From Gloeomargarita sp. SRBZ-1_bins_9 (lineage in GTDB: Bacteria > Cyanobacteriota > Cyanobacteriia > Gloeomargaritales > Gloeomargaritaceae), in assembly GCA_039794565.1 (NCBI GenBank), contig JAUQVX010000003.1, forward strand, positions 124,001 through 188,000: 64,000 bases of DNA, in the 5' to 3' direction. Under the pieces are notes generated by a model, which saw nothing but the letters and a program-made list of their open reading frames with translations, was not told where the DNA came from and ran no database searches. Shown here one piece after another: positions 1-64,000 of this stretch (positions are counted from its first letter, which is position 1; each line of letters starts with the position of its first letter). The translations under genes and the position numbers were made by a program.

Positions 1-2072
1 GGGGTGCGCAACTCATGGGAAACGGTACTGACAAAGTCATCCTTCATTTGGTTGAGCCGGGCCAGTTCCTCAATCTGGGCGCGGGCGGAATACAAGTCGG
101 TGACATCAAGGGCACTGATGATCAGGGACCAGTAGGGTTCCGGGCCTTTGGGGAGGACGCGCACACTCTGTTGAATCCAGCGCATGTGTCCATCCCGATC
201 CCGAAACCGGTAACAAAAATGGTGGTCCGTTTCCCCCTGGTAAATCCGTTCATGCACTGGTAGAACGATATTGCTCACATCTTCCGGGGGAATCCGCTGA
301 TACCAGAGTTTGGGGTTGGCCAGGAATTCCTCGGGCCGGTAACCCATCACCTGCTCGCACTGGGGAGAAATATATTCATAAACCACCTGGTAATTGGGGT
401 AGAGACGCAGGCGCACCGTCACCGATGGACTGTTTTCCAACAGCCATTGCAATTCCTGTTGGGAGGTCTGGAGTTGTCGGTGCATTTGGGCTTGTTCTAT
501 GGCTAATCCTAAGTGCTGGCTCAGCCGTTGACCCAAGGCGATTGTATCCGCTGACCAGGGCTGGGCATCGGTTCCTAAGCGCATGAGCGACAAACTGCCC
601 CACACCTGGGAATTCACCACAATCGGCACCAACAACCAAGCCCCCGGAAAATCCTGCCCCAGCCGTTGATTCACCGGGTCTGAAATGGTGTTGGTGTCAT
701 CCACCTGGACAATACGGTTGGCCAGCAGTTCGGCGCTGAAGGGATTGTCTGCAGCACGAATTTCCTGCACAGCCGGGGTAAATAACTCACCATTTTTGTT
801 GCAGTTCACGCGAAAGCGCCAGCACCGGTCTTGGGGGACGTACTCTACGATGTGTACTTCTAACTGAAATTCTTGGCTGATGGTCGTGGCGGCAATGCGA
901 AAAATTCCATCTAAATCCAAGCTGGAGCGCATGGCCTGCATGACCCGACAGAGACTTCTTTCCGTGGCCATTTGCCGTTCCAGGGCCAGTTCAGCCTGTT
1001 TGCGGTCGGTAATATCCAAGGCAAGGCCATGCCAGCGCACTGCCCCCTTTTGTGACCATTCCGCCTGGGCAAACCCTCGCAACCATTTCACCTGCCCATT
1101 GGGGGTCACAATGCGCCATTCATGCTGAAAGAGTTCGTTGTGCATGAGGGCTTCTCGCAGGGCGCGCTGATAGCCGATGCGGTCGTCGGGATGAATTTGC
1201 CCATACACCAGGAAAGGATTTTGATAGGCCTGTTCCACAGCTAAGCCATAAATTGTCGTAAACGCCGGACTGAGATATTCATAGGCTTGGGGACCCTGTT
1301 CATCTTCGACCACGGTGTAGATGACACCTGGAAACATGTCGGCAATGCGCTGGAATCTGACTTGGCTTTGACGCAGGGCCGCTTTCGCCTGTTCCTGCTC
1401 GGTAATGTCCACATAGGCCACGATGACGCCACCGTTGGGCAAGGGGGCAGCATTAACCGACAGGCAACACTCCGAACCATCCGGGCGCACAAAATGGAGC
1501 GTTTGATTGGTCACCACCTGCCGGTTTTTCCAGGCGCGCACCACCGGTCGTTCGTCAGGGGGCAGACTACATAAACCCGGGTCATCAATGCGGTATTTCA
1601 CCAGTTCACTGACCGGGATACCTAAAATGAGTTCCGAGGCGGGGTTAGAGGCGGTGATTTTGCCATTGGCATCAATAATCCCTACCCCCACTGGCAGCAG
1701 CTCAAACAGGGTGCGGTAGTACAGGCTCTCCGGGTCCACCGGTTGGGGATAGAAATGATGGGGCGGCAGGGCATAAATGGCCCAGAGCTGGTAGGGATGC
1801 TCTAGCCACAGGGGTAACCGCTCAATCCATAGGGGCCGTTCCACCCCATCCGGTCGGCGATAAACCGTCCGCGTCAGACGACCGTTGTTGACAGCCGGCC
1901 AGTCGGGGAACCAATCACTCCGGTTGGTCGTCACGAGTACACGACGCGAGCGCCCCAAGAGTTCTACCGCTGCCTGGTTCACCCAGAGCCAGCGTCCGTG
2001 GTCGTTGGTGAGCACCAAGGCTTGGGCTGACCGCTCCAGCAAGAGGCCAAGGTCTCGGCGATCTACACTCAT
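1..2072 (-). CDS. Multi-sensor PAS/GAF histidine kinase, C-terminus cut by left window edge
   Basis: Translated by hand on the minus strand from ATG at 2072. 690 codons are open to the edge with no stop found. Order: a short PAS-like segment (about residues 5-60), PAS/PAC (about 117-225), PAS/PAC (about 242-355), GAF (about 369-510), PAS/PAC (about 534-655), then the start of HisKA. The H-box SHELRTP lies at DNA 3-20 with the phospho-accepting His near residue 686; the dimerisation remainder and ATPase domain lie outside the window. No membrane segment was seen, so it is probably a soluble sensor. Its HisKA start resembles that of the kinase at 33247-35472 (both have KDDF-STVSHELRTP), suggesting paralogues. 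The ligand is unknown. Confidence 0.85.
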   Translation of the reverse strand, partial: MSVDRRDLGLLLERSAQALVLTNDHGRWLWVNQAAVELLGRSRRVLVTTNRSDWFPDWPAVNNGRLTRTVYRRPDGVERPLWIERLPLWLEHPYQLWAIYALPPHHFYPQPVDPESLYYRTLFELLPVGVGIIDANGKITASNPASELILGIPVSELVKYRIDDPGLCSLPPDERPVVRAWKNRQVVTNQTLHFVRPDGSECCLSVNAAPLPNGGVIVAYVDITEQEQAKAALRQSQVRFQRIADMFPGVIYTVVEDEQGPQAYEYLSPAFTTIYGLAVEQAYQNPFLVYGQIHPDDRIGYQRALREALMHNELFQHEWRIVTPNGQVKWLRGFAQAEWSQKGAVRWHGLALDITDRKQAELALERQMATERSLCRVMQAMRSSLDLDGIFRIAATTISQEFQLEVHIVEYVPQDRCWRFRVNCNKNGELFTPAVQEIRAADNPFSAELLANRIVQVDDTNTISDPVNQRLGQDFPGAWLLVPIVVNSQVWGSLSLMRLGTDAQPWSADTIALGQRLSQHLGLAIEQAQMHRQLQTSQQELQWLLENSPSVTVRLRLYPNYQVVYEYISPQCEQVMGYRPEEFLANPKLWYQRIPPEDVSNIVLPVHERIYQGETDHHFCYRFRDRDGHMRWIQQSVRVLPKGPEPYWSLIISALDVTDLYSARAQIEELARLNQMKDDFVSTVSHELRT

Positions 2073-2244
2073 TGACTTACCTGGCGTTGGAGATAGGCCC
2101 TTTCATGGTAGATTGCGGCATCTTTGACAACCATCCTATCGGCAATATCTTGGCTAGGATAGAGGCCCAAGGTTGCTGGTTCCCGTAAATATACCTATCA
2201 CAAGGGGACTGTTAATTAAAAAAAATAAAGATTGGTTTAAGTTT

Positions 2245-2265
2245 ACAAGATTAGCTTAATCTTGT
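2245..2265. promoter_or_regulatory. Perfect 9-bp palindrome in an AT-rich kinase upstream region
   Basis: ACAAGATTA, a 3-base GCT spacer, then TAATCTTGT form a perfect inverted repeat about 175 bases upstream of the kinase ATG at 2072, inside the most AT-rich part of the gap. The short spacer and dyad symmetry fit a dimeric repressor or activator site better than a terminator, because no T-run follows. The binding protein is unknown. Confidence 0.35.
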
Positions 2266-2336
2266 TTGCCGCCGGGTCGGAGGGAGTATTCCTTTGCCGA
2301 CTCAATAGTGTGTTACACTAATTACAGACATATAGT

Positions 2337-2587
2337 TTACGGCCATCTTCGTGTTCTGAAACCTTGGCTGGGATGGCTACCGGTCGGTCCTAAAGCTGGT
2401 CTGAGAAAAACCACCAACATACCTGCCCCAGTGGCGCCAAAGGCTCCCCGACTGATGAGTTCCTCGTTAGCAATCCGCTGATCCGCACCCGCGCTCATCC
2501 AGACGTCCTAGGGCGTTGATTTCTTCTTTCAGCTTTCTTGTCCAGTGCCTCAATCAATCTTGGTGGCCAATAGGTCGGTTCACCCAT
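2337..2587 (-). pseudogene. Possible frameshifted small membrane-protein gene
   Basis: On the minus strand an ATG at 2587 is preceded by GGAG at suitable spacing. The frame begins MGEPTYWPPRLIEALDKK, then breaks. A second frame continues with a charged coiled-coil-like stretch (KEEINALGRLDER) and a third with ANEELISRGAFGATGAGMLV, a small-residue hydrophobic segment, ending at TAA 2339-2337. Two frameshifts would join these into one small protein with a coiled coil followed by a membrane helix. This could be chance; no homologue was recognised. It lies 51 bases behind mfd on the same strand. Confidence 0.25.
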
Positions 2588-2638
2588 TGGTCTCGCTCCG
2601 TATCCCCACCTAGGGTAGGCTGTCAAGGACCGATGACC

Positions 2639-5600
2639 CTATTGCGGCACCATCTGCTGGAGCCATCCATAGAGCTGTTCCAATTGTTGACCAGGAGGCA
2701 GCGTCGCCAACCCCCGCACAAGAATCTTCCCCGGACTGTACACAAAACGGGAGTGGAGTTTGGGGGATAGTCGCTGCCGCAATTCCTGCCATGCCGGTTC
2801 CGCCATCGCCGTTTCCCACACCACATGGGGGGTCTCGGGACGAATGCGCTGAATACCGATTTGTTTGGCCAGCAATTTCACCCGCATAACCAACACCAAC
2901 TGCTGCACCGGCGGCGGTAGCTCCCCATACACCTGCTGCCATTGAGCAACCAGTTGGTCAATGTGGGCCTGGCTGTCGGCGGTGGCCAAATCCCGATAGG
3001 CTTGCAGCTTCAACTCCAAATTGGGCATGTAACTGGCGGGAATAAAGGCCGTGAGATTCAAGTCAATTTGCGTGTCATTGACGGTAGGAATCTGGCGCCC
3101 GCGCACTTCCTCGATGGCCTCCTGCAGCATTTCTAAGTACAAATCAAACCCGACGGCGGCCATGTGTCCCGACTGCTCCGGCCCCAGAATATCCCCGGCC
3201 CCGCGAATGTCCAAATCCCGCAGCGCCAACTGATACCCCGACCCCAGATGCGTGAATTCCTGAATGGCCTGCAGGCGAGCTTTGGCTTCATCGGTGAGCA
3301 CCTCCTCAGCCGGATAGGTCAACCAGGCATAGGCTTGGATACCCGTGCGCCCCACTCGCCCCCGCAGTTGATAAAGTTGCGCCAGGCCAAACCGGTGGGC
3401 ATCCTCCACAACGATGGTGTTGACGCGGGGAATGTCCAACCCCGATTCCACAATGGTGGTGCAGACCAAAATATCCGCCTCCCCATTGCTAAAAGCCAGC
3501 ATGGTCACCTCCAGCTCCTCCGGGGGCAATTGCCCGTGGGCCACCAGGATTTTGGCGTCCGGGAACATCTGCTGCAACAGGGTCACCCTGGCTCCCATGC
3601 CCTCAATGCGCGGCACCACGTAAAACACCTGCCCCCCCCGGTCCAACTCCTGGGCGATGGCAGCCCGTACCGTCTCCGGTTGGTAGGGCACCAAACGTGT
3701 CTTAATCGGGCGGCGGGTCGGGGGCGGCGTCGTAATTAAACTCATCTCCCGCAATCCCGACAGAGCCATCGAAAGGGTACGGGGAATCGGCGTCGCCGTC
3801 AGGGTCAACACATCCACGGACGTCTTCAGGGCCTTGATTTTTTCCTTGTGGTTGACCCCGAAGCGTTGCTCTTCGTCCACCACCAGCAACCCCAAGTCCC
3901 GAAACTGCACCTGGGAACCCAGCAACAAATGCGTGCCCACCACACAGTCAATTTCCCCCGTTTTCAACTTGGCGATGATCTGTTGGCGCTCCTGGGGACT
4001 GCGAAACCGGTTGAGCAGGGCAATGTGAATCGGATAGGGGGCAAAGCGCTCCTTTAAGGTGTGGTAGTGCTGCTGGGCCAGAATGGTCGTCGGCGCCAAA
4101 AAAGCCACCTGTTTGCCCGCCATTAACACCTTGAAAATGGCCCGAATCGCCACCTCGGTTTTGCCAAAGCCCACATCGCCGCAAATGAGCCGGTCCATGG
4201 GACGGGGAGATGCCAAATCGGCCTTGACCGCTTGGATGGCCTTGGCCTGGTCGGGGGTCAGGGGATAGGGGAAGGAATCCTCCAGCTCCTGCTGCCAGGG
4301 AGTATCGGGGGGATAGGGGGGGCGGGTCTGCTGGGCGCGCTTGGCATATAGCTCCAGCAAATTGACGGCCAATTTCTTCAGACTTTTGCGCACCTTTTCC
4401 CGGGTTTTTTCCCAGGTTTTGCTGGCCAGACGGTGGAGTTCCGGTTGACTTCCCCCCCCCCGATAGGGCGACAGCACCCCCACCTGGTCCACCGCCACCC
4501 GCAATTGCCCATCGGCGTACTGCAACACCAGGTACTCTCGCGTTTGCCCCCCCACCTCCAGGCGCTCCAAGCCCAGGAAACGCCCGCAGCCATGATGCCG
4601 GTGAATGACGTAGTCCCCCGGTTGCAGCCGGTTGGGGTCCAGCGCCAGCGCCTGGGTTGAACGGCGGCGGGATAGCAGCGTCGGAGTACCCACCCGGTGT
4701 TGGCCAAACAATTCCCGGTCAGTGAGCACCAGGAGATGTAACCGGGGCAACCACACCCCCTGGAGGTCCGCCAAGCCACTGTATTTCAAGGCGACGGGGA
4801 TGCCCTCGCGACCCAAGCGTTCGATGGCAGCCAAGTCCTGGGCATTGGGCACCACCTGCACCGGACAATCGTGTTCCTGTAAAACGGCAGCACAGCGGGC
4901 CGGTTGCGCCGATAAAATCCAGGTGCGACAGTGTTCCCGTTGTTGACGAATGAACTCGGCGATGGGGCCAAATTGGTGGGGATGGCGGGGAAGGGGACGC
5001 GCCTCCAGTTCTAAGCCCACACCTGCGCTCCATTCGTAGCAGTGGATTTGGAAATAGGCGGCCAGTTGTTCCTGTAGGGCCTCCCAATTCAGATGTAGGG
5101 CGGGGGAGTGGCCGGGCCACTGCTCCTGGGCGTGCTCCCACCAGCGCTGGTGATGCTGCCGGCACTGGAGCGGTTCATCGAGAACAACCAGGGTGTGGCC
5201 AGGTAAGTAGGCCAGCAGGGACGCCACTTCAGCAAACGCCTGCCCCAAAAACTGCCGGTAGCCGGTTAGATCGGGGGGCAAATGGGGGAGTTGCCAGCGC
5301 ACCAAGGCCCGATAGTCCACCGGCCCCACCCATACCTGTTCCACCGGCGCACGGGGGCGTTGGGTCTGGGGGTCCAATTCCCGTAGGCTTTCGAGGGTGT
5401 CGCCCCACCACTCCAGACGCACCGGCCACTCCGCTGTCACCGGATACACATCCACAATGTCCCCCCGCCGACCCCATTGCCCTTCAGCGGTCACCTGCTC
5501 CACCCGTTCATACCCCAGCGCCGTCAGCTTCTCCCCCAGGTGCTCCGGTGACAGACCATCCGCCGGGGTCAATGTCAGACCCAGGGCCGACCAGACCGCC

Positions 5601-5998
5601 GGTGGGGGTAAATGGGGTTGCAACGCCCGGTCGGTGGTCACCAGAACAGGGGGGGGTTGTCCTTGGGTCAGGTCCCGCAGCACCTGCCATTGCCCCCACA
5701 GCAGCTCCGGCTCCGGGTCAAAGGGTTCGTAGGGGGACGCCTCCGTCGTGGGATAGTGGGCCACCGGTGCATCGGCCATCGGTTCCGCCAGCGCCATCCA
5801 CTGGGCCGCCTCTTCTAAATTGGCGGTGATCACCAGGACCGGTTGACCCGTCAGGCGGCTAATCGCACTCACCAGCAGAACCTTAGCCAGGCGGGGGATG
5901 CCGGCCAGCACCAAGGGTTGCCCCGGTGACAACTGCTGTGCCCACTGCTGCACCAAAGGTCGCTGCGCCAGGTACTGAACCAGAGAAGCGCCCGTCAT
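2639..5998 (-). CDS. mfd: Transcription-repair coupling factor Mfd
   Basis: 1119 residues, close to the usual length of about 1150. Mfd is an ATP-driven translocase that removes RNA polymerase stalled at DNA lesions and recruits UvrA. Visible here: an N-terminal UvrB-like damage-recognition half, a central RNA-polymerase-interaction/CarD-like segment (YVIHRHHGCGRFLGLERLEV), Walker A GDVGFGKT, the DEEQRFG helicase box, LTATPIPRTL, and the RecG-like ESGLDIPRVNTI and QLRGRVGR motifs of the second motor lobe. The C-terminal domain is present. The coding strand has a run of ten G (4452-4461), which encodes consecutive glycines and is a possible slippage site. Confidence 0.96.
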   Translation of the reverse strand: MTGASLVQYLAQRPLVQQWAQQLSPGQPLVLAGIPRLAKVLLVSAISRLTGQPVLVITANLEEAAQWMALAEPMADAPVAHYPTTEASPYEPFDPEPELLWGQWQVLRDLTQGQPPPVLVTTDRALQPHLPPPAVWSALGLTLTPADGLSPEHLGEKLTALGYERVEQVTAEGQWGRRGDIVDVYPVTAEWPVRLEWWGDTLESLRELDPQTQRPRAPVEQVWVGPVDYRALVRWQLPHLPPDLTGYRQFLGQAFAEVASLLAYLPGHTLVVLDEPLQCRQHHQRWWEHAQEQWPGHSPALHLNWEALQEQLAAYFQIHCYEWSAGVGLELEARPLPRHPHQFGPIAEFIRQQREHCRTWILSAQPARCAAVLQEHDCPVQVVPNAQDLAAIERLGREGIPVALKYSGLADLQGVWLPRLHLLVLTDRELFGQHRVGTPTLLSRRRSTQALALDPNRLQPGDYVIHRHHGCGRFLGLERLEVGGQTREYLVLQYADGQLRVAVDQVGVLSPYRGGGSQPELHRLASKTWEKTREKVRKSLKKLAVNLLELYAKRAQQTRPPYPPDTPWQQELEDSFPYPLTPDQAKAIQAVKADLASPRPMDRLICGDVGFGKTEVAIRAIFKVLMAGKQVAFLAPTTILAQQHYHTLKERFAPYPIHIALLNRFRSPQERQQIIAKLKTGEIDCVVGTHLLLGSQVQFRDLGLLVVDEEQRFGVNHKEKIKALKTSVDVLTLTATPIPRTLSMALSGLREMSLITTPPPTRRPIKTRLVPYQPETVRAAIAQELDRGGQVFYVVPRIEGMGARVTLLQQMFPDAKILVAHGQLPPEELEVTMLAFSNGEADILVCTTIVESGLDIPRVNTIVVEDAHRFGLAQLYQLRGRVGRTGIQAYAWLTYPAEEVLTDEAKARLQAIQEFTHLGSGYQLALRDLDIRGAGDILGPEQSGHMAAVGFDLYLEMLQEAIEEVRGRQIPTVNDTQIDLNLTAFIPASYMPNLELKLQAYRDLATADSQAHIDQLVAQWQQVYGELPPPVQQLVLVMRVKLLAKQIGIQRIRPETPHVVWETAMAEPAWQELRQRLSPKLHSRFVYSPGKILVRGLATLPPGQQLEQLYGWLQQMVPQ

Positions 5999-6079
5999 TC
6001 TACCGCGCCAATAATCGCTCCCCCTGTCATGATAACCAGCCGGTCATGCCCCAACGCTGACCCATCACCCCCGCCCGAC

Positions 6080-7249
6080 TCAGTGCATCAAGCCCACCAA
6101 GTGCAGCGGTCCCCAGCCGGTCATCCATTCCACCAGCAGCGCCAAAAAGCCCAGCATGGCCAAGCGCCCGTTCCACACCTCCGCCGTCGGTGTCAGTCCC
6201 CAGGCCCAGCGCTCCTGTGGGTAAATCTTCACCGGCTTTTGGATGTTGATGACCTGGTTGAGCAACACCGGCGGGGCCATAGCCGCTTCCATGACCGCCT
6301 CGGCCAAGTCCTGGATAAAGCGGGGGTGGGTATTGAGTGCCGGCACCCGGTGAAAGTGAGTTATGCCGCTCTGGTGCGCTAGCTCCCGGTACTCCTGGTC
6401 AATTTCCTGCAACGTCTCAATGTGTTCCGACACAAAACTGATGGGAATCACCAGCAAATCCCGCACCCCTTGGGCTGCCAGCGCCGGAATCACCTCCTCT
6501 GTATAGGGTTTGAGCCACTCCACCGGCCCCACCCGACTCTGATAGGCCAACGTATAGCGATTGGGACGGTTCAACGCCCGCACGATCAAAGCCACACAGA
6601 CCTCGATCTGCTCCTGGTAGGGGTCCCCCTCCTGGTCCACATAGCTGCGGGGCACCCCATGGGCGCTAAACAACAGATGGACGCAGTCGGGGTCCGGTAA
6701 AGCAGCGAGCGCCTGTTGAATCAAATCCACCATCGCTTCGATATAACCCCGGCGCTGGTACCAGTAGGGAATCACCGTGTGCTCGATCTGAGCCAGATAC
6801 CCCCCTGACCGCCGCAGGCGCTCCAACAAGCGCAAACTCGACCCACTGGTGCTGATGGAGTACTGGGGATACAAAGGCAAAATCACCAACTTATCAATCC
6901 CATCCCGCTCGATTTGCGCCAGCGCCTCCTCCGTAAAAGGGTGCCAGTAACGCATCCCCACATACACCCGCGCCGGCTGCCCCATCTGGTGTAACTGTTG
7001 CTCAAGGGCCTGGGCCTGCTGTTCCGTGATGCGTCGAATTGGAGACCCCCCCCCAATCCGTCGGTAATTTTCACTGGAGCGCCGGTGCCGCAGCGTCGCA
7101 ATCAACCAGGCCAGGGGCTTTTGCAACCAGGGAAACGGCAACCGGATGATCTCCGGGTCGGCAAACAAGTTATACAGGAAAGGCCGCACATCCTCCAACC
7201 GCTCCGGCCCCCCCAGATTGAGCAATAAAACACCCAAGCGCTGGCCCAC
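6080..7249 (-). CDS. hemH: Ferrochelatase with C-terminal chlorophyll-binding (Hlip-like) helix
   Basis: 389 residues. Inserts Fe2+ into protoporphyrin IX, the last step of haem synthesis. The start [16 protein letters not shown] and the SAHGVP motif (about residue 200) are ferrochelatase hallmarks; the core ends near residue 325. The last about 45 residues hold [14 protein letters not shown], the chlorophyll a/b-binding-like motif found fused to ferrochelatase in cyanobacteria and plastids, where it is thought to couple haem and chlorophyll supply. A run of nine C at 7046-7054 lies inside the gene. It is the last gene of the minus-strand run 10508-6080, 68 bases behind the eRF1-like gene. 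An AT-rich stretch just upstream (7265-7300) could carry its own promoter. Confidence 0.96.
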
Positions 7250-7317
7250 GACCCCTGCCCCTAGCTGAAAAATTTTTACATTTATTTAAGTCTAGCTTAA
7301 CTCCCCGTCGTTGCCAG

Positions 7318-8535
7318 TTACCAGCGCAGGAGCGCCGCCATACCTCCCATCTCCTGGAGCAACCGTTCCTCAGCAGGTCCCCGCACAAACTCCAATTCCG
7401 CCCCGTAACTGGCCGCCAGATCAAGAACATGGTCCCGCAGGGGGACTGCTTGGGGTTCCGGGCACACCACCTGAGCCACCTCCAGCGTTGCCGCCACAAA
7501 CCCCTCCTCCGGGCAGCGCCAGATAGTCATATCCAGAGACCAGGGCACAATCCAGCGCCGCACCCGCCCCAATTGCAATGCATCCAGCACCGGGTCAATC
7601 CCCCACAGCCCTGGTTGCTCCTGGACCTGCTGCAAAAGCGCCAGTTCCTGCTGCCGTTCCGCCTCATCCAGCACCGGTTGCACCCGCCGCCAGATCTGTC
7701 CAACGGCTTCCTGATGCGCTTCCGGCCACAGGGGTAAGCGGCTCACCACCCGCTGTTGCACCCGTCGGCTCAGATAACCCTCGAAATGTCCCGTCTGCCA
7801 CTGCTCCCCAATCAGCACCAGCCGGCCGATACCCAACCGTTCCACCGCCTGATCCACCATGTGCGCCAGCCGCCGATAGAACGTGTGCAGCCAGGCATCC
7901 ACCCGCGCCGCCGTGCGCTCCTGCAGCGACAACTTATCGCAACGTCCCCCTGGCGTAGCCGACCGCGCCCGCCACGTCGCCGTAATCTGCTGGCTTAGGG
8001 TCTGGAGTTGCTGCCATTCGGCTGGGGAAATGTCTGTCAGCAAATCCTCCACTTCCCGAATCTCATCCAAAAACACCTCAAAAAAGCGCCAGCGCGCCCC
8101 CTCCAGCAACAGAATCCCCGTACGTTCGTACTCATCCACCGCAAACCACAAAGGCGTCAAATAGGGCGCACCATAGCGGGCCTCCACCCGTCCCCGGCGC
8201 AGGTCCACCACCGGCAGCTCCACCTGCAAATCCAGCCGTTCCGTGTACAGGGTGCCATGGGCGTCCCGATGGGCAAATAGCACCAACGTCTGGGCCTGGG
8301 GCCGTTCCGCTTCCAGCAGGGCATACACCTGGTCGTACAGGGGCTGGTCCCGTTTGCCGTGACGGTCCCGGATCTCCGGCAGATGTTTCAATGTCTGGTC
8401 AATGCGCTTGAACCAGGCACCGTTGGCGTTTTCCGGTTTGGCCGGATTCACATTGGCATACAGAGACAACACCCCATCCGTCACCTGGGCCGACCACTGC
8501 CGCAACCGAGCCAATTGCGTCTCTACCGCCAGCAT
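7318..8535 (-). CDS. Bacterial eRF1-like (baeRF/VLRF1-type) protein with GGR in place of GGQ
   Basis: 405 residues. The layout follows archaeo-eukaryotic release factor 1. An N-terminal domain starts VTDGVLSLYANVNPAKPENA. A middle RNase-H-like domain has TPGGRCDKLSLQER (GGR at residues 196-198, DNA 7942-7950) followed by a long basic helix and RLVLIGEQW. The C-terminal L7Ae-like domain ends LLQEMGGMAALLRW. In true release factors the aligned loop is GGQ, whose Gln-containing tip triggers peptidyl-tRNA hydrolysis; here Gln is Arg. Bacterial families of this kind are proposed to act in ribosome rescue or translational stress. The function is inferred. Its neighbour carries an HPF-like ribosome-binding domain, which supports a ribosome role. 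Confidence 0.72.
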   Translation of the reverse strand: MLAVETQLARLRQWSAQVTDGVLSLYANVNPAKPENANGAWFKRIDQTLKHLPEIRDRHGKRDQPLYDQVYALLEAERPQAQTLVLFAHRDAHGTLYTERLDLQVELPVVDLRRGRVEARYGAPYLTPLWFAVDEYERTGILLLEGARWRFFEVFLDEIREVEDLLTDISPAEWQQLQTLSQQITATWRARSATPGGRCDKLSLQERTAARVDAWLHTFYRRLAHMVDQAVERLGIGRLVLIGEQWQTGHFEGYLSRRVQQRVVSRLPLWPEAHQEAVGQIWRRVQPVLDEAERQQELALLQQVQEQPGLWGIDPVLDALQLGRVRRWIVPWSLDMTIWRCPEEGFVAATLEVAQVVCPEPQAVPLRDHVLDLAASYGAELEFVRGPAEERLLQEMGGMAALLRW

Positions 8536-8583
8536 CCCTTTCCCTCCACCGGCAACGCCGTAATTTTCTATTAGAGCACATTT

Positions 8584-9678
8584 TCACGATGACGCCGGCG
8601 GGGGAGCCAACTGAGCTAAATCCGGCAGCGTGTCCCCCTCGCGCACAATACCTGCATCCTGTAGCCGCGCCAGCACAAAACTTTCCGCCCGCTCCAACCC
8701 CAGCTTGACCTGACTTTCCGGCTGATCAAGGATGTCGGCCACTGCCTCCAGAGTCAACCCATCCAGGTGCACCAGTTGAAACGCCCGTCGCCACAACACC
8801 GGCAAATCCTTGAGCACATCCAGGGCGTAGGCCTGCTCCCCCGTTTGCGCCAAAGACAGCCCCGGACCAGGCCCCAATTCCAGCAGCGCCGGCAATGGTT
8901 CCTTAACACTTAACACATCCGCCAGGCACAGGGTGTCATCCGGCTGGTAGAACGCGTAAAACTCCTCCTCCACCATGGCCTCCGCCTCGTCCTTGGGTTC
9001 GTGCCATTCGACGGGCATTTCCAGGGGTACCGTTTGGCCGTAGTGGCGACTGGCCCGCCGTTCCCGGTCCAAGATATGGAATCCCTGGCGCAGCAGGTGA
9101 CGAAACGCCTGTTCCCGGGACCAATCCGGCTGCCAAGCGGCCTGGGTCACCAAAAACGCCTCATCCACCACGTCATGCAAGCTGGGGTCATCCTTGGGCA
9201 GGTCACCCGCCGCTCGCAGGTAGGCTATCTCCCGCCGCAGGATCACCTCCACCTGGGGCAGGAGCGACACCAGCATCCCCTGGGCCTGGGGCCGGATTAC
9301 CTGCTCCGTGACCTGAGTCTTGAGCTGCCGCAGCCGTTCCCGTCTTACCCGCCGTTTGTACTGGTCCTGGACCTGCAAGCGGGCAAAGTGCCGTTTGACC
9401 TCCTGAAACAACGCCTTGGCCAGGTGTTGCGCTAAAGCCAAGAGTTCCTCCTGCTCCACCGTCACCGCCACGATGCGTTTGCCGGGAAGATAGACATGGG
9501 CCATAGCCCGAAAGCCGTGGGGAGCTTGGCGTTGCAACACCACGTGCACCGGCGCCGTAGCTGCCCCATGCCGTTCCAGCCAAGGACCCAACCGCCTCCC
9601 CAAGGCCTGTTGCAGGGCCAAGGGCCACTGGGGCACATCCGAACCGCTCAGCCCTCGGTAGAAATAACGCACATTCAT
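8584..9678 (-). CDS. HPF/RaiA-like domain fused to sigma-70-like regions
   Basis: 364 residues from ATG 9678, preceded by AGGTGG; a TTG at 9702 in the same frame is less convincing. Residues 1-100 look like a ribosome hibernation factor: a VHVVLQR strand, then GFRAMAHVYLPGKRIVAVTV and a helix ending LFQEVKRHFARL. Residues 135-205 resemble sigma region 2 (VILRREIAYLRAAGDLPKDD, then DVVDEAFLVTQAAW). Residues 285-343 resemble sigma region 4 (DLPVLWRRAFQLVHLDGLTL and EAVADILDQPESQVK, an HTH). An acidic linker lies between. The fusion could link ribosome state to transcription, or the sigma-like part may have been repurposed. It begins 17 bases after the M48 gene ends and is followed after 48 bases by the eRF1-like gene, so the three are probably co-transcribed. 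Confidence 0.65.
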   Translation of the reverse strand: MNVRYFYRGLSGSDVPQWPLALQQALGRRLGPWLERHGAATAPVHVVLQRQAPHGFRAMAHVYLPGKRIVAVTVEQEELLALAQHLAKALFQEVKRHFARLQVQDQYKRRVRRERLRQLKTQVTEQVIRPQAQGMLVSLLPQVEVILRREIAYLRAAGDLPKDDPSLHDVVDEAFLVTQAAWQPDWSREQAFRHLLRQGFHILDRERRASRHYGQTVPLEMPVEWHEPKDEAEAMVEEEFYAFYQPDDTLCLADVLSVKEPLPALLELGPGPGLSLAQTGEQAYALDVLKDLPVLWRRAFQLVHLDGLTLEAVADILDQPESQVKLGLERAESFVLARLQDAGIVREGDTLPDLAQLAPPPASS

Positions 9679-9695
9679 GGCCGCCACCTGTTTGC

Positions 9696-10508
9696 TCAGC
9701 AACCCTGCGCCAGCAACTGCCGGTACGCCGGGCTTTGGCTCCAGCGGTCAATTTCCTGGGCGCGTAACACTGGCACCGGATGGGTCAAAGGCAACACCCG
9801 CGTCAGCTTCAGCCAGTTCCAGCCCTGCTGGTCATAAGCCCGCGCCTGGGCCAAAAAAGCCTCCACATGCAAATCCGGCACCAGTTTGGGGGACCCCCCC
9901 GCCAGTTTCATCAGCACACTCAGCACCACCTGGACATCCTGGGCCACCAGCAACGCCGCCCGGTCACAACTTAACTCCGCGCAGCGCAGCCACTGGAGCA
10001 AGGACGCCTGCAACCCCTGGGCCAGCCACAACCCCCAGTTGGGAATCTGACCCGCTGCCAGCACCAGCAAATTCGCTAAGGTCAAATACACTCCGTGCTC
10101 GCACTTCAAATGCCCCAACTCATGGGCCAGGACCGCCTGAATCTCCGCCGGCGTCAGCAACTCCACCAGGCTGGTGTGCAGGACAATAAACGGCTTGTGA
10201 CCCCGCACCGCCAAAGTATAGGCATTGGGCTGGGGATGTTGCCGGACATACAACTGGGGGACCTCCATGTCCAAAATGCGGCAGGCCTCCAGCAACAGTT
10301 CGTACAACCAGGACAACTGCCTAGGCCCCACCTGCACCGCCCCGGCCATGTTTTCCAGATAAAACCACTCCTGAGCCGCCGTACCCAGGGTCAGGCGGAG
10401 CAACATATCCAGGCCGGGAATTTGCTGGAGCGCCCGTGTAGCCTCCTGGTCCCAGGGATGGCGAAACTGCTCCGCCCGCAACCCCAGCAATTGCCGCTTT
10501 TGTCCCAT
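9696..10508 (-). CDS. M48-family zinc metallopeptidase
   Basis: 270 residues. The zinc motif HELGH is at about residues 129-133 (AVLAHELGHLKCEHG) and the third ligand is probably E178 in RCAELSCDRAALL, as in HtpX/Ste24-type peptidases. Hydrophobic segments around 140-170 suggest membrane association, weaker than in HtpX. The substrate is unknown; the family is commonly used for protein quality control. First gene of the minus-strand run that continues into the HPF-sigma fusion, the eRF1-like gene and hemH, and divergent from the sugar permease across 142 bases. Confidence 0.85.
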   Translation of the reverse strand: MGQKRQLLGLRAEQFRHPWDQEATRALQQIPGLDMLLRLTLGTAAQEWFYLENMAGAVQVGPRQLSWLYELLLEACRILDMEVPQLYVRQHPQPNAYTLAVRGHKPFIVLHTSLVELLTPAEIQAVLAHELGHLKCEHGVYLTLANLLVLAAGQIPNWGLWLAQGLQASLLQWLRCAELSCDRAALLVAQDVQVVLSVLMKLAGGSPKLVPDLHVEAFLAQARAYDQQGWNWLKLTRVLPLTHPVPVLRAQEIDRWSQSPAYRQLLAQGC

Positions 10509-10650
10509 CGCAGGTGTGATTGCCTGATTGCTAAACCTAATCTAACACAGGCGCAAACAGGGCGTTTTTTGACTGTAATGACCAGAAAACCCCTGGGAGC
10601 AGCCCTGGTGATTCGGTTATCCTAGGGACTGCGGCTCCAGATTTCACCGG

Positions 10651-11463
10651 ATGAATACCCCCTGGTCTAGGGCAATCCAACGGGAACGAACACCGGCCCC
10701 TGTGTGGCTCAGCACCTGCCTGTTGGGGGTTGGGGCGTTAGTGGTGCTCTGGCCGGGGTGGGTGGTTTTGGAGACCTCATTGCGCCCTGGCTGGCACTGG
10801 CAAAACTATGTATTGGCCTGGCAGCAAGCCCAACTTTGGCCGGCGTTTATGGTGTCGGTGCTGGTGGCGGTGGGGGTAGTCATCACCCAGGGGTTTACTG
10901 CGGTGCTCGCCGGTTACGCCCTGGCCCGTTATCAATTCCGGGGAAAACAATTGATTTTGGCCCTGGTCATCGCCAGTATTGTGGTGCCTTTGCCCGTGCT
11001 GGTGATCCCCGTATTTTTGACCCTGAAAACCCTGGGGCTACTCAACACCATCGGCGCCCTGATTCTGCCTAGCAGCGCCAGTGGCTTTAGCATCTTTTTA
11101 CTGCGCCAGTACTTTCGGACGCTGCCGGTGGAACTAGAAGCCCAGGCGATGGTTGACGGCGCCCGCCCCTGGCAAATTTTGTGGGAAATCATCTTACCTC
11201 TGTCCCGTCCTGCCCTGGTCACGGTCGGCCTGCTGGCCTTTATCGGGGAGTGGAATGACCTGTTCAAACCGTTGGTGTTTACCACCCGTCCGGAGCTGCG
11301 CACCGTGCAATTGGCCCTGGCGGGTTTGCAGGAGCAGTTCACCAGCGATTGGGCGCTATTGATGGCGGCGATTGTCCTGGCGACGCTACCGGTGATCGGG
11401 TTGTTTTTGCTGGGACAACGGGCGCTGCTCCAAGGCATAGCCACCACCGGCCTGAAAGGGTGA
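10651..11463 (+). CDS. Sugar ABC transporter permease, MalG/UgpE type
   Basis: 270 residues with six predicted membrane helices and a CUT1-family EAA loop (ELEAQAMVDGARPWQILWEI, residues about 160-180) that contacts the ATPase. The carbohydrate-uptake inner-membrane permease pairs with a MalF-type partner. A MalF-type permease lies at 22023-22859 on the other strand, about 11 kb away, and no binding protein or ATPase is adjacent, so the system appears scattered. The substrate cannot be predicted. Start ATG 10651 gives a short cytoplasmic N-terminus. Confidence 0.9.
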   Translation: MNTPWSRAIQRERTPAPVWLSTCLLGVGALVVLWPGWVVLETSLRPGWHWQNYVLAWQQAQLWPAFMVSVLVAVGVVITQGFTAVLAGYALARYQFRGKQLILALVIASIVVPLPVLVIPVFLTLKTLGLLNTIGALILPSSASGFSIFLLRQYFRTLPVELEAQAMVDGARPWQILWEIILPLSRPALVTVGLLAFIGEWNDLFKPLVFTTRPELRTVQLALAGLQEQFTSDWALLMAAIVLATLPVIGLFLLGQRALLQGIATTGLKG

Positions 11464-11497
11464 TCCAGACGACAACGGTTGACCCCCTAGCGGCTCC

Positions 11498-11503
11498 TAT
11501 AAT
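11498..11503 (+). promoter_or_regulatory. Consensus TATAAT -10 element
   Basis: A perfect TATAAT lies 29 bases before the ATG at 11533, in the gap after the sugar permease. The nearest -35-like TTGACC (11479-11484) is only 13 bases upstream, too close for a standard spacer, so assignment as the promoter of the Trp-rich gene is tentative. Confidence 0.35.
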
Positions 11504-11532
11504 GAAAGGATGGGCTAGGGAAAACGACGCCA

Positions 11533-11985
11533 ATGGTGTACCGCAGTTGGCTGTTGACCTGGTTATTGCGGTGGCAACAACGGCTAGGCCAAGGCTGGTA
11601 CCAACTCTGGCACTGGTTGCGCTGGTTGTGGTTGCGTCCCCCCTCCCCCCCAGCCCTGGCCACGAGTACCCCCACAGCCACTTCCTCCAAACCCGGCTGG
11701 TGGCAATGGCTAAAGCAACTCTGGCGAAAGCTGCGCCGGTTTCCCCTCTTGGGCGGTGCCCCCAAGCGCGAATCCCTACCTGGAGCCACACCCCCGCCCC
11801 ATTTGCCCGTGGTGCTGCCGGCGCCTGTGTTGCCTGAGCCAACCCTAGAAGTACCGTCGGTGGTGGAAAGTTACGAATCCCATTGGTTAGAGCAGTTGTT
11901 GCGCTGGCTGGACGAGACCTTGTATTTCTGGGAGTGCAAGCTGCGGGATTTTTGGCACTGGTTACGGGGCTTTTTACTGGGCTAG
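11533..11985 (+). CDS. Trp-rich small protein of unknown function
   Basis: 150 residues, 17 of them Trp (11 percent). The N-terminal 45 residues are an amphipathic Trp/Arg/Leu-rich helix (RWQQRLGQGWYQLWHWLRWL). A proline-rich low-complexity linker follows (about 46-115), then a second Trp-rich helix at the C-terminus (LRWLDETLYFWECKLRDFW). No domain is recognised and no classical signal peptide or long membrane helix is seen; the ends look like interfacial membrane-binding helices. Its stop shares four bases (CTAG, 11982-11985) with the stop of rseP on the other strand. It is a real gene by its good start, length and consistent codon usage, but its role is unknown. Confidence 0.65.
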   Translation: MVYRSWLLTWLLRWQQRLGQGWYQLWHWLRWLWLRPPSPPALATSTPTATSSKPGWWQWLKQLWRKLRRFPLLGGAPKRESLPGATPPPHLPVVLPAPVLPEPTLEVPSVVESYESHWLEQLLRWLDETLYFWECKLRDFWHWLRGFLLG

Positions 11986-13058
11986 GAACCCACCAACCGC
12001 ACCGTGTCCCGGATGATCAAAAACATCCCCAGGCCCAACAGCAGCAGTAGGCCGGTCTGCATGACCCCCTCTTGCACTTTGGGGGGTAAAGGACGTCCCC
12101 GCAGCGCCTCGATCCCCAGCAGTAACAGTTGCCCCCCATCCAGGGCCGGCAAAGGCAGGATGTTAATGACGGCCAGGTTGATGCTGATCAAGGCGGAAAA
12201 TTGCAGGAGATTGACCCAACCGGCGCGAGCAATCCCGGCCCCCATAGCCACAATCGCCACTGGCCCGGCCACCTGGTCGGCGGTTTGTTGAAAATTGCGT
12301 AACAGCTCTCCATAGCCCCGCAGGGTGCTGCTTAAAAGCCGGTAAAACTCCTGGGCCCCCAGCACCAGCCCCTCCAGTCCATGCCGGGCACGGCGGGTTG
12401 CGATCTGGACATTCTCCTGGAGTTGCACGCCGATCCGTCCCCGCCCATCCGGCCCCCGTTCCGGGATTACAGTGACGTTCAAAATCTCATCCTGGCGCTG
12501 AATCTGCAAACGCACAGGCCGGTTGGGGTGGGATTGGATGGTTGCCACCACCTGGTTGACCGCCGTTTTCCCCGGCGATAGGGGCTGACCGTTGATCGCT
12601 ACAATCACATCCCCGGCTTGGATCCCGGCCCGCTGGGCCACTGCGCTCATCTCCGCCGCTATCTGGGGCACCCGCACCCCCGGTTGATATACCGCCTGGG
12701 GTATCCCCGCCGTTACCACCTGCAGGGTCAACACCAGGTAGGCAAAAACCAGATTGGCCAGCACCCCGGCGCTCATCACCCAAGCGCGGTCCCGCAGCGG
12801 TCGGTTGCGCAGCAAATTGGGGTCCGTGCTGGGAATGGGACTGTCCGGGTCATCGTCGGGAAAGCCCACATAACCCCCCAAGGGAATGGCCCGCACGGCA
12901 TAGAGCACCTCCTTGCCCTGGTAGGACCATAGAGGCGGCCCGAAACCCAGGGAAAACTGGCTCACCCGTATCCCCAACCAACGGGCAGCGATAAAGTGCC
13001 CCCACTCGTGCACCAGGATCAGCAGGGCTAAAACGGCAATGGCGGCCAGGATCGACAT
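11982..13058 (-). CDS. rseP: RseP/S2P-family intramembrane zinc protease
   Basis: 358 residues. HEWGH at residues 17-21 within the first membrane helix and PALDGGQ near residue 303 provide the zinc ligands. A PDZ domain (about 115-200, containing AGIQAGDVIVAINGQPL) lies between. This is the site-2 protease architecture, which cleaves transmembrane anchors of regulators such as anti-sigma factors. The substrate is unknown; no anti-sigma gene is adjacent. Divergent from petB across about 125 bases. Confidence 0.94.
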   Translation of the reverse strand: MSILAAIAVLALLILVHEWGHFIAARWLGIRVSQFSLGFGPPLWSYQGKEVLYAVRAIPLGGYVGFPDDDPDSPIPSTDPNLLRNRPLRDRAWVMSAGVLANLVFAYLVLTLQVVTAGIPQAVYQPGVRVPQIAAEMSAVAQRAGIQAGDVIVAINGQPLSPGKTAVNQVVATIQSHPNRPVRLQIQRQDEILNVTVIPERGPDGRGRIGVQLQENVQIATRRARHGLEGLVLGAQEFYRLLSSTLRGYGELLRNFQQTADQVAGPVAIVAMGAGIARAGWVNLLQFSALISINLAVINILPLPALDGGQLLLLGIEALRGRPLPPKVQEGVMQTGLLLLLGLGMFLIIRDTVRLVGS

Positions 13059-13124
13059 GGGATCATCCAGGGATGCGTGCTATTGGGCCTATCTTAACGC
13101 ATAGCCGACCCCGGGAATTTGCGG

Positions 13125-13154
13125 TACATTAAAGGATGTAAACGGGGGGTTTAC
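13125..13154 (+). promoter_or_regulatory. Putative petBD promoter/operator region
   Basis: A TACATT element (13125-13130) resembles a -10 box about 55 bases before the petB ATG. An inverted repeat follows at once: GTAAAC (13138-13143), five G, GTTTAC (13149-13154). Its position between the likely transcription start and the start codon suggests a regulatory site or a 5'-UTR hairpin. The factor is unknown and there is no good -35 box. Confidence 0.35.
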
Positions 13155-13185
13155 CCCGGCCAATGGCTTTTGAGAAACTGCACTT

Positions 13186-13854
13186 ATGTTCACCAAGCAA
13201 GTGACTGACTCGCCCCTGTTCAAGTGGTTTGACGAGCGCTTGGACTTGACGGCGATTTCCGACGATGTAGCCAGCAAGTACGTCCCCCCCCATGTCAATA
13301 TCTTTTATTGCTTGGGTGGCATTACCCTGACGTGCTTTTTGATCCAGTTCGCCACCGGCTTTGCCATGACCTTCTACTACCGGCCCACGGTGGCGGAGGC
13401 CTTCAACTCGGTGGCCTATATCATGACCGAAGTGAATTTCGGGTGGCTGATCCGCTCGATTCACCGCTGGTCGGCCAGCATGATGGTGCTGATGATGATC
13501 CTGCACGTGTTTCGGGTCTATCTCACGGGCGGTTTCAAAAAGCCCCGCGAATTGACCTGGGTTACGGGCGTGGTGCTGGCGGTGCTCACGGTGTCGTTTG
13601 GGGTGACGGGCTATTCCCTCCCCTGGGACCAGGTGGGCTACTGGGCGGCCAAGATTGTGACGGGGGTGCCGGAAGCGATCCCGGTGGTGGGTCCGCTGCT
13701 GGTGGAACTGCTGCGCGGGGGTGTAGCCGTGGGTCAAGGGACCCTCACCCGCTTTTACAGCGCCCATACCTTCGTGTTGCCCTGGCTGACGGCGGTCTTC
13801 ATGCTGATGCACTTTTTGATGATCCGCAAGCAGGGCATCTCTGGCCCCCTGTAA
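13186..13854 (+). CDS. petB: Cytochrome b6 (PetB)
   Basis: 222 residues, the exact family length. It is the haem-b-carrying core of the cytochrome b6f complex in thylakoids. Nearly every family landmark is present: [15 protein letters not shown] with the Cys that binds the extra haem c (about residue 42), two bis-His haem sites ([11 protein letters not shown] with ILHVFRV, and HTFVLPW with LHFLMIRK-type helices), and the terminal GISGPL. A run of eight C (13284-13291) lies within. petD follows after 44 bases. Confidence 0.99.
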
Positions 13855-13898
13855 GCTGACCTGGTGTTACGCTGCATATCATCTGCGAGGAGAATCCC

Positions 13899-14381
13899 AT
13901 GTCCAACATCAAGAAACCCGATTTGTCGGACCCCAAGCTGCGGATGAAGCTGGCCAAGGGGCTGGGGCACAGTTCCTATGGGGAACCGGCCTGGCCCAAT
14001 GACCTGCTCTACATCTTCCCCATTGTGATCATGGGGACCTTTGCCTGCATCGTCAGTCTGGCGGTGTTGGACCCCAGCATGATCGGGGAGCCGGGGGACC
14101 CCTTTGCCACGCCCCTGGAAATCCTGCCGGAGTGGTATTTCTACCCCACATTCCAGTTGCTGCGCATCCTGCCGAACAAACTGCTGGGGGTGCTGGCGAT
14201 GGCCTCGGTGCCGGTGGGGTTGGCCCTGGTGCCCTTTATCGAAAACGTCAATAAATTCCAAAACCCCTTCCGGCGGCCCGTGGCGACGACGGTGTTCCTG
14301 TTGGGGACGCTGGTGACCCTGTGGCTGGGGATCGGGGCAACATTGCCCTTGGATAAGGCCCTGACCCTGGGGTTGTTCTAA
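13899..14381 (+). CDS. petD: Cytochrome b6f subunit IV (PetD)
   Basis: 160 residues, the standard length. It has three membrane helices and the quinol-site PEWY motif (ILPEWYFYP). It forms with PetB the equivalent of cytochrome b of the bc1 complex. GAGGAG lies six bases before the ATG, a strong ribosome-binding site. Co-transcribed with petB. An inverted repeat with a T-rich tail follows at 14391-14443. Confidence 0.99.
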
Positions 14382-14390
14382 ATTCCTGGG

Positions 14391-14443
14391 ATACCGTAGT
14401 GGTGGGGAGTCGGTGGCTTCTCGCTGCTACGGTATTCGTTTTT
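14391..14443 (+). terminator. Putative terminator after petD
   Basis: ATACCGTAG (14391-14399) and CTACGGTAT (14427-14435) form a perfect 9-bp stem enclosing 27 bases that can fold further. TCGTTTTT follows. The stem is large-looped and only partly GC-rich, so termination may be partial and petN may still be read through. Confidence 0.5.
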
Positions 14444-14451
14444 GGTACACT
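14444..14451 (+). promoter_or_regulatory. Putative extended -10 promoter for petN
   Basis: GGTACACT preceded by T gives the extended -10 pattern TG-n-TACACT, 32 bases before the petN ATG and directly after the petD terminator-like stem. No clear -35 is present. It could give petN and the genes behind it independent expression. Confidence 0.3.
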
Positions 14452-14483
14452 GGGGAGCAAATGGCATTGCGACTGAGTAGGGG

Positions 14484-14573
14484 ATGGACATCATTACCTT
14501 GGCCTGGGTAGCGGCAGCGGTGAGTTTTACCTTTTCCATTGCTCTGGTGGTCTGGGGGCGCAATGGGTTTTAG
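14484..14573 (+). CDS. petN: Cytochrome b6f subunit PetN
   Basis: 29 residues, the exact length of this subunit. Starts [15 protein letters not shown] and ends VVWGRNGF, the invariant PetN tail. Single membrane helix at the periphery of the b6f complex, needed for its stability. GTAGGGG precedes the ATG at 14484. It lies 102 bases behind petD and three bases ahead of the TPR gene, giving a local petB-petD-petN arrangement. Confidence 0.97.
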
Positions 14574-14576
14574 TCC

Positions 14577-15038
14577 ATGACGGACGCCTACCGGCAGGGG
14601 CTGCGGGCCATGGAGGCGGGGCGGTATCGAGAGGCGGTGGCGGCCCTTAAACAGGCTATGGACGCCCAACCCCAGGACCCCCACATCAAACTCTGGCTGG
14701 CGATGGCCTACGAGGCTTTGCAGGAATGGGGCCTGGCGCGGGACCTGTGTCGGGAGTTGACCACCCACCCGGACCCGCAAATCCGCCAGCAAAGTCAACA
14801 GGTTTTGTATATTCTGGAGGCGCCCCGGTTGCGTCGCCGCCCCGAATGGTTGAACCAAATCCCTTTGCTAACGGAGGACATTACGCCCCCTTGGCGGGTG
14901 GGTACCCCTAGGAAACCGCAGCCGGTGCCGCAGGAGGATGTATCGCCGCCCGGTCCAGTGGCGCAGAGTAATGGCTTTGTCCCCCTGGTCCTGGGGGCCT
15001 TACTCTTGCTGCTGGTGTGGTGGGGCTGGATAGCCTAG
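14577..15038 (+). CDS. TPR protein with C-terminal membrane anchor
   Basis: 153 residues. The N-terminal half holds about two tetratricopeptide repeats (AMEAGRYREAVAALKQAMDA and the following helix pair). A proline-rich linker (about 95-130) leads to a single hydrophobic helix at the very C-terminus (LVLGALLLLLVWWGWIA), so it is probably tail-anchored with the TPR in the cytoplasm. It starts three bases after petN and its stop directly abuts the cobI start, suggesting co-transcription. Its role is unknown; TPR adaptors near photosynthetic complex genes sometimes assist assembly, which is only a guess here. Confidence 0.75.
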   Translation: MTDAYRQGLRAMEAGRYREAVAALKQAMDAQPQDPHIKLWLAMAYEALQEWGLARDLCRELTTHPDPQIRQQSQQVLYILEAPRLRRRPEWLNQIPLLTEDITPPWRVGTPRKPQPVPQEDVSPPGPVAQSNGFVPLVLGALLLLLVWWGWIA

Positions 15039-15737
15039 ATGCCGGGCACGTTGTATGGGGTGGGCTGCGGCCCCGGCGATCCAGAACAAATTACGCTACA
15101 GGCCTGGAAATTGTTGCAGCGGGTACCGGTGGTGGCGTTCCCTCGGGGACCTTCGGGGTCTCCTGGTGTGGCGGCCCAGATCATCCAACCCTGGTTGCCT
15201 CCCACGACCCAGGTGCTGCCGGTGGAACTGGCCTTTAGTTATGACGCACGCTTGACCGACCAGTGCTGGCAACGGGCGATCGCCCAACTATTGGTGCCAT
15301 TGCAACAGGGATTGGACGTGGCGTTTGTGTGCGAGGGTGATAGTACTTTCTACAGCACGTTCGGCATGCTGACCCGCTATTTGCCCCCGGAGATTCCCCG
15401 GCAGTGGCTGCCTGGCGTGTGTTCCCCCTGTGCGGCGGCGGCGGCGGTGGGGTTGCCCCTGGTCCAGCAGCAGGAACGGCTCTTGGTGCTCCCGGCCCTG
15501 TATCACCTGGAGCAATTGGCCCAGGCCTGTGACCAGGCGGAGGTGGTGGTGCTGTTGAAAATGGCCCGCCTCTACCGTCCGATTTGGCAATGGCTCCAGG
15601 CGCGGGGGTTGTTGCACCGCAGCTACGTGGTGGAGTGGGTTGGCTGGCCCCAGCAGCGTATCTACCGGGATTTGACCCCCTATCCCGACTTGGCGCTTGC
15701 CTACTTCTCCCTCATGGTGATTCGGGTGTCAGGCTGA
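15039..15737 (+). CDS. cobI: Precorrin-2 C20-methyltransferase
   Basis: 232 residues of the tetrapyrrole methylase fold. GTLYGVGCGPGDPEQITLQA is the SAM-binding start, CEGDSTFYSTF the second motif, and GVCSPCAAAAAVGLPL the third, all typical of CobI/CbiL. It methylates C20 of precorrin-2 (or its cobalt form) in cobalamin synthesis. The ATG follows the TPR stop without a gap. The last 26 bases overlap the convergent IscA-type gene. Confidence 0.92.
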   Translation: MPGTLYGVGCGPGDPEQITLQAWKLLQRVPVVAFPRGPSGSPGVAAQIIQPWLPPTTQVLPVELAFSYDARLTDQCWQRAIAQLLVPLQQGLDVAFVCEGDSTFYSTFGMLTRYLPPEIPRQWLPGVCSPCAAAAAVGLPLVQQQERLLVLPALYHLEQLAQACDQAEVVVLLKMARLYRPIWQWLQARGLLHRSYVVEWVGWPQQRIYRDLTPYPDLALAYFSLMVIRVSG

Positions 15738-16068
15738 AGGAATGGCCGCAGTTGCAAGTGCGCTGGGCCTGGGGATTTTGGAAGCGGAAACTACCCCCCA
15801 CTAGGTCTTCCGTGTAGTCCAGGGCTAGACCCGTCAGCAGGGGTTGCTGGTCCCGCCGTATCACCACCGTGATCCCGCTGATTTCCGCCAGTAGGTCCTC
15901 ATCTCCGAGCGGATGGTCCAGGGGTTCCAGGGCCAGGTCGTAGGCATAACCGGCACACCCCCCCGGCAGCACGCCCACCCGTAAGCGGGTACCCAGTTGG
16001 CCGGTGCGCAGTTGCCACTGGTGAATGGCGCCGATGGCCGCCGGGGTTAAGCGTAGGTCCAGGGTCAT
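15712..16068 (-). CDS. A-type iron-sulfur carrier (IscA/SufA family)
   Basis: 118 residues. The three cluster-ligand cysteines are in GGCAGYAY (C38) and CNCGHSF (C105, C107), at the spacing of A-type carriers. These proteins deliver Fe-S clusters or iron to apoproteins. It starts one base after the pmbA stop, so the two are translationally linked. Its 3' end overlaps cobI by 26 bases tail-to-tail. Which of the cyanobacterial A-type subgroups it belongs to cannot be told here. Confidence 0.92.
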   Translation of the reverse strand: MTLDLRLTPAAIGAIHQWQLRTGQLGTRLRVGVLPGGCAGYAYDLALEPLDHPLGDEDLLAEISGITVVIRRDQQPLLTGLALDYTEDLVGGSFRFQNPQAQRTCNCGHSFSLTPESP

Positions 16069-16069
16069 G

Positions 16070-17374
16070 TCATGCCCCAGTTGTTATAGCTATCCGTTCC
16101 ACAGCCAACGGCGGGGTCCAGGTGTCGTCCTGCCACTGGGCGTTGGCCCCCAACAGCACCTCCCCCCGTAAAATATCGTACACATTCCCGGCGATCATCG
16201 TGTCTTTGACGCGGCCCTGCACCACCCCCCCTTGCACCCAATAGCCCAAATCCACATTGACGGAAAAATCCCCTGAGATGTCGGCTCCGCCCCCCAGCAC
16301 CTGGTCCACCAAAAGTCCCGTATCCAGTTGCTGCAACAGTTCGGCGTCGCTGAGGGTTCCCGGTTGCACGCACCAGTTGACCAGGGAGGGAAAAGGGGCG
16401 CGGGTCAAACCGGGACGCAAGCCGTTGCCGGTGCTGGGTTCGCCCCAGTGGGCCGCCGTGTACTGGTCGGTGTAGAAACCGGTCAACACCCCCTGATCAA
16501 TGAGCGTCAAGGGTTGGGTTAGCACCCCTTCATCGTCGAAAGGACAACCGTGCAGGGGAATACGGGGGTCCTGGCGGCAGGTGAGACAGGAATGCACCAC
16601 CTGTTGCCCCCGTTTACCGGCCCAGGGGGAGGCTCCCTCCAGGACCTGTCGTCCGTTGAGGGCCGCCTGCACCGGTTCCCAGAGCAAATCCGCCGCCTTA
16701 GGGGTGAGCAACACCGGCCAGTTTCCCCTAGGCAGGGCGACATTACGCTGCGCCCAGGTCAGGGCTTGGTGGAGGCGGTCCACCAGGGGTTGGGGGTCAG
16801 CTAGGGTCGCCAGGCGCATCTGTTCGCCCACCGCCAGAAAATCATCCCCCCGCACCCACTCGCACACCAAACCCACTTCGAGGGCATTGGTACGGTAGGT
16901 GTAATCCAGCCCTTGGGAATTCACCAGTCGGGTTAGGGATTGCTGCCAGCTCAACCCGCCGCTGCACAGGACCTGGGGAAACCCCTGGCGCACCCCGGCC
17001 ATCACCGCGTCCCCCCAGGCCATTAAGTCCCCCAAGTCCGGTTCTGGGTGTAGCTCCTGAAACTGGCGTGTGCCGCCTGGGACCAAGCGTGGCGGGTCTG
17101 GAGATTGCAAAGCTGCTACAGCCAGGGCCTTTGCCACCAGTTGCGCAGGCGATACCGGGCCGCTAGCAACAGCCACGCCTGGTCGTTCCCCTTGCCAAAG
17201 CCACAGCGCCAGAGTTTGGGAGCTGCTACGTTCTACTGATTTCCAGCGGTTGGCCTCCAACTGCACCGGTTGCGAAATGTGGTGCTCTAGGTGGATGTGT
17301 ACAGCGGTTGCGCCGGCAGCTTGGGCTTGGTCGAGCAGCTCCTTGATCAGGGTATCGGCAGCGTTTATTTCCAT
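16070..17374 (-). CDS. pmbA: TldE/PmbA-family peptidase subunit
   Basis: 434 residues. Family marks: an early acidic/Arg segment (QLEANRWKSVERSSSQTLAL), a central GLDYTYRTN region and a C-terminal half rich in Gly/Asp turns (DISGDFSVNVDLGYWVQGG). PmbA/TldE is the non-catalytic partner of the zinc peptidase TldD, which cleaves unfolded peptides and matures some RiPPs. No HExxxH motif was seen, consistent with the E subunit. tldD is not in the window. Confidence 0.9.
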   Translation of the reverse strand: MEINAADTLIKELLDQAQAAGATAVHIHLEHHISQPVQLEANRWKSVERSSSQTLALWLWQGERPGVAVASGPVSPAQLVAKALAVAALQSPDPPRLVPGGTRQFQELHPEPDLGDLMAWGDAVMAGVRQGFPQVLCSGGLSWQQSLTRLVNSQGLDYTYRTNALEVGLVCEWVRGDDFLAVGEQMRLATLADPQPLVDRLHQALTWAQRNVALPRGNWPVLLTPKAADLLWEPVQAALNGRQVLEGASPWAGKRGQQVVHSCLTCRQDPRIPLHGCPFDDEGVLTQPLTLIDQGVLTGFYTDQYTAAHWGEPSTGNGLRPGLTRAPFPSLVNWCVQPGTLSDAELLQQLDTGLLVDQVLGGGADISGDFSVNVDLGYWVQGGVVQGRVKDTMIAGNVYDILRGEVLLGANAQWQDDTWTPPLAVERIAITTGA

Positions 17375-17423
17375 TGGCCTAGTCGGTTAAAATGCTGAAG
17401 TAAGGGACTTAAGCTGTGTTTAC

Positions 17424-17804
17424 ATGCCCAAAAAACCACTATCACTGGACCAATTGGGGATTCAGGAGGGAGACCCCGTCTGGTTCCGCAACGAAAAGGG
17501 GGCCAAATTCATTTTTACCGTGAAGTCTCTGTATATCAAGTCCAACGGGCAACCCATGGCCACCTTGAGCTGCCGCAAGGCTTGGGGGGACGAACAGTAT
17601 GCCCTGCCGGCTCTGTTGTTGGAAAAAGTCCCCCAAGAGGTGCTCGATAAAATCGCCCAAGCCCGGGAAGCCCGCAAAGCAGCGGAAGCGGAACAGGCCC
17701 AGCGGACGGAACGCCAGCGCCCCCGTTGGGATCGTCCCGGTCGTCCTGAGGGGGAGAAGGAACGCCCTGCCCGTCCCCGCAAGTTCAACTTTGACCGGCG
17801 CTAG
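17424..17804 (+). CDS. Small hypothetical protein with basic Arg-rich tail
   Basis: 126 residues. The N-terminal 75 form a compact, probably beta-rich domain (GDPVWFRNEKGAKFIFTVKS then ATLSCRKAWGDEQYALPALL). An Ala/Glu helix and a strongly basic low-complexity tail (RPRWDRPGRPEGEKERPAR) follow, of the type found in nucleic-acid-binding cyanobacterial proteins. No named family is recognised. The last 20 bases overlap the convergent GAF kinase. Divergent from pmbA across 49 bases. Confidence 0.75.
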   Translation: MPKKPLSLDQLGIQEGDPVWFRNEKGAKFIFTVKSLYIKSNGQPMATLSCRKAWGDEQYALPALLLEKVPQEVLDKIAQAREARKAAEAEQAQRTERQRPRWDRPGRPEGEKERPARPRKFNFDRR

Positions 17805-18876
17805 GCAACCAAATTTCCATCCGGGTTCCCGGTGGACTGACCAGCACCACCCGTCCCCCCATTTGGGTCACCAATTCCTTGACCACCGCTAGCCCCAAAC
17901 CGTTGCCGGGGGTGGTCTGGGCCAGGGCTTTGCCCCGGTAATGCCGTTCAAACACCCGCTCCTGTTCCTCCGGCGGAATCCCCGGCCCGTTGTCGGCCAC
18001 CCAAATCACCACCCGGTCCCCCACGGCCTCGGCCCCCACTTCGATGCGTCCCCCGGCGGGGGTGTATTTCAAGCTGTTGTCCAGCAGGTTGCTAATCACT
18101 TCCCGCAGGGCATGGGCATCAGCACGAACGGTCAAATCCGGGGCGATGGGTTGGGTCACCAGGGTTAAATCTCGCTCCTGAGCCGTACAGGCGGCCGCCG
18201 TGATGAGGGGCTGTAAAACCGACCGGACCTGGACGGGTTCCAGGGTCAAAGCGGGTAAGAGCAAGGGGGTCGCCTGGCCAGGCAACAAGGGCGGGGAGGG
18301 GGTGGGTTCCAGGCGCAGCAACAGTTCCTCAATCCGTTCCGTCTGGGCGAGAATGCCGGCGACCACCTCCTGGTCCTTGGGGTTGGTCAAACGCTTGCCT
18401 AGGAGCTTGGCAAAGGTTTTCAGAGCGCTCAGGGGACTGCGCAACTGGTGCAACACCGTCGCCAGGAGTTCTCGGGTTTGGGTTTGTTCCTGGGCAAGGG
18501 CTTGACCGTGCTGCTGCCACCGTTGCCGTTGTTGCTCCAAGTGCCAGGCGGCGGCCAAGGCCTGGGCGGCCCGTTGCAGTTGTTCCTGTTCCCAAGGATG
18601 CCAACCCATGCCCGGGCGCAACAGCACCAGCAACCCCAGCAGCATTTCCCCCTGGATCAGGGGCAGGACTAGTTGCTCGGGTCGGTTGGTGTGCAACTGG
18701 GGACTATCCGGCAAAGCCGTCTGGGTTTGGGGGTAAGTGGCGACGGGCCAAAAGGACCATGCATCCCCGGGTTGCCGGACATAGACTGTGCAGCGGGTCA
18801 ACTGAAAGACGCGTCCTAGCAGTTCCAGTTGCGCTTGACACAGGGTGACAAATTCGGGACTGACTTCAGCGGTCAT
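17785..18876 (-). CDS. GAF-domain sensor histidine kinase
   Basis: 363 residues from ATG 18876 (MTAEVSPEF); an upstream in-frame start at 18963 would overlap the hflX start and is less likely. An N-terminal GAF-like sensor (about 1-145) leads to a coiled coil and the H-box TVLHQLRSPLSALKTF, a QLRSPL variant of the usual ELRTPL. N-box ISNLLDNSLKYTP, G1 WVADNGPGIPPEEQ and G2 GNGLGLAVVKELV give a complete ATPase. It is soluble and no response regulator is adjacent. Divergent from hflX. Confidence 0.88.
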   Translation of the reverse strand: MTAEVSPEFVTLCQAQLELLGRVFQLTRCTVYVRQPGDAWSFWPVATYPQTQTALPDSPQLHTNRPEQLVLPLIQGEMLLGLLVLLRPGMGWHPWEQEQLQRAAQALAAAWHLEQQRQRWQQHGQALAQEQTQTRELLATVLHQLRSPLSALKTFAKLLGKRLTNPKDQEVVAGILAQTERIEELLLRLEPTPSPPLLPGQATPLLLPALTLEPVQVRSVLQPLITAAACTAQERDLTLVTQPIAPDLTVRADAHALREVISNLLDNSLKYTPAGGRIEVGAEAVGDRVVIWVADNGPGIPPEEQERVFERHYRGKALAQTTPGNGLGLAVVKELVTQMGGRVVLVSPPGTRMEIWLPSAGQS

Positions 18877-18944
18877 GGCGGGCTGACCTTGCCGCTCTGG
18901 CCAGGGATTGACTATATTTAACCTTAATACTCCCTCCAGGGTAG

Positions 18945-20555
18945 TTGCTGTTGGCAGGAGCACGTCTTTACGGAGATTTACGGGGTCTCAAGCCCGCCCA
19001 GTTGCGTCAGTTACAGCGGTTATACCGGGTGCGCCTGCCCCAGAATGTTTTGATTACTCCCGAGTTTGCTCAACGCTTGTGGCAGGTAACCCTGTTGATC
19101 GAATCCCCCTTGTGCGTCTATGTCAACCGGCGGGGGCAGGTGTTGCGGGTAGCCGTCGGGACGCCGGAGACGACCCGGGTGCCGTTGTATGAATTGCCGC
19201 GTTACGGGTCCGGGCGTTTATCCGGGTGGCGCTGTTTGAGTACCCGTTGGTCCCCCGACGTCCCCAGCACCGCCGATTTGACCACCCTGATGGAACAGCG
19301 GTGGGATGCCCTAGTATCCCTGCATGACCGTTTTGCCTATTGGGCCTACCCGGGACCTGGCACTTGGGTGCTGACCGGACCCGTGACCATAACAGCCCTG
19401 GCGCAGGAAAACTGGTTGGCCCACTTGCAGGAGACCGAACAAGCCCGCCAGCAGGCCGAATCAGCTACCCCACTGGAAACAGATGCCCAGCGGGTGATTC
19501 TGGTGGGAGTGCGACCGGCAGGTATGACCAACTGGGCGTTCCAGGCGGGGTTGCAGGAAATGCAGCATCTGATTACCAGCGCCGGTGCGACGGTGGCAGC
19601 GACGATTGTGCAGGGGCGACCGGAACTGGGGGCGGGCAAAATCCAGGAGGTGCGGCGGGCCGGGCGTTTGCACGGGGTGAATGTGGTGGTTTTTAACGGA
19701 GATTTATCCCCGGCCCAGGTGCGTAACCTAGAACAGGCCCTAGAAATGCGGGTGGTGGACCGCACCGAGTTAATCCTGGATATCTTTGCCCAGCGGGCGC
19801 GCTCCCAGGCGGGGAAGTTGCAGGTGGAGTTGGCCCAATTGCAGTACCGGCTCACCCGTTTGACCGGTCAAGGACAGGCCCTGTCGCGCTTGGGGGGCGG
19901 CATTGGGACGCGAGGACCGGGGGAAACGCGCCTGGAAACCGAACGGCGTACCATTCAGCGGCGGATTGCCCATCTTAAAAAGCAGGTGGAACAGTTGCGC
20001 CAGCACCGGGGGCGGTTACGCCAGCAGCGGCTACGGCAACAAGTGCCGACCATTGCCCTGGTGGGTTATACCAACGCCGGAAAATCCACCCTGTTCAATG
20101 CCCTGACCCGCGCCGATGTTTATGCATCCGACCAGTTGTTTGCCACCTTGGACCCCACCAGTCGGCGGATTGTGCTTGCGGACTGCCCCCAGCCGATAGT
20201 TCTGACCGACACGGTGGGATTTATCGAAAATCTGCCCCCTACCCTATGGGATGCCTTTCAGGCAACGCTGGAGGAACTCACCGAAGCCGATTTGCTGTTG
20301 CACGTGGTGGATTTGTCCCATCCCGATTGGCCAGCCCAAATTCACGCGGTTGAAGCCTGTCTGGAGCGGATGACCCCTGTCCCTCCCCCGGCGTGGATTG
20401 TGTTCAACAAGATTGACCAGGTTGATAGTGAAACCATCCTAGAGGCCCGCCGGCACTATCCCCATGCGTTGTACGTAGCGGCCCGGGAACGGATTGGTTT
20501 AGATACTCTGCGCCGAGCATTGGTGGGCTGGCTGCATCACGCCATGGCCAGTTAA
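18945..20555 (+). CDS. hflX: Ribosome-dissociating GTPase HflX
   Basis: 536 residues. The N-terminal HflX domain includes GRPELGAGKIQEV; the RLGGGIGTRGPGETRLE signature precedes a coiled coil and the G domain, with G1 GYTNAGKSTLFNALT (about residue 370), G3 DTVGFI and G4 NKID. HflX splits stalled or hibernating 70S ribosomes after heat or antibiotic stress. An extra N-terminal segment of about 150 residues ahead of the HflX domain is usual in cyanobacteria. No ATG is available; TTG 18945 (or 18948) is the probable start, with CAGGG upstream. Confidence 0.93.
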   Translation: MLLAGARLYGDLRGLKPAQLRQLQRLYRVRLPQNVLITPEFAQRLWQVTLLIESPLCVYVNRRGQVLRVAVGTPETTRVPLYELPRYGSGRLSGWRCLSTRWSPDVPSTADLTTLMEQRWDALVSLHDRFAYWAYPGPGTWVLTGPVTITALAQENWLAHLQETEQARQQAESATPLETDAQRVILVGVRPAGMTNWAFQAGLQEMQHLITSAGATVAATIVQGRPELGAGKIQEVRRAGRLHGVNVVVFNGDLSPAQVRNLEQALEMRVVDRTELILDIFAQRARSQAGKLQVELAQLQYRLTRLTGQGQALSRLGGGIGTRGPGETRLETERRTIQRRIAHLKKQVEQLRQHRGRLRQQRLRQQVPTIALVGYTNAGKSTLFNALTRADVYASDQLFATLDPTSRRIVLADCPQPIVLTDTVGFIENLPPTLWDAFQATLEELTEADLLLHVVDLSHPDWPAQIHAVEACLERMTPVPPPAWIVFNKIDQVDSETILEARRHYPHALYVAARERIGLDTLRRALVGWLHHAMAS

Positions 20556-20589
20556 CCTAGGAAGGGGTGGTTATCGGGGAAATTCCAGC

Positions 20590-21123
20590 GTGACTTCTCT
20601 TGGGCAAACCTGGCAAGTATCTGCGTTGGTGCGTTATCCCCTGTACGGGCTGTACATAGCCCTGTTGGCGCCCTTACCCTTGCTGGCACACATGCAGGGG
20701 CAACCCTTGGTTGCTGGTGCTTTGGGCATCGCTTTGCCGGTTGGCTGGATCCTGTTGCATGGGTTGTTAAGCCAGCAAGTCCAGGCCGACCCCGAAGGAC
20801 TACAGGTCACCTATCCGGCATGGGTTCCCTCCTGGCTGGCCGCCGGTTGGCAGGTTCAGTGGCGGGATATTCAGTGTATCCAGACGCGACCCACCGGTCA
20901 GGGCGGCCGGGTGCACTACTTGGTTACCCATAGCGGCCAAGCCTACTTGATCCCCATGCGCATTGCCGGTTTTGGGCGTTTGCTGGATACGATTACCCAT
21001 TACACCGGCCTGCCCACCACCCACATCAAACCCCTGGCGCAACCTTGGATGTACGCGGCTATCGGGTTATGCGTGCTGATCCTGTTACCCTTAGATGCTT
21101 GGTTTATCCTGCAAAGTTTGTAA
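20590..21123 (+). CDS. Membrane protein with PH-like central domain
   Basis: 177 residues, starting at GTG 20590. Two N-terminal hydrophobic helices (about 15-60), a soluble beta-rich middle (about 65-145, with VQWRDIQCIQTRP resembling bacterial PH domains) and a C-terminal helix (about 153-175). No named family is certain. It lies 34 bases behind hflX and is probably in the same transcript, ahead of the tRNA. Confidence 0.7.
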   Translation: MTSLGQTWQVSALVRYPLYGLYIALLAPLPLLAHMQGQPLVAGALGIALPVGWILLHGLLSQQVQADPEGLQVTYPAWVPSWLAAGWQVQWRDIQCIQTRPTGQGGRVHYLVTHSGQAYLIPMRIAGFGRLLDTITHYTGLPTTHIKPLAQPWMYAAIGLCVLILLPLDAWFILQSL

Positions 21124-21135
21124 ACTGGGAGTCAG

Positions 21136-21208
<73 letters not shown>

Positions 21209-21390
21209 TGGGCTGACCCTAGCCCCCAGACCCAATTGCCAATTGCATAGTGCCAGAGTGCGCAGATAGGATATGCTTTCACCCCCTGCCTGGTGCCCCG
21301 CTAGCCGCAATGGGGGTGGCGATGAACTCCTGCTTTGGACGTTTCCACTCTAAGATTGGGAATAACTCTAGGAGCAGTTCGGTCAGGTAC

Positions 21391-22026
21391 ATGGCAACTG
21401 GTGCCCATCTCACCATTAACCCCTTAACCCTGGCCCAAGGTATTGCCTTCCTTAGCGCAACAGACCCAATACTAGCCCGTGTCTATGACCAGGTAAAAAT
21501 GCCGCCCCTGTGGTTACGACCGCCGGGCTTGGCCACATTGGTGCAAATCATCCTGGAACAGCAAGTGTCCTTGTCTTCTGCCCAAGCCATCTTCAACCGT
21601 TTGCAAAAGATTTGCCAACCTTTTTGTGCGGAACAATTGCTCACCCTCACCCCCGAACAATGGCGTCTGTGTGGTGTCAGCCGGCCTAAACAGACCTACA
21701 TTCGACACTTGGCCACGGCCATTAGCCATCGTCAGTTAGACCTAGATAGTTTGAGTAGCCTGGATGACCAACAGGTTTCCGAACAACTTACCCAGATTCG
21801 GGGTATTGGCGTCTGGACGGCCAACCTTTACCTCCTCATGGCCCTAGGTCGTCCCGACGTCTGGCCCACCGGTGATTTAGCCCTAGAATCAACCGTTAAA
21901 AAGCTCTATCAATTACCAGAACGATTACCCGCCCGCACCTGGACAGACCTGACCGCCCCTTGGCGACCCTGGCGTGCCGTTGCCGCCCGTTTACTATGGC
22001 AATACTATCGCCAAGTCCTGCGCTAA
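21391..22026 (+). CDS. AlkA-type DNA-3-methyladenine glycosylase
   Basis: 211 residues from ATG 21391 (MATGAHLTINPL); upstream in-frame Met codons (21250, 21310, 21322) add sequence unlike the family. HhH-GPD fold: LVQIILEQQVSLSSAQAIFN start, HhH motif QIRGIGVWTANLYLLMALGR, and the catalytic Asp in WPTGDLAL (about residue 163). It removes alkylated bases in base-excision repair. Its stop shares CTAA (22023-22026) with the convergent permease. Confidence 0.9.
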   Translation: MATGAHLTINPLTLAQGIAFLSATDPILARVYDQVKMPPLWLRPPGLATLVQIILEQQVSLSSAQAIFNRLQKICQPFCAEQLLTLTPEQWRLCGVSRPKQTYIRHLATAISHRQLDLDSLSSLDDQQVSEQLTQIRGIGVWTANLYLLMALGRPDVWPTGDLALESTVKKLYQLPERLPARTWTDLTAPWRPWRAVAARLLWQYYRQVLR

Positions 22027-22859
22027 TTGGTGCTTTTCCAGCGCCAGACCAACAGCCCTAGTACTGCTGTAAACAACACCACCGCCGCCGCCGCTGCATA
22101 GCCCAAATCAAATTGATTAAATGCCTGGTCATAAATGTAATAAACTAAGATATTGGTACGATTGAGCGGCCCCCCGCCCGTCAACACATAAACCGGTTCA
22201 AAATTGCGTAAGGTGAAAAGGGTGGTCGTCACCGTCACCAAAACCAAAATGGGGCGTAGGTTAGGTAAGGTGATATACCAAAAACGCTGCCAGGCGCGAG
22301 CGCCGTCTAACAGAGCAGCCTCATACTGGGTGGGAGGAATCATTTGCAAACCAGCCAGAAAAACCACCAAGTTAAATCCCAATTGGTGCCAAACACTGAC
22401 GGTTATCAAGGCCAACATAGCACTCCCAGGTTCACTTAGCCAAGAGATATTGAGGTGTAATAACTGGTTCAACGGCCCATCAGTTTGAAACAGCCAACGA
22501 AAGGCTAACCCGGCCGCTACCAAGGAAATTACCGAAGGCAAAAAATAAAGTAATCGCCACAATTCTCGTCCCGGTAAAACCTGGCTCAACAATACTGCTA
22601 GTAACAGCGGTAAAATAACAGCCGGAATAACGGTTCCCACCGTGTAGATGAGGGTATTGACCAAAACTTGACCAAAATCAGGGTCGCTGAGCAAACGGGC
22701 ATAATTAGCCAAACCCACCCAATAGCTGCCCCTGCGGGTCAAGGTTCCCTGGGTAAAACTCAACCCCAGCAGAAACAGCATCGGCCAGAAGGTAAACAAT
22801 CCCAAGATGATCAATGCCGGCGCTAATAACAACCATGGCAGAAGTGGTGAACGAATCAT
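22023..22859 (-). CDS. Sugar ABC transporter permease, MalF/UgpA type
   Basis: 278 residues, six membrane helices, and a CUT1 EAA loop (YEAALLDGARAWQRFWYITL). Near the C-terminus LTGGGPLNRTNILVYYIYDQAF is the typical MalF/UgpA stretch. It is the natural partner type for the MalG-like permease at 10651-11463, but sits alone here, on the opposite strand, without ATPase or binding protein. Base composition appears slightly more AT-rich than its neighbours. Divergent from pcrA across 54 bases. Confidence 0.92.
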   Translation of the reverse strand: MIRSPLLPWLLLAPALIILGLFTFWPMLFLLGLSFTQGTLTRRGSYWVGLANYARLLSDPDFGQVLVNTLIYTVGTVIPAVILPLLLAVLLSQVLPGRELWRLLYFLPSVISLVAAGLAFRWLFQTDGPLNQLLHLNISWLSEPGSAMLALITVSVWHQLGFNLVVFLAGLQMIPPTQYEAALLDGARAWQRFWYITLPNLRPILVLVTVTTTLFTLRNFEPVYVLTGGGPLNRTNILVYYIYDQAFNQFDLGYAAAAAVVLFTAVLGLLVWRWKSTN

Positions 22860-22913
22860 CCCCGGTTAATCTTGTCGAAGTTCTAATGCTAAAATACCAT
22901 CTGACGGTTCCCC

Positions 22914-25235
22914 ATGGACTTCCCCATGGATGATTTCCTTTTATCAGGTCTCAACCCGGCACAACGGCAAGCTGTACAACATTTCTGCGGGCCGCTGCTG
23001 GTGGTCGCCGGCGCTGGTTCCGGCAAAACTCGCACCTTGACCTACCGTATTGCCTACCTAGTGGAGCACTATCGTGTGGACCCGGAAAACATCCTGGCTG
23101 TGACCTTTACCAACAAGGCCGCCCGGGAAATAAAAACTCGGGTTGAAGAGTTATTAGCTCGCCATTTGGCCCGGCAATCGGGTGATGATTTTGGACGATT
23201 ACCTATTGCCGAACAAAACCGGTATCGCTCCCAGGTCTATCAACGATTCACCCGCCATCTGTGGATGGGAACGTTTCACAGTTTATGCGCTCGCATCTTA
23301 CGATATGACATAGAGAAATACCAGGACGAACAGGGGCGCAAGTGGACTAAAAACTTCACCATCCTGGATGAAAATGATGCGCAAACTTTAATCAAAAAAA
23401 TTGTGGTGGATGAGATGAATCTGGATGAGCGGCGGTTTGAACCCCGGCAAGTGCGCTACACCATTAGTCGCATCAAAAATGCAGGCAAATCCCCTAGTCA
23501 ATACGAACGAGAGGAACCGAATTACCGAGGGCGGGTCATCGCCGAAGTCTATAGTCGTTACCAGCAGGAACTGGCGAAAAACAATAGCTTGGACTTCGAT
23601 GATTTGCTGTTGGTACCGGTGCGTCTATTCCGGCAAAACGAGCAAGTATTGGCCTACTGGCACCAAAAATTTCGCCATATCGCCGTTGATGAGTATCAGG
23701 ATACCAACCACACCCAATATGAACTTATTCGCCTCCTGGTGACCCAAGGCGCCGATATTCAAGATGTGGTGTGGGAGAATCGCTCGATTTTTGTGGTCGG
23801 GGATGCGGATCAATCCATTTATCGTTTCCGGGGCGCCGATTTTACCATTCTCCTGAATTTCCAAAAGGATTTTGGCGACCGCCTACCGGACGATGACACC
23901 CGCACCATGGTGAAGTTAGAGGAAAACTATCGTTCGGTGGCCAACATATTAGAGGCAGCCAACCATCTGATCCAACATAACCAAGAACGGATTGACAAAA
24001 TTCTCCGCCCTACCCGAGAAGCGGGGCATAAAATTTACACCTTCGAGGCGACCGATGAGCGGGACGAGGCGGACTATATCCTGCGGCAATTGCGGCTTTT
24101 ACGCCAACAGCACCCGGAGTACACCTGGCAGAGTTTCGCCATTTTATATCGCACCAATGCCCAGTCCCGGGTTTTGGAGGAGGTGTTGGTACAAGGCAAT
24201 GTCCCCTACCGGGTTGTTGGGGGTGTGCGTTTCTATGACCGCAAAGAAATCAAGGACGCTCTGGCCTATTTACGCCTGCTCATTAACCCTGCCGATAACC
24301 TGAGTTTCCTCCGGGTTATCAATACGCCAAAACGGGGTTTGGGCAAGGCCACCGTGGACCAAATTGTCCAATTGGCAGCCGACCACGATGTCTCCCTTTG
24401 GCAGATCATTACCGATGAGAGTTACCTGGCGAATTTCAAAGGGAAGACCCTCAAAGCGCTCCAGGAATTTGTGCAACTGATTGAGCGATGGCAGCAGGAA
24501 TTGGAGCAAAAAACGGCACCGGAAATTATCCAGGGAATCCTCACGGAGTCTGGTTACCGACGGGAACTGGAGCTGGCGGGCACGGATGAGGCCCTAGAGC
24601 GGTTGCAAAACCTGCAGGAGCTGGTGAATGCGGCCATCCAGTATGGGGAAGAACAGGAGGACCCCTCCCTGGCGGGATTTTTGGCCAATGCCTCCCTAGC
24701 GTCGGACGTGGATGACCTGCAGGAGGGGGTGGACCGGGTGACGCTGATGACCCTACACGCCTCTAAGGGGTTGGAGTTTCCGGTGGTGTTTTTGGTGGGG
24801 CTAGAACAGGGATTGTTCCCCAACTTCCGCGCCCTCCACGACCCGGCAGCCCTGGAGGAGGAACGGCGTTTGTGTTACGTCGGCATGACCCGGGCCAAGG
24901 AGCGGCTGTTTCTCACCCATGCCACCTCCCGGCGTCTGTACGGCAGCCAGCGGGAACCGGCCATTGCTTCGATGTTTTTGCAGGAATTGCCCCCCCATGT
25001 GGTGGAAATTGACCGGGGACGGTACTGGCTACCCCCAAAAAATCCCTCGCCGGGTCGCAAGGGCCATCGCTGGCGGGTGGGGGATCGTTGCCGGCATCAC
25101 CAGTTCGGCATCGGCCAGGTCACCCATATCTTCGGTCAGGAACCCCGCATCCATCTGGGTATCCGCTTTGAGCGTCACCCGCACCCCAAAATGATTGACC
25201 CCCGCCTGGTGGACTTGATCCCCTTGGATGATTAA
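22914..25235 (+). CDS. pcrA: UvrD/PcrA-type DNA helicase
   Basis: 773 residues. SF1A motifs in order: Q motif LNPAQRQAVQHF, Walker A GAGSGKTRTLTYRI, DEYQDTNHTQYEL (motif II), GDADQSIYRFRGA (III), LEENYRS (IV), TLMTLHASKGLEF (V) and RRLCYVGMTRAKERL (VI). 3'-5' helicase for nucleotide-excision repair and removal of RecA or RNA polymerase. A C-terminal Tudor-like module (GDRCRHHQFGIGQV) is present. Start at 22914 or the in-frame ATG 22926. Stop overlaps that of prk (25232-25235). Confidence 0.96.
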   Translation: MDFPMDDFLLSGLNPAQRQAVQHFCGPLLVVAGAGSGKTRTLTYRIAYLVEHYRVDPENILAVTFTNKAAREIKTRVEELLARHLARQSGDDFGRLPIAEQNRYRSQVYQRFTRHLWMGTFHSLCARILRYDIEKYQDEQGRKWTKNFTILDENDAQTLIKKIVVDEMNLDERRFEPRQVRYTISRIKNAGKSPSQYEREEPNYRGRVIAEVYSRYQQELAKNNSLDFDDLLLVPVRLFRQNEQVLAYWHQKFRHIAVDEYQDTNHTQYELIRLLVTQGADIQDVVWENRSIFVVGDADQSIYRFRGADFTILLNFQKDFGDRLPDDDTRTMVKLEENYRSVANILEAANHLIQHNQERIDKILRPTREAGHKIYTFEATDERDEADYILRQLRLLRQQHPEYTWQSFAILYRTNAQSRVLEEVLVQGNVPYRVVGGVRFYDRKEIKDALAYLRLLINPADNLSFLRVINTPKRGLGKATVDQIVQLAADHDVSLWQIITDESYLANFKGKTLKALQEFVQLIERWQQELEQKTAPEIIQGILTESGYRRELELAGTDEALERLQNLQELVNAAIQYGEEQEDPSLAGFLANASLASDVDDLQEGVDRVTLMTLHASKGLEFPVVFLVGLEQGLFPNFRALHDPAALEEERRLCYVGMTRAKERLFLTHATSRRLYGSQREPAIASMFLQELPPHVVEIDRGRYWLPPKNPSPGRKGHRWRVGDRCRHHQFGIGQVTHIFGQEPRIHLGIRFERHPHPKMIDPRLVDLIPLDD

Positions 25236-26236
25236 ACCGCCGCCGGCAAGGGGCTGTGCTGGGAACGGATGTACTGATACATGGCCCGCATCTTCAGCCC
25301 CACCAGCACCTGGAACAGGCCGGTACCGTTGTTAGAGCCGGGATACTCTGGGTGCTTGCGCAACAGTTCGGTCAGTTCCCCGTAGTGCTGGGTGGAGGTG
25401 TTGCTCAGGTGCTGCTCGATGTAAATAATCTCCTCCAACTTATCAAATTGGCCGTCAATTTCCAGCACCGAAACTGGATGGCCGTAGTACTCTTCGGGGC
25501 CGTAGTACAGGCGAATGCCCGGATAGGAGCAGGTCAATTTCCGGCCACAGGGAATCCAGGTGATGGTGGAGCCTTCGTCGAACAAATAAACGGGCGTAAA
25601 GCCGGGACGACCCTCTTTTTGGATCATCCGCACCCGCAGAATCTTGCGCTCGGTGTCGTTGGGAATCAATTGGGTCGGCAGGATTTGAATCACTACATCG
25701 GCGTACTGTTTTTGCGGGTCAATGTAGGCCATGAAATCGGGGCGGCGGGCTTCAATGGAGCGAATCACATCCTCATAGGTGTGGCCCCGCTCGGCCATGT
25801 CTCGCTGGATTTTCCAGGCGATCTTTACCGCGTCGTCCAGGTCTAAATAAACGCCAAAATCCACCAGATTGCGCACCCGCTCGTCGTAGAAAGGATGCAG
25901 GCCCTCGATCACCACAATGGGACGGGGATAAACCGTTTCCGGTGGGTCAATGGTGCCGGTTTCGTGGTTGTAGATGGGCTTTTCGATGGGCTTGCCCTCC
26001 TTGAGGGCCTTGATCTGCTCGTACATCAGGTCAAAATTATTAGCTTTGGGGTTCAGGGCCGTCACCCCGGCGATCTTGCGCTGCTTACGGTCCAGGCTGT
26101 GGTAGTCGTCCAGGCAGATGACCGTCATCAGGTCGGCCCCGAACAAATCCGTCAGACGCCGTAAAAAAGTGGACTTACCGCAGCCGGAATCCCCCGCGAC
26201 TCCAATGACAACGATCGGCTCGACACGATTGGACAT
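25232..26236 (-). CDS. prk: Phosphoribulokinase
   Basis: 334 residues. Phosphorylates ribulose-5-phosphate to RuBP, the acceptor of Rubisco. P-loop GVAGDSGCGKSTF carries the first regulatory Cys, and TVICLDDYHSLDRK the second, the thioredoxin/CP12-controlled pair of photosynthetic PRK. EGLHPFYDERVR and the later pair in IPCGRKLTCSYPG are also conserved. Cytoplasmic and light-regulated by redox in known relatives. Divergent from the deoxyhypusine-synthase-like gene. Confidence 0.98.
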   Translation of the reverse strand: MSNRVEPIVVIGVAGDSGCGKSTFLRRLTDLFGADLMTVICLDDYHSLDRKQRKIAGVTALNPKANNFDLMYEQIKALKEGKPIEKPIYNHETGTIDPPETVYPRPIVVIEGLHPFYDERVRNLVDFGVYLDLDDAVKIAWKIQRDMAERGHTYEDVIRSIEARRPDFMAYIDPQKQYADVVIQILPTQLIPNDTERKILRVRMIQKEGRPGFTPVYLFDEGSTITWIPCGRKLTCSYPGIRLYYGPEEYYGHPVSVLEIDGQFDKLEEIIYIEQHLSNTSTQHYGELTELLRKHPEYPGSNNGTGLFQVLVGLKMRAMYQYIRSQHSPLPAAV

Positions 26237-26601
26237 AATTTGTCGTCAAAATTACTGATGCGACGATTGTAACAGAAGCGGTAACGGCTCACAACACCGA
26301 ATTTCCCTACGGGGATCAAGGCTTCCACCCCTGGTGGGTCACCGTTAGCGGCCTGGAGTGCTATGATTTATAGGTAGGGTCTCCGTGCTTGGTGCAGGGC
26401 AAATGCCGAAGGGGTGGCAAAAAGCTGGTCTCTGGTATCTGGAAACCCAGTTGGAGAAGCGGCGAGAATCCAACCCTGGTCTGTTTTGGCATGACCGTTG
26501 TGAAGCGCCTAGTCCCCGGTAACCTTCCCCGTGGAAGGTAATGCCGTTGTCATCACGCTGCTTATCACAAACTTTGGACTTTGGGACTAGGAGGTCGAAA
26601 G
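26237..26601. other. 365-bp divergent intergenic region between prk and the DHS-like gene
   Basis: Contains promoter elements for both sides. On the plus side an extended -10 (TGCTATGAT, ending 26367) would start transcription near 26374. The remaining about 228 bases up to the ATG at 26602 can form several hairpins and are listed separately as a candidate structured leader. No protein-coding frame of note is seen. Confidence 0.5.
26374..26590 (+). ncRNA. Candidate structured leader RNA or small RNA
   Basis: Downstream of an extended -10 (26359-26367) the plus strand holds TGCC-GGCA around 26404-26419, CTGG-AAAC-CCAG at about 26440-26451, GTTGGA with TCCAAC enclosing about 13 bases (to about 26476), and ACCTTCC-CCGT-GGAAGGT at about 26521-26538. 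No T-run follows the last hairpin, so a leader reading into the gene at 26602 is favoured over a terminated sRNA. It does not match any riboswitch consensus I can recall. Confidence 0.35.
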
Positions 26602-27636
26602 ATGGAACGTCGTCAGCTTTTGCAAAAGACGGTGGAGGCCATTGACATCAAGCAATTTGATGTGGTGGGCCTGGTGGAGGCGATGGCGGGCATGGCGTTT
26701 CAGGCGCGCAACCTGGGACGGGCGGCCCATATCTACGACCAGATGATCCAAGACCCGGAATGCACGATTATCCTGTGTCTGGCGGGGTCGCTGTTTAGCG
26801 CCGGACTCAAGCAGGTGGTGGTGGATTTGATTACCCACCACATGGTGGATGTGATCGTGTCCACGGGGGCCAACATTGTGGACCAGGATTTCTTTGAGGC
26901 GCTGGGGTTCCGGCACTATGTGGGCGACCCGCGGGCGGATGATGAACTGCTGCGCCAGCACCAGATTGACCGCATCTATGACACCTACATTGATGAGCGG
27001 GAGTTGCGGGTGTGTGACCATGTGATCGCTGAGATTGCTGATGGGTTGGCGCCGCGCCCCTACTCATCCCGGGAGTTTATCGAGCAGATGGGGGTCTATT
27101 TGGAGCAGCGGGGGGTTACGGAACCGTCGGTGGTGCTGGCGGCCTACCGTCACCAGGTGCCCATTTTTGTGCCGGCCTTTAGCGACTGTTCGGCGGGGTT
27201 TGGCCTGGTCTATCACCAGTGGTATTCGCCGGACCGGCATGTGACGATTGATTCGGTGCGGGATTTCCGGGAACTGACCCAGTGCAAGCTGGCTAGCCCG
27301 GCGACGGGGTTGGTGATGATCGGGGGCGGTGTGCCCAAAAACTTTGCCCAGGATACGGTGGTGGCGGCGGAACTGCTGGGGTTCGAGACGACGATGCACC
27401 GCTATGCCATCCAAATCACGGTGGCGGATGAGCGGGATGGGGCGCTGTCGGGTTCCACCCTGCAGGAGGCCCACTCCTGGGGTAAGGTGGACAGGAGCAC
27501 GGAACAGATGGTCTTTGCCGAAGCGACCCTGGCGTTTCCCTTGCTGGCGGGTTATGTGTATGGCAAGGGCCACTGGCGCCACCGGCAACCTCGTAAACTG
27601 GCGCAACTGTTCCAGCGGCAATTGGCGGTAGTCTAG
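26602..27636 (+). CDS. Deoxyhypusine-synthase-like enzyme (probable polyamine synthase)
   Basis: 344 residues from ATG 26602, seven bases after AGGAGG; the upstream TTG at 26581 overlaps that site and is rejected. DHS fold signatures: IILCLAGSLFSAGLKQVVVDL, STGANIVDQDF, and the catalytic-lysine motif AHSWGKVD near residue 310. Bacteria have no eIF5A, so bacterial relatives use other amine acceptors, for example putrescine to homospermidine or agmatine to a bis-guanidino product. Substrate cannot be told here. A long leader precedes it; its stop lies three bases from that of the convergent glycosyltransferase. Confidence 0.88.
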   Translation: MERRQLLQKTVEAIDIKQFDVVGLVEAMAGMAFQARNLGRAAHIYDQMIQDPECTIILCLAGSLFSAGLKQVVVDLITHHMVDVIVSTGANIVDQDFFEALGFRHYVGDPRADDELLRQHQIDRIYDTYIDERELRVCDHVIAEIADGLAPRPYSSREFIEQMGVYLEQRGVTEPSVVLAAYRHQVPIFVPAFSDCSAGFGLVYHQWYSPDRHVTIDSVRDFRELTQCKLASPATGLVMIGGGVPKNFAQDTVVAAELLGFETTMHRYAIQITVADERDGALSGSTLQEAHSWGKVDRSTEQMVFAEATLAFPLLAGYVYGKGHWRHRQPRKLAQLFQRQLAVV

Positions 27637-27639
27637 GGC

Positions 27640-28809
27640 CTAAATCCAACTGGGCAGCCAAAAACGCCAACGCCAGGTGGTGGGGGTCAAGGGCCACCCC
27701 AGGTACACGGGTAACCAAAACACCAGGGCCAGGGTGGGTAACGCTAGCAAAGTGGCGGCCAGCCGTCGGTACCCCTGTTGCCAAAGGGTGACCAGCCCCC
27801 ACGCCAACACCACACACCCAAACCCCAGGGCCGGCAGGTAGTGGTAGATGAACAGGCAACGCGGCACCAAGGCCCAGGGCAGCCAGTGGAGCAGGTAGTT
27901 CCCCAGGGCAAATTGCAACGGCCAAGGGGGATTTCGGTGCCGGAGTTGGGGTAAGTACACCAGGACCGCCCCCAGCACCAACCACCACAGCAAGGGATTG
28001 CCCATGGCCTGGACGTGGGTAATCAGTCCCTGCTCACTCCGGTAGTAGTAGCTTACAGGGCGCAGCAGCAGGGGCCAGGACCACCAAGCAGAACAGTAGG
28101 GATGCACCTCGGGACCGGAGCCGATGCGGGTGTGGGCGCGCACCATCTCCCGATGCAGGGTGAGCACATCCTGTTGGGGGTTCTGCTGCAGGTGGGGCCA
28201 CCAGGTGAGCCAGTAGGTTCCCAAGGGCAGGAGCACCAGGCCCAGCAGGAGCGCTCCCCAACGCCAGCGCAGTTTGCCGGCGGCCAGCAGACCCCCGAAC
28301 CAATAGGCTAGGCCATTCCATTTCACAGCAGCACTGGCGCCCAGCAACACCCCTGCCCACACCTGTCGACGCAACACCAGCCATTGCCCCAGCAGTCCCA
28401 ACGCCATTAGGTGCACGTTGATTAGGGCGTAGCGGGACTCCACCAGCAACAGGCCGTCGGTGGCCACCAGATAACCGGCAACCAGGGCCAGCCAGCGGTG
28501 GCGGCTCAATTCGTAGGTGAGTAATCCCACCAGTAGGGGCAGCGCGGACCCCACCAAAGCGTTCACCCAGCGATAGCTCCAGGGATGGAAGCCCCCGGCA
28601 ACCCACATCCCCAGGGCAATGAAGTACTTGCCCAAGGGCGGGTGACCGTCGAAAAAAGGGACGTTGTGCAGGTAGTTGTAGGCAAACTTAGCGAAATAGA
28701 CCTCGTCAAACACCAGTTCGTGCAAGCGGTCCAGGTCGGCAAAGCGCAACCCCAAACTGACGCCCCACAGTCCCCCCCACAGCGCCCAGTACCCCCAGCG
28801 CTTAAGCAT
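27640..28809 (-). CDS. PMT-type membrane glycosyltransferase (GT39-like)
   Basis: 389 residues and about nine to ten membrane helices. [18 protein letters not shown] and [10 protein letters not shown] are the protein-mannosyltransferase (PMT) loop-1 marks, including the Asp-Glu catalytic pair. It transfers a sugar from a polyprenyl-phosphate donor to protein or glycan on the outer side of the membrane. The start overlaps the lysS stop by eight bases, so the two are translationally coupled. Confidence 0.85.
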
Positions 28810-30304
28810 GCTCCGGCTTGAGCAGCGGAAAGGGAATCACCTCGCGAATACTGGCTGCATCCGTCACCAACATCACCCAGCGGTCAATCCCCAAACCCAT
28901 CCCCCCCGTCGGCGGCATCCCGTACTCCAGGGCGGTCAAAAAGTCCTCATCCATCCCGTGGGCCTCCGCCTCCCCGGCAGCTTTGCGGGCCGCCTGTTGC
29001 TCAAACCGCTCCCGCTGGTCAACAGGGTCGGTCAGTTCGGAAAAACTGTTGGCCAATTCCCGCCCGGCAATAAATAGTTCGAAGCGCTCCACCAATCCCG
29101 ATTGGGTGCGGTGTTTTTTCGCCAGGGGAGAAATCTCCACCGGAAAGTCCAGCACAAACGTAGGCTGCACCAAGTCCGCTTCACAGAATTCCTCAAACAG
29201 GGCATTGAGCAAGCGTCCTAGGCTGTCGTAGTCCTGGGCGTTGGTCAGGCCACACTTTTCGGCCATCTGCTGCCCCCGGGCCAGGGTATCAAACCCGTAG
29301 AAGTCCCACCCCGTTTTTTCCCGCACCAGGTCCACCATGGTCACTTGGCGCCAGGGGGGGGTCAAATCGATCACCTGCCCCTGGTAGGTCACCTGCAGCG
29401 TGCCCAGCAACTCCTGGGTGACAGTGGTGATTAAGTCCTGGGTGAGGGCCATCATGTCGGTGTAGTCGGCATAGGCCTGATAGACCTCGATGGAGGTGAA
29501 TTCTGGGTTGTGGCGGGTGGAGATGCCCTCATTGCGAAAGATACGCCCCAATTCGTATACCCGCTCAAAGCCGCCCACCAGCAGACGCTTCAGGTGCAAC
29601 TCCGTAGCAATGCGCAGGTAGAGGTCCATGTCCAGGGCGTTGTGGTGGGTGATAAAAGGACGGGCTTCCGCTCCCCCCGCTTGTGGTTGCAGCACCGGCG
29701 TCTCCATCTCCAAAAAGCCCCGTTCATCCAGGTACCGGCGCGTCAGTTGCACCAGTTTGGCCCGCCGCCGGAAGATTTCCCGCACCTCAGGGTTGACGAT
29801 CAAATCCACATAGCGCTGGCGGTAGCGTTTTTCCACATCCGTCAGGCCGTGCCATTTATCCGGCAGGGGCAGCAGAGATTTACAGAGCAACTCATAGCGC
29901 TGCACATAGACCGACAGCTCCCCCTTTTCCGTGCGCTTGATAGTTCCTTCGGCCCCCAGGAAATCTCCCACATCCGTCCACTGCTTGAGCTGCTCAAAGG
30001 CTGCCTCCCCCATCACCGCCTGGATACGCTGCTTTTCCAAATACAACTGGATCGTGCCCTGTTCATCCTGCAGGGTAAAAAAAGCCAGTTTGCCAAAGAC
30101 CCGCCGCGCCCTGATCCGCCCCGCCACCCGCACCGTAACGGCCACCTCTGCCCCCGGCGACAGGTCCCGGTAGGTTTCCTGGAGAGCTGCCGACGAATGG
30201 GTGCGGTCGTAGCGGTAGGGGTAGGGATTGACACCGACCTGGCGCCATTGGTGGGCTTTTTCCAGGCGTTGCTGGCGCAGTTCCTCCCCGGTGCGCTGGG
30301 TCAT
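28802..30304 (-). CDS. lysS: Lysyl-tRNA synthetase, class II
   Basis: 500 residues. N-terminal OB-fold anticodon domain (about 55-160), then class II motif 1 ([20 protein letters not shown]), motif 2 ([20 protein letters not shown]) and motif 3 ([12 protein letters not shown]). Charges tRNA-Lys. A run of eight G (29354-29361) lies within the gene. It begins three bases after the DUF3110 stop. Confidence 0.98.
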
Positions 30305-30307
30305 GAC

Positions 30308-30658
30308 CTACAGCAATCGCTCCAAGCGCCGGCGAATCTCGTCTAACCCATCACCGGCTGGGGTTGCGTCCGGTTGCCAGTCGGTGCGTTCGACGTTCCG
30401 TTCCGGGGGCAACAGCAAGGTTCCCGCCGGTACCAGTTGGTAATGAAACCCGTTTTCCTGGCAAAACTGGCGGATTTCTTCCGGGTCAATGGCCTGCACC
30501 GTGGGTACGGGAAAATCCTGGGCCTCCAGATAGTCGGCAAAGCGGGCCGCGTCGTCCTGGTCCTCAAACATCAAGATAGTCTCTTCCCCCCCCACCTTCA
30601 GGCTGTGAATGCCCTCGTTGTCGGTCCCCGGATTGTAGATCAGGACGTAAACCCGCAT
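30308..30658 (-). CDS. DUF3110 protein
   Basis: 116 residues from ATG 30658 (MRVYVLIYNPGTDNEGIHSL); in-frame Met codons at 30670 and 30679 are less like the family. ETILMFEDQDDAARFADYLEAQ is the typical DUF3110 segment, a small domain confined mainly to cyanobacteria and plastids. The function is unknown. A short helical tail ends the protein. Directly upstream of lysS, probably in one transcript. Confidence 0.88.
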   Translation of the reverse strand: MRVYVLIYNPGTDNEGIHSLKVGGEETILMFEDQDDAARFADYLEAQDFPVPTVQAIDPEEIRQFCQENGFHYQLVPAGTLLLPPERNVERTDWQPDATPAGDGLDEIRRRLERLL

Positions 30659-30749
30659 GGCTGCCGTCATTTGCTTCAACAGTTTTTCTATTGTAGACGA
30701 AGCTAGGGCTATCGCCAGCCGGCAGATCGGCCAAGAACGATGTTGATAC

Positions 30750-31925
30750 CTAACCCTGCCAAAAAGCCGTCAGGCGGGGGTAAAGTTGGTCAAAGGCCAC
30801 CACCACGCTGTAATGCCCCGTGCCCTGACAGATATGGGTTGTGGCTTGGGGAAATAGGGCTTGCAGCGCGGCTTGTTCAGCTGGGGTAAAGGTGGTGTCG
30901 TTATCGGCGCTCACCAGCAATACCCGGCCAGGGAAGGAAGCCAATTCCTGGGGACCAAAGCGATAGTTCTGGAAAAAGTCGGCCACCACCCGGCAGTGGA
31001 GATGGAGAAATTCGGTTTTGCTGGTGCCCTGTAGGACCTCCCGGATGTAGGCCTGCCAGAAATGCCGTTGGGGGACAGCCGCCAGGTGTTTCTCGGCAAT
31101 GCGCGGATATAACTGCTGGGCGATCTGGGAGGCTGTCAGCCGTTGTAAGTAGCGTTCCGTGGCCCGCGCCCGTTGCACCCGCTCTGGTCCTGGCGCTCCG
31201 ATGCCCGTGTGGGACAGCACCAAATGCCCCACCAGCTCGGGATACAGCCGCACCAGCGCCAGGGCCACCATCCCCCCTAGGGAATGCCCTAGCAGATGCA
31301 CCCGCCCTACCTGCTCCTGTTTCAGCATCTGCCGCAAACCTGCCACCAAGTGCTCGATGCGGGTTGCCGGCGGATAGGTGGGGGCTATGACCCGAAACTC
31401 CCCCTGCCAGGCCTGTAGATAGCGAAACCACAGGTCGCCCCAATGCACCGTCCCCGGCAAAAACAGGATGGCCTGGGTGCCGGCGCCCCCAACCCAGTAG
31501 TGCCAGGTCAACCCCACCGCCTGCACCTGCCGCCGCGCAAACGTCTGCCGCACCTGGGCCAGGGTTTCCGCGAGTTGTCGGTCTGCAGAGGACAGATGCC
31601 GGTAGGGTTCGCCAAGGGAAACCGGCCGGAGCTGGGGAACGGTCAACAAGGAGGGCTTAGGGACCTGCTCCTCCTGGACAGGGGGAGTGGGCGCATCCTC
31701 CCGGCAGAGGGTCAACATGCCCTCCTGCTCCACCAGCAGACAAAAGCGCCCTTGGGCTTGGTATTGCTCCGCCAGGGCCACCGCCTGTTCCCGTAAATGG
31801 GCGGCGAAGACCTGCCCCTTGCGCAACCGGTGGTTCTGAAACGTAAAACAGTCCCCCTGATGATAGAAAATCCCTTGCGCCTCTAGCTCGCTGACGTGGA
31901 ATACCGGAACAGGGGACAGGGTCAT
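30750..31925 (-). CDS. Alpha/beta hydrolase with extra N-terminal domain
   Basis: 391 residues. The C-terminal 270 form an alpha/beta hydrolase: GHSLGGM nucleophile Ser (about residue 213), Asp in VSADNDTTFTP and His in GTGHYSVV complete the triad. The N-terminal 85 residues (VFHVSELEAQGIFYHQGDCF and on) form a separate basic/Gln-rich domain of unknown function. Substrate unknown. Its ATG overlaps the PP2C stop by four bases, so it belongs to the PP2C-FHA transcript. Confidence 0.85.
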   Translation of the reverse strand: MTLSPVPVFHVSELEAQGIFYHQGDCFTFQNHRLRKGQVFAAHLREQAVALAEQYQAQGRFCLLVEQEGMLTLCREDAPTPPVQEEQVPKPSLLTVPQLRPVSLGEPYRHLSSADRQLAETLAQVRQTFARRQVQAVGLTWHYWVGGAGTQAILFLPGTVHWGDLWFRYLQAWQGEFRVIAPTYPPATRIEHLVAGLRQMLKQEQVGRVHLLGHSLGGMVALALVRLYPELVGHLVLSHTGIGAPGPERVQRARATERYLQRLTASQIAQQLYPRIAEKHLAAVPQRHFWQAYIREVLQGTSKTEFLHLHCRVVADFFQNYRFGPQELASFPGRVLLVSADNDTTFTPAEQAALQALFPQATTHICQGTGHYSVVVAFDQLYPRLTAFWQG

Positions 31926-32806
31926 CCATTCGCCGGGGACGCCGGTTGCACTTGCATCTTGACCAATACCACGGTGATGTTGTCGTGGCCGTTGAGTTGA
32001 TTGGCCAGGTCAATCAATTGCTTGGTGGCCGCCTGTAGGTGAATCAACCCCGCCTGGGGCAACAACAAGGGCTTGATATATTGCTGCCAGTGCGCCTCCA
32101 CTAGGCCGTTGTCCGATAACCCGTCGGAGCAAAGCAGCAACACCGTGTCTTCCGTAACGGAAAAATACTCCACATCCACCTCTAGGGTTTGTTCGTGGCG
32201 GGGACCCAGAGCTTGGGTGAGTTGGTAAGCATCGGGGCGGCTGTAGGCAATCGCCGGGTCCGTCCCCCGCTGAATTTCCCACTGCCCCACCTCGTGGTCT
32301 TGGGTGAGCTGCTTTAACCCCTCCGATTGATTGATCCGGTACACCCGGCTGTCGCCCACGTGGGTCACCGCCACCTGGTTGTCCTGCACCAGAACCGCCA
32401 CCAGGGTTGTCCCCATGCGGCCCTTGCCCCGCCGATATTCCTCCTCATTGCGCAGGTAAATGGCCTGGTTGGCCACCCCCACCCCCGCCTGGATCACCTC
32501 TGGCCCCGGCAGTTCCCCCTCCGTCCAATGCTCCAGCAAATAGGTTGCCAGCTTGTGAGTCGCCAACTGGCTGGCTTCATCACCCCCGGCGTGCCCCCCC
32601 ATGCCGTCGCACAGAATATACAACCCCCTGCCTTGGACCACTTCCCCCTGGGGGCTTAGGCGGCGCTGGATGACCGTGTGGGCATAGAAATAATCCTGGT
32701 TATATTCCCGCTGGCAGCCCACGTCCGTCAGACCGGCTACCTCCAGGTTGATCAACCGGGGGGGCGCTTGAGTGGTCAGGCGGTCCATGGGCGGGGCAGT
32801 ATCCAT
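31922..32806 (-). CDS. PP2C-type serine/threonine phosphatase
   Basis: 294 residues. The PPM metal-site motifs are complete: TDVGCQREYNQDYFYA, LCDGMGGHAGGDEAS, THVGDSRVYRI, LLLCSDGLSDN and a terminal NGHDNITVVLV. Soluble and Mn2+/Mg2+-dependent; it reverses Ser/Thr phosphorylation. FHA protein just upstream (four-base gap) and hydrolase just downstream (overlap) suggest one phospho-signalling unit. No Ser/Thr kinase is in the window. Confidence 0.95.
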   Translation of the reverse strand: MDTAPPMDRLTTQAPPRLINLEVAGLTDVGCQREYNQDYFYAHTVIQRRLSPQGEVVQGRGLYILCDGMGGHAGGDEASQLATHKLATYLLEHWTEGELPGPEVIQAGVGVANQAIYLRNEEEYRRGKGRMGTTLVAVLVQDNQVAVTHVGDSRVYRINQSEGLKQLTQDHEVGQWEIQRGTDPAIAYSRPDAYQLTQALGPRHEQTLEVDVEYFSVTEDTVLLLCSDGLSDNGLVEAHWQQYIKPLLLPQAGLIHLQAATKQLIDLANQLNGHDNITVVLVKMQVQPASPANG

Positions 32807-32810
32807 CGCA

Positions 32811-33182
32811 TCAATCCTGTTGGAGTAAAAACGTCACCTTATCCTCCTTCCCAAGAGCAATCCAGTCCCCGGCTTTTAGGGTGCAACGCTGGCCGACGCG
32901 CAACCGTTGGCCATTGACGTAGGTACCGTTGGTGCTGCCCATGTCTTCAATGGCCACCTGGTTGTCCTGGACAATCAAGCGGGCGTGGATGCGCGAGACA
33001 ATATCGGCGTCGGGAAAACCGGCCACATCAATATCCGGCGGCAGGTGATCGTTGGGTTTACCCACCAGTAGGACGTTCCGATGCTGAGGAATGGGGACAA
33101 CCGTTCCCGTCCGTACATGCACCAATCGGAGCTGATGGGCTTGTAGAGGGGTTAATGAGTCGGGTTGGGTCGGTTGCGACAT
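32811..33182 (-). CDS. FHA-domain protein
   Basis: 123 residues from ATG 33182 (MSQPTQPDS), preceded by AGGGA; an upstream start at 33245 in the same frame lacks this. A single phosphothreonine-binding FHA domain: LLVGKPNDHLPPDIDV, SRIHARLIVQDNQ, MGSTNGTYVNGQRL and WIALGKEDKVTF. The phospho-contact Arg, Ser-His and Asn are present. It likely scaffolds proteins that the adjacent PP2C dephosphorylates. Confidence 0.92.
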   Translation of the reverse strand: MSQPTQPDSLTPLQAHQLRLVHVRTGTVVPIPQHRNVLLVGKPNDHLPPDIDVAGFPDADIVSRIHARLIVQDNQVAIEDMGSTNGTYVNGQRLRVGQRCTLKAGDWIALGKEDKVTFLLQQD

Positions 33183-33246
33183 ACAATCCCTGGCCGCGGG
33201 GGCCAACTTGCTTACTATCTCAATCTTAATCCGCCATTTTAACACC

Positions 33247-35472
33247 TCAACGGGCTTCGTCAGAATACAGGGGTAAAATCACACGGAATCGGATGTGCCC
33301 GCGTTCACTGTCGGCGGTGATGGTTCCCCCCAAGTGACCGACCAAGCGTTGCACCAGGGCTAACCCCAAACCCATACCTCCTGGTTGCCAGCGGTCACTG
33401 CGGGGAACGCGGTAGAACGGCTCAAAAATGCGCCGGAGTTCTGCCGGGGGAATCTCTACACCGGTATTGGCCACCTCCAGTTGCCAAAAATCCCCCAGTT
33501 TACGGGTGCTCAGATGAATCGTGCCGCCGGCGGGCGTGTACTTGATGGCGTTGGTTAGCAGTTCGGCGATGATGCGCTCTAGGCTGAAGGTGTGGACGCT
33601 GACCTGGGTCAAGGCCGGGTCTAGGGTGTAGGTCAACCCGAGGTTTTTTTGGTTCGCCTGGAGTTGCAAGGGACGCAGGACCGCCGGTAGCCATTGGTGC
33701 AGGTCAACCGTGACCCGGGGTAGGGACGGCTGGGCAGTGTCTAACTGGCGCAACTGGAGCAAATCCTGAATCAACTGGGTCTCCCGCTCGTATTCCCGCT
33801 CCAGAATTTCCAGATATTGCAGCAGTTTGGCCGATTTGGCCGACGCCCCTCCCCGGCGCAGGGTTAGCCCCAACATCTTGAGCGCCAGTTTCATGTTGGA
33901 CAGGGGGGTGCGCAGTTCATGGGAGACGGTACTCAGGAAATCATCCTTGAGCCGGTTTAGCCGTTCCAATTCCACAACCTGGGCCTGGGCCTGTTGATAT
34001 AAACGGGCTTGACGGATGGCAATGGCGCATTGATTGGCCACGTGGGGGACCAAATCCAGCGATACTTGGGTCTGGGGTCGGGTCAGGGCCACGCCCAACT
34101 CCCCCATCACCCCCTGGTCGTCTGTGATAGGGGCAATCAGCATCTGGCCGCCTGGGGTCCAAAACTGGGCATAGACCGGCGGTAGCACCGTGACCGGGGG
34201 AGCGTGCCACACCTGGCCCTTGAGTAGGTGGTCGTAGAGTTCCGGGTACTGCCGCAACTCCACCGTCGTCCCCAGGGTGGATAGGGCCGTAGGCCACGTC
34301 CCGGCGACATATTCGTAGGTAATGGTGGCTTGTTGTTGGGTTTCGTCGTACAGGGCTGCCCAACAGTAATCCGCGCCCAGGGTTTGGCCAAGGCAATCTA
34401 AAGCGGTACGAAAAATTTGCCCCTCGTCCAGGCTGCAGCGCACCTGTTCGGTCACCGCGTACAGCACCTGAGCTACCTGCAACGCCTGCTGCAATTCCCG
34501 CGTCCGTTCGGCCACCTGCATCTCTAGAGTGCTGTTGAGACTGCGCAACTGTTGCACCAACTGGGCCCGTTCAATACCGATGCCCAACTGCACCGCCAGG
34601 CGTTCCACCAACTGTCGTTCAGCGGCGGTCCAGGTCCGTCCCCGTAGGCCATCGGTGGCCACCAAAACGCCCCACAACCGCTCCCCCTGACTAATGGGTG
34701 TCAACAGGGCCGACGCCACGCCCATTGCCCGCCAAGCCTCTGCCCAGGGGGTGGACTGGACCAAGGCCTCCATATCTGCCAAGATTACCGATTCGCCCCG
34801 GTACAGGCACGCCAGGGGTTCTGCGGGTAGCAATTGCCACCGTTGGCCCAACAGGGAAGGGCTGCTTGGTGCCACTGCTTCGTGCACGACTTCTACCCAG
34901 CCCTCCAGCCCCAGCCGACAGACCCACACCCGTTCCACCTGTAGGCACAGACGAATCTCCGTCACCGCCGTTTGCAAAACGGTAGTCAGCTCCAGGGAGC
35001 GATGAATCCGGCTGGCAATTTCCCCCAGCAAATGCTCCCGCCGAACCTGCTCCCGCAGGGAATCCTCCAATTGCCGGTGCCGATTAATTTCCCGAAACGT
35101 CACCACCATCCCCTGGGCCGGTGGCGTCAAAGGCGTCAAGGTCGCCGATAGGTAATCCAAGCCATCAGGGCGCACCAGGCGCGTATCCCGGGGCAACCCC
35201 GTCGTTACCCCCTGTTGCAACACCTGCTGCATCAACTCCGCCAGTACCCCTTCCTGCTCAGGATGGGACAAACGCAACACTTCCGGCAACGGACGCCCGA
35301 CCGCCTGTTCGGTCGTCAGACCCGTCAACTGTAAAGCCGCCCGGTTAATAGCTGTGACTTGGCCCTGCCCATCCGTAACGATCACCCCATCGGCAATGCT
35401 GTTCAGTACGGTTACCAACCAAGCTTGAGATAGCTGTTCTGGGGAAGACGCCTGGGGGGATGACGTGAACAT
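33247..35472 (-). CDS. PAS-GAF-GAF sensor histidine kinase
   Basis: 741 residues. PAS (about 15-120), GAF (about 145-300), coiled coil, GAF (about 335-485), HisKA with DDFLSTVSHELRTPLSNMK (about 505-520), and HATPase (N-box ELLTNAIKYTPAGG, G1 VANTGVEIPPAE, G2 GMGLGLALVQRLVGHLGG). No membrane helix. The first GAF has no obvious bilin-binding Cys-His. Precedes the FHA and PP2C genes on the same strand (64 bases to FHA), so it could be co-expressed. No response regulator nearby. Confidence 0.93.
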   Translation of the reverse strand: MFTSSPQASSPEQLSQAWLVTVLNSIADGVIVTDGQGQVTAINRAALQLTGLTTEQAVGRPLPEVLRLSHPEQEGVLAELMQQVLQQGVTTGLPRDTRLVRPDGLDYLSATLTPLTPPAQGMVVTFREINRHRQLEDSLREQVRREHLLGEIASRIHRSLELTTVLQTAVTEIRLCLQVERVWVCRLGLEGWVEVVHEAVAPSSPSLLGQRWQLLPAEPLACLYRGESVILADMEALVQSTPWAEAWRAMGVASALLTPISQGERLWGVLVATDGLRGRTWTAAERQLVERLAVQLGIGIERAQLVQQLRSLNSTLEMQVAERTRELQQALQVAQVLYAVTEQVRCSLDEGQIFRTALDCLGQTLGADYCWAALYDETQQQATITYEYVAGTWPTALSTLGTTVELRQYPELYDHLLKGQVWHAPPVTVLPPVYAQFWTPGGQMLIAPITDDQGVMGELGVALTRPQTQVSLDLVPHVANQCAIAIRQARLYQQAQAQVVELERLNRLKDDFLSTVSHELRTPLSNMKLALKMLGLTLRRGGASAKSAKLLQYLEILEREYERETQLIQDLLQLRQLDTAQPSLPRVTVDLHQWLPAVLRPLQLQANQKNLGLTYTLDPALTQVSVHTFSLERIIAELLTNAIKYTPAGGTIHLSTRKLGDFWQLEVANTGVEIPPAELRRIFEPFYRVPRSDRWQPGGMGLGLALVQRLVGHLGGTITADSERGHIRFRVILPLYSDEAR

Positions 35473-35609
35473 CGCTGTTCCAGTTTAGAAATTTGATAGA
35501 TTTATGGTGACGCAGGCCAGAGGCATTAGGCAATTGCTAGGCAGTTGACCAAGTTCCTCCAGCTTCTCCCCCTTCCCATGACCGGGCGGTTGTGACAGTA
35601 GTAAAGTCC

Positions 35610-36332
35610 CTAGAGGGATAAGGCCGCCGATTGACCGGTTAGCGTGCCCCAAGCTTCCCGGGCTGCCGCCTGTTGCGCTGCCTTGGCCGATTCCCCGTGA
35701 CCTATCCCCACCAGTTGGTTCTGGACATACACCCGCGCCCTAAATCGCTCCGGTGTTCCTGCCAAGATTTCCGTCTGATAAATGGGCAGACTGCGGTAAT
35801 GGGCCTGGGTCCACTCCTGCAGGGCGTTTTTGTAATTGAAGCGGGCCGGGTCCTGGCGGATGCGTTCGGCTTCCCGTTGCCAGTAGGGATAAAAGCAGGG
35901 TTGTAGAGCCGCCAAGGTCCGTTTGCTCAAGTAAATCGCCCCGGCCACCGCCTCCAGAACGTCCGCCAACCACAGCCCCGGCGTTGCCAAACGCTGCCCC
36001 ACCAGAACCAACGAAGCCAGGCCATAGCTATGGGCCAAACGCTGCAACAACCGGTTACTGACCAGCACCGAGCGCAGGGCCGTGTACTCCCCCACCGACT
36101 GCCCCGGATAGTGCTGCCACAGGAAATCCGCCGCCAGTAGCCGCAGCACCCCATCCCCAACAAACTCCAGGGTCTCGTAGTTGCGTTGGGGGTCAAAGCT
36201 GCTGTGGGTCAATGCCTGGTCCAGCAACCCCCAATCCATCCCCTGGGGATCCACCCCCAACCGCTGCAATAACTTCGCCAGGGCGTGTTGTCGCTGGGAA
36301 CCCACAGGCACCATCGGCGCTAGAACGTCCAC
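35610..36332 (-). CDS. rnc: Ribonuclease III
   Basis: 240 residues. Catalytic domain signature NYETLEFVGDGVLRLLAADF with its Glu/Asp residues, and ADVLEAVAGAIYL supplying the second Asp/Glu pair. The C-terminal dsRBD (about 165-232) shows NYKNALQEWTQ and the GHGESAKAAQQAAAREAW helix. Cleaves double-stranded RNA in rRNA and mRNA processing. ATG 36332 overlaps the aldo/keto reductase end by 13 bases; ATG 36314 is an alternative. Confidence 0.9.
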   Translation of the reverse strand: MDVLAPMVPVGSQRQHALAKLLQRLGVDPQGMDWGLLDQALTHSSFDPQRNYETLEFVGDGVLRLLAADFLWQHYPGQSVGEYTALRSVLVSNRLLQRLAHSYGLASLVLVGQRLATPGLWLADVLEAVAGAIYLSKRTLAALQPCFYPYWQREAERIRQDPARFNYKNALQEWTQAHYRSLPIYQTEILAGTPERFRARVYVQNQLVGIGHGESAKAAQQAAAREAWGTLTGQSAALSL

Positions 36333-37285
36333 AACAAGGCCCCCGGCGGGATCAACTCGTTCACCGGGCGGCTGATTTCATCCAGTTCCGCCAGGGTTTC
36401 CGGTCGCAAACGCACCTGCAGCGCCGGCAAATTCCCCAACACCTGCTCCCGGTTGCGCACCCCCACAATCGCACACATCCGGGGTTGGTGCAACACCCAC
36501 GCCAGCGCCAGATTCGCCAGGGAAATGTGATAGGCCTCGGCAATGGGCCGCAACTGAGCCAGAGCCGCCTGCGCCCGTTGGTACAGCTCCCCCTGAAACA
36601 GGATATTTTTCGCCCGCACATCGTCCGGGGGAAATTGGTGATTCAGGGTGAATTTACCCGTGAGCAACCCCTGGGCCAAGGGGGAGTAAGCCAGCACCGA
36701 AATCCCCTGCGCCACACAGTAGGGCAACAAGTCCTTTTCCACCACCCGCCAAAACAGGGAATAGGGGGGCTGCACACTGTCAATGGGGCCGTACTGTTGG
36801 GCCTCCTGCAGTTGGGCTAAAGAAAAATTCGACACCCCAATCGCCCGAATTTTGCCTTCCTCCTTCAGCTTCACCAACGCCCGCATCGTCTCGGCAATGG
36901 GCACCACCGGACTGTTCCAGGACCCACTCGGCCAATGAATCTGGTACAGGTCAATCACCTCCACCTGCAACCGCCGCAGGGAGTTTTCGCAGGCCGTGAT
37001 CACCTGGTCATAGGCCAAATGGTTGGCAAACACCTTGGTAGCAATCACCGCCTGGTCCCGGTAGGGTTTGATGGCCTGACCCACCAATTCCTCGCTGTAG
37101 CCATCCCCATAAATTTCCGCCGTATCAATGGTGGTGATCCCCCGTTCCAGGGCCGTTTGGATCGCGGCAATCACTTCCCGGTCGTCAATGCCCACCCAGC
37201 CCCGTTTCCCCGCCTGCCAGGTACCGATAATCAGCGGCGTAATTTTCACATCGCTATGGCCCAAGGCCACCTGGGGAACGCTCAC
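36320..37285 (-). CDS. Aldo/keto reductase
   Basis: 321 residues of TIM-barrel AKR type. Tetrad residues are visible in [15 protein letters not shown] (Asp, Tyr), [10 protein letters not shown] (Lys) and LYQIHWPSG (His). NADPH-binding tail VGVRNREQV. The substrate is not predictable. GTG start 37285 overlaps the ArsA stop (GTGA), so it is translationally coupled to it. Confidence 0.94.
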
Positions 37286-38475
37286 GCCGAGACCACCTCC
37301 GCCAGGGGAAATTCAATCTTCAAATAGTCATTTTCCATGGTAGCTTTGCGGGGTTGCAGGCCGGCCAACGCCTGGGGCAGGACCATATTGCGCCGGTGGT
37401 TGCCGATGCGAATGTTCAACTCATCCCCCGTTTTGGTGAGCTGGATTTGTTCCTTGGGCACACCCGGCAGGTATAGCTCGAGACAATAACCCTGGGGCGT
37501 TTCGCTGACCTTAACCGTCTGTTCCCGGTAGTAGATTTGGGTGGGGTCCTCCTGGGGATACAGGGTGTCTTTCAACCGCTCCAGGGCCGCCAGACCGCAG
37601 AGTTCCTCGGGATACAGGGGCACCTCCTTAACCGGCAGGGGATGAAAACTGGCCCGGATGTCTTGGCGGTAATGCTCCTGACTGACCAGCCACTTTTGAA
37701 AGAAAGGGTCTTGGAGGGTGGGGGGCAACACGCGGTTGATGATCACCAGGTCCGTCGCCACGTTATACAGACTCAAATAGGCATGCGCCCGCAAAGATTC
37801 CTTAATCACCATCTTTTCCGGATTGGTCACCAGGCGCACCGACGTCACCGCATTATCCGTCAACACCCGCTCCAACTGCTCGATTTGCTCGTAGAACTCG
37901 TAAGGGGCGTCCATCACCGCCTGGTCCGGCAGCGAAAAGCCCATCACCCGCTTAAACAGGGGTTCAAATACCGGAGTGAGCACCTTGGCCATCCCCTGCA
38001 GGGGTTTGTAAAAACGACGCATGTACCAGCCGGCTACTTCGGGAATACTCAACAGCCGCAGGGCCGTGCCGGTGGGGGCCGAATCAATGATCAACACATC
38101 ATAGGTGCTTTCATCGTAGTGGCGTTTAACCCGCACCAGGGCAAAAATTTCATCCATCCCCGGCAGCACCGCCAATTCCTCCGCCTGCACCCCATCTAGG
38201 CCCCGCGCCTGCAACACCTCCGTGACATAGCGCTTGACCGCCCCCCAGTTCAGTTCCAACTCCCGCAGGGCATCCAGTTCCGCACCCCACAGATTCGCGC
38301 AAATCTCCCGGGGTTCGTGGTCCAAGGGCCGGTCAAAACTATCCGCCAACGAATGAGCCGGGTCCGTACTCAGCACCAGCGTCCGATAGCCCAACTCGGC
38401 GCAACGCAACCCCGTCGCCGCCGCCACCGACGTCTTGCCCACACCCCCTTTGCCCGTCATCAACAACAGCCGCAT
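37282..38475 (-). CDS. ArsA/GET3-type ATPase with C-terminal Hsp20-like domain
   Basis: 397 residues. Deviant Walker [16 protein letters not shown] at the N-terminus, switch [16 protein letters not shown], and [13 protein letters not shown] match ArsA/TRC40 ATPases. The C-terminal about 90 residues ([20 protein letters not shown] through [11 protein letters not shown]) form an alpha-crystallin-like domain found on cyanobacterial ArsA homologues. No arsB, arsR or TRC40 CxxC zinc site is seen, so chaperone or membrane-protein-targeting roles are as likely as arsenite export. Confidence 0.9.
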
Positions 38476-38528
38476 CCTGCCCCCTCAACCCGCATCCCTA
38501 GCATAGCGCTTTTAGCAATTAGCCCGGC

Positions 38529-39161
38529 TTATTGATAGGCGCACTGGTCGAGAATGGCCCGCAGCCGGTCGTAGTCATCCTTGAGCAACAGACTCAGCTT
38601 GCGCCCCGCTTGGACCAACCACTGGGTATCCGCCCCGCGAATCTGATAAATGTAGCGCAGGACCGCCCCCACCAGGTTATCCACCGGCGCACCGCTCAGT
38701 TGCAGCAGCGTCCGCAAAAAATCCAACTGCTCGCTAAAGGCGATAACCTCCTCCGGCGTGCACTGATACACTGCCTGGTGAATTTGCGGCGGGCGCGGGG
38801 GCAGGTAGTGGTAAAAAACCCGGCGGTCCGGTGGCTGAAACCCCACAATCGCCGCCCGAAACTCCGTTTTCAACATGGCAAAAATCTGGGGCTGTTGCTC
38901 CCGCAATTCCTCCAGGGACAACCCCAACGCGCGGGTGCGGTGCACCTGGTCCACCGGGCTGGCGCTGACGTGATAGACCACAGCGTAAATCTGGTTTTGG
39001 GTTTCGTTATCGGCGGCCCGCACCCAGCACCCAAACGGCGGCATAGCCGGGAAATCCAGCACCGGCGGCTCCAGACACTGGGCGCAGAACTCCGTCGTGC
39101 TAGTGGCAATCACTTCTGCCAGGTGGTGGGGATGACGCTGGGGGGGAGACGGCAAACCCAT
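38529..39161 (-). CDS. HAS-barrel domain protein
   Basis: 210 residues. The N-terminal HAS-barrel (about 10-75: LAEVIATSTTEFCAQCLEPP, FGCWVRAADNE, IYAVVYHVSA) matches the small beta-barrel found at the start of HerA-type ATPases and in a stand-alone cyanobacterial family. The rest is helical (PPRPPQIHQAVYQCTPEEVI). Function unknown. It starts two bases after infB stops and is probably co-transcribed with it. Confidence 0.85.
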   Translation of the reverse strand: MGLPSPPQRHPHHLAEVIATSTTEFCAQCLEPPVLDFPAMPPFGCWVRAADNETQNQIYAVVYHVSASPVDQVHRTRALGLSLEELREQQPQIFAMLKTEFRAAIVGFQPPDRRVFYHYLPPRPPQIHQAVYQCTPEEVIAFSEQLDFLRTLLQLSGAPVDNLVGAVLRYIYQIRGADTQWLVQAGRKLSLLLKDDYDRLRAILDQCAYQ

Positions 39162-39163
39162 GG

Positions 39164-41785
39164 CTAGGCAGGGGCGCCCGTAAGTTTCCGCCGCTGGGTA
39201 ACCCGGGTGTAGGCCTCAATGATGTCCTTTTCCTGCCAGTCCTGGAACTCCTGACACCCGACCCCGCACTCAAATCCCGCGGCCACCTCCCGCACGTCAT
39301 CCTTGAGCCGCCGCAGGGAATCCAACGTCCCCTCCCAAATCACCTGCCCGTTACGCCGCACCCGCATCAAACAGTTGCGCTGCAACTTGCCCGACAGCAC
39401 ATAGCACCCGGCCACCACCCCCTTGGCCAACCGGAACACCGCCCGCACCTCCGCCTGGCCCAACGGTTGCTCCACCAACTCCGGCTCCAGCAACCCCTCC
39501 ATGGCCGCCTGGATGTCCTCCAGCAGGTTGTAAATGATGTTGTACTCACGAATGTCCACCCCTGCGGCGTCAGCAGCCTTGCGGGCACCCGGCGCCAACG
39601 TGGTATTGAACCCCACGATCACCGCCTTGCTGGCAGCCGCCAAGTCCACATCCGTTTCCGTGATTTCCCCCGGCGCCGCCAACAAAATCCCCAACTGCAC
39701 TTCCTGTTGCGGCAGTTGCTTCAGAGCGTTGACAATCGCCTCCACCGACCCCTGCACATCCGCCTTGATGATCAAATTCAACTCCTTCAGTTTCCCTTCG
39801 TGGGCCTGCTGCGAAAGCGTACCCAAAGTGATCTGCCGCTGGGCCAACTGCCGACTGCGCTCCTGCTGAGCCCGTTCTTCGGCAATGGCGCGGGCCTGTT
39901 TCTCATCGGCATACACCTCAAACTCATCCCCAGCGACGGGCACCTCCGTCAGGCCCCACACCTCCACCGCCGACGAAGGGGGGGCCGTTTCCAGCCGCTG
40001 TCCCCGGTCATCCACCATCGCCCGTACTTTACCAAACACCGACCCCGCCACCAGGACATCCCCCACCCGCAACGTGCCGTTTTGGACGAGTAAGGTGGCC
40101 ACCGGTCCCCGCGTCCGGTCCAGATGGGCCTCAATGACAGTTCCCTTGGCGGGCCGGTCCGGATTGGCGTACAAGTCGGACATTTCCGCCACCAGCAGGA
40201 CCATCTCCAGCAACGTATCCAGGTTTTGGCCCTTGAGGGCGCTCACCGGCACCATGATCGTGTCGCCGCCGTATTCCTCCGCCACCAACCCGTGGTTCAT
40301 CAACTCCGTTTTCACCCGCTCCGGCTGTGCCCCATCCTTGTCAATTTTGTTGATGGCCACAATGATAGGCACCTTAGCCGCCTGGGCATGGCGAATCGCC
40401 TCAATCGTCTGGGGCCGCACCCCATCGTCCGCCGCCACCACCAGAATAGCAATATCCGTTACCTTAGCTCCCCGTGCCCGCATGGCCGTGAAAGCCTCGT
40501 GGCCCGGCGTATCCAGGAACACAATGCGTTTAGTGGTGCCCTCGTGGGGAACATCCACGTGGTAGGCCCCGATGTGCTGGGTGATTCCTCCGGCTTCCCC
40601 CGCCGCCACCCGGGTTTTGCGAATAGCATCCAGCAGGGTGGTTTTACCGTGGTCCACATGGCCCATGACCGTCACCACCGGTGGCCGCCGTTGCAAGTTT
40701 TCTAAGTCAGCCGCCTCCAACATATCCTCCTTGCGGGCGGCAGTGCTGGCCTCCGTCTCCGAGGTAATGACCTCGACCCCTAGTTCTTTACAGACCAATT
40801 CGATGGTGGGCAGGTCAAGGGTCTGGGTTACGGTGACCATCTTGCCCTTGAGGAATAGGGTTTTAATGACCTCGGTTGCCGGCACGGCCAACTGTTCCGC
40901 CAACTGCTGCACCGTCAAACTACCGGTCACTTCAATGAATTCCGGCTTGGTGGGTTCTGGGGGAGCAGGTTCCGTTGCCCGGGTGGGAGCCGGTTCTGGC
41001 CGCCGGGGTCGCTGGGTCCGCTGCTGGGGTTTCACCGTCACCGGGCTACTGGGTTTGGGCTTGGGCGGGCGCATCAGGTAAATGCTGGCGGTGCTGTTGG
41101 CCGAGTCCGCACTACTACTGCTACTGGTTTCCAATTCCAACAGGTCCAGTTCGTCATCCTCGTCAAAATCCCGTCCCCGTTGCCGCCGCTTGCCCTTGAG
41201 ACCTGCCCCCAGCTTGGCCTTTTCCTTCTCCTCATCCATCAGGTCCGCTTCCCGACCCTTGCGCTTCACAGGAGCCTTACTGTCGGTTTTGGCCTTAGGC
41301 GGAAACACCACCACCTCCACCGTGCTCGGTTCCGGCTGAGGCTCTCGGCGCACCGGCGCTTCCGGCTTGCGGGGCGCCTCCGGTGGCGTCTTCAGGATAG
41401 GGCGTTGGGGTTGGGGTCGCTGGGGAGGGGTTGGCCGAGGCATGTCTCGACCTTCCCGCCGCACCGGGGCTTCGGGTTTAGTGGGCGCAGGAGTGGTTGG
41501 TGTTTCGGGCTGCTGCCGGTAGCTGTAACTACGGATTTGTAATTCTTTGCTCTTGGGGGGCGTGGGTTCGGGGGCTTTGGTCGCTGGGGAACGGGGCACG
41601 GGACGCGGTGAACTGGGGCGCTGCTGCCGAGCCGCCTGGCGAATCCGGTCCGCATCCTGCTCGCTGATCGTACTGCTACAGGTCTTATAGGGCACCTGTA
41701 AACGGTCGCACAGCTCCAGCACCGATTTGTTATCCAAATTCAGCTCTCGCGATAGGTCGTAGATGCGGATACGGTCGTTACTCAT
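39164..41785 (-). CDS. infB: Translation initiation factor IF-2
   Basis: 873 residues. A long, charged Pro/Lys/Arg/Glu-rich N-terminal region (about 50-285) as usual in cyanobacteria, preceded by an IF2N domain ([20 protein letters not shown]) and followed by a second. G1 [21 protein letters not shown]3 DTPGHEAF, G4 NKIDKDG. C-terminal domains II-IV bind fMet-tRNA. Positions the initiator tRNA on the ribosome. Divergent from rbgA across 68 bases. Confidence 0.98.
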
Positions 41786-41853
41786 GCCCCCGGTGTGAAT
41801 TCGCGATAATAGACAGCGTTAGGCTTTTGTCTATTGTAAATCCTTGCTGTTCG

Positions 41854-42759
41854 ATGCCGTCGCCCCCTGTGCAGTGGTACCCCGGTCACATGGCGCGGGC
41901 AGTGCAGGCCCTACGCACCCACTTACAACGGGTGGATGTGGTGATTGAAGTCCGGGACGCCCGCATTCCCGCCAGCAGCACCCATCCCCTGTTGCAGCAA
42001 TGGGCCACCAACGGCCTGATTGTGTTAAACCGACGGGATCAAATCCCCCCAGCCATCGGCAAGCAGTGGCAACAGGCCCTCCAGACCCCGGAACGACCGG
42101 TCCTGCTCACGGAAGCCCGTCAAGGCCAGGGACTGGGACACCTCCACCAAGCCATAGCCCAAGTGGGAGAACGGGTCAATCAACGGCGCCGACAAAGAGG
42201 CATGCTGCCCCGGGCGGTGCGGGTGGCTGTTGTCGGTTGTCCTAATGTAGGCAAATCCGCCCTAATCAACCGGCTACTGGGTCGGCGGGTGGTCGCTAGT
42301 GCTGCCAAAGCTGGTGTAACGCGGCAATGCCAATGGGTGCGCATCAGCCCGGATTTAGAACTACTGGATACGCCCGGCATCCTGCCCCCGCGTTTAGACG
42401 ACCAGCAGGCCGCCCTGCACCTGGCCATCTGCGATGACATCAGCGAGGCCGCCTACGACCCCTATCTGGTGGCCCTGGCGTTTCTGGAACGCCTATGGAC
42501 CTTGCCCCCTGCAGCGCACCACCCCCCCGATGCCCTACAACGGCGCTACCGCCTCGATCCCCAATCCCACACCCCCGAAGGATACCTCGCCGCCCTGGCC
42601 GAACAACACTTTCGCGGCAATCTGCACCGCAGCGCCCAGACCCTACTCCAGGACTTCCGCCAGGGCCACCTGGGCCAAATCGCCCTGGAACTGCCCCCTA
42701 AACCAAACAGGCGTTTACATCCCGCAACAGCGCTTCCCGGTCCAGGTTCTGACCGATAA
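41854..42759 (+). CDS. rbgA: Ribosome biogenesis GTPase (RbgA/YlqF)
   Basis: 301 residues from ATG 41854 (MPSPPVQWYPGHMARAV); a TTG at 41827 gives a longer but less typical start. Circularly permuted GTPase: G4 LNRRDQIP comes before G1 VGCPNVGKSALINRL and G3 LDTPGILPP. The PGHM motif near the N-terminus is family-specific. Acts in late 50S assembly. Its last 62 bases overlap the end of the convergent COG0523 gene. Confidence 0.92.
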   Translation: MPSPPVQWYPGHMARAVQALRTHLQRVDVVIEVRDARIPASSTHPLLQQWATNGLIVLNRRDQIPPAIGKQWQQALQTPERPVLLTEARQGQGLGHLHQAIAQVGERVNQRRRQRGMLPRAVRVAVVGCPNVGKSALINRLLGRRVVASAAKAGVTRQCQWVRISPDLELLDTPGILPPRLDDQQAALHLAICDDISEAAYDPYLVALAFLERLWTLPPAAHHPPDALQRRYRLDPQSHTPEGYLAALAEQHFRGNLHRSAQTLLQDFRQGHLGQIALELPPKPNRRLHPATALPGPGSDR

Positions 42760-43681
42760 ACACCAACTGGTTTTGGGGCGGGATAGGCCGGTCATCCACA
42801 TCTAAACTGTAGCGTTTGCCGCTCAGTTGAAAGATATAGCGCAACTGACTCCGGTCAAACCACAGAACTCCCTTAGCCCGAAACACATTGGTCGGCAGTT
42901 GGTCCGTCAAGAAAAACTGAAACTTCTCCAGGTTAAACGGCCGGTCGCTCGTAAAAGACACCGCCACAAAACCGTCATTTTCCAGGTGATGGGAATGGTG
43001 ATGATGGGCGTGGTCATGGTCGTGATGGTGATAGGGCTGGGCCAGCAGTTGGTCATGGGGCGCTTCCACCCCCAAAATTAAAGGCAGCGGCACCTTTCCG
43101 TAGCTCATGGGCAAAATCCGCGCCCCCGCCTTCATTTCGCTGATGCGCTGGGATAATTCCTGCACCCGTTCCGGAGACACCAGGTCAGTTTTATTCAGCA
43201 AAATAATATCCCCATAGGTCAGTTGGCTCAGGGCCGCCTCACTGTTGAATAAATCCGGGGCAAAGGCCGAGGCATCCACCACCGTCAAAATCGAATCCAG
43301 GCGCGTCAAATCCCGTAATTCCGTCCCCAAAAACGTCAGAGCGATGGGCAGCGGGTCGGCCACCCCCGTGGTTTCCACCACCAAATAATCCACCTGTTCC
43401 TGCCGCTCCAGCACGTTGTACACCGCATCCACCAAGCTGTCGTTGATGGTGCAGCAAATACAACCGTTGCTCAACTCGATCATCCCCTCTTCCACCGCCA
43501 CCAGCAACTGGCTGTCAATGTTGATGTCGCCAAATTCATTCACCAGCACCGCCACCTTCAAATCCTGCCGGTTCTGCAGGATGTGATTGAGCAACGTCGT
43601 CTTGCCGCTCCCCAAAAATCCCGTGATAATCGTCACCGGCAAACCCCGCTTGGGTAAGGTCACCTCCATCCCTTGGCCCAT
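42698..43681 (-). CDS. COG0523/CobW-family metal-chaperone GTPase, probably zinc-linked
   Basis: 327 residues. G1 GFLGSGKTTLLNHIL, the metal-site NGCICCTIND (CxCC), VVETTGVADP and NKTD G4. A His-rich loop (about 215-235, including HHHDHDHAHHHHSHH) fits zinc storage or delivery. The C-terminal CobW_C domain is present. A Zur-like box lies directly before the start, supporting expression on zinc shortage. ATG 43681 or in-frame ATG 43669. Confidence 0.93.
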   Translation of the reverse strand: MGQGMEVTLPKRGLPVTIITGFLGSGKTTLLNHILQNRQDLKVAVLVNEFGDINIDSQLLVAVEEGMIELSNGCICCTINDSLVDAVYNVLERQEQVDYLVVETTGVADPLPIALTFLGTELRDLTRLDSILTVVDASAFAPDLFNSEAALSQLTYGDIILLNKTDLVSPERVQELSQRISEMKAGARILPMSYGKVPLPLILGVEAPHDQLLAQPYHHHDHDHAHHHHSHHLENDGFVAVSFTSDRPFNLEKFQFFLTDQLPTNVFRAKGVLWFDRSQLRYIFQLSGKRYSLDVDDRPIPPQNQLVFIGQNLDREALLRDVNACLV

Positions 43682-43694
43682 CCGTTCCTACCTA

Positions 43695-43709
43695 TGATAA
43701 TGATTCTCA
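43695..43709 (-). promoter_or_regulatory. Zur-type operator
   Basis: The 15 bases TGATAATGATTCTCA match the cyanobacterial Zur pattern TGATAATnATTATCA at all but one position. It sits 14 bases upstream of the ATG at 43681, inside the promoter/leader of a COG0523 gene with a His-rich loop, where Zur boxes are commonly found. Fur binds related sequences, but the match to a 19-bp Fur box is poorer (14 of 19). Confidence 0.6.
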
Positions 43710-43727
43710 TTGAGCCTATTCTACACC

Positions 43728-46700
43728 CTAGCGGTTCGGTTTCACCAGAGTTTCCCCTTGCAACAGCCGCCGGGCCGCCTCCAGCAGCGTTTCCTCCAGG
43801 TAGGGTTTGGTGAAGTAGGCGTTAGCCCCCAATTGAATCGCCATTTGCCGGTGCCGTTCCGCCCCCCGGGATGTCAGCATGGCAATCGGCAGGTCCTTGA
43901 GTTTGGGATCCCGGCGCACCTTCGAGAGCAATTCCAGCCCGTCCATCCGGGGCATCTCAATATCGCAGAACATCAAATCGCAGGGCAGGCCGTCCTGCAA
44001 TTTTTCCCAGGCCTCCAACCCATCCCGTGCCTGTTCCACCCGATACCCCTTGTTGCTGAAGGTCATGGACAACATCTCCCGCACCGTGATCGAATCGTCC
44101 ACGATCAACACCGTCGGCTCATCGGTGGTTTCCGGCTCGACAATCGTGGGCGCTTGCCACAGGGGCATACTCGGCGGCCGCAACTGCCCCAGGGCCAGGT
44201 CCACCAACTCCAACACGTCGGCAATCATCATGATCCGGCCATCCCCCAAAATCGTCGCCCCGGCAATCCCCAGCGGCTTCGGGACCGGCCCGCTCAATTG
44301 CTTAATCACCACCTCCTGCTCGCTCAACACCTGGTCCACCTGGAAGGCCACATACCGTCCCAGGCTATGCACCACCACCACCGCCAGGCCCTCCTGCGTA
44401 CTGGTGCCGTAGATGTTCCCCCGCCCCAACAACCGCCCGTAGTGCAGCAACTCGCTCAACCGCCGCAGGGGGATCCGTTGACCGGCCCACTCCAGCAAGG
44501 GCTTGCCGTCCGGCCCTAAGGTGATCATCTCCGGCATCACATCCACCGGCACATCTGCCACCCCGTCCATCGGGAACGCCACCCGCGCATGGCTCACCAG
44601 GCAGGGCAACGACTTGGAAATGCTCAACGTCAACGGCAGGCGGATAGTAAACGTGGTCCCCTTACCCACCTCCGAGTCCACCACCACCGTGCCTCGGATT
44701 TCCGCCAGGTTCTTGCGCACCACATCCAGGCCCACCCCCCGGCCCGCAAATTCATCCGTCTGGTCCCGGGTGCTAAACCCCGGCATAAACAGCAATTGGT
44801 AAACCTCCTGCTTGCTCATAGCCTGGGCCTGCTCCGGCGTGATCAACCCCCGCTCAATCGCCTTGGCCTTCACCCGGTCCGGATTGATCCCCACCCCATC
44901 GTCGCTGACCGTGATCACCGTCTGGTTCCCCTGGTGACCCGCCCGAATCACAATCCGGCCCGTGGGGGATTGCCCCGCCGCCCGGCGTTGCTCCGGTGTC
45001 CCAATCCCATGGACAATGGCGTTATTCACCAGGTGGGTCATCGGGTCCACCAACTTCTCCAAAATCATCTTGTCGATCAGGGTTTCCCGCCCCTCAATCT
45101 CCAACTGCACCTGCTTACCGCATTTGAGGGCCACATTGCGCACCGCCCGCGGCAACCGGTCCGTCACCCGGGAAAACGGCTCCATCCGGGCACTGTTGAT
45201 CCCCTCCTGCAAACCCGTGGTAATCCGTTGGAAGCTGCGGACCACCTCATCAATGGCCTCCACCATAAAGCCGATGTCCGCCGCCGCCTCCCGCACCCGC
45301 AGCACCCGCTCAGCAATTTCCTGGGACAGAATGTGGAAGCCGGTAAACCGGTCCATCTCCAGGGCATCGAACTCCGCACCCGTACTGTGTTGCCCCCCTG
45401 CCTCCGAGGCCCCTAGTGTGCGACCAGCCCGCAAGGCTCCCTCCAGTAACGACCGTTCGTACAAATCCTGCATCCGCTGGCTCAAATCATTCAACTGGTG
45501 GGCCTGGTGCAACAAATTCTCTAAAAACTGCCGCAACCGGTTCTGGTCCTCGTTCAAGGTGTTGCGGGAAACCACCAACTCCCCGATCAGATTGCTCAGG
45601 TTATCGAGCTGACGCACCGGCACCCGCATGGTTTGTTCCATCAAGACCATCGGGCTGGTGGGTTCTTCTGCTAGCGCTGATGCTGGTTCATCAGGGGCCA
45701 CAGCGCCGAGTTCCTGGGCCATGGTCTCCAGGTCTGGCAGGTCCGAGGGTAACTCGACATCCTCCAGCAAATCCGCCAGGTCTTCGAGCGGAGTCGCTTC
45801 CCCTTCCTCCTCTGCCCCCGGTAGGGAAACATCCGCCGCCAGGGCCAATTCCAATTCACCCGTGTCCCCCCAGTCAAAGTCCTCCGCCTCCGTGCCCTCC
45901 GGAGTCGTTGCTGCCACCAGGTCATCCAGGTTGGTCAAGGCCTGTTCCAGATCCAGGTCACCCAGTTCCGCCACTGGTTCCGTGGGTTCGCTTTCCGGCT
46001 CCCCTTGGGCAAAACTCCCCAGAGCAGCCTCCAGCTCAGCCGTCGTGTTCCCCAACAACCCTGCCTCATCAGTGACCAGTTCCCAGGCCGTGTTGGGTGC
46101 TGCCAAATCGGGGATCTCGGCTTCCCCAGCCTCAAGATTGGGTAACCCCAGGGGATCGCCCCCCTCCGCCTGAGTCAACTCACGGGAGACGGTTTCCATT
46201 TCCATCACCCAGGCGTCTTCCCTTTCCGGTGCAACGGCTTCTGTTCCCTCCGCCGTCCCATCCCCCAGCTCCTCCCCTTGGGCAGCCAAGGAGGCCATCA
46301 AGTCCATTTCCAGGTCCGTGGACGGTGGTGATGCCTCGCCGGTCGCCTCGTTGACATCCCCATCGCCAACGACCAAGCTCTCCCAATCGGCCCATTCCCC
46401 TAGCTCACCCAGTTCCCCATCCCCCAACAGGGTAGACACATCTTCCGTCTCCGGTACCTCTTCCGGTGGCGCTGCTGACTCCTCCACTAAAGGCGGCCAC
46501 TGGGCATCCAGTATGCCGTTGGGGGCCTCCGTTTCCGCCGCCATGGTGAACAGGTCCTCCAAGGCCCCCAAGTCCTCAGCCGTTGAAGGTGGCCCTGCCG
46601 GTTCTTCCCCCCCCGTCGCCCCGAATAACTCGGCCAAGGAAGCCAGTTCTTCCGGCGTGTTGGCTGGCGCTTCCGGGACAGCCGCCTGGGGAACCTCCAA

Positions 46701-47246
46701 CTCGGCCAACAATTCTTCCAAATTCAAATCTTCTGCCGTGGCCGCCTCGGCGGGTGCTTCTGGGGCCGGTGCAACGCTCTCCCAGGTGGTCATCACCCCT
46801 GCCCCCTGGACGGCAATTTGTAACAGCGCCTCCAACTGGATAAAAGCCGGTTCATTGGCCAAGACCACCTGTTGACCCATCTCGTCCGGCAACTCTCCCG
46901 TCTGCTCCACCTGCTGCACCAAGCCCTCCAAGGCCTGCACCCCTTGTCGCAACAGCTGCACAATGGTGGGGTCAAGGGCTATCGGTTCCCGGGATTCCTG
47001 ATCCCGCAGAATCTTGAAACAATTCTCCAGCCGCAACGCCAACTGCCGTATTCCCTCCAGCTCCAAAATGGCCGCTCCCCCCTTGAGGGAATGGGCCGCC
47101 CGGAACCAATCGGCCACCTGTTCCCAGGCCTGGAATGCCGGTTGTTCTCGCTCCAAAACGTCAAGGGCCTCCTGGAGGACGGCCAAATACTCCCGGGCCT
47201 CCTGGAGAAAGTAGCCGAGAATTCGTTGGCGCTGTGCAGCATCCAT
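43728..47246 (-). CDS. CheA-type hybrid kinase with C-terminal receiver (PilL-like)
   Basis: 1172 residues. Hpt domain with RAAHSLKGGAAILEL (H52). A very long acidic Glu/Pro/Ala-rich linker (about 165-540) is unusual in extent. CheA dimerisation and HATPase follow (PMTHLVNNAIVHGI, DDGVGINPDRVKAKAIERGL, GRGVGLDVVRKNL), then CheW-like and receiver (VLIVDDSITVREML, FCDIEMPRMDGLELL). AGGAG precedes the ATG. Last gene of the operon with CheY, CheW and MCP; such cyanobacterial CheA-REC proteins control type IV pili. Confidence 0.95.
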   Translation of the reverse strand: MDAAQRQRILGYFLQEAREYLAVLQEALDVLEREQPAFQAWEQVADWFRAAHSLKGGAAILELEGIRQLALRLENCFKILRDQESREPIALDPTIVQLLRQGVQALEGLVQQVEQTGELPDEMGQQVVLANEPAFIQLEALLQIAVQGAGVMTTWESVAPAPEAPAEAATAEDLNLEELLAELEVPQAAVPEAPANTPEELASLAELFGATGGEEPAGPPSTAEDLGALEDLFTMAAETEAPNGILDAQWPPLVEESAAPPEEVPETEDVSTLLGDGELGELGEWADWESLVVGDGDVNEATGEASPPSTDLEMDLMASLAAQGEELGDGTAEGTEAVAPEREDAWVMEMETVSRELTQAEGGDPLGLPNLEAGEAEIPDLAAPNTAWELVTDEAGLLGNTTAELEAALGSFAQGEPESEPTEPVAELGDLDLEQALTNLDDLVAATTPEGTEAEDFDWGDTGELELALAADVSLPGAEEEGEATPLEDLADLLEDVELPSDLPDLETMAQELGAVAPDEPASALAEEPTSPMVLMEQTMRVPVRQLDNLSNLIGELVVSRNTLNEDQNRLRQFLENLLHQAHQLNDLSQRMQDLYERSLLEGALRAGRTLGASEAGGQHSTGAEFDALEMDRFTGFHILSQEIAERVLRVREAAADIGFMVEAIDEVVRSFQRITTGLQEGINSARMEPFSRVTDRLPRAVRNVALKCGKQVQLEIEGRETLIDKMILEKLVDPMTHLVNNAIVHGIGTPEQRRAAGQSPTGRIVIRAGHQGNQTVITVSDDGVGINPDRVKAKAIERGLITPEQAQAMSKQEVYQLLFMPGFSTRDQTDEFAGRGVGLDVVRKNLAEIRGTVVVDSEVGKGTTFTIRLPLTLSISKSLPCLVSHARVAFPMDGVADVPVDVMPEMITLGPDGKPLLEWAGQRIPLRRLSELLHYGRLLGRGNIYGTSTQEGLAVVVVHSLGRYVAFQVDQVLSEQEVVIKQLSGPVPKPLGIAGATILGDGRIMMIADVLELVDLALGQLRPPSMPLWQAPTIVEPETTDEPTVLIVDDSITVREMLSMTFSNKGYRVEQARDGLEAWEKLQDGLPCDLMFCDIEMPRMDGLELLSKVRRDPKLKDLPIAMLTSRGAERHRQMAIQLGANAYFTKPYLEETLLEAARRLLQGETLVKPNR

Positions 47247-47256
47247 GGCGCAACTC

Positions 47257-49455
47257 CTAGGTCAGGGGTTCAGTCGTGCCTAAACGGAACCGTTCTACGG
47301 AAGCCTGTAGGCCCCGGGAAACTTCCACCAGATTTTGTAGCGACACCGACACCCGTTGGGCCTCCTGGGAGGTCTCCTGGGCGGTGAGTTCCACCGACTG
47401 CATCACCTGGGTGACGTTCCGGGACACCTCCGTCTGCCGCACCGTGTCAGCGGTAATGGATTGCACCAGCTCATCAATCTGTTTCGACACCTGGATAATT
47501 TCCTCTAGAGCGCGCTTGGCCTGTTCCGCCACCCGGGTCCCCCGGATCACCGCCTGGGTCCCCTCCTCCATGGCTGTCATCACCAGGCCCGTTTCGCTCT
47601 GAATTTGCAACACAATCTGCTCAATTTCCTTCGACGCCCGACTGGTCCGGTCAGCCAACTGCCGCACCTCGTCCGCCACAATAGCAAACCCCCGACCCGC
47701 TTCCCCCGCCTTGGCCGCCTCAATACTGGCATTGAGAGCCAACAAGTTCGTCCGCTGGGCAATCTGGCCAATGGAGTTCACGATTTTGTTAATCTCCTGG
47801 GAGGATTCCGCCAGACGTTTTACTTTGCGGGTGGTTTCTGCCACCGACTCCCGAATGCTCTGAATCCCGGCCACCGTCTGGTCCACCGCCTCCCCACCCC
47901 GCAGTGCCGTTTCTGAAGCCTTGCGGGCCACTTCTGCCGCCTCCCGGGCGCTTTCGGCCACCCGCTGGATCGAATCCGTCATCATCTGCACCGAGTTCAA
48001 CGTACTGGCCAACTCCTGGGCTTGCCGCAGGGCATTGGCCGACAACTCCCGGGCGAAGTATTCACTGTCCATGGCCCCCCGCCCCACCTGCAAGGCCGAG
48101 GTCTTCACCTGCTGCACAATCTGACGGATGTTTTGGATGATCAGGTTAAACGAGTCCGCCACCGCCCCTAGGATATCAGCCGTCACCTCCGCCTGGACCG
48201 TCAGGTCCCCCCGGGCCGCTCCCTCCACATCATCCAACAACCGGATCACCTGCCGTTGCAAATCTTCCCGGGACCGTTCCACCTCCGCAGCAGTCTCCTG
48301 CAACTGCTGGAACCGCTCCTGAACTTGAGCCAGCATTTGGTTAAAGGTCACCGCCGCCTCGGTAAACTCATCCTGGCCCACCACGCTCAAGGCCGACTGA
48401 AATTCCCCCCGCCCGATGGCCTCGCAGCTTAAGCGCAACTCTTCGCAAAACTGCCGTACCCGCTGAGTCCTGATGCTGCTGCCCCCACCGCCGAGTATCG
48501 CGGCTGCGCCTCCCCCCAAGACCGCTGCCAGCGCCGCACCCAGGGGTTTGTTGGGTACCAAAAAAGCCGCCCCACCCGCCAGAGCCGCCACAACTGCCCC
48601 GGTGACCAGGGAGGAAGGCAACCCCGGTGACGACTTGGGCACAGGCGCTGGTGGCGCAGCAGGAGCGGGTGCTGCCGGGGTTGGCGTTGGCCTCAGGCTG
48701 GGACGTGTCACGACCGGATCCGTCTGCATCGCCAGGGCATCCGTTGCATCAACCGTCTCCGGCGCCGATGTCGTAACTCCAAAACTAAACAACCCCGGTT
48801 GTTCATCGGTGGTCGTCGCGGCGGTGGCTCCTGGGCGGTCCCCCTCCATCAACAGGGTATCCGTGGTATCAAAGGCTGCAGCTTCGTCAACCTCCGTTTG
48901 CGGCAAAGGCATCGTTTCTGCCTCCGTCTCGGTCTCTGCCACCGTTAGAGGAGGCTGGGGCCGGGAAAAAATGAGGGTCTGGTCAGGTAGCGGGTGAGAG
49001 TCGCTATCGCTACCGGGACTGCCACTAGGCGCATCCACCACTTCCTCCTTCGGCGCATCAAAAACCCACGTCGGGGCATCCGCCGCCGCTGTCCCTTCTA
49101 GGTCGCTAACGACAAAAGGATTGGGAATGCTCTCGTCATTGAGGGGATGGGTCACATCCTCAACAGTTGCCGTACCCCCTTGACTGAGATATTGCTCCAC
49201 ATCACGAATCCCATTGCGGGCGTACTCCACCAGTTCCGGGTCGTCCGTCAGGGCCAATACGCGCTGGTAATGCTCCCGGGCCTGGGCATAGTTCTGGGTA
49301 CACAGGTAAATATGACCCCGCAACAAATGGAGATTGGGCACATTGTCATACTCCCCGAGCAGGGCATCCGTAATCCGCGCCGCCTCGGCATAGTCACCAC
49401 TGATATAGGCACCGGTTGCCCGTTCATACTCATCGAGGTAATGACTGGTGGCCAT
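47257..49455 (-). CDS. Methyl-accepting chemotaxis protein with N-terminal TPR (PilJ-like)
   Basis: 732 residues from ATG 49455 ([15 protein letters not shown]), behind AGGAGGAG; the longer frame to 49500 lacks a site. TPR-like repeats (about 1-100) are followed by a disordered acidic/Pro/Ala linker to about 270, two Gly/Ala hydrophobic segments ([18 protein letters not shown] and [20 protein letters not shown]), a HAMP-like region and the signalling hairpin ([20 protein letters not shown]). No periplasmic sensor is seen, so the signal is likely cytoplasmic or comes through the TPRs. Starts between CheW and CheA genes. Confidence 0.92.
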
Positions 49456-49571
49456 GGCCCTGACTCCTCCTACCGGGGGATAAAGCAATGCTCCTGACAA
49501 CGGGGCGGGGAATGTGCAACACTAGCTAGTGCCCATTTTACTCGGTTAGCTTTTTTTCCTCAATGATGTAC

Positions 49572-50087
49572 CTAGGTGGCTGCCAGCCATAAGCGGGAGT
49601 CCACCAGGGTTTTCGGCTGGAGTAAACGCACCACGGCTGCTCCTTCACCCACCACCCATTCCCCCCGGACCAAACGCTGTAAAGGCCCTTCTGCACTCAG
49701 GGGGGGACGCAGCAATTGCACATCCAAAAACTCCGCACCGATAACCCGTTCCACCGCCAACCCACAGGTGACACCGCCATCTGCGATCACGATCACCGAC
49801 AATTCTGGCCGGTTAGGGTTGAGGGGTGGTAGTCCCAAAAATTGGCTCAAATCCCCTACCCAGATGACCTGTCCCCGCCAGTTGTACACCCCCAGGACCA
49901 CAGGCGGCACGTTGGGCACCGGGCTAATCCGGTCAGGACTGATCCCGACGACCTCCTGCACCCCCATCGCCGGCAGGGCAAACTCCTCCCCCGAGGTCAG
50001 AACAAATCGCAGGTGCAATTCCCCCTGGATACCCGTGGCTGGGCCGCCCTTGTCCCTCTCCCAAGGTCCCCCCGTCGTTTCAACCAT
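49572..50087 (-). CDS. CheW-like coupling protein
   Basis: 171 residues from ATG 50087 (MVETTGGPWERDKG), which overlaps the CheY stop by eight bases. CheW fold: RFVLTSGEEFALPAMGVQEV, PNVPPVVLGVYNWRGQVIWV and LAVERVIGAEFL. Bridges the receptor to CheA. Followed after 116 bases by the MCP gene; that gap includes a short palindrome ACTAGCTAGT near 49522. Confidence 0.93.
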   Translation of the reverse strand: MVETTGGPWERDKGGPATGIQGELHLRFVLTSGEEFALPAMGVQEVVGISPDRISPVPNVPPVVLGVYNWRGQVIWVGDLSQFLGLPPLNPNRPELSVIVIADGGVTCGLAVERVIGAEFLDVQLLRPPLSAEGPLQRLVRGEWVVGEGAAVVRLLQPKTLVDSRLWLAAT

Positions 50088-50469
50088 GGGCCGTTTCCCG
50101 GGAAGCTCGCAACAGATGCCGCACGGTGCCAATCAGGTCCTGGGGTTCAAAGGGTTTCACGATATAGGCATCCGCCCCCTGCTTCAATCCCCAGTGTTTA
50201 TCAAAGGTTTCCCCTTTAGAAGAGCACATCAACACCGGAATCTTGCTGGTCTGGGGATCACTGCGCAGTTGCCGCACCAGTTGGTAGCCGTTCATGCGGG
50301 GCATTACGATGTCCATGACCACCAGGTCGGGAATCTTCCCACTTCTGACCATCTCCAGGGCTTCGTCCCCATCCGACGCCTCCAGGACCTGGAAACCTTC
50401 CTGCCGCAGCAGGGTCACGATCAATTCGCGCTGGGTCTTTTGGTCTTCCACCACCAAGACGGTTGCCAT
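50080..50469 (-). CDS. CheY-like response regulator (PilG/PilH type)
   Basis: 129 residues from ATG 50469 (MATVLVVEDQKTQREL); an upstream start at 50502 is in frame but unneeded. Single receiver: acidic pair ED, phospho-Asp in VMDIVMPRMNGYQL, Thr/Ser position in MCSSKGE, Lys in IVKPFEP. No output domain. First gene of the chemotaxis operon. Confidence 0.95.
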   Translation of the reverse strand: MATVLVVEDQKTQRELIVTLLRQEGFQVLEASDGDEALEMVRSGKIPDLVVMDIVMPRMNGYQLVRQLRSDPQTSKIPVLMCSSKGETFDKHWGLKQGADAYIVKPFEPQDLIGTVRHLLRASRETAHG

Positions 50470-50524
50470 TGGTGCGTCCCCTGGGCCCTTGCCTGCCCCC
50501 ATTCTACACGGTTTGAGCCGTTTC

Positions 50525-51274
50525 TCAACCCTCCTGGGCTACCACATCCACCCAAACGGTCTCCCGCTGGGGCACGACCAGGGGTAACCGCAAGGGCGGG
50601 GTCGTTGGCGTCGCTGCTGCCGCTTGGGGCAAGGTATGCACCAGCTCCTCCAGCGGGCGCGGGATCACCATAATGGCGTGTAGTTCCCCGATCCGTTGGG
50701 CCGTTTCCATCCCGGCGTCAATGGCCATCGTCACATCCGCCAGTCGCCCCCGGATGATCACCGTACATAGCCCCGCCCCCGTATGGTCATAGCCCACCAG
50801 GTGCACATCGGCAGCCTTGAGCATGGCGTCAGCGGCTCCCACCAGAGCCGGAAATCCCCGAGTTTCTAGTAAACCCACCGCTTGACCGTTATCCGGGTCC
50901 GGGGTCCCCAGGCGCGCCAGCAGGGCCAGGCTAGGACTAATGGGCAACACCCGCTCCAGGTCCTCCGCCGGTCGGGGCAGGATCAAACTGGAGACGTGCT
51001 GGCCAAAGGTTTCCGCCGCCTCGATGCCCGCCTGCACCGCCAAACGTACCGAGGCAATATCCCCCCGCACCACCGCCGTACAATAGCCGCTGCCCGTTTT
51101 CTCGTAACCCACCAAATGCACGCCGGCGGACTTGAGCATCATATCGGCGATACCCACCAGCGCCGGCAAACTCTGGGCCGAGACCAACCCCAAGGCCATG
51201 CCGTAATAGGGGTGGGGCGGCGCCGGAGTCGCTAGCTGTAGTTGGGTCGTGGTGGTCGCTGGGGCAACCGTCAT
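50525..51274 (-). CDS. ccmO: Carboxysome shell protein CcmO, tandem BMC domains
   Basis: 249 residues with two BMC domains: GMALGLVSAQSLPALVGIAD (about 25-110) and AVGLLETRGFPALVGAADAM (about 130-215). Their KTGSGYCTAVVRGDIASVRL and HTGAGLCTVIIRGRLADVTM segments are parallel. The beta-carboxysome shell needs this trimer-forming protein. It stands away from a ccmKLMN cluster, which is usual. The gene ends 23 bases before the next open frame of the chemotaxis CheY, same strand. Confidence 0.95.
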   Translation of the reverse strand: MTVAPATTTTQLQLATPAPPHPYYGMALGLVSAQSLPALVGIADMMLKSAGVHLVGYEKTGSGYCTAVVRGDIASVRLAVQAGIEAAETFGQHVSSLILPRPAEDLERVLPISPSLALLARLGTPDPDNGQAVGLLETRGFPALVGAADAMLKAADVHLVGYDHTGAGLCTVIIRGRLADVTMAIDAGMETAQRIGELHAIMVIPRPLEELVHTLPQAAAATPTTPPLRLPLVVPQRETVWVDVVAQEG

Positions 51275-51372
51275 AGGCCAGAGCCATCACGCTAATCCTA
51301 CTCTAGCGGCAAAGCCCGAGGATCGTCCCCCGTAGAACCATAAGGATTGGTGTCAAGGGGGATAAACTCCCC

Positions 51373-52881
51373 TTACCGTCGCCGCCACCAGACCACTGCC
51401 GCCGTCACCAACGCTCCCCCCGGCAACCCCACCAGGGCCAGCAAGCTCACCGAAGTAGCTAGGGGCGCAGAAATGTTCAACCGGCGGTTGGTGGGGTCCT
51501 TGGGGCGAATGGACAAGGGTTGACTATCCTGCCCCGCCAGCCAGGCCACGCTGTTGAGAAAAATATCCCCGTTGCGCTGTACGTTAAACAGGCCATCGGC
51601 GGCAAAATCCGAATCCCCAATCACCACCAGACGTCCTTTGCCCTTGGTCACAGCCACCCCCACCGGCAACGGCCCCTCCCGGTCCTGCTGGGGGTCAAAA
51701 AAGGGTTCCTCTTGGGTGTTGCTTTCGGCCCAGACGCCCCGCCCAGTCAGAAACAAGGGCACGCCATTTTTTTCCCCTTCCCCCACCACATCCACCGGTT
51801 GGGCAATGGGAAACAAAGCCAGACTCTGGCCGAAATCCTGGGTAATGGGATGGTCGGCATAGCGCGTGGTCACCGCCACCCCCCGTCCCGCCCCCTGAAT
51901 AATTTCCGTCTGGGAGACGATGATCCGGCCATCGAGTTTCACCCCAGCCCGTTGCAGCAAGGGTCCCAGGCCCCGTTCGTTACGCTCCGGCCCCAAGGGG
52001 TCCAGCAGCAGCAACAACCCACCCCCCTGTTGCAGGAAGGTTTCCAGGGCCTTGACCTCCGGGGCCAAAAATGGCTGCTGCGGCCCGGCCACCACCACCA
52101 CCTTCGTGCCCTGGGGAATCTGGGGGGTTTCCGTCAGGTTGAGGGACTGCACCTCAAAGTTGCGGGCTTGCAAAGCTTGTTGCGCTTGGGAAAAACCCGC
52201 CCGTTGTCCTTGCGCCGCCGGCTCTAACGACCGTTCCCCATGCCCTTGGATAAACACCACCTTACCCTGATCGGGTTGGGTCAACCGGAAAATGGCATTG
52301 CTCAAATTAGGCTCGTTCAGCTGTTCCCGTAGGCGTTCCCGGCGCTGGCCGCTTTCCAGATACACCTCCCCAAAGCCCTGCACCCCAAATTGTTGGGCCA
52401 GGACCGGGTTGCGGCGGGGGTCAACCACCTCATAGGTCAACTTCCCCCGGGACGCCCGCTGGTAGTTCTCCAACAACTGCCGCACCCCTTGGTTAATTTG
52501 CTGGTCAAAAATAACCACCCGTACCGGCGCTCCGAGATTTTGCAACAACCGCTGGGATTCCGGTGCCAGGGTAAAGCGCTGGTTGGCGCTCACATCCACC
52601 TTCAGGGGATACTGGGCGGCCAAAAAATTCACCAGCCCCAAAATCACCAGCACTGCCAAAGTCCGCAGCAGGACATTGCCCCCCACCTCCAGCGCCCGCC
52701 GGTCCCACACAGGCAAACGAAACAGGGCATAGGCCAGCAGGGCAATACCCATCCCCAGCACCACCGCGCCCCAGGGGGGATTGGCCGGTCCCACCAACAC
52801 CAGCACCACCCCCGCCGTCACCAGGGCCACCCCCAACCACGTCGGCCAATAGTTACGGACAAACTTGACTAGCCCCTGCAT
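51373..52881 (-). CDS. GldG-like ABC transporter auxiliary protein
   Basis: 502 residues. Two N-terminal membrane helices (about 12-55) and a third (about 70-88), a large periplasmic-type domain (about 95-450) with VFIQGHGERSLEP and LLLLDPLGPERNERGLG, and a C-terminal helix (about 475-495). Matches the GldG/uncharacterised-ABC component family. It forms an operon with the permease (three-base gap) and ATPase upstream, a GldA-GldF-GldG type set; in cyanobacteria the cargo is unknown. Confidence 0.88.
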   Translation of the reverse strand: MQGLVKFVRNYWPTWLGVALVTAGVVLVLVGPANPPWGAVVLGMGIALLAYALFRLPVWDRRALEVGGNVLLRTLAVLVILGLVNFLAAQYPLKVDVSANQRFTLAPESQRLLQNLGAPVRVVIFDQQINQGVRQLLENYQRASRGKLTYEVVDPRRNPVLAQQFGVQGFGEVYLESGQRRERLREQLNEPNLSNAIFRLTQPDQGKVVFIQGHGERSLEPAAQGQRAGFSQAQQALQARNFEVQSLNLTETPQIPQGTKVVVVAGPQQPFLAPEVKALETFLQQGGGLLLLLDPLGPERNERGLGPLLQRAGVKLDGRIIVSQTEIIQGAGRGVAVTTRYADHPITQDFGQSLALFPIAQPVDVVGEGEKNGVPLFLTGRGVWAESNTQEEPFFDPQQDREGPLPVGVAVTKGKGRLVVIGDSDFAADGLFNVQRNGDIFLNSVAWLAGQDSQPLSIRPKDPTNRRLNISAPLATSVSLLALVGLPGGALVTAAVVWWRRR

Positions 52882-52884
52882 CGC

Positions 52885-53691
52885 CTAGGTCCTCTGGAAC
52901 CGCAAGCCATCCACCCACTGCACCGTCAAAAACAGCCCCAGTATCACGTAGCTAAGCAACACCACAATACTGGTGCTGCTGATGGACCCCTGGATCAAAC
53001 TGGTGTAGTTCTGCAGCAGGGAAAGATGCCGCAACGCTGCTGCCAACCACCCTGTTGTCCGGTCCGCCACCGCCTGCAAAATCCACAGCAGCAAAATCAG
53101 CCCAAAGGTCCCCACCGCCGCCAGCAGAGTACTCTCCGTGGTCGCGGAAATAAACAACCCCAAAGATAAAATCGCCGCCGCCAGCAACACCAGCGCCCCA
53201 TGCCCCAGTAGGATTAACCCCAGGGAAAAGGGCGGTTCTGCCTGCAGCAGGGTCAAGCACTCGTAAAACAGAATGGGCAACAGCAACGTCACATAAAACG
53301 TCAGCACGCCCGCCAATTTGCCGATGGCCACCATAGTTGTGGTGATGGGAGACGTAGCCAGCAACTCCAAGGTTCCCTGTTGGCGCTCCTGGGCAAACAG
53401 ATTCATAGAAAGCAGCGGCAGCACAAATAAGGACAGGGACCCCAGTACCCCCAGATAGTTCTCCAAAATGACAGCGGGTACATCCACCGGGGGAGCGGCT
53501 AACCCGGCTTGGCCTTGCAAATCCTGAGCAGCCACATTGGCCTGGACCGCATTGAACAGGATGATATAAAACACCCCGGCCACAAACCAGAACACCCCGG
53601 CGATCACATAATTCAGGGCCGTGGCAAAATACCCCTGCAGTTCCTTGCGGTAGATGGCAACGAAATTGGCCCAAGCAGTGCGCACGTCCAT
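52885..53691 (-). CDS. ABC-2 type transporter permease (GldF-like)
   Basis: 268 residues, six membrane helices. Starts AWANFVAIYRKELQGYFATA; LSLFVLPLLSMNLFAQERQQGTLELL is the typical ABC-2 segment. Pairs with the ATPase at 53736-54686 and the GldG-like protein. ATG 53691. Confidence 0.92.
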   Translation of the reverse strand: MDVRTAWANFVAIYRKELQGYFATALNYVIAGVFWFVAGVFYIILFNAVQANVAAQDLQGQAGLAAPPVDVPAVILENYLGVLGSLSLFVLPLLSMNLFAQERQQGTLELLATSPITTTMVAIGKLAGVLTFYVTLLLPILFYECLTLLQAEPPFSLGLILLGHGALVLLAAAILSLGLFISATTESTLLAAVGTFGLILLLWILQAVADRTTGWLAAALRHLSLLQNYTSLIQGSISSTSIVVLLSYVILGLFLTVQWVDGLRFQRT

Positions 53692-53735
53692 CCCCCCACT
53701 TCCGGCGTCTATCCTACCACAGCTTGCGTGAGCGA

Positions 53736-54686
53736 CTATTCCTCCGTCTCCGGGGTTTCCTCAACCGTGGTCAGTTGCAAAAACACGTCCTCCAGGGTGG
53801 CCCGCCGGCGGTGCATCTCATACAGCCGCAGTCCCGCTTGCACCACCAAAGCGGTCAGTTCAGGGCCGATGTCGGTAGGACCCTGGGTGCTCACGGTGAT
53901 GACGTGGTTATCCCCCTGACTTTGGGTTTGCACACCGGTGATTTCTGGGCGCTGGGACAGGCTGGCCAACAAGGGCTGCACATCGCCACTGACTTGGAGT
54001 TCGTATTGGGTACGGTTATCCGAGCGGTTGAGCAACTGGTCAATGGTGTCCACCGCCACCACCTGGCCTTTTTGGATGATCACCACCCGGTCACAGGTCA
54101 TGCTGACCTCCGGCAGGATGTGGGTGGACAGGACGATGGTGTGGTCCCCTGCCAGACTTTTGATCAAATGGCGCACTTCGATGATTTGTTTGGGGTCCAG
54201 GCCCACGGTGGGCTCGTCCAGGATGATCACCGGGGGGTCATGGACGATGGCCTGGGCAATACCGACCCGCTGGCGAAACCCCTTGGATAATTTACGGATG
54301 AGCTGGTGTCGTCGTTCGGATAACCCACAGCGCTGGATGGCCCAATCCACCCGTTTGGGGCGGTCGCCGGCGCTGACTCCCTTGATGCGGGCGACAAAGT
54401 GCAAAAACCCCTCGACGGTCATGTCCCGGTACAGGGGGGGGGTTTCCGGCAAATAACCGATCCGCCGCCGCACCTCCAGGGAGTCTTCCAGCACGTCGTA
54501 GCCGGCAATTTTGGCCGTGCCGCTGGTGGGGGGCATGTAACCGGTGAGCATCCGCATAGTGGTGGTTTTTCCCGCCCCGTTTGGTCCCAAAAAGCCCAGG
54601 ATTTCCCCCTTTTCCACGCTGAAATTCAGGTCCTGGACCGCCAGGGTAGAACCGTAGCGCTTGGTCAGATGCTCAACCGTAATCAT
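53736..54686 (-). CDS. ABC transporter ATP-binding protein (GldA-like)
   Basis: 316 residues. Walker A GPNGAGKTTTMRMLTGYMPP, signature LSKGFRQRVGIAQ, Walker B VIILDEPTVGLDP, H-loop VLSTHILPE. C-terminal extra domain of about 85 residues typical of ABC-2 exporters. First gene of the GldA-F-G-like operon. A run of nine G in the plus strand (54434-54442) lies in the gene. Confidence 0.95.
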   Translation of the reverse strand: MITVEHLTKRYGSTLAVQDLNFSVEKGEILGFLGPNGAGKTTTMRMLTGYMPPTSGTAKIAGYDVLEDSLEVRRRIGYLPETPPLYRDMTVEGFLHFVARIKGVSAGDRPKRVDWAIQRCGLSERRHQLIRKLSKGFRQRVGIAQAIVHDPPVIILDEPTVGLDPKQIIEVRHLIKSLAGDHTIVLSTHILPEVSMTCDRVVIIQKGQVVAVDTIDQLLNRSDNRTQYELQVSGDVQPLLASLSQRPEITGVQTQSQGDNHVITVSTQGPTDIGPELTALVVQAGLRLYEMHRRRATLEDVFLQLTTVEETPETEE

Positions 54687-54830
54687 CAGTGCGGTAGCAA
54701 CGTCTTCAGGGTCTATTATGGCCTGCCCGGGGGCGGATCACCAGAGCCGTTGGCGTCGTTCCCAAACTGGTGCGAGTCGAGTCCTTAAAATTTCTTAAAC
54801 AAATTGGTCCTCCTACGGCCCTATACACCC

Positions 54831-54859
54831 TAGACAAGGGGAAAATCGGTCGTTACACT
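54831..54859 (+). promoter_or_regulatory. Putative ilvB promoter
   Basis: TAGACA (54831-54836) and TACACT (54854-54859) have a 17-base spacer, a fair match to -35/-10. They lie 44-72 bases ahead of the ilvB start. The rest of the 216-base gap to the ABC gene has no clear element. Confidence 0.4.
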
Positions 54860-54902
54860 AGGGAAACACAACCATTTTGTAGTTTTTGTCACCGTTCTTG
54901 CC

Positions 54903-56765
54903 TTGTTGACGACCAAGACCCCTGCTACGGCTGCAACGACGGCGCCGACTAATCATGTTGAGACCACCCCCCGCCGGTGTACGGGTGCCCACGCCCTGAT
55001 TGACAGTTTGTACCGACACGGGGTGCGCCATATTTTCGGCTATCCGGGTGGGGCGATTTTGCCGGTGTACGACGAGCTGTACCGCTGGGAGGCCGAAGGC
55101 AAGATGCGGCATATCCTGGTGCGGCACGAGCAGGCGGCGGGTCACGGGGCGGATGGCTATGCACGGGCGACGGGGAAAGTGGGGGTGTGTTTTGGTACGT
55201 CGGGACCGGGGGCGACTAACCTGGTGACGGCCATTGCCACGGCCCATATGGATTCCATTCCCCTGGTGGTGATTACGGGACAGGTGCGGCGGTCAGCCAT
55301 TGGGAGCGATGCGTTCCAGGAAACGGATATTTTTGGGATTACGTTGCCGATTGTGAAGCATTCTTATGTCGTGCGAGACCCCCGAGATATGGCGCGGATT
55401 GTGGCGGAGGCGTTTTACATTGCCAGTACGGGGCGCCCGGGGCCGGTGTTGATTGATATTCCTAAGGATGTGGGGGAGGAGGAGTTTGACTATGTGCCGG
55501 TGTTGCCGGGGCAGGTGAAGTTACCGGGGTATCGGCCCACCATTAAAGGCAACCCACGCCAGATTGCGCTGGCCAGTCAGTTGCTGCGGGAGGCCAAGCG
55601 ACCGCTGTTGTACGTAGGAGGAGGGGCAATCATCTCGGGGGCGCACTGGGAGATCCAGCAATTGGCGGAGTGGTTCCAGATTCCCGTGACGACGACGTTG
55701 ATGGGCAAGGGGGCCTTTGATGAGCGGCATCCTTTGTCGGTGGGCATGTTGGGGATGCACGGGACGGCCTATGCCAATTTTGCGGTAAGTCAGTGCGATT
55801 TGCTGATTGCCCTGGGGGCGCGGTTTGATGACCGGGTGACAGGCAAGCTGGCGGAGTTTGCCCCCCATGCCAAGGTAATTCATGTGGACATTGACCCGGC
55901 AGAGGTGGGGAAAAACCGGGCGCCGGATGTGCCGATTGTGGGGGATGTGCGGCAGGTGCTGGTGGATTGGTTGCAGTATTTGCAGCAGGGGCCGGCGCCG
56001 GACCCAGAGCGCACCAAACCTTGGTTAGCCCAGATTGCTGCCTGGCGCAGGGATTACCCGCTGGTGGTGCCTAGGGAGGGGGAATGGCTCTCGCCCCAGG
56101 AAGTGATTGTGACCCTAGGGGAATTGGCGCCCGATGCCTACTACACCACGGATGTGGGCCAGCACCAGATGTGGGCGGCGCAGTTTCTCCACAATGGTCC
56201 CCGGCGGTGGATTTCCAGCTCTGGTTTAGGGACGATGGGGTTTGGGTTGCCGGCGGCGATTGGGGTGCAGGTGGCGCTCCCGGAGGCCCAGGTGATTTGT
56301 GTCAGCGGCGATGCCAGTATCCAGATGAACATTCAGGAGCTGGGGACGCTGGTGCAATACAAGCTGCCGGTGAAGACGGTGATTATCAACAACTTTTGGC
56401 AGGGGATGGTGCGCCAGTGGCAGGAGGCGTTTTACCAGGAGCGTTACGCCCACTCAGCCATGGAGGCAGGGATGCCGGATTTTGTCCAGCTGGCGGGGGC
56501 CTACGGGGTCAAGGGGATGCTGGTGCGGCGGCGGGAAGAACTGGTGCCGGCGCTTAAAGAAATGCTGGCGCATTCGGGGCCGGTGTTGATGGATGTGCAT
56601 GTCAACCCCACGGAAAATTGCTACCCAATGGTGAAGCCGGGCCGGAGCAATGACCAAATGTTTGGCCTACCGGAACGTCCCCGCCAACGTACAGAATGCC
56701 CTGCCTGTGCAGCTCCCATCCAGCATGAATTCCGCTTTTGCCCCGCCTGCGGTCACCGCTTGTAG
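54903..56765 (+). CDS. ilvB: Acetolactate synthase large subunit with extra C-terminal zinc-ribbon-like tail
   Basis: 620 residues. ThDP-dependent first step of branched-chain amino-acid synthesis. Marks: [19 protein letters not shown], catalytic Glu in [37 protein letters not shown], ThDP motif [15 protein letters not shown] with INN. The family end is near residue 590; the last about 30 residues add [19 protein letters not shown], two CxxC pairs like a zinc ribbon, which is unusual. No in-frame ATG upstream; TTG 54903 (or 54906) is the likely start. The small subunit ilvN is not here. Confidence 0.94.
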
Positions 56766-56772
56766 GCTGAAA

Positions 56773-57360
56773 TCAGCGACATGCGGTTTGGCCAGCAGGA
56801 ATCTTCCCTTCCCGAAACTGACCGATGATGCTTTCGGCATAAACGCAGTAGTAGGGTCCTTGGGGGTTATCGCGGGGGGTAAAGACTATCCAGCTAGAAA
56901 CTGCCCCAGTCCCACCCATGCGCTCACCCCTAGACCCAAACCGGATACTATAGCCATTCGTGCGATTACCATCCAGACTGGTTCGGGGGCCAGGAGTTTC
57001 ATTTGTCTTAATAGCCACTAACCGTGCGTCGGCAGCGCTATTCATGAGGGGTTGCCAAGCGGTGTGATTCCGGCAGTTATTGATATTTCGTCCCCGTTCC
57101 GAACTGGCTGGCTGGACGGAAACCTCCACAAAACCGTTGCGGTCACGGAAACAGACTTCCCAGGAGCGGGCCGTGCGGATGGCCTGGCTTTGGGCTTCGC
57201 GGATTTTGGCTAGGGCATTGGCGCGCGCGTTATACAGCCGCTGATGGGTCAGGATGCTGAGCCAGCTGGGAGCTGCAATCGCTGCCAGAATTCCTATGAT
57301 GACAGCGGCAACCACGACTTCTATCAACGTAAAACCCGTATCTTTTGCCAGACGTTGCAT
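56773..57360 (-). CDS. Pseudopilin, third of the hps-type set
   Basis: 195 residues. Type III signal GFTLIEVVVAAVIIGILAAI near the N-terminus for prepilin peptidase cleavage after Gly and N-methylation. A GspH/FimT-like globular domain with paired cysteines (CFRDRNG, CRNHTAW, YYCVYAE, ACR). Lies 19 bases behind the HpsC-like gene; likely HpsD-like. It ends seven bases from the ilvB stop. Confidence 0.85.
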   Translation of the reverse strand: MQRLAKDTGFTLIEVVVAAVIIGILAAIAAPSWLSILTHQRLYNARANALAKIREAQSQAIRTARSWEVCFRDRNGFVEVSVQPASSERGRNINNCRNHTAWQPLMNSAADARLVAIKTNETPGPRTSLDGNRTNGYSIRFGSRGERMGGTGAVSSWIVFTPRDNPQGPYYCVYAESIIGQFREGKIPAGQTACR

Positions 57361-57379
57361 AGCCCTTTCCCTCCTTTCT

Positions 57380-58483
57380 TTATGTGGGTTGCCGGTTGTA
57401 GGTGCCCCGGGTGCGCACCTGGGTTTCTACTGCAGGCCGGTATTGGTTGGTGTTCTGCTCAATTTCTCGCAGTCCAGCCCGCTCCGCCGCATTGCCCCGT
57501 AGGTAGATGTACACATCCTGCACAAAACCGGTTTCCGCCCCAACCCGCTCCCGCACACAGGCATAGAACGAAGGAAAACCGGTGTCCGAGTTGATTCCCG
57601 TTGAAGAAACGTAACCCGGCGGACAAGGGATGTTTATCCGAGTTCTCTGCCAATCCACATTGGCAACAAGAGTGGCCGTCTCTGTATTGGGAACTCCCTG
57701 GCTATTCCATCTTGAGTTAGGGTTTGGAGCTGGAATGGTATTTGGCCATGTCGGTCCCTGCAATGGGTCGAGGCCGGCTAAGCGGTTAAATTGCTTTACA
57801 TTAGGAGGATTTTCCTGATCCTGATTCAGACCTTCCCAATTGTACTGAGCAAAATGGCCTCGCTCAATGCGTGCCGGTCCCCGTGATGATTCGCTTGCCT
57901 CACCTGCCCAAGGACAATCATCATTAGTTCCATTACCAGGACGATACTGGTTGGCACACAGCAAATAAACCACCAACTTATACTGCGTGCGGGTGAGGTT
58001 TGCTACTTGTTCACAATCTTGCCTAACCTGCTGATTTACTGCGCTGCTACACCTGCGCGCAAACCAATCCAAAACTGCATATTCACCCAAGTTTTGGGGC
58101 GCTATATTCAAAAGATTCAAATCTGGTAAATCTTCCCGCTTCCAGAAGGCCAACACCGTATTGCGAGGCAGGCGAAGACCTGGGCAAGTCGTACCACCCC
58201 CCTCCCCAGTTCCTCCCAAGCACTTGCGGTCATACACCAACACTGCCTCTCGTAGCTCGGAAGCAATGAAGTCCAGAGCTTGGGCCATTTCCCGCTCCGT
58301 TTCGCCCCGGGCCGTTTCCGTGCGTTCGATGCGGATCATTTCCGTGACCATGTAAAGCAGGCCCGTCAACAACAGTGCACCCACCGTCGCCCCAATCAAC
58401 AACTCCGCTACGGTGAACCCTCTGGAAGCCCGAGAGCGTTTATCACTTCCCGCACGGAGCCTACGCAGCAACCACTGACCCAT
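57380..58483 (-). CDS. hpsC: HpsC-like pseudopilin
   Basis: 367 residues. Prepilin segment GFTVAELLIGATVGALLLTG near residues 22-41, then a long helix (TARGETEREMAQALDFIASE) and a large Asn/Pro-rich C-terminal region with several Cys. Size and order fit HpsC of the hormogonium polysaccharide locus. Assembly into a type-II-secretion-like pseudopilus is inferred. Starts 24 bases after the HpsB-like gene ends. Confidence 0.7.
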   Translation of the reverse strand: MGQWLLRRLRAGSDKRSRASRGFTVAELLIGATVGALLLTGLLYMVTEMIRIERTETARGETEREMAQALDFIASELREAVLVYDRKCLGGTGEGGGTTCPGLRLPRNTVLAFWKREDLPDLNLLNIAPQNLGEYAVLDWFARRCSSAVNQQVRQDCEQVANLTRTQYKLVVYLLCANQYRPGNGTNDDCPWAGEASESSRGPARIERGHFAQYNWEGLNQDQENPPNVKQFNRLAGLDPLQGPTWPNTIPAPNPNSRWNSQGVPNTETATLVANVDWQRTRINIPCPPGYVSSTGINSDTGFPSFYACVRERVGAETGFVQDVYIYLRGNAAERAGLREIEQNTNQYRPAVETQVRTRGTYNRQPT

Positions 58484-58507
58484 GACTGATCCCCCCTCCT
58501 ACTATCC

Positions 58508-59215
58508 TTATGGACTGCAGCGGGTAACACTACCGCCCAGTGATAGGCAGATGGCCCCCAACGAATCCGGCGAATCCGGCATGAAAACCCGCCCATACTG
58601 AACTGCTAGGGGGTTACTGAGACTTTCCGATGCCCCCAAGCGAATCGATGCCGGTTGCGTTCCCAGCGGCCCCGTGTAGGTTCCCTGCACCACCGCCCGG
58701 GAATACACCCGCACCCCAAACAGAAAAGCCAAGGGTCTGCCATTGGGAGCTGTCTGTTGCCGAATCCGGAAGGCCTGAATGCCAAAGTCCGGTCGCCCAT
58801 CGTTGTTGATGTCCAAACGGCAGGGTGCCCTACGCAATTGAGTACGGTCTGGGCTTCTCAAGTCCCCTTCGAGGATGCAGAGATCAGCATTACGTAACGC
58901 ACTGGCCGAAGGCGGGGGTACAGCATCTAGGGAAGCGGCACCATGGATAGGTGCTAAGCGATCTAGGTCGTTAATAAATTCCGCCAGCGTCCTACCGGCC
59001 AACCCCCGTTCCATCCGCAACCGTATGAGGTCAATATACCCTTGGGCCACCAGGTTGGCCTGTTCAACCCGTTGGTTTTGGGCACGGGCAGCAACAGAGA
59101 GCGTCACGATAGGTGGAATCAGGGCTGCCGTTATACCAATGATGGCGGTGGCCACCACCACTTCAATTAAGCTGAATCCATCATTGGGTGTCTGGAATGG
59201 CCTAGCTAGTAGCAT
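58508..59215 (-). CDS. hpsB: HpsB-like pseudopilin
   Basis: 235 residues. Prepilin segment GFSLIEVVVATAIIGITAAL after a 13-residue leader; helix with VEQANLVAQGYIDLIRLRME; C-terminal globular part with Cys pairs. Second gene in the operon hpsA-hpsB-hpsC-pseudopilin, 13 bases behind HpsA. Confidence 0.72.
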   Translation of the reverse strand: MLLARPFQTPNDGFSLIEVVVATAIIGITAALIPPIVTLSVAARAQNQRVEQANLVAQGYIDLIRLRMERGLAGRTLAEFINDLDRLAPIHGAASLDAVPPPSASALRNADLCILEGDLRSPDRTQLRRAPCRLDINNDGRPDFGIQAFRIRQQTAPNGRPLAFLFGVRVYSRAVVQGTYTGPLGTQPASIRLGASESLSNPLAVQYGRVFMPDSPDSLGAICLSLGGSVTRCSP

Positions 59216-59228
59216 TGCCGTACCTCCA

Positions 59229-62200
59229 TCAGGGCAAGGACAGGGGACAGGTCAAACCAGGGGTGACAAACCGCCGCAGTTGGCAAATATAGGGGTCTTG
59301 GGCGGTCAACTCCAGCCCATATTCGTTGCGGGCATTGGAGAGTATCTTAAACCGCTGGGCCACCGGACCGGCTGGGGCATATTGCAGCGCCGGATCATAC
59401 CCCCAGAAACGGGACGGTGGGCCGTAGTAGGGAATGTGTTCCTCAGCGATTGGCACCTGTTGCCGTTCAAAGGAGTCGAAGTCAAAGGGGGCCGTGGCAT
59501 AGTTACTGAAGTTCAGCTGGATCAAGGAACCTTGGATCCTTAGGGCGCTGCCACTTTCCAAGAAGCGGGGGAAATTATGCAGACCACCATAGGCCTGGTT
59601 GCGACGGGATGGCACCAGACCGCTAATAATCACTGCATTGACCGCGTAGTCTGTACCCCGCGTCGGCACAGCCGCTCGATTTCTAAGAGGCTGGTAGTCA
59701 TCAACGCCGATGGAAATCTGAGTAGAATTCTCCATGCGGCGGTGCGTTCCATTACTGCCCACAATAATGGGAGAACCCAAATCATAGGGATTTTCCCGCG
59801 CCCACTCTTCTCTTCTCGGCAAAGGATTTGTGGTAATTGCAGGTGTATTCCGGAAGGACGGCCCACCGGTGGTACATTCATTGCCGAACTGCCCATCAAT
59901 GTCGGTCACGTTGCGAATGCCGTGCTCCAGATACCCGTCACAGAAATTGTGAGTAATTAGGGTAATCGCATCGGCCAGGATCTCAGCGGGTCGCCAGGTG
60001 TCTTGGTCGGCCTTAGCAAAAGCAAGATTACGGTTGGTCCGGTTGACGTAGAACTGGTTAAAGTTGTAAGGGAAGGGCAACAATGTGTTGAATTCTTCGA
60101 TCAAGACTCCGGCATTATTCATGTGGAGATTAAATCCACTCTGGCCCCGAGCAAACTGAGTCATGATGTACAGGGGATTATCCGTCACAAAGGTCAGACC
60201 GTAAATATTTCGTTCCGGCGGTACCCCCACACGACTAATATCATTCCCGTTTACCAGGCGAAATCCATGTACCCGGCGGTCAGGGTCGGCGTAATAATCC
60301 ACCGGTTTGCCGCTGATGCCATTGGGGGCCAGTGGCGGATCAGACGGGTTACGCGGATCGTAATTCATGCGGAAATCCAATCCTGGCCCATCGGCATAGT
60401 TCGTCTGCCACTGGGTTAAATAGGTAGTCCAGGTGCTGTTGGCAGGGCGCAGGATAGCATCCTCCCGCACCGCATCCTCCCGGAAAGCATAAATGATCCC
60501 ACCCGCCCGGGCTGGTGTCGTAGGTGTCGGTGGCACACCCACAGCCAGCCAAGCATCGTTACTGCCACGGGGCCCACGATCCACCCGCCGCAGCAAGTCC
60601 AGGTCAAAGTCCATCACCCGTGCTGTCTGGAGCTGTCGCCCGTCGTACAGGGCCTTTTCTGCCAGCCCTAGCCGGTAAGCCGACAGACGTGCCCCTTGGC
60701 CTGGACCACTCTCATCGCTGATAATCAGGTCCGTTTCCCGTTGGTAGAGGTTGTTATGATTGGCTAGTTGCCCAGTGACTAGCGGCTCATTGGGCAGTTG
60801 CCACTGATCAAAACGGGTACGCGCCTCCAGACGAATCCCTTCAATAGAAGGCGTCCCCAAATTGGTCAACCCCCCGGTCGCCTGGAAGGCTCTGTAAACA
60901 GCCATGCGGTTCACATTGGCGATGTAGTCGCTCAGGACATAAGGCTCGGAAAAGCGCTCGTTGCGGTTTTGAGGACTACCGCTGGGCTGATTGTAGGGCG
61001 AGGGTTTGTCACTGTTGCGCAGGCCAATCCCATCCCCAGCGGTCCCATCATGGCCATGGTCATCTCGATTATCCACAACCCCATCCGAGTTCAAATCCCC
61101 CGGGAACAGATAGTACAAAGATGGGTACTTCGGCTGGGTTGGACATAGCCGCGCCAGGGCAATCATCTCCTGTTCGATTCCCTTGTGGTCTGAATTGTTT
61201 CGCTCCAGACCTTCAAATTTGTAACCAAAGTAATTGATATCCGCCAGACTCAGGTCACAGGGTAAATCCACGATGGTCTCCTGCTCCTCGGTTTGGCGGC
61301 GGTACGCCAAGCGTTCATTATTGGGGTGACGTACATTGGTCAAGGGGTCATTACCGTCTCCCGAATTCTGCTCAACCGTCTTGATACCCCCCAACCACTG
61401 CCCCGGCAGATACTCGTTGAACCCATAGGTCCGGTCCCGCACAATCTGCAAGCGCATATTCAGCATCCGCGCCAGGTACACCAGCCGATTCCAGTACTGA
61501 TAGCGCGAGTTGGGATCCCGGCTAAAATTGCCAAAGCGTGTGTTGTCCCGAATCTGCGCCAGCGCCGCAATGTAAAACTCCGCCGGGATGTTGTAGCAGT
61601 TAAGGTTGCGGGTGGGAGTAGAACAGACTGTTGGAATATTCCCCAACACCCCTTGGCCAATTTCATAGTTACCCTCATGTTCCCGATGAACACCATCCTG
61701 GAGTCGCCACAGCTCATAGGCCAACCGCTGCAAGTCCACCCGCCGTAAGCCACTGACGGGATCGACCGGATCCGCCTCCTGGTATTTTCGGGGGTCTAGG
61801 GGGTTATTGGGGTCGCCCGGGGGAGTAAAGGGTTTCTCAATACGGGAATGGGGCTGCAGACTCAAATTAACTGACCTATTAAGAGTGCTCACATAAAAGG
61901 GGAAATTCAGGTAATGGCTCAGGTTATTGGCCAGTATCCCCAATGTACAGCCTGCCGTGTGGAGATTGGCCTGGTCCGCAGGGGACAGCTCGGCATAAGC
62001 CGTACCACTATTGATGGCTTCAATCGTCCGCCGCAGGTTCGAGAAATTCCCCCACATGGTCATAATGGGGTCAGGATGGACCTGGGTACGGCCTCGTGGC
62101 TGCTGTAAGGGTGGGTAGGCCCCGTTGGGGTCCCCGGCAAAGTACGCCAGATTCTCCAGGGCCTGCATCAGCGCCGTCTGGGGCCGAAAATCCCCCACCT

Positions 62201-64000
62201 CAAAGGGCGGTCTGTCAGGCGTACCAGCCCGACCATACTCCACATTCGCCGTTCCCCTGCCGGTGAAGAAATCTGCTGGCGGAAATAGGGCCTGTGTCTG
62301 GGGTGGCCGCACAAAGTTGGCATTCCAGCGGGGATACCGAGTCAGCCCCGAGGCCGAGGTCGGGTCCGCCGGACTCACCGGGTCCCCAAAGGTGATGCTG
62401 TTAAAATAGCTAGCCTCAGTTCCCGGGTGAATCGTACTCGACAAACACAGCAACGGCAGCGATTCATTCAACGATGGCCCCGGATTGGTGTGGTGGTACA
62501 CCGCCGTGGCCTGGACTGCCGCCAGATTGTCCCGCTGGGTCCGCCGGTGTAACTGCCAGTTCAAACGGTTAGTACTCAGTTGGTTACTCGGCGGCATGTT
62601 ACCCCAATTGTAATCACCTGCGGATGAGGTGATTAAATTCAAGAATAATGGTGGGTACAAGGGATCGGCTGCACCAGGTGACCAAATGGGTTCTCGCCCA
62701 ACAACGGAGATATTCACATCGGGCCGGAAAAACAGGCCAAAAATCTGCCGACTTTGCTGGTTGGTACCACTACCGAAGTAGGCATTACGGTCATCGTCTC
62801 GATTTTCATTGATAATGCTTCCCCGTTTCGACGGATTGGCTGTCCAAGACTGCCAGTCAGACTGCCGGTAATTGTTTTGCCCCTCCCGGGTGCCGTAGGT
62901 CCGCCAGCCGCCCCAGACGCTCACATTCCCCAGCTCCAGGCGCTGACCCACGATCACCTTCATCCCCTGGCCCAGGGCACGCCGTTCCCAATAGCCATCC
63001 AGGCCATATTCATCCGGTTCCTCCGGCGAGGTCACATTCCGGGTCAACTGCTCCAAGCTATGTTGGATGTTTGGGTCTTCCGTCAGAACCGTTGTGGTAA
63101 TCAAATCACCCGCTCGACCTTGCCACCGAGCAGCGCCACTGCAACTGCCACGGGCATAGGAAGACTTAGGACCCAGGCGGTTATCCGCTCGATAGGTATC
63201 ATCCACGTAGGGGGGCACTTCGCACTTATCAATCGTAATCCGTTGCGCCAGACCCCCACCCCAATTGTTGTCTTTGTATGTGTCGTAGCTCGTGCTGCCC
63301 CCTTCCCGCCGCCGCGGCACCGGCAGATTGTCAGTCAACAAAAACAGGGGATCCATAGAAATATCAACCGGCTGGAACCGATCCTGAACGGCATCTGGGC
63401 TGGTGAACGTCGCCGGGTTCGTCGGATCACCCGGACCACTAGGGGTCTGATGGGCACCCGTAGCTACCACTCGCATCTGGTGAGTCGGCGGTGTACGCCC
63501 GGCCGGTTGCAGATGAATGAAGGTGTTATTGCCGGGATTGCTATTGTTATCCCGGTTAGAACCACTCATAAACAGGCCCCGTACCGAGATTTCCGAGTTC
63601 GCCGGCGGCAAGTAATAACAGGAGTTAGGAGCACTGATGAGAAAACTGCCAAAGCCGGCCCCCGAAGTCAAGATCAGACTGCCTTCCGTGTGCATCGCCC
63701 CGTTCCAGTTAAATTGTGGCCCCGGAAATATCTCCAGGTCATACCGAAACCAGGCCCCGAATTTATTCGCCCCCACAAACTGGCGGTCCTGCTGCAAAAC
63801 CATTGCATTGGCCGTCAATTGGGGGTCTGACCGATTGGGAATAGTGACCGCATAAATTTGAAAATTCTTTAATTCCGTGGCACTACTACCACTAAAAAAC
63901 CGTCCCCGCTCGTCCACGCTCCCTTGCGCGCCGGCACAGAAGGCATCAGCTCGCTCTGCTTGCGCCGGTGCATTGTTAACCAGAAAATTAGCCGCCCGCG
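59229..64000 (-). CDS. hpsA: HpsA-like hormogonium polysaccharide protein, N-terminus cut by right edge
   Basis: At least 1590 residues visible. The frame stays open to base 64000 (AANFLVNNAPAQAERADAF precedes the GTG at 63917, which is therefore internal). Very rich in Asn, Pro, Arg, Asp and Tyr, with repeated G/N turns and few membrane segments, ending PGLTCPLSLP. Length, composition and position ahead of three pseudopilins fit HpsA of filamentous cyanobacteria, needed for hormogonium polysaccharide output and gliding. The name rests on context as well as sequence, without a search. Confidence 0.65.
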   Translation of the reverse strand, partial: RAANFLVNNAPAQAERADAFCAGAQGSVDERGRFFSGSSATELKNFQIYAVTIPNRSDPQLTANAMVLQQDRQFVGANKFGAWFRYDLEIFPGPQFNWNGAMHTEGSLILTSGAGFGSFLISAPNSCYYLPPANSEISVRGLFMSGSNRDNNSNPGNNTFIHLQPAGRTPPTHQMRVVATGAHQTPSGPGDPTNPATFTSPDAVQDRFQPVDISMDPLFLLTDNLPVPRRREGGSTSYDTYKDNNWGGGLAQRITIDKCEVPPYVDDTYRADNRLGPKSSYARGSCSGAARWQGRAGDLITTTVLTEDPNIQHSLEQLTRNVTSPEEPDEYGLDGYWERRALGQGMKVIVGQRLELGNVSVWGGWRTYGTREGQNNYRQSDWQSWTANPSKRGSIINENRDDDRNAYFGSGTNQQSRQIFGLFFRPDVNISVVGREPIWSPGAADPLYPPLFLNLITSSAGDYNWGNMPPSNQLSTNRLNWQLHRRTQRDNLAAVQATAVYHHTNPGPSLNESLPLLCLSSTIHPGTEASYFNSITFGDPVSPADPTSASGLTRYPRWNANFVRPPQTQALFPPADFFTGRGTANVEYGRAGTPDRPPFEVGDFRPQTALMQALENLAYFAGDPNGAYPPLQQPRGRTQVHPDPIMTMWGNFSNLRRTIEAINSGTAYAELSPADQANLHTAGCTLGILANNLSHYLNFPFYVSTLNRSVNLSLQPHSRIEKPFTPPGDPNNPLDPRKYQEADPVDPVSGLRRVDLQRLAYELWRLQDGVHREHEGNYEIGQGVLGNIPTVCSTPTRNLNCYNIPAEFYIAALAQIRDNTRFGNFSRDPNSRYQYWNRLVYLARMLNMRLQIVRDRTYGFNEYLPGQWLGGIKTVEQNSGDGNDPLTNVRHPNNERLAYRRQTEEQETIVDLPCDLSLADINYFGYKFEGLERNNSDHKGIEQEMIALARLCPTQPKYPSLYYLFPGDLNSDGVVDNRDDHGHDGTAGDGIGLRNSDKPSPYNQPSGSPQNRNERFSEPYVLSDYIANVNRMAVYRAFQATGGLTNLGTPSIEGIRLEARTRFDQWQLPNEPLVTGQLANHNNLYQRETDLIISDESGPGQGARLSAYRLGLAEKALYDGRQLQTARVMDFDLDLLRRVDRGPRGSNDAWLAVGVPPTPTTPARAGGIIYAFREDAVREDAILRPANSTWTTYLTQWQTNYADGPGLDFRMNYDPRNPSDPPLAPNGISGKPVDYYADPDRRVHGFRLVNGNDISRVGVPPERNIYGLTFVTDNPLYIMTQFARGQSGFNLHMNNAGVLIEEFNTLLPFPYNFNQFYVNRTNRNLAFAKADQDTWRPAEILADAITLITHNFCDGYLEHGIRNVTDIDGQFGNECTTGGPSFRNTPAITTNPLPRREEWARENPYDLGSPIIVGSNGTHRRMENSTQISIGVDDYQPLRNRAAVPTRGTDYAVNAVIISGLVPSRRNQAYGGLHNFPRFLESGSALRIQGSLIQLNFSNYATAPFDFDSFERQQVPIAEEHIPYYGPPSRFWGYDPALQYAPAGPVAQRFKILSNARNEYGLELTAQDPYICQLRRFVTPGLTCPLSLP

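Follow-up and report, generated by a model that had tools for sequence, protein, structure and literature searches.

Gene content of the locus

The window, that is, the whole 64,000-nucleotide stretch of Gloeomargarita sp. SRBZ-1_bins_9 DNA analysed here, carries on its minus strand an M48 zinc metallopeptidase gene, a gene whose product joins an HPF/RaiA-like domain to a sigma-like part, a bacterial eRF1 homologue (baeRF) and hemH (Table 1). A sequence-only reading had described the first three as adjacent genes on one strand with gaps of 17 nt (M48 to fusion) and 48 nt (fusion to eRF1-like gene), and our coordinates agree; a further 68 nt separate the eRF1-like gene from hemH. The identities it gave to the peptidase and the eRF1-like protein are firm. 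The start of the fusion was placed at the ATG at 9678, and the alternative TTG at 9702 is also open.

Table 1. Features of the locus in window coordinates.
Feature	Position	Strand	Remarks
M48 zinc metallopeptidase gene	9696-10508	-	HELGH motif; Pfam M48 7.5e-19
HPF/RaiA-ECF-sigma-like fusion gene	8584-9678	-	364 aa; tLST/LHR orf11 relative; its relatives align at 41-46% identity across >90% of its length
HPF/RaiA-like N-terminal domain of the fusion	9304-9678	-	Residues 1-125; long basic second helix; net charge +12; AlphaFold, Foldseek
Degenerate ECF-sigma-like part of the fusion	8656-9291	-	Region-2-like helices (residues 130-211); linker of low confidence containing a QPD motif (215-274); region-4-like HTH (276-341)
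baeRF gene (Balon-type bacterial eRF1 homologue)	7318-8535	-	Three-domain, without GGQ; Pfam baeRF_family10 5.4e-25
hemH leader	7250-7317	-	AT-rich stretch TTAAGCTAGACTTAAATAAATGTAAAAAT; common to six genus relatives
hemH (ferrochelatase)	6080-7249	-	

The same reading had proposed a single transcript ending with hemH, for which the locus offers no backing. No sigma70 promoter was found there, terminator-like sites occur at chance frequency and an Rfam search gave no match, so operon limits are unreadable from the sequence; the hemH leader is conserved whatever lies upstream of it. In the stretch, the fusion and baeRF are flanked by M48, hemH and mfd. From the gene set of the proteobacterial heat-resistance island tLST/LHR (sHsp20, ClpK, YfdX, HdeD, orf11, Trx, KefB, PsiE, HtpX, DegP), the 64-kb stretch contains a relative of orf11 alone, and the Gloeomargarita locus is not a tLST, although its fusion belongs to the orf11 family.

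An HPF-like domain joined to a degenerate sigma-like part

The fusion of a hibernation-like with a sigma-like domain, as first proposed, was established through Pfam matches of relatives, family profiles and structure comparison, the window sequence alone being insufficient. Pfam Ribosomal_S30AE (PF02482) matches 19 of the 26 fusion homologues (best 5.3e-9) and fails to match the window protein on its own, so that this assignment runs through the relatives only. The N-terminal part of the fusion-family profile retrieves canonical HPFs at 1e-11 to 3e-7. In the AlphaFold model (pLDDT 80) the N-terminal domain has the HPF b-a-b-b-b-a fold with its basic second helix, and Foldseek aligns it with Thermus thermophilus protein Y (TMt 0.79) and Escherichia coli HPF (TMt 0.70). 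Scanning genome contigs with the single fusion sequence gave no match, an alignment being required; a phage search with the fusion gave none either, and PDB sequence searches with the fusion and baeRF returned nothing informative. The window genome also encodes a canonical HPF. Our literature search found no description of an HPF-sigma fusion. HibA, a fusion of HPF/RaiA with CBS (PMC13324472), differs in being archaeal and in having a CBS module rather than a sigma-like domain as the partner.

For the C-terminal part, the window protein gives a weak Pfam match to sigma region 4, under the curated cut-off. Among the 26 homologues, Sigma70_r4_2 matches 22, PhyR_sigma-like 18 and PhyR_sigma2 three, and in two relatives (L084 and L087) TIGR02937 (sigma70-ECF) scores above cut-off across both regions 2 and 4. 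The corresponding part of the family profile retrieves ECF sigmas, and Foldseek matches include ECF sigmas, some of them bound to RNA polymerase, with sigmaE region 4 (2h27) at TMt 0.85, as well as PhyR structures. In the family, the relatives' TIGR02937 matches and the fold reveal both sigma region 2 and region 4; the window sequence reveals region 4 only.

While the likeness to ECF sigmas and to the sigma-like domain of PhyR extends to the fold and a weak sequence match, the fusion differs from both in its loss of the -35 motif, its strong acidity, its attachment to an HPF domain and a special QPD motif in the linker. The -35 recognition-helix motif GT[VIL]x[ST]R was found in 0 of 26 relatives, in which the recognition helix has a mean charge of -0.9, compared with +4 for the three recovered ECF reference helices. 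Net charge is -19 for residues 126-364 of the window protein and ranges from -12 to -34 for the C-terminal part across relatives. None of the 26 keeps the recognition motif, and the sigma-like part more likely makes protein contacts than recognises -35 DNA; on the same point, the earlier proposal that the sigma-like part is freed is not supported.

Two alternatives bear on these observations. One takes the C-terminal part to be a functional alternative sigma factor with an unusual promoter preference, which the HPF domain sequesters on idle ribosomes, or which senses them through that domain; release or stalling of ribosomes would then lead to transcription of stress genes. The recognisable regions 2 and 4, with TIGR02937 passed in two relatives, the matches to polymerase-bound ECF sigmas and the presence of alternative sigma70 genes in Balon operons (PMC10901736) speak for it; the missing motif and the acidity of helix and C-terminal part speak against it, no gene for a cognate anti-sigma factor was noticed next to the pair, and we consider it improbable. 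The other is a decoy of the PhyR kind, in which the sigma-like domain mimics a sigma and draws an anti-sigma factor away while the HPF domain sets its availability. The PhyR-family Pfam matches, the PhyR structures among the fold matches and the loss of DNA-recognition residues agree with such a decoy. However, a receiver domain is absent, no NepR-like gene was noticed nearby and the PhyR matches are weaker than those to ordinary ECF sigmas, leaving this reading unlikely, if slightly less so than a working sigma.

A Balon-type eRF1 homologue

The baeRF product matches the MSMEG_1130 hibernation factor family over its full length (3e-17). Against the MSMEG_1130 equivalog it scores 62.7 bits, far below the curated NCBIfam cut-off of 480 bits, which points to a relative of that family and not to the orthologue itself. 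Foldseek, run on a model of low confidence (pLDDT 66), aligns it with aRF1/eRF1 and with Balon (8v9l/8v9j) at about 2e-11 over 390-450 columns. The catalytic loop reads GGR or GGS in place of GGQ in the window protein and in its pair-bearing relatives, the NIKS motif is absent from the sequence and aligned cyanobacterial relatives likewise lack GGQ.

It had been suggested that this protein is a non-canonical release factor. An active alternative release or rescue factor would be in keeping with its membership of Pfam baeRF family 10, a family reported to keep a conserved glutamine (PMC6514570), but with that glutamine missing here and in the pair-bearing relatives, and with a full-length match to a hibernation family, we rejected this candidate as quite improbable. 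The loop is as expected of a non-catalytic, Balon-type factor, and the protein is a Balon-type hibernation-factor relative lacking GGQ, with A-site binding predicted.

Insertion between resident genes

M48 and hemH are immediate neighbours in four genus relatives that lack both the fusion and baeRF. In the two genus relatives closest to the window genome the order is M48-baeRF-hemH, with baeRF intact and the fusion absent, and the window genome alone among the genus relatives compared shows M48-fusion-baeRF-hemH. The hemH leader is conserved in six genus relatives whether M48 or baeRF lies upstream, and marks the hemH-proximal edge of the insertion. The fusion and baeRF are an acquired two-gene module between the old resident genes M48 and hemH, and there is no three-gene unit. 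We rejected hemH as a member, since it is an old neighbour with a conserved leader of its own. In GC and GC3 the pair does not differ from neighbouring genes, and composition therefore gives no signal of transfer, for which synteny and distribution provide the evidence.

The peptidase was also rejected, given its adjacency to hemH without the pair and its absence from other fusion loci, and is probably not part of the module. An orthologue (57-82% identity) is found in most cyanobacteria sampled, whether or not the pair is present, and no M48 of this type lies near the pair in Gaiellaceae, Hydrogenophaga or Tibeticola, or near any of the 80 fusion loci elsewhere. These findings bear directly on the idea that the peptidase cleaves the fusion when ribosomes stall, freeing the sigma-like part. 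The 17-nt gap on a shared strand would suit such cleavage, as would the M48 (HtpX-type) gene of the tLST islands that contain orf11. That tLST peptidase, however, belongs to a different subfamily (31% identity over 52 residues to the window M48), and a resident gene that occurs irrespective of the fusion and adjoins hemH where nothing was inserted makes cleavage extremely improbable.

Within cyanobacteria the pair is not a conserved linkage, a possibility we rejected. The fusion is present in one of eight Gloeomargaritales, and a sample of 146 cyanobacterial genomes yielded none elsewhere beyond short sigma-only matches. Matches to the baeRF family occur in 6/146 of these genomes, the window genome included, and flanking genes were read for four of them, which are distant and have neither HPF-like nor fusion neighbours.

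Pairing across phyla and relation to heat-resistance islands

Outside cyanobacteria, the fusion and baeRF lie side by side on the same strand in Gaiellaceae KatS3mg012, Hydrogenophaga and Tibeticola, representing two further phyla; four pair-bearing genomes are known in all, two of them near-identical at the locus. The fusion comes first in the window genome and in Gaiellaceae, baeRF first in Hydrogenophaga and Tibeticola, and at 45-60% identity the two genes have stayed together in three phyla despite an inversion of order. In the Gaiellaceae MAG, baeRF carries a frameshift. Stress genes lie close by: HdeD and YfdX in Tibeticola, HdeD in Hydrogenophaga, and ClpK-like and KefB-like genes in Gaiellaceae. 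More broadly, among 80 fusion loci a gene matching sHsp20 accompanies 59, HdeD 48 and ClpK 45.

This arrangement recalls the Balon/RaiA pair (Psychrobacter Balon; MSMEG_1130 and Rv2629 in mycobacteria), in which an eRF1-type protein without GGQ likewise stands beside an HPF/RaiA-type gene with stress genes around it, except that at the window locus RaiA is replaced by the HPF-sigma-like fusion. Balon genes most often adjoin raiA, and Balon binds ribosomes jointly with RaiA (PMC10901736); baeRF genes adjoin HPF genes (PMC6514570). The ribosome-stress module first envisaged is supported for the fusion and the eRF1-like gene, which recur together in three further genomes and belong to families active in ribosome hibernation (PMC10901736, PMC6514570), and is not supported for M48, whose orthologues occur regardless of the pair. 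Neighbourhood conservation divides in the same way, holding for the pair across phyla and neither for M48 nor for the pair within cyanobacteria.

A further alternative is that the two genes are passengers, linked by a recent shared transfer without any joint function. Their occurrence is patchy (beyond the single Gloeomargaritales genome, baeRF is found in 1/101 relatives of Tibeticola and the fusion in 1/249 relatives of the Gaiellaceae genome), and two close relatives show them to be separable. An adjacency that survives inversion and such divergence, and that agrees with the known RaiA-Balon pairing, argues against this explanation, which we hold to be doubtful.

The fusion shares 41% identity over 96% with tLST/LHR orf11 (E. 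coli AW1.7, Klebsiella, Acinetobacter and others), with which it has a common protein family and architecture; tLST has no baeRF, and the window fusion has no other tLST genes beside it. Plasmid searches with the window baeRF gave no match, and with the Tibeticola baeRF a distant Deinococcus match only. In the tree the four pair-bearing fusions group with tLST orf11 (support 100/99). Because tLST orf11 nests inside the pair-bearing group, the heat-resistance island has probably lost its Balon partner. For the LHR in E. coli MG1655, the deletions that reduced resistance to heat or chlorine do not include that of orf11 (PMC8407380), and any LHR role would therefore not be in acute survival.

A putative ribosome-hibernation cassette

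We favour, with moderate confidence, the reading that 8584-9678 and 7318-8535 form a horizontally acquired two-gene ribosome-hibernation cassette whose products act jointly on idle ribosomes. Under heat or related stress, which we infer to induce it, the HPF domain of the fusion would bind the 30S mRNA/tRNA channel of idle ribosomes, and the Balon-type protein would occupy the A site of those ribosomes, leaving peptidyl-tRNA unhydrolysed; together the two would block and protect the ribosomes in the manner of RaiA and Balon. The acidic tail, its -35 recognition lost, would work by protein contacts, with its region-2-like helices docking on the RNA polymerase core or, in a second form, by titrating an anti-sigma factor, and either form would couple the parked ribosome to transcription. 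The PhyR-like decoy amounts to the second form and is here inseparable from polymerase docking.

HPF homology of the N-terminal domain, full-length Balon/eRF1 homology with GGQ replaced, cross-phylum pairing, stress-gene neighbours, the published association of Balon and baeRF genes with raiA and HPF genes, the lost -35 motif with the acidic C-terminal part and the grouping with tLST orf11 in the tree are consistent with the cassette. Set against it are the low confidence of the baeRF model, the frame-shifted Gaiellaceae baeRF, the small number of pair-bearing genomes, the MG1655 deletion result and the occurrence of orf11 in tLST without baeRF. The pair is not obligate, because the two closest relatives have baeRF without the fusion; these may use a canonical HPF instead. 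In E. coli, Rsd with RMF/HPF (PMC6904343) similarly couples silencing of the transcription apparatus to ribosome hibernation through separate co-regulated proteins, whereas in the fusion both functions may share one chain. A bolder version, which we offer as a rather unlikely extension, is that the region-2-like helices physically link core RNA polymerase, with no binding to promoters, to a ribosome that Balon occupies and HPF blocks, making the fusion a single-chain coupled hibernation factor that parks both machineries and is now carried on Enterobacteriaceae heat-resistance islands without its Balon partner.

To our knowledge, all that has been said of orf11 is that it resembles no protein of known function. 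With the present comparison, this protein, whose gene has spread on plasmids of Klebsiella, Enterobacter, E. coli and Acinetobacter, can be assigned a domain architecture together with a putative role in ribosome hibernation. The comparison also provides an actual example of a protein in which hibernation and sigma-like domains are fused. It further suggests that heat-resistance islands descend from environmental stress cassettes that formerly included a Balon-type factor.

Domain identity of the fusion

Searched against Pfam, the window fusion itself gave a single match, to sigma region 4 and below threshold. By tblastn, 255 plasmid records carry a relative that spans 80% or more of the query, at about 41% identity across 96% of its length; the hosts are mostly Klebsiella, Enterobacter, Acinetobacter and E. 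coli. In E. coli AW1.7 this is a hypothetical gene flanked by hdeD-GI and trx-GI, which corresponds to orf11 of the tLST heat-resistance island. A genome scan yielded 80 fusion loci. In our 26-member family alignment, 19 members match Pfam Ribosomal_S30AE and 22 match Sigma70_r4_2, while the N-part of the family profile picks up canonical HPF proteins (1e-11 to 3e-7), the HPF of the window genome among them, and the C-part picks up RpoE-type sigmas. The AlphaFold model (pLDDT 80) shows β-α-β-β-β-α followed by helical segments and is matched by Foldseek to HPF/protein Y and ECF sigmas (TMt 0.79 for 2ywq, 0.85 for sigmaE region 4), with probability near 1 and E-values of 3e-3 to about 0.1, none below 0.001. 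Two relatives, L084 and L087, exceed the sigma70-ECF cut-off and have a yfiA match as well. The HPF–sigma architecture proposed in the sequence-only reading is real on the relatives' Pfam matches, the profile and both structural comparisons.

Judged by its sequence, the sigma-like part is degenerate. None of the 26 members has the GT[VIL]x[ST]R motif of the recognition helix, and mean recognition-helix charge is −0.9, versus +4 in three reference ECF helices. Across the family the N-domain is basic (+3 to +14) and the C-part acidic (−12 to −34); 18 of 26 match PhyR sigma-like in Pfam. The linker motif lies between sigma regions 2 and 4.

Features of the locus and of related eRF1-like (baeRF) genes
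Feature	Position	Strand	Remarks
hemH	window 6080–7249	minus	Pfam ferrochelatase 8.9e-120
hemH leader	window 7250–7317	minus	AT-rich
eRF1-like gene	window 7318–8535	minus	Pfam baeRF_family10 5.4e-25
Fusion	window 8584–9678 from ATG	minus	TTG start at 9702 also open; sub-threshold sigma region 4 match only
Linker motif E-F/Y-x-Q-P-D-D/E	window about 8923–8958 (fusion residues about 241–252)		near-invariant in 26 relatives
M48 peptidase	window 9696–10508	minus	Pfam M48 7.5e-19
baeRF, G147 and G148 (L117, L116)	2744–3958 in both		intact
baeRF, L031	9141–10583		frame-shifted

The Balon-type partner and its linkage to the fusion

The eRF1-like protein matches the MSMEG_1130 ribosome hibernation factor family of NCBIfam over its full length (3e-17, far under that family's equivalog cut-off). 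Its model is weak (pLDDT 66), with a fold resembling aRF1/eRF1 and Balon (8v9l/8v9j; Foldseek E about 2e-11). In these proteins GGR/GGS replaces the catalytic-loop GGQ of eRF1; baeRF family 10 is said to retain the catalytic glutamine (PMC6514570), but these members lack it. The commonest neighbour of Balon genes is raiA, and Balon and RaiA bind together (PMC10901736).

Conserved-neighbourhood comparison recovered the fusion–baeRF linkage, side by side on one strand and in both gene orders, at three further loci. In L031 (Gaiellaceae) the fusion comes first and baeRF follows after 3 nt; L037 (Hydrogenophaga) and L039 (Tibeticola) both have baeRF first, with about 36 nt between the genes. The baeRF frame-shift in the Gaiellaceae MAG may be a sequencing error or a sign of decay. 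HdeD adjoins the pair in L037 and L039, YfdX and a cardiolipin-synthase-like PLD gene lie near it in L039, and KefB-like and ClpK-like genes in L031. In our tree the window fusion, these three and orf11 of the tLST heat-resistance island form one group (support 100/99), inside which orf11 pairs with L031 (91/88). By parsimony over four pair-bearing rows, this is suggestive of an ancestral pair whose Balon partner was lost by tLST.

The family also occurs in other settings. In Caballeronia and Paraburkholderia (L008, L043–L056) the loci of the relatives contain sHsp genes, joined in L008 by dnaK-like and groEL-like reading frames, and lack the other tLST genes; they are a second stress-island context. 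Relatives in L009, L010 and most alphaproteobacterial loci of L057–L090 stand beside ClpK-like and HdeD genes. Annotation of the two annotated plasmids among these, L009 and L010, misses the HPF domain: the proteins are labelled 'sigma-70 family RNA polymerase sigma factor' and 'flagellar biosynthesis protein FliA'.

Insertion between M48 and hemH

The peptidase, its order with the fusion and eRF1-like gene, and the common strand were all confirmed, with gaps of 17, 48 and, before hemH, 68 nt. Membership of M48 in a stress module was not borne out: no M48 of this type lies near any of the 80 fusion loci, orthologues are present in most cyanobacteria sampled, and M48 directly adjoins hemH in four relatives without the pair (G085, G146, G149, G150). 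Nor is a single transcript ending with hemH supported. The leader, which looks like a promoter or regulatory element, is kept in six genus relatives whether M48 or baeRF lies upstream, and hemH therefore probably has its own promoter.

Among the genus relatives compared, only the window genome has both fusion and baeRF between M48 and hemH. The two closest, G147 and G148 (hemH 90% identical), have baeRF there (85% identity) and lack the fusion at the locus and genome-wide; either the pair was acquired and the fusion then lost, or acquisition took two steps. The pair is rare in the sampled groups: one of the 8 Gloeomargaritales has the fusion, as does one of the 249 relatives of the Gaiellaceae genome, and one of the 101 Tibeticola relatives has baeRF. 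Four other cyanobacteria (L110–L113) have distant baeRF proteins (24–26% identity), with no HPF-like or fusion genes in the checked flanks.

Novelty and proposed function

The Balon–RaiA operon type (PMC10901736) and baeRF–HPF neighbourhoods, noted in 2019 (PMC6514570), were already known, as is HibA, an HPF domain fused to another module (PMC13324472). New here are an HPF–sigma fusion in place of RaiA beside a Balon-type gene, its relationship to tLST orf11, and evidence that places the tLST branch within the Balon-paired group; we found no description of the fusion in the literature searched, which took in a minority of subscription journals and no bioRxiv preprints. Deletions in the island (LHR) that lower heat or chlorine resistance in MG1655 do not include orf11 (PMC8407380), which speaks against orf11 having a strong part in acute killing; hibernation factors typically show their effects only after extended stress (PMC10901736).

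The sigma-like tail probably acts by contacting another protein, either RNA polymerase core or an anti-sigma factor. In E. coli, separate proteins, Rsd and RMF, already couple hibernation of the transcription apparatus and of ribosomes (PMC6904343). Going by homology and by the RaiA–Balon pairing in the literature, the HPF part would probably block the channel of the 30S subunit, with the eRF1-like protein occupying the A site, and the two together would probably protect idle ribosomes.
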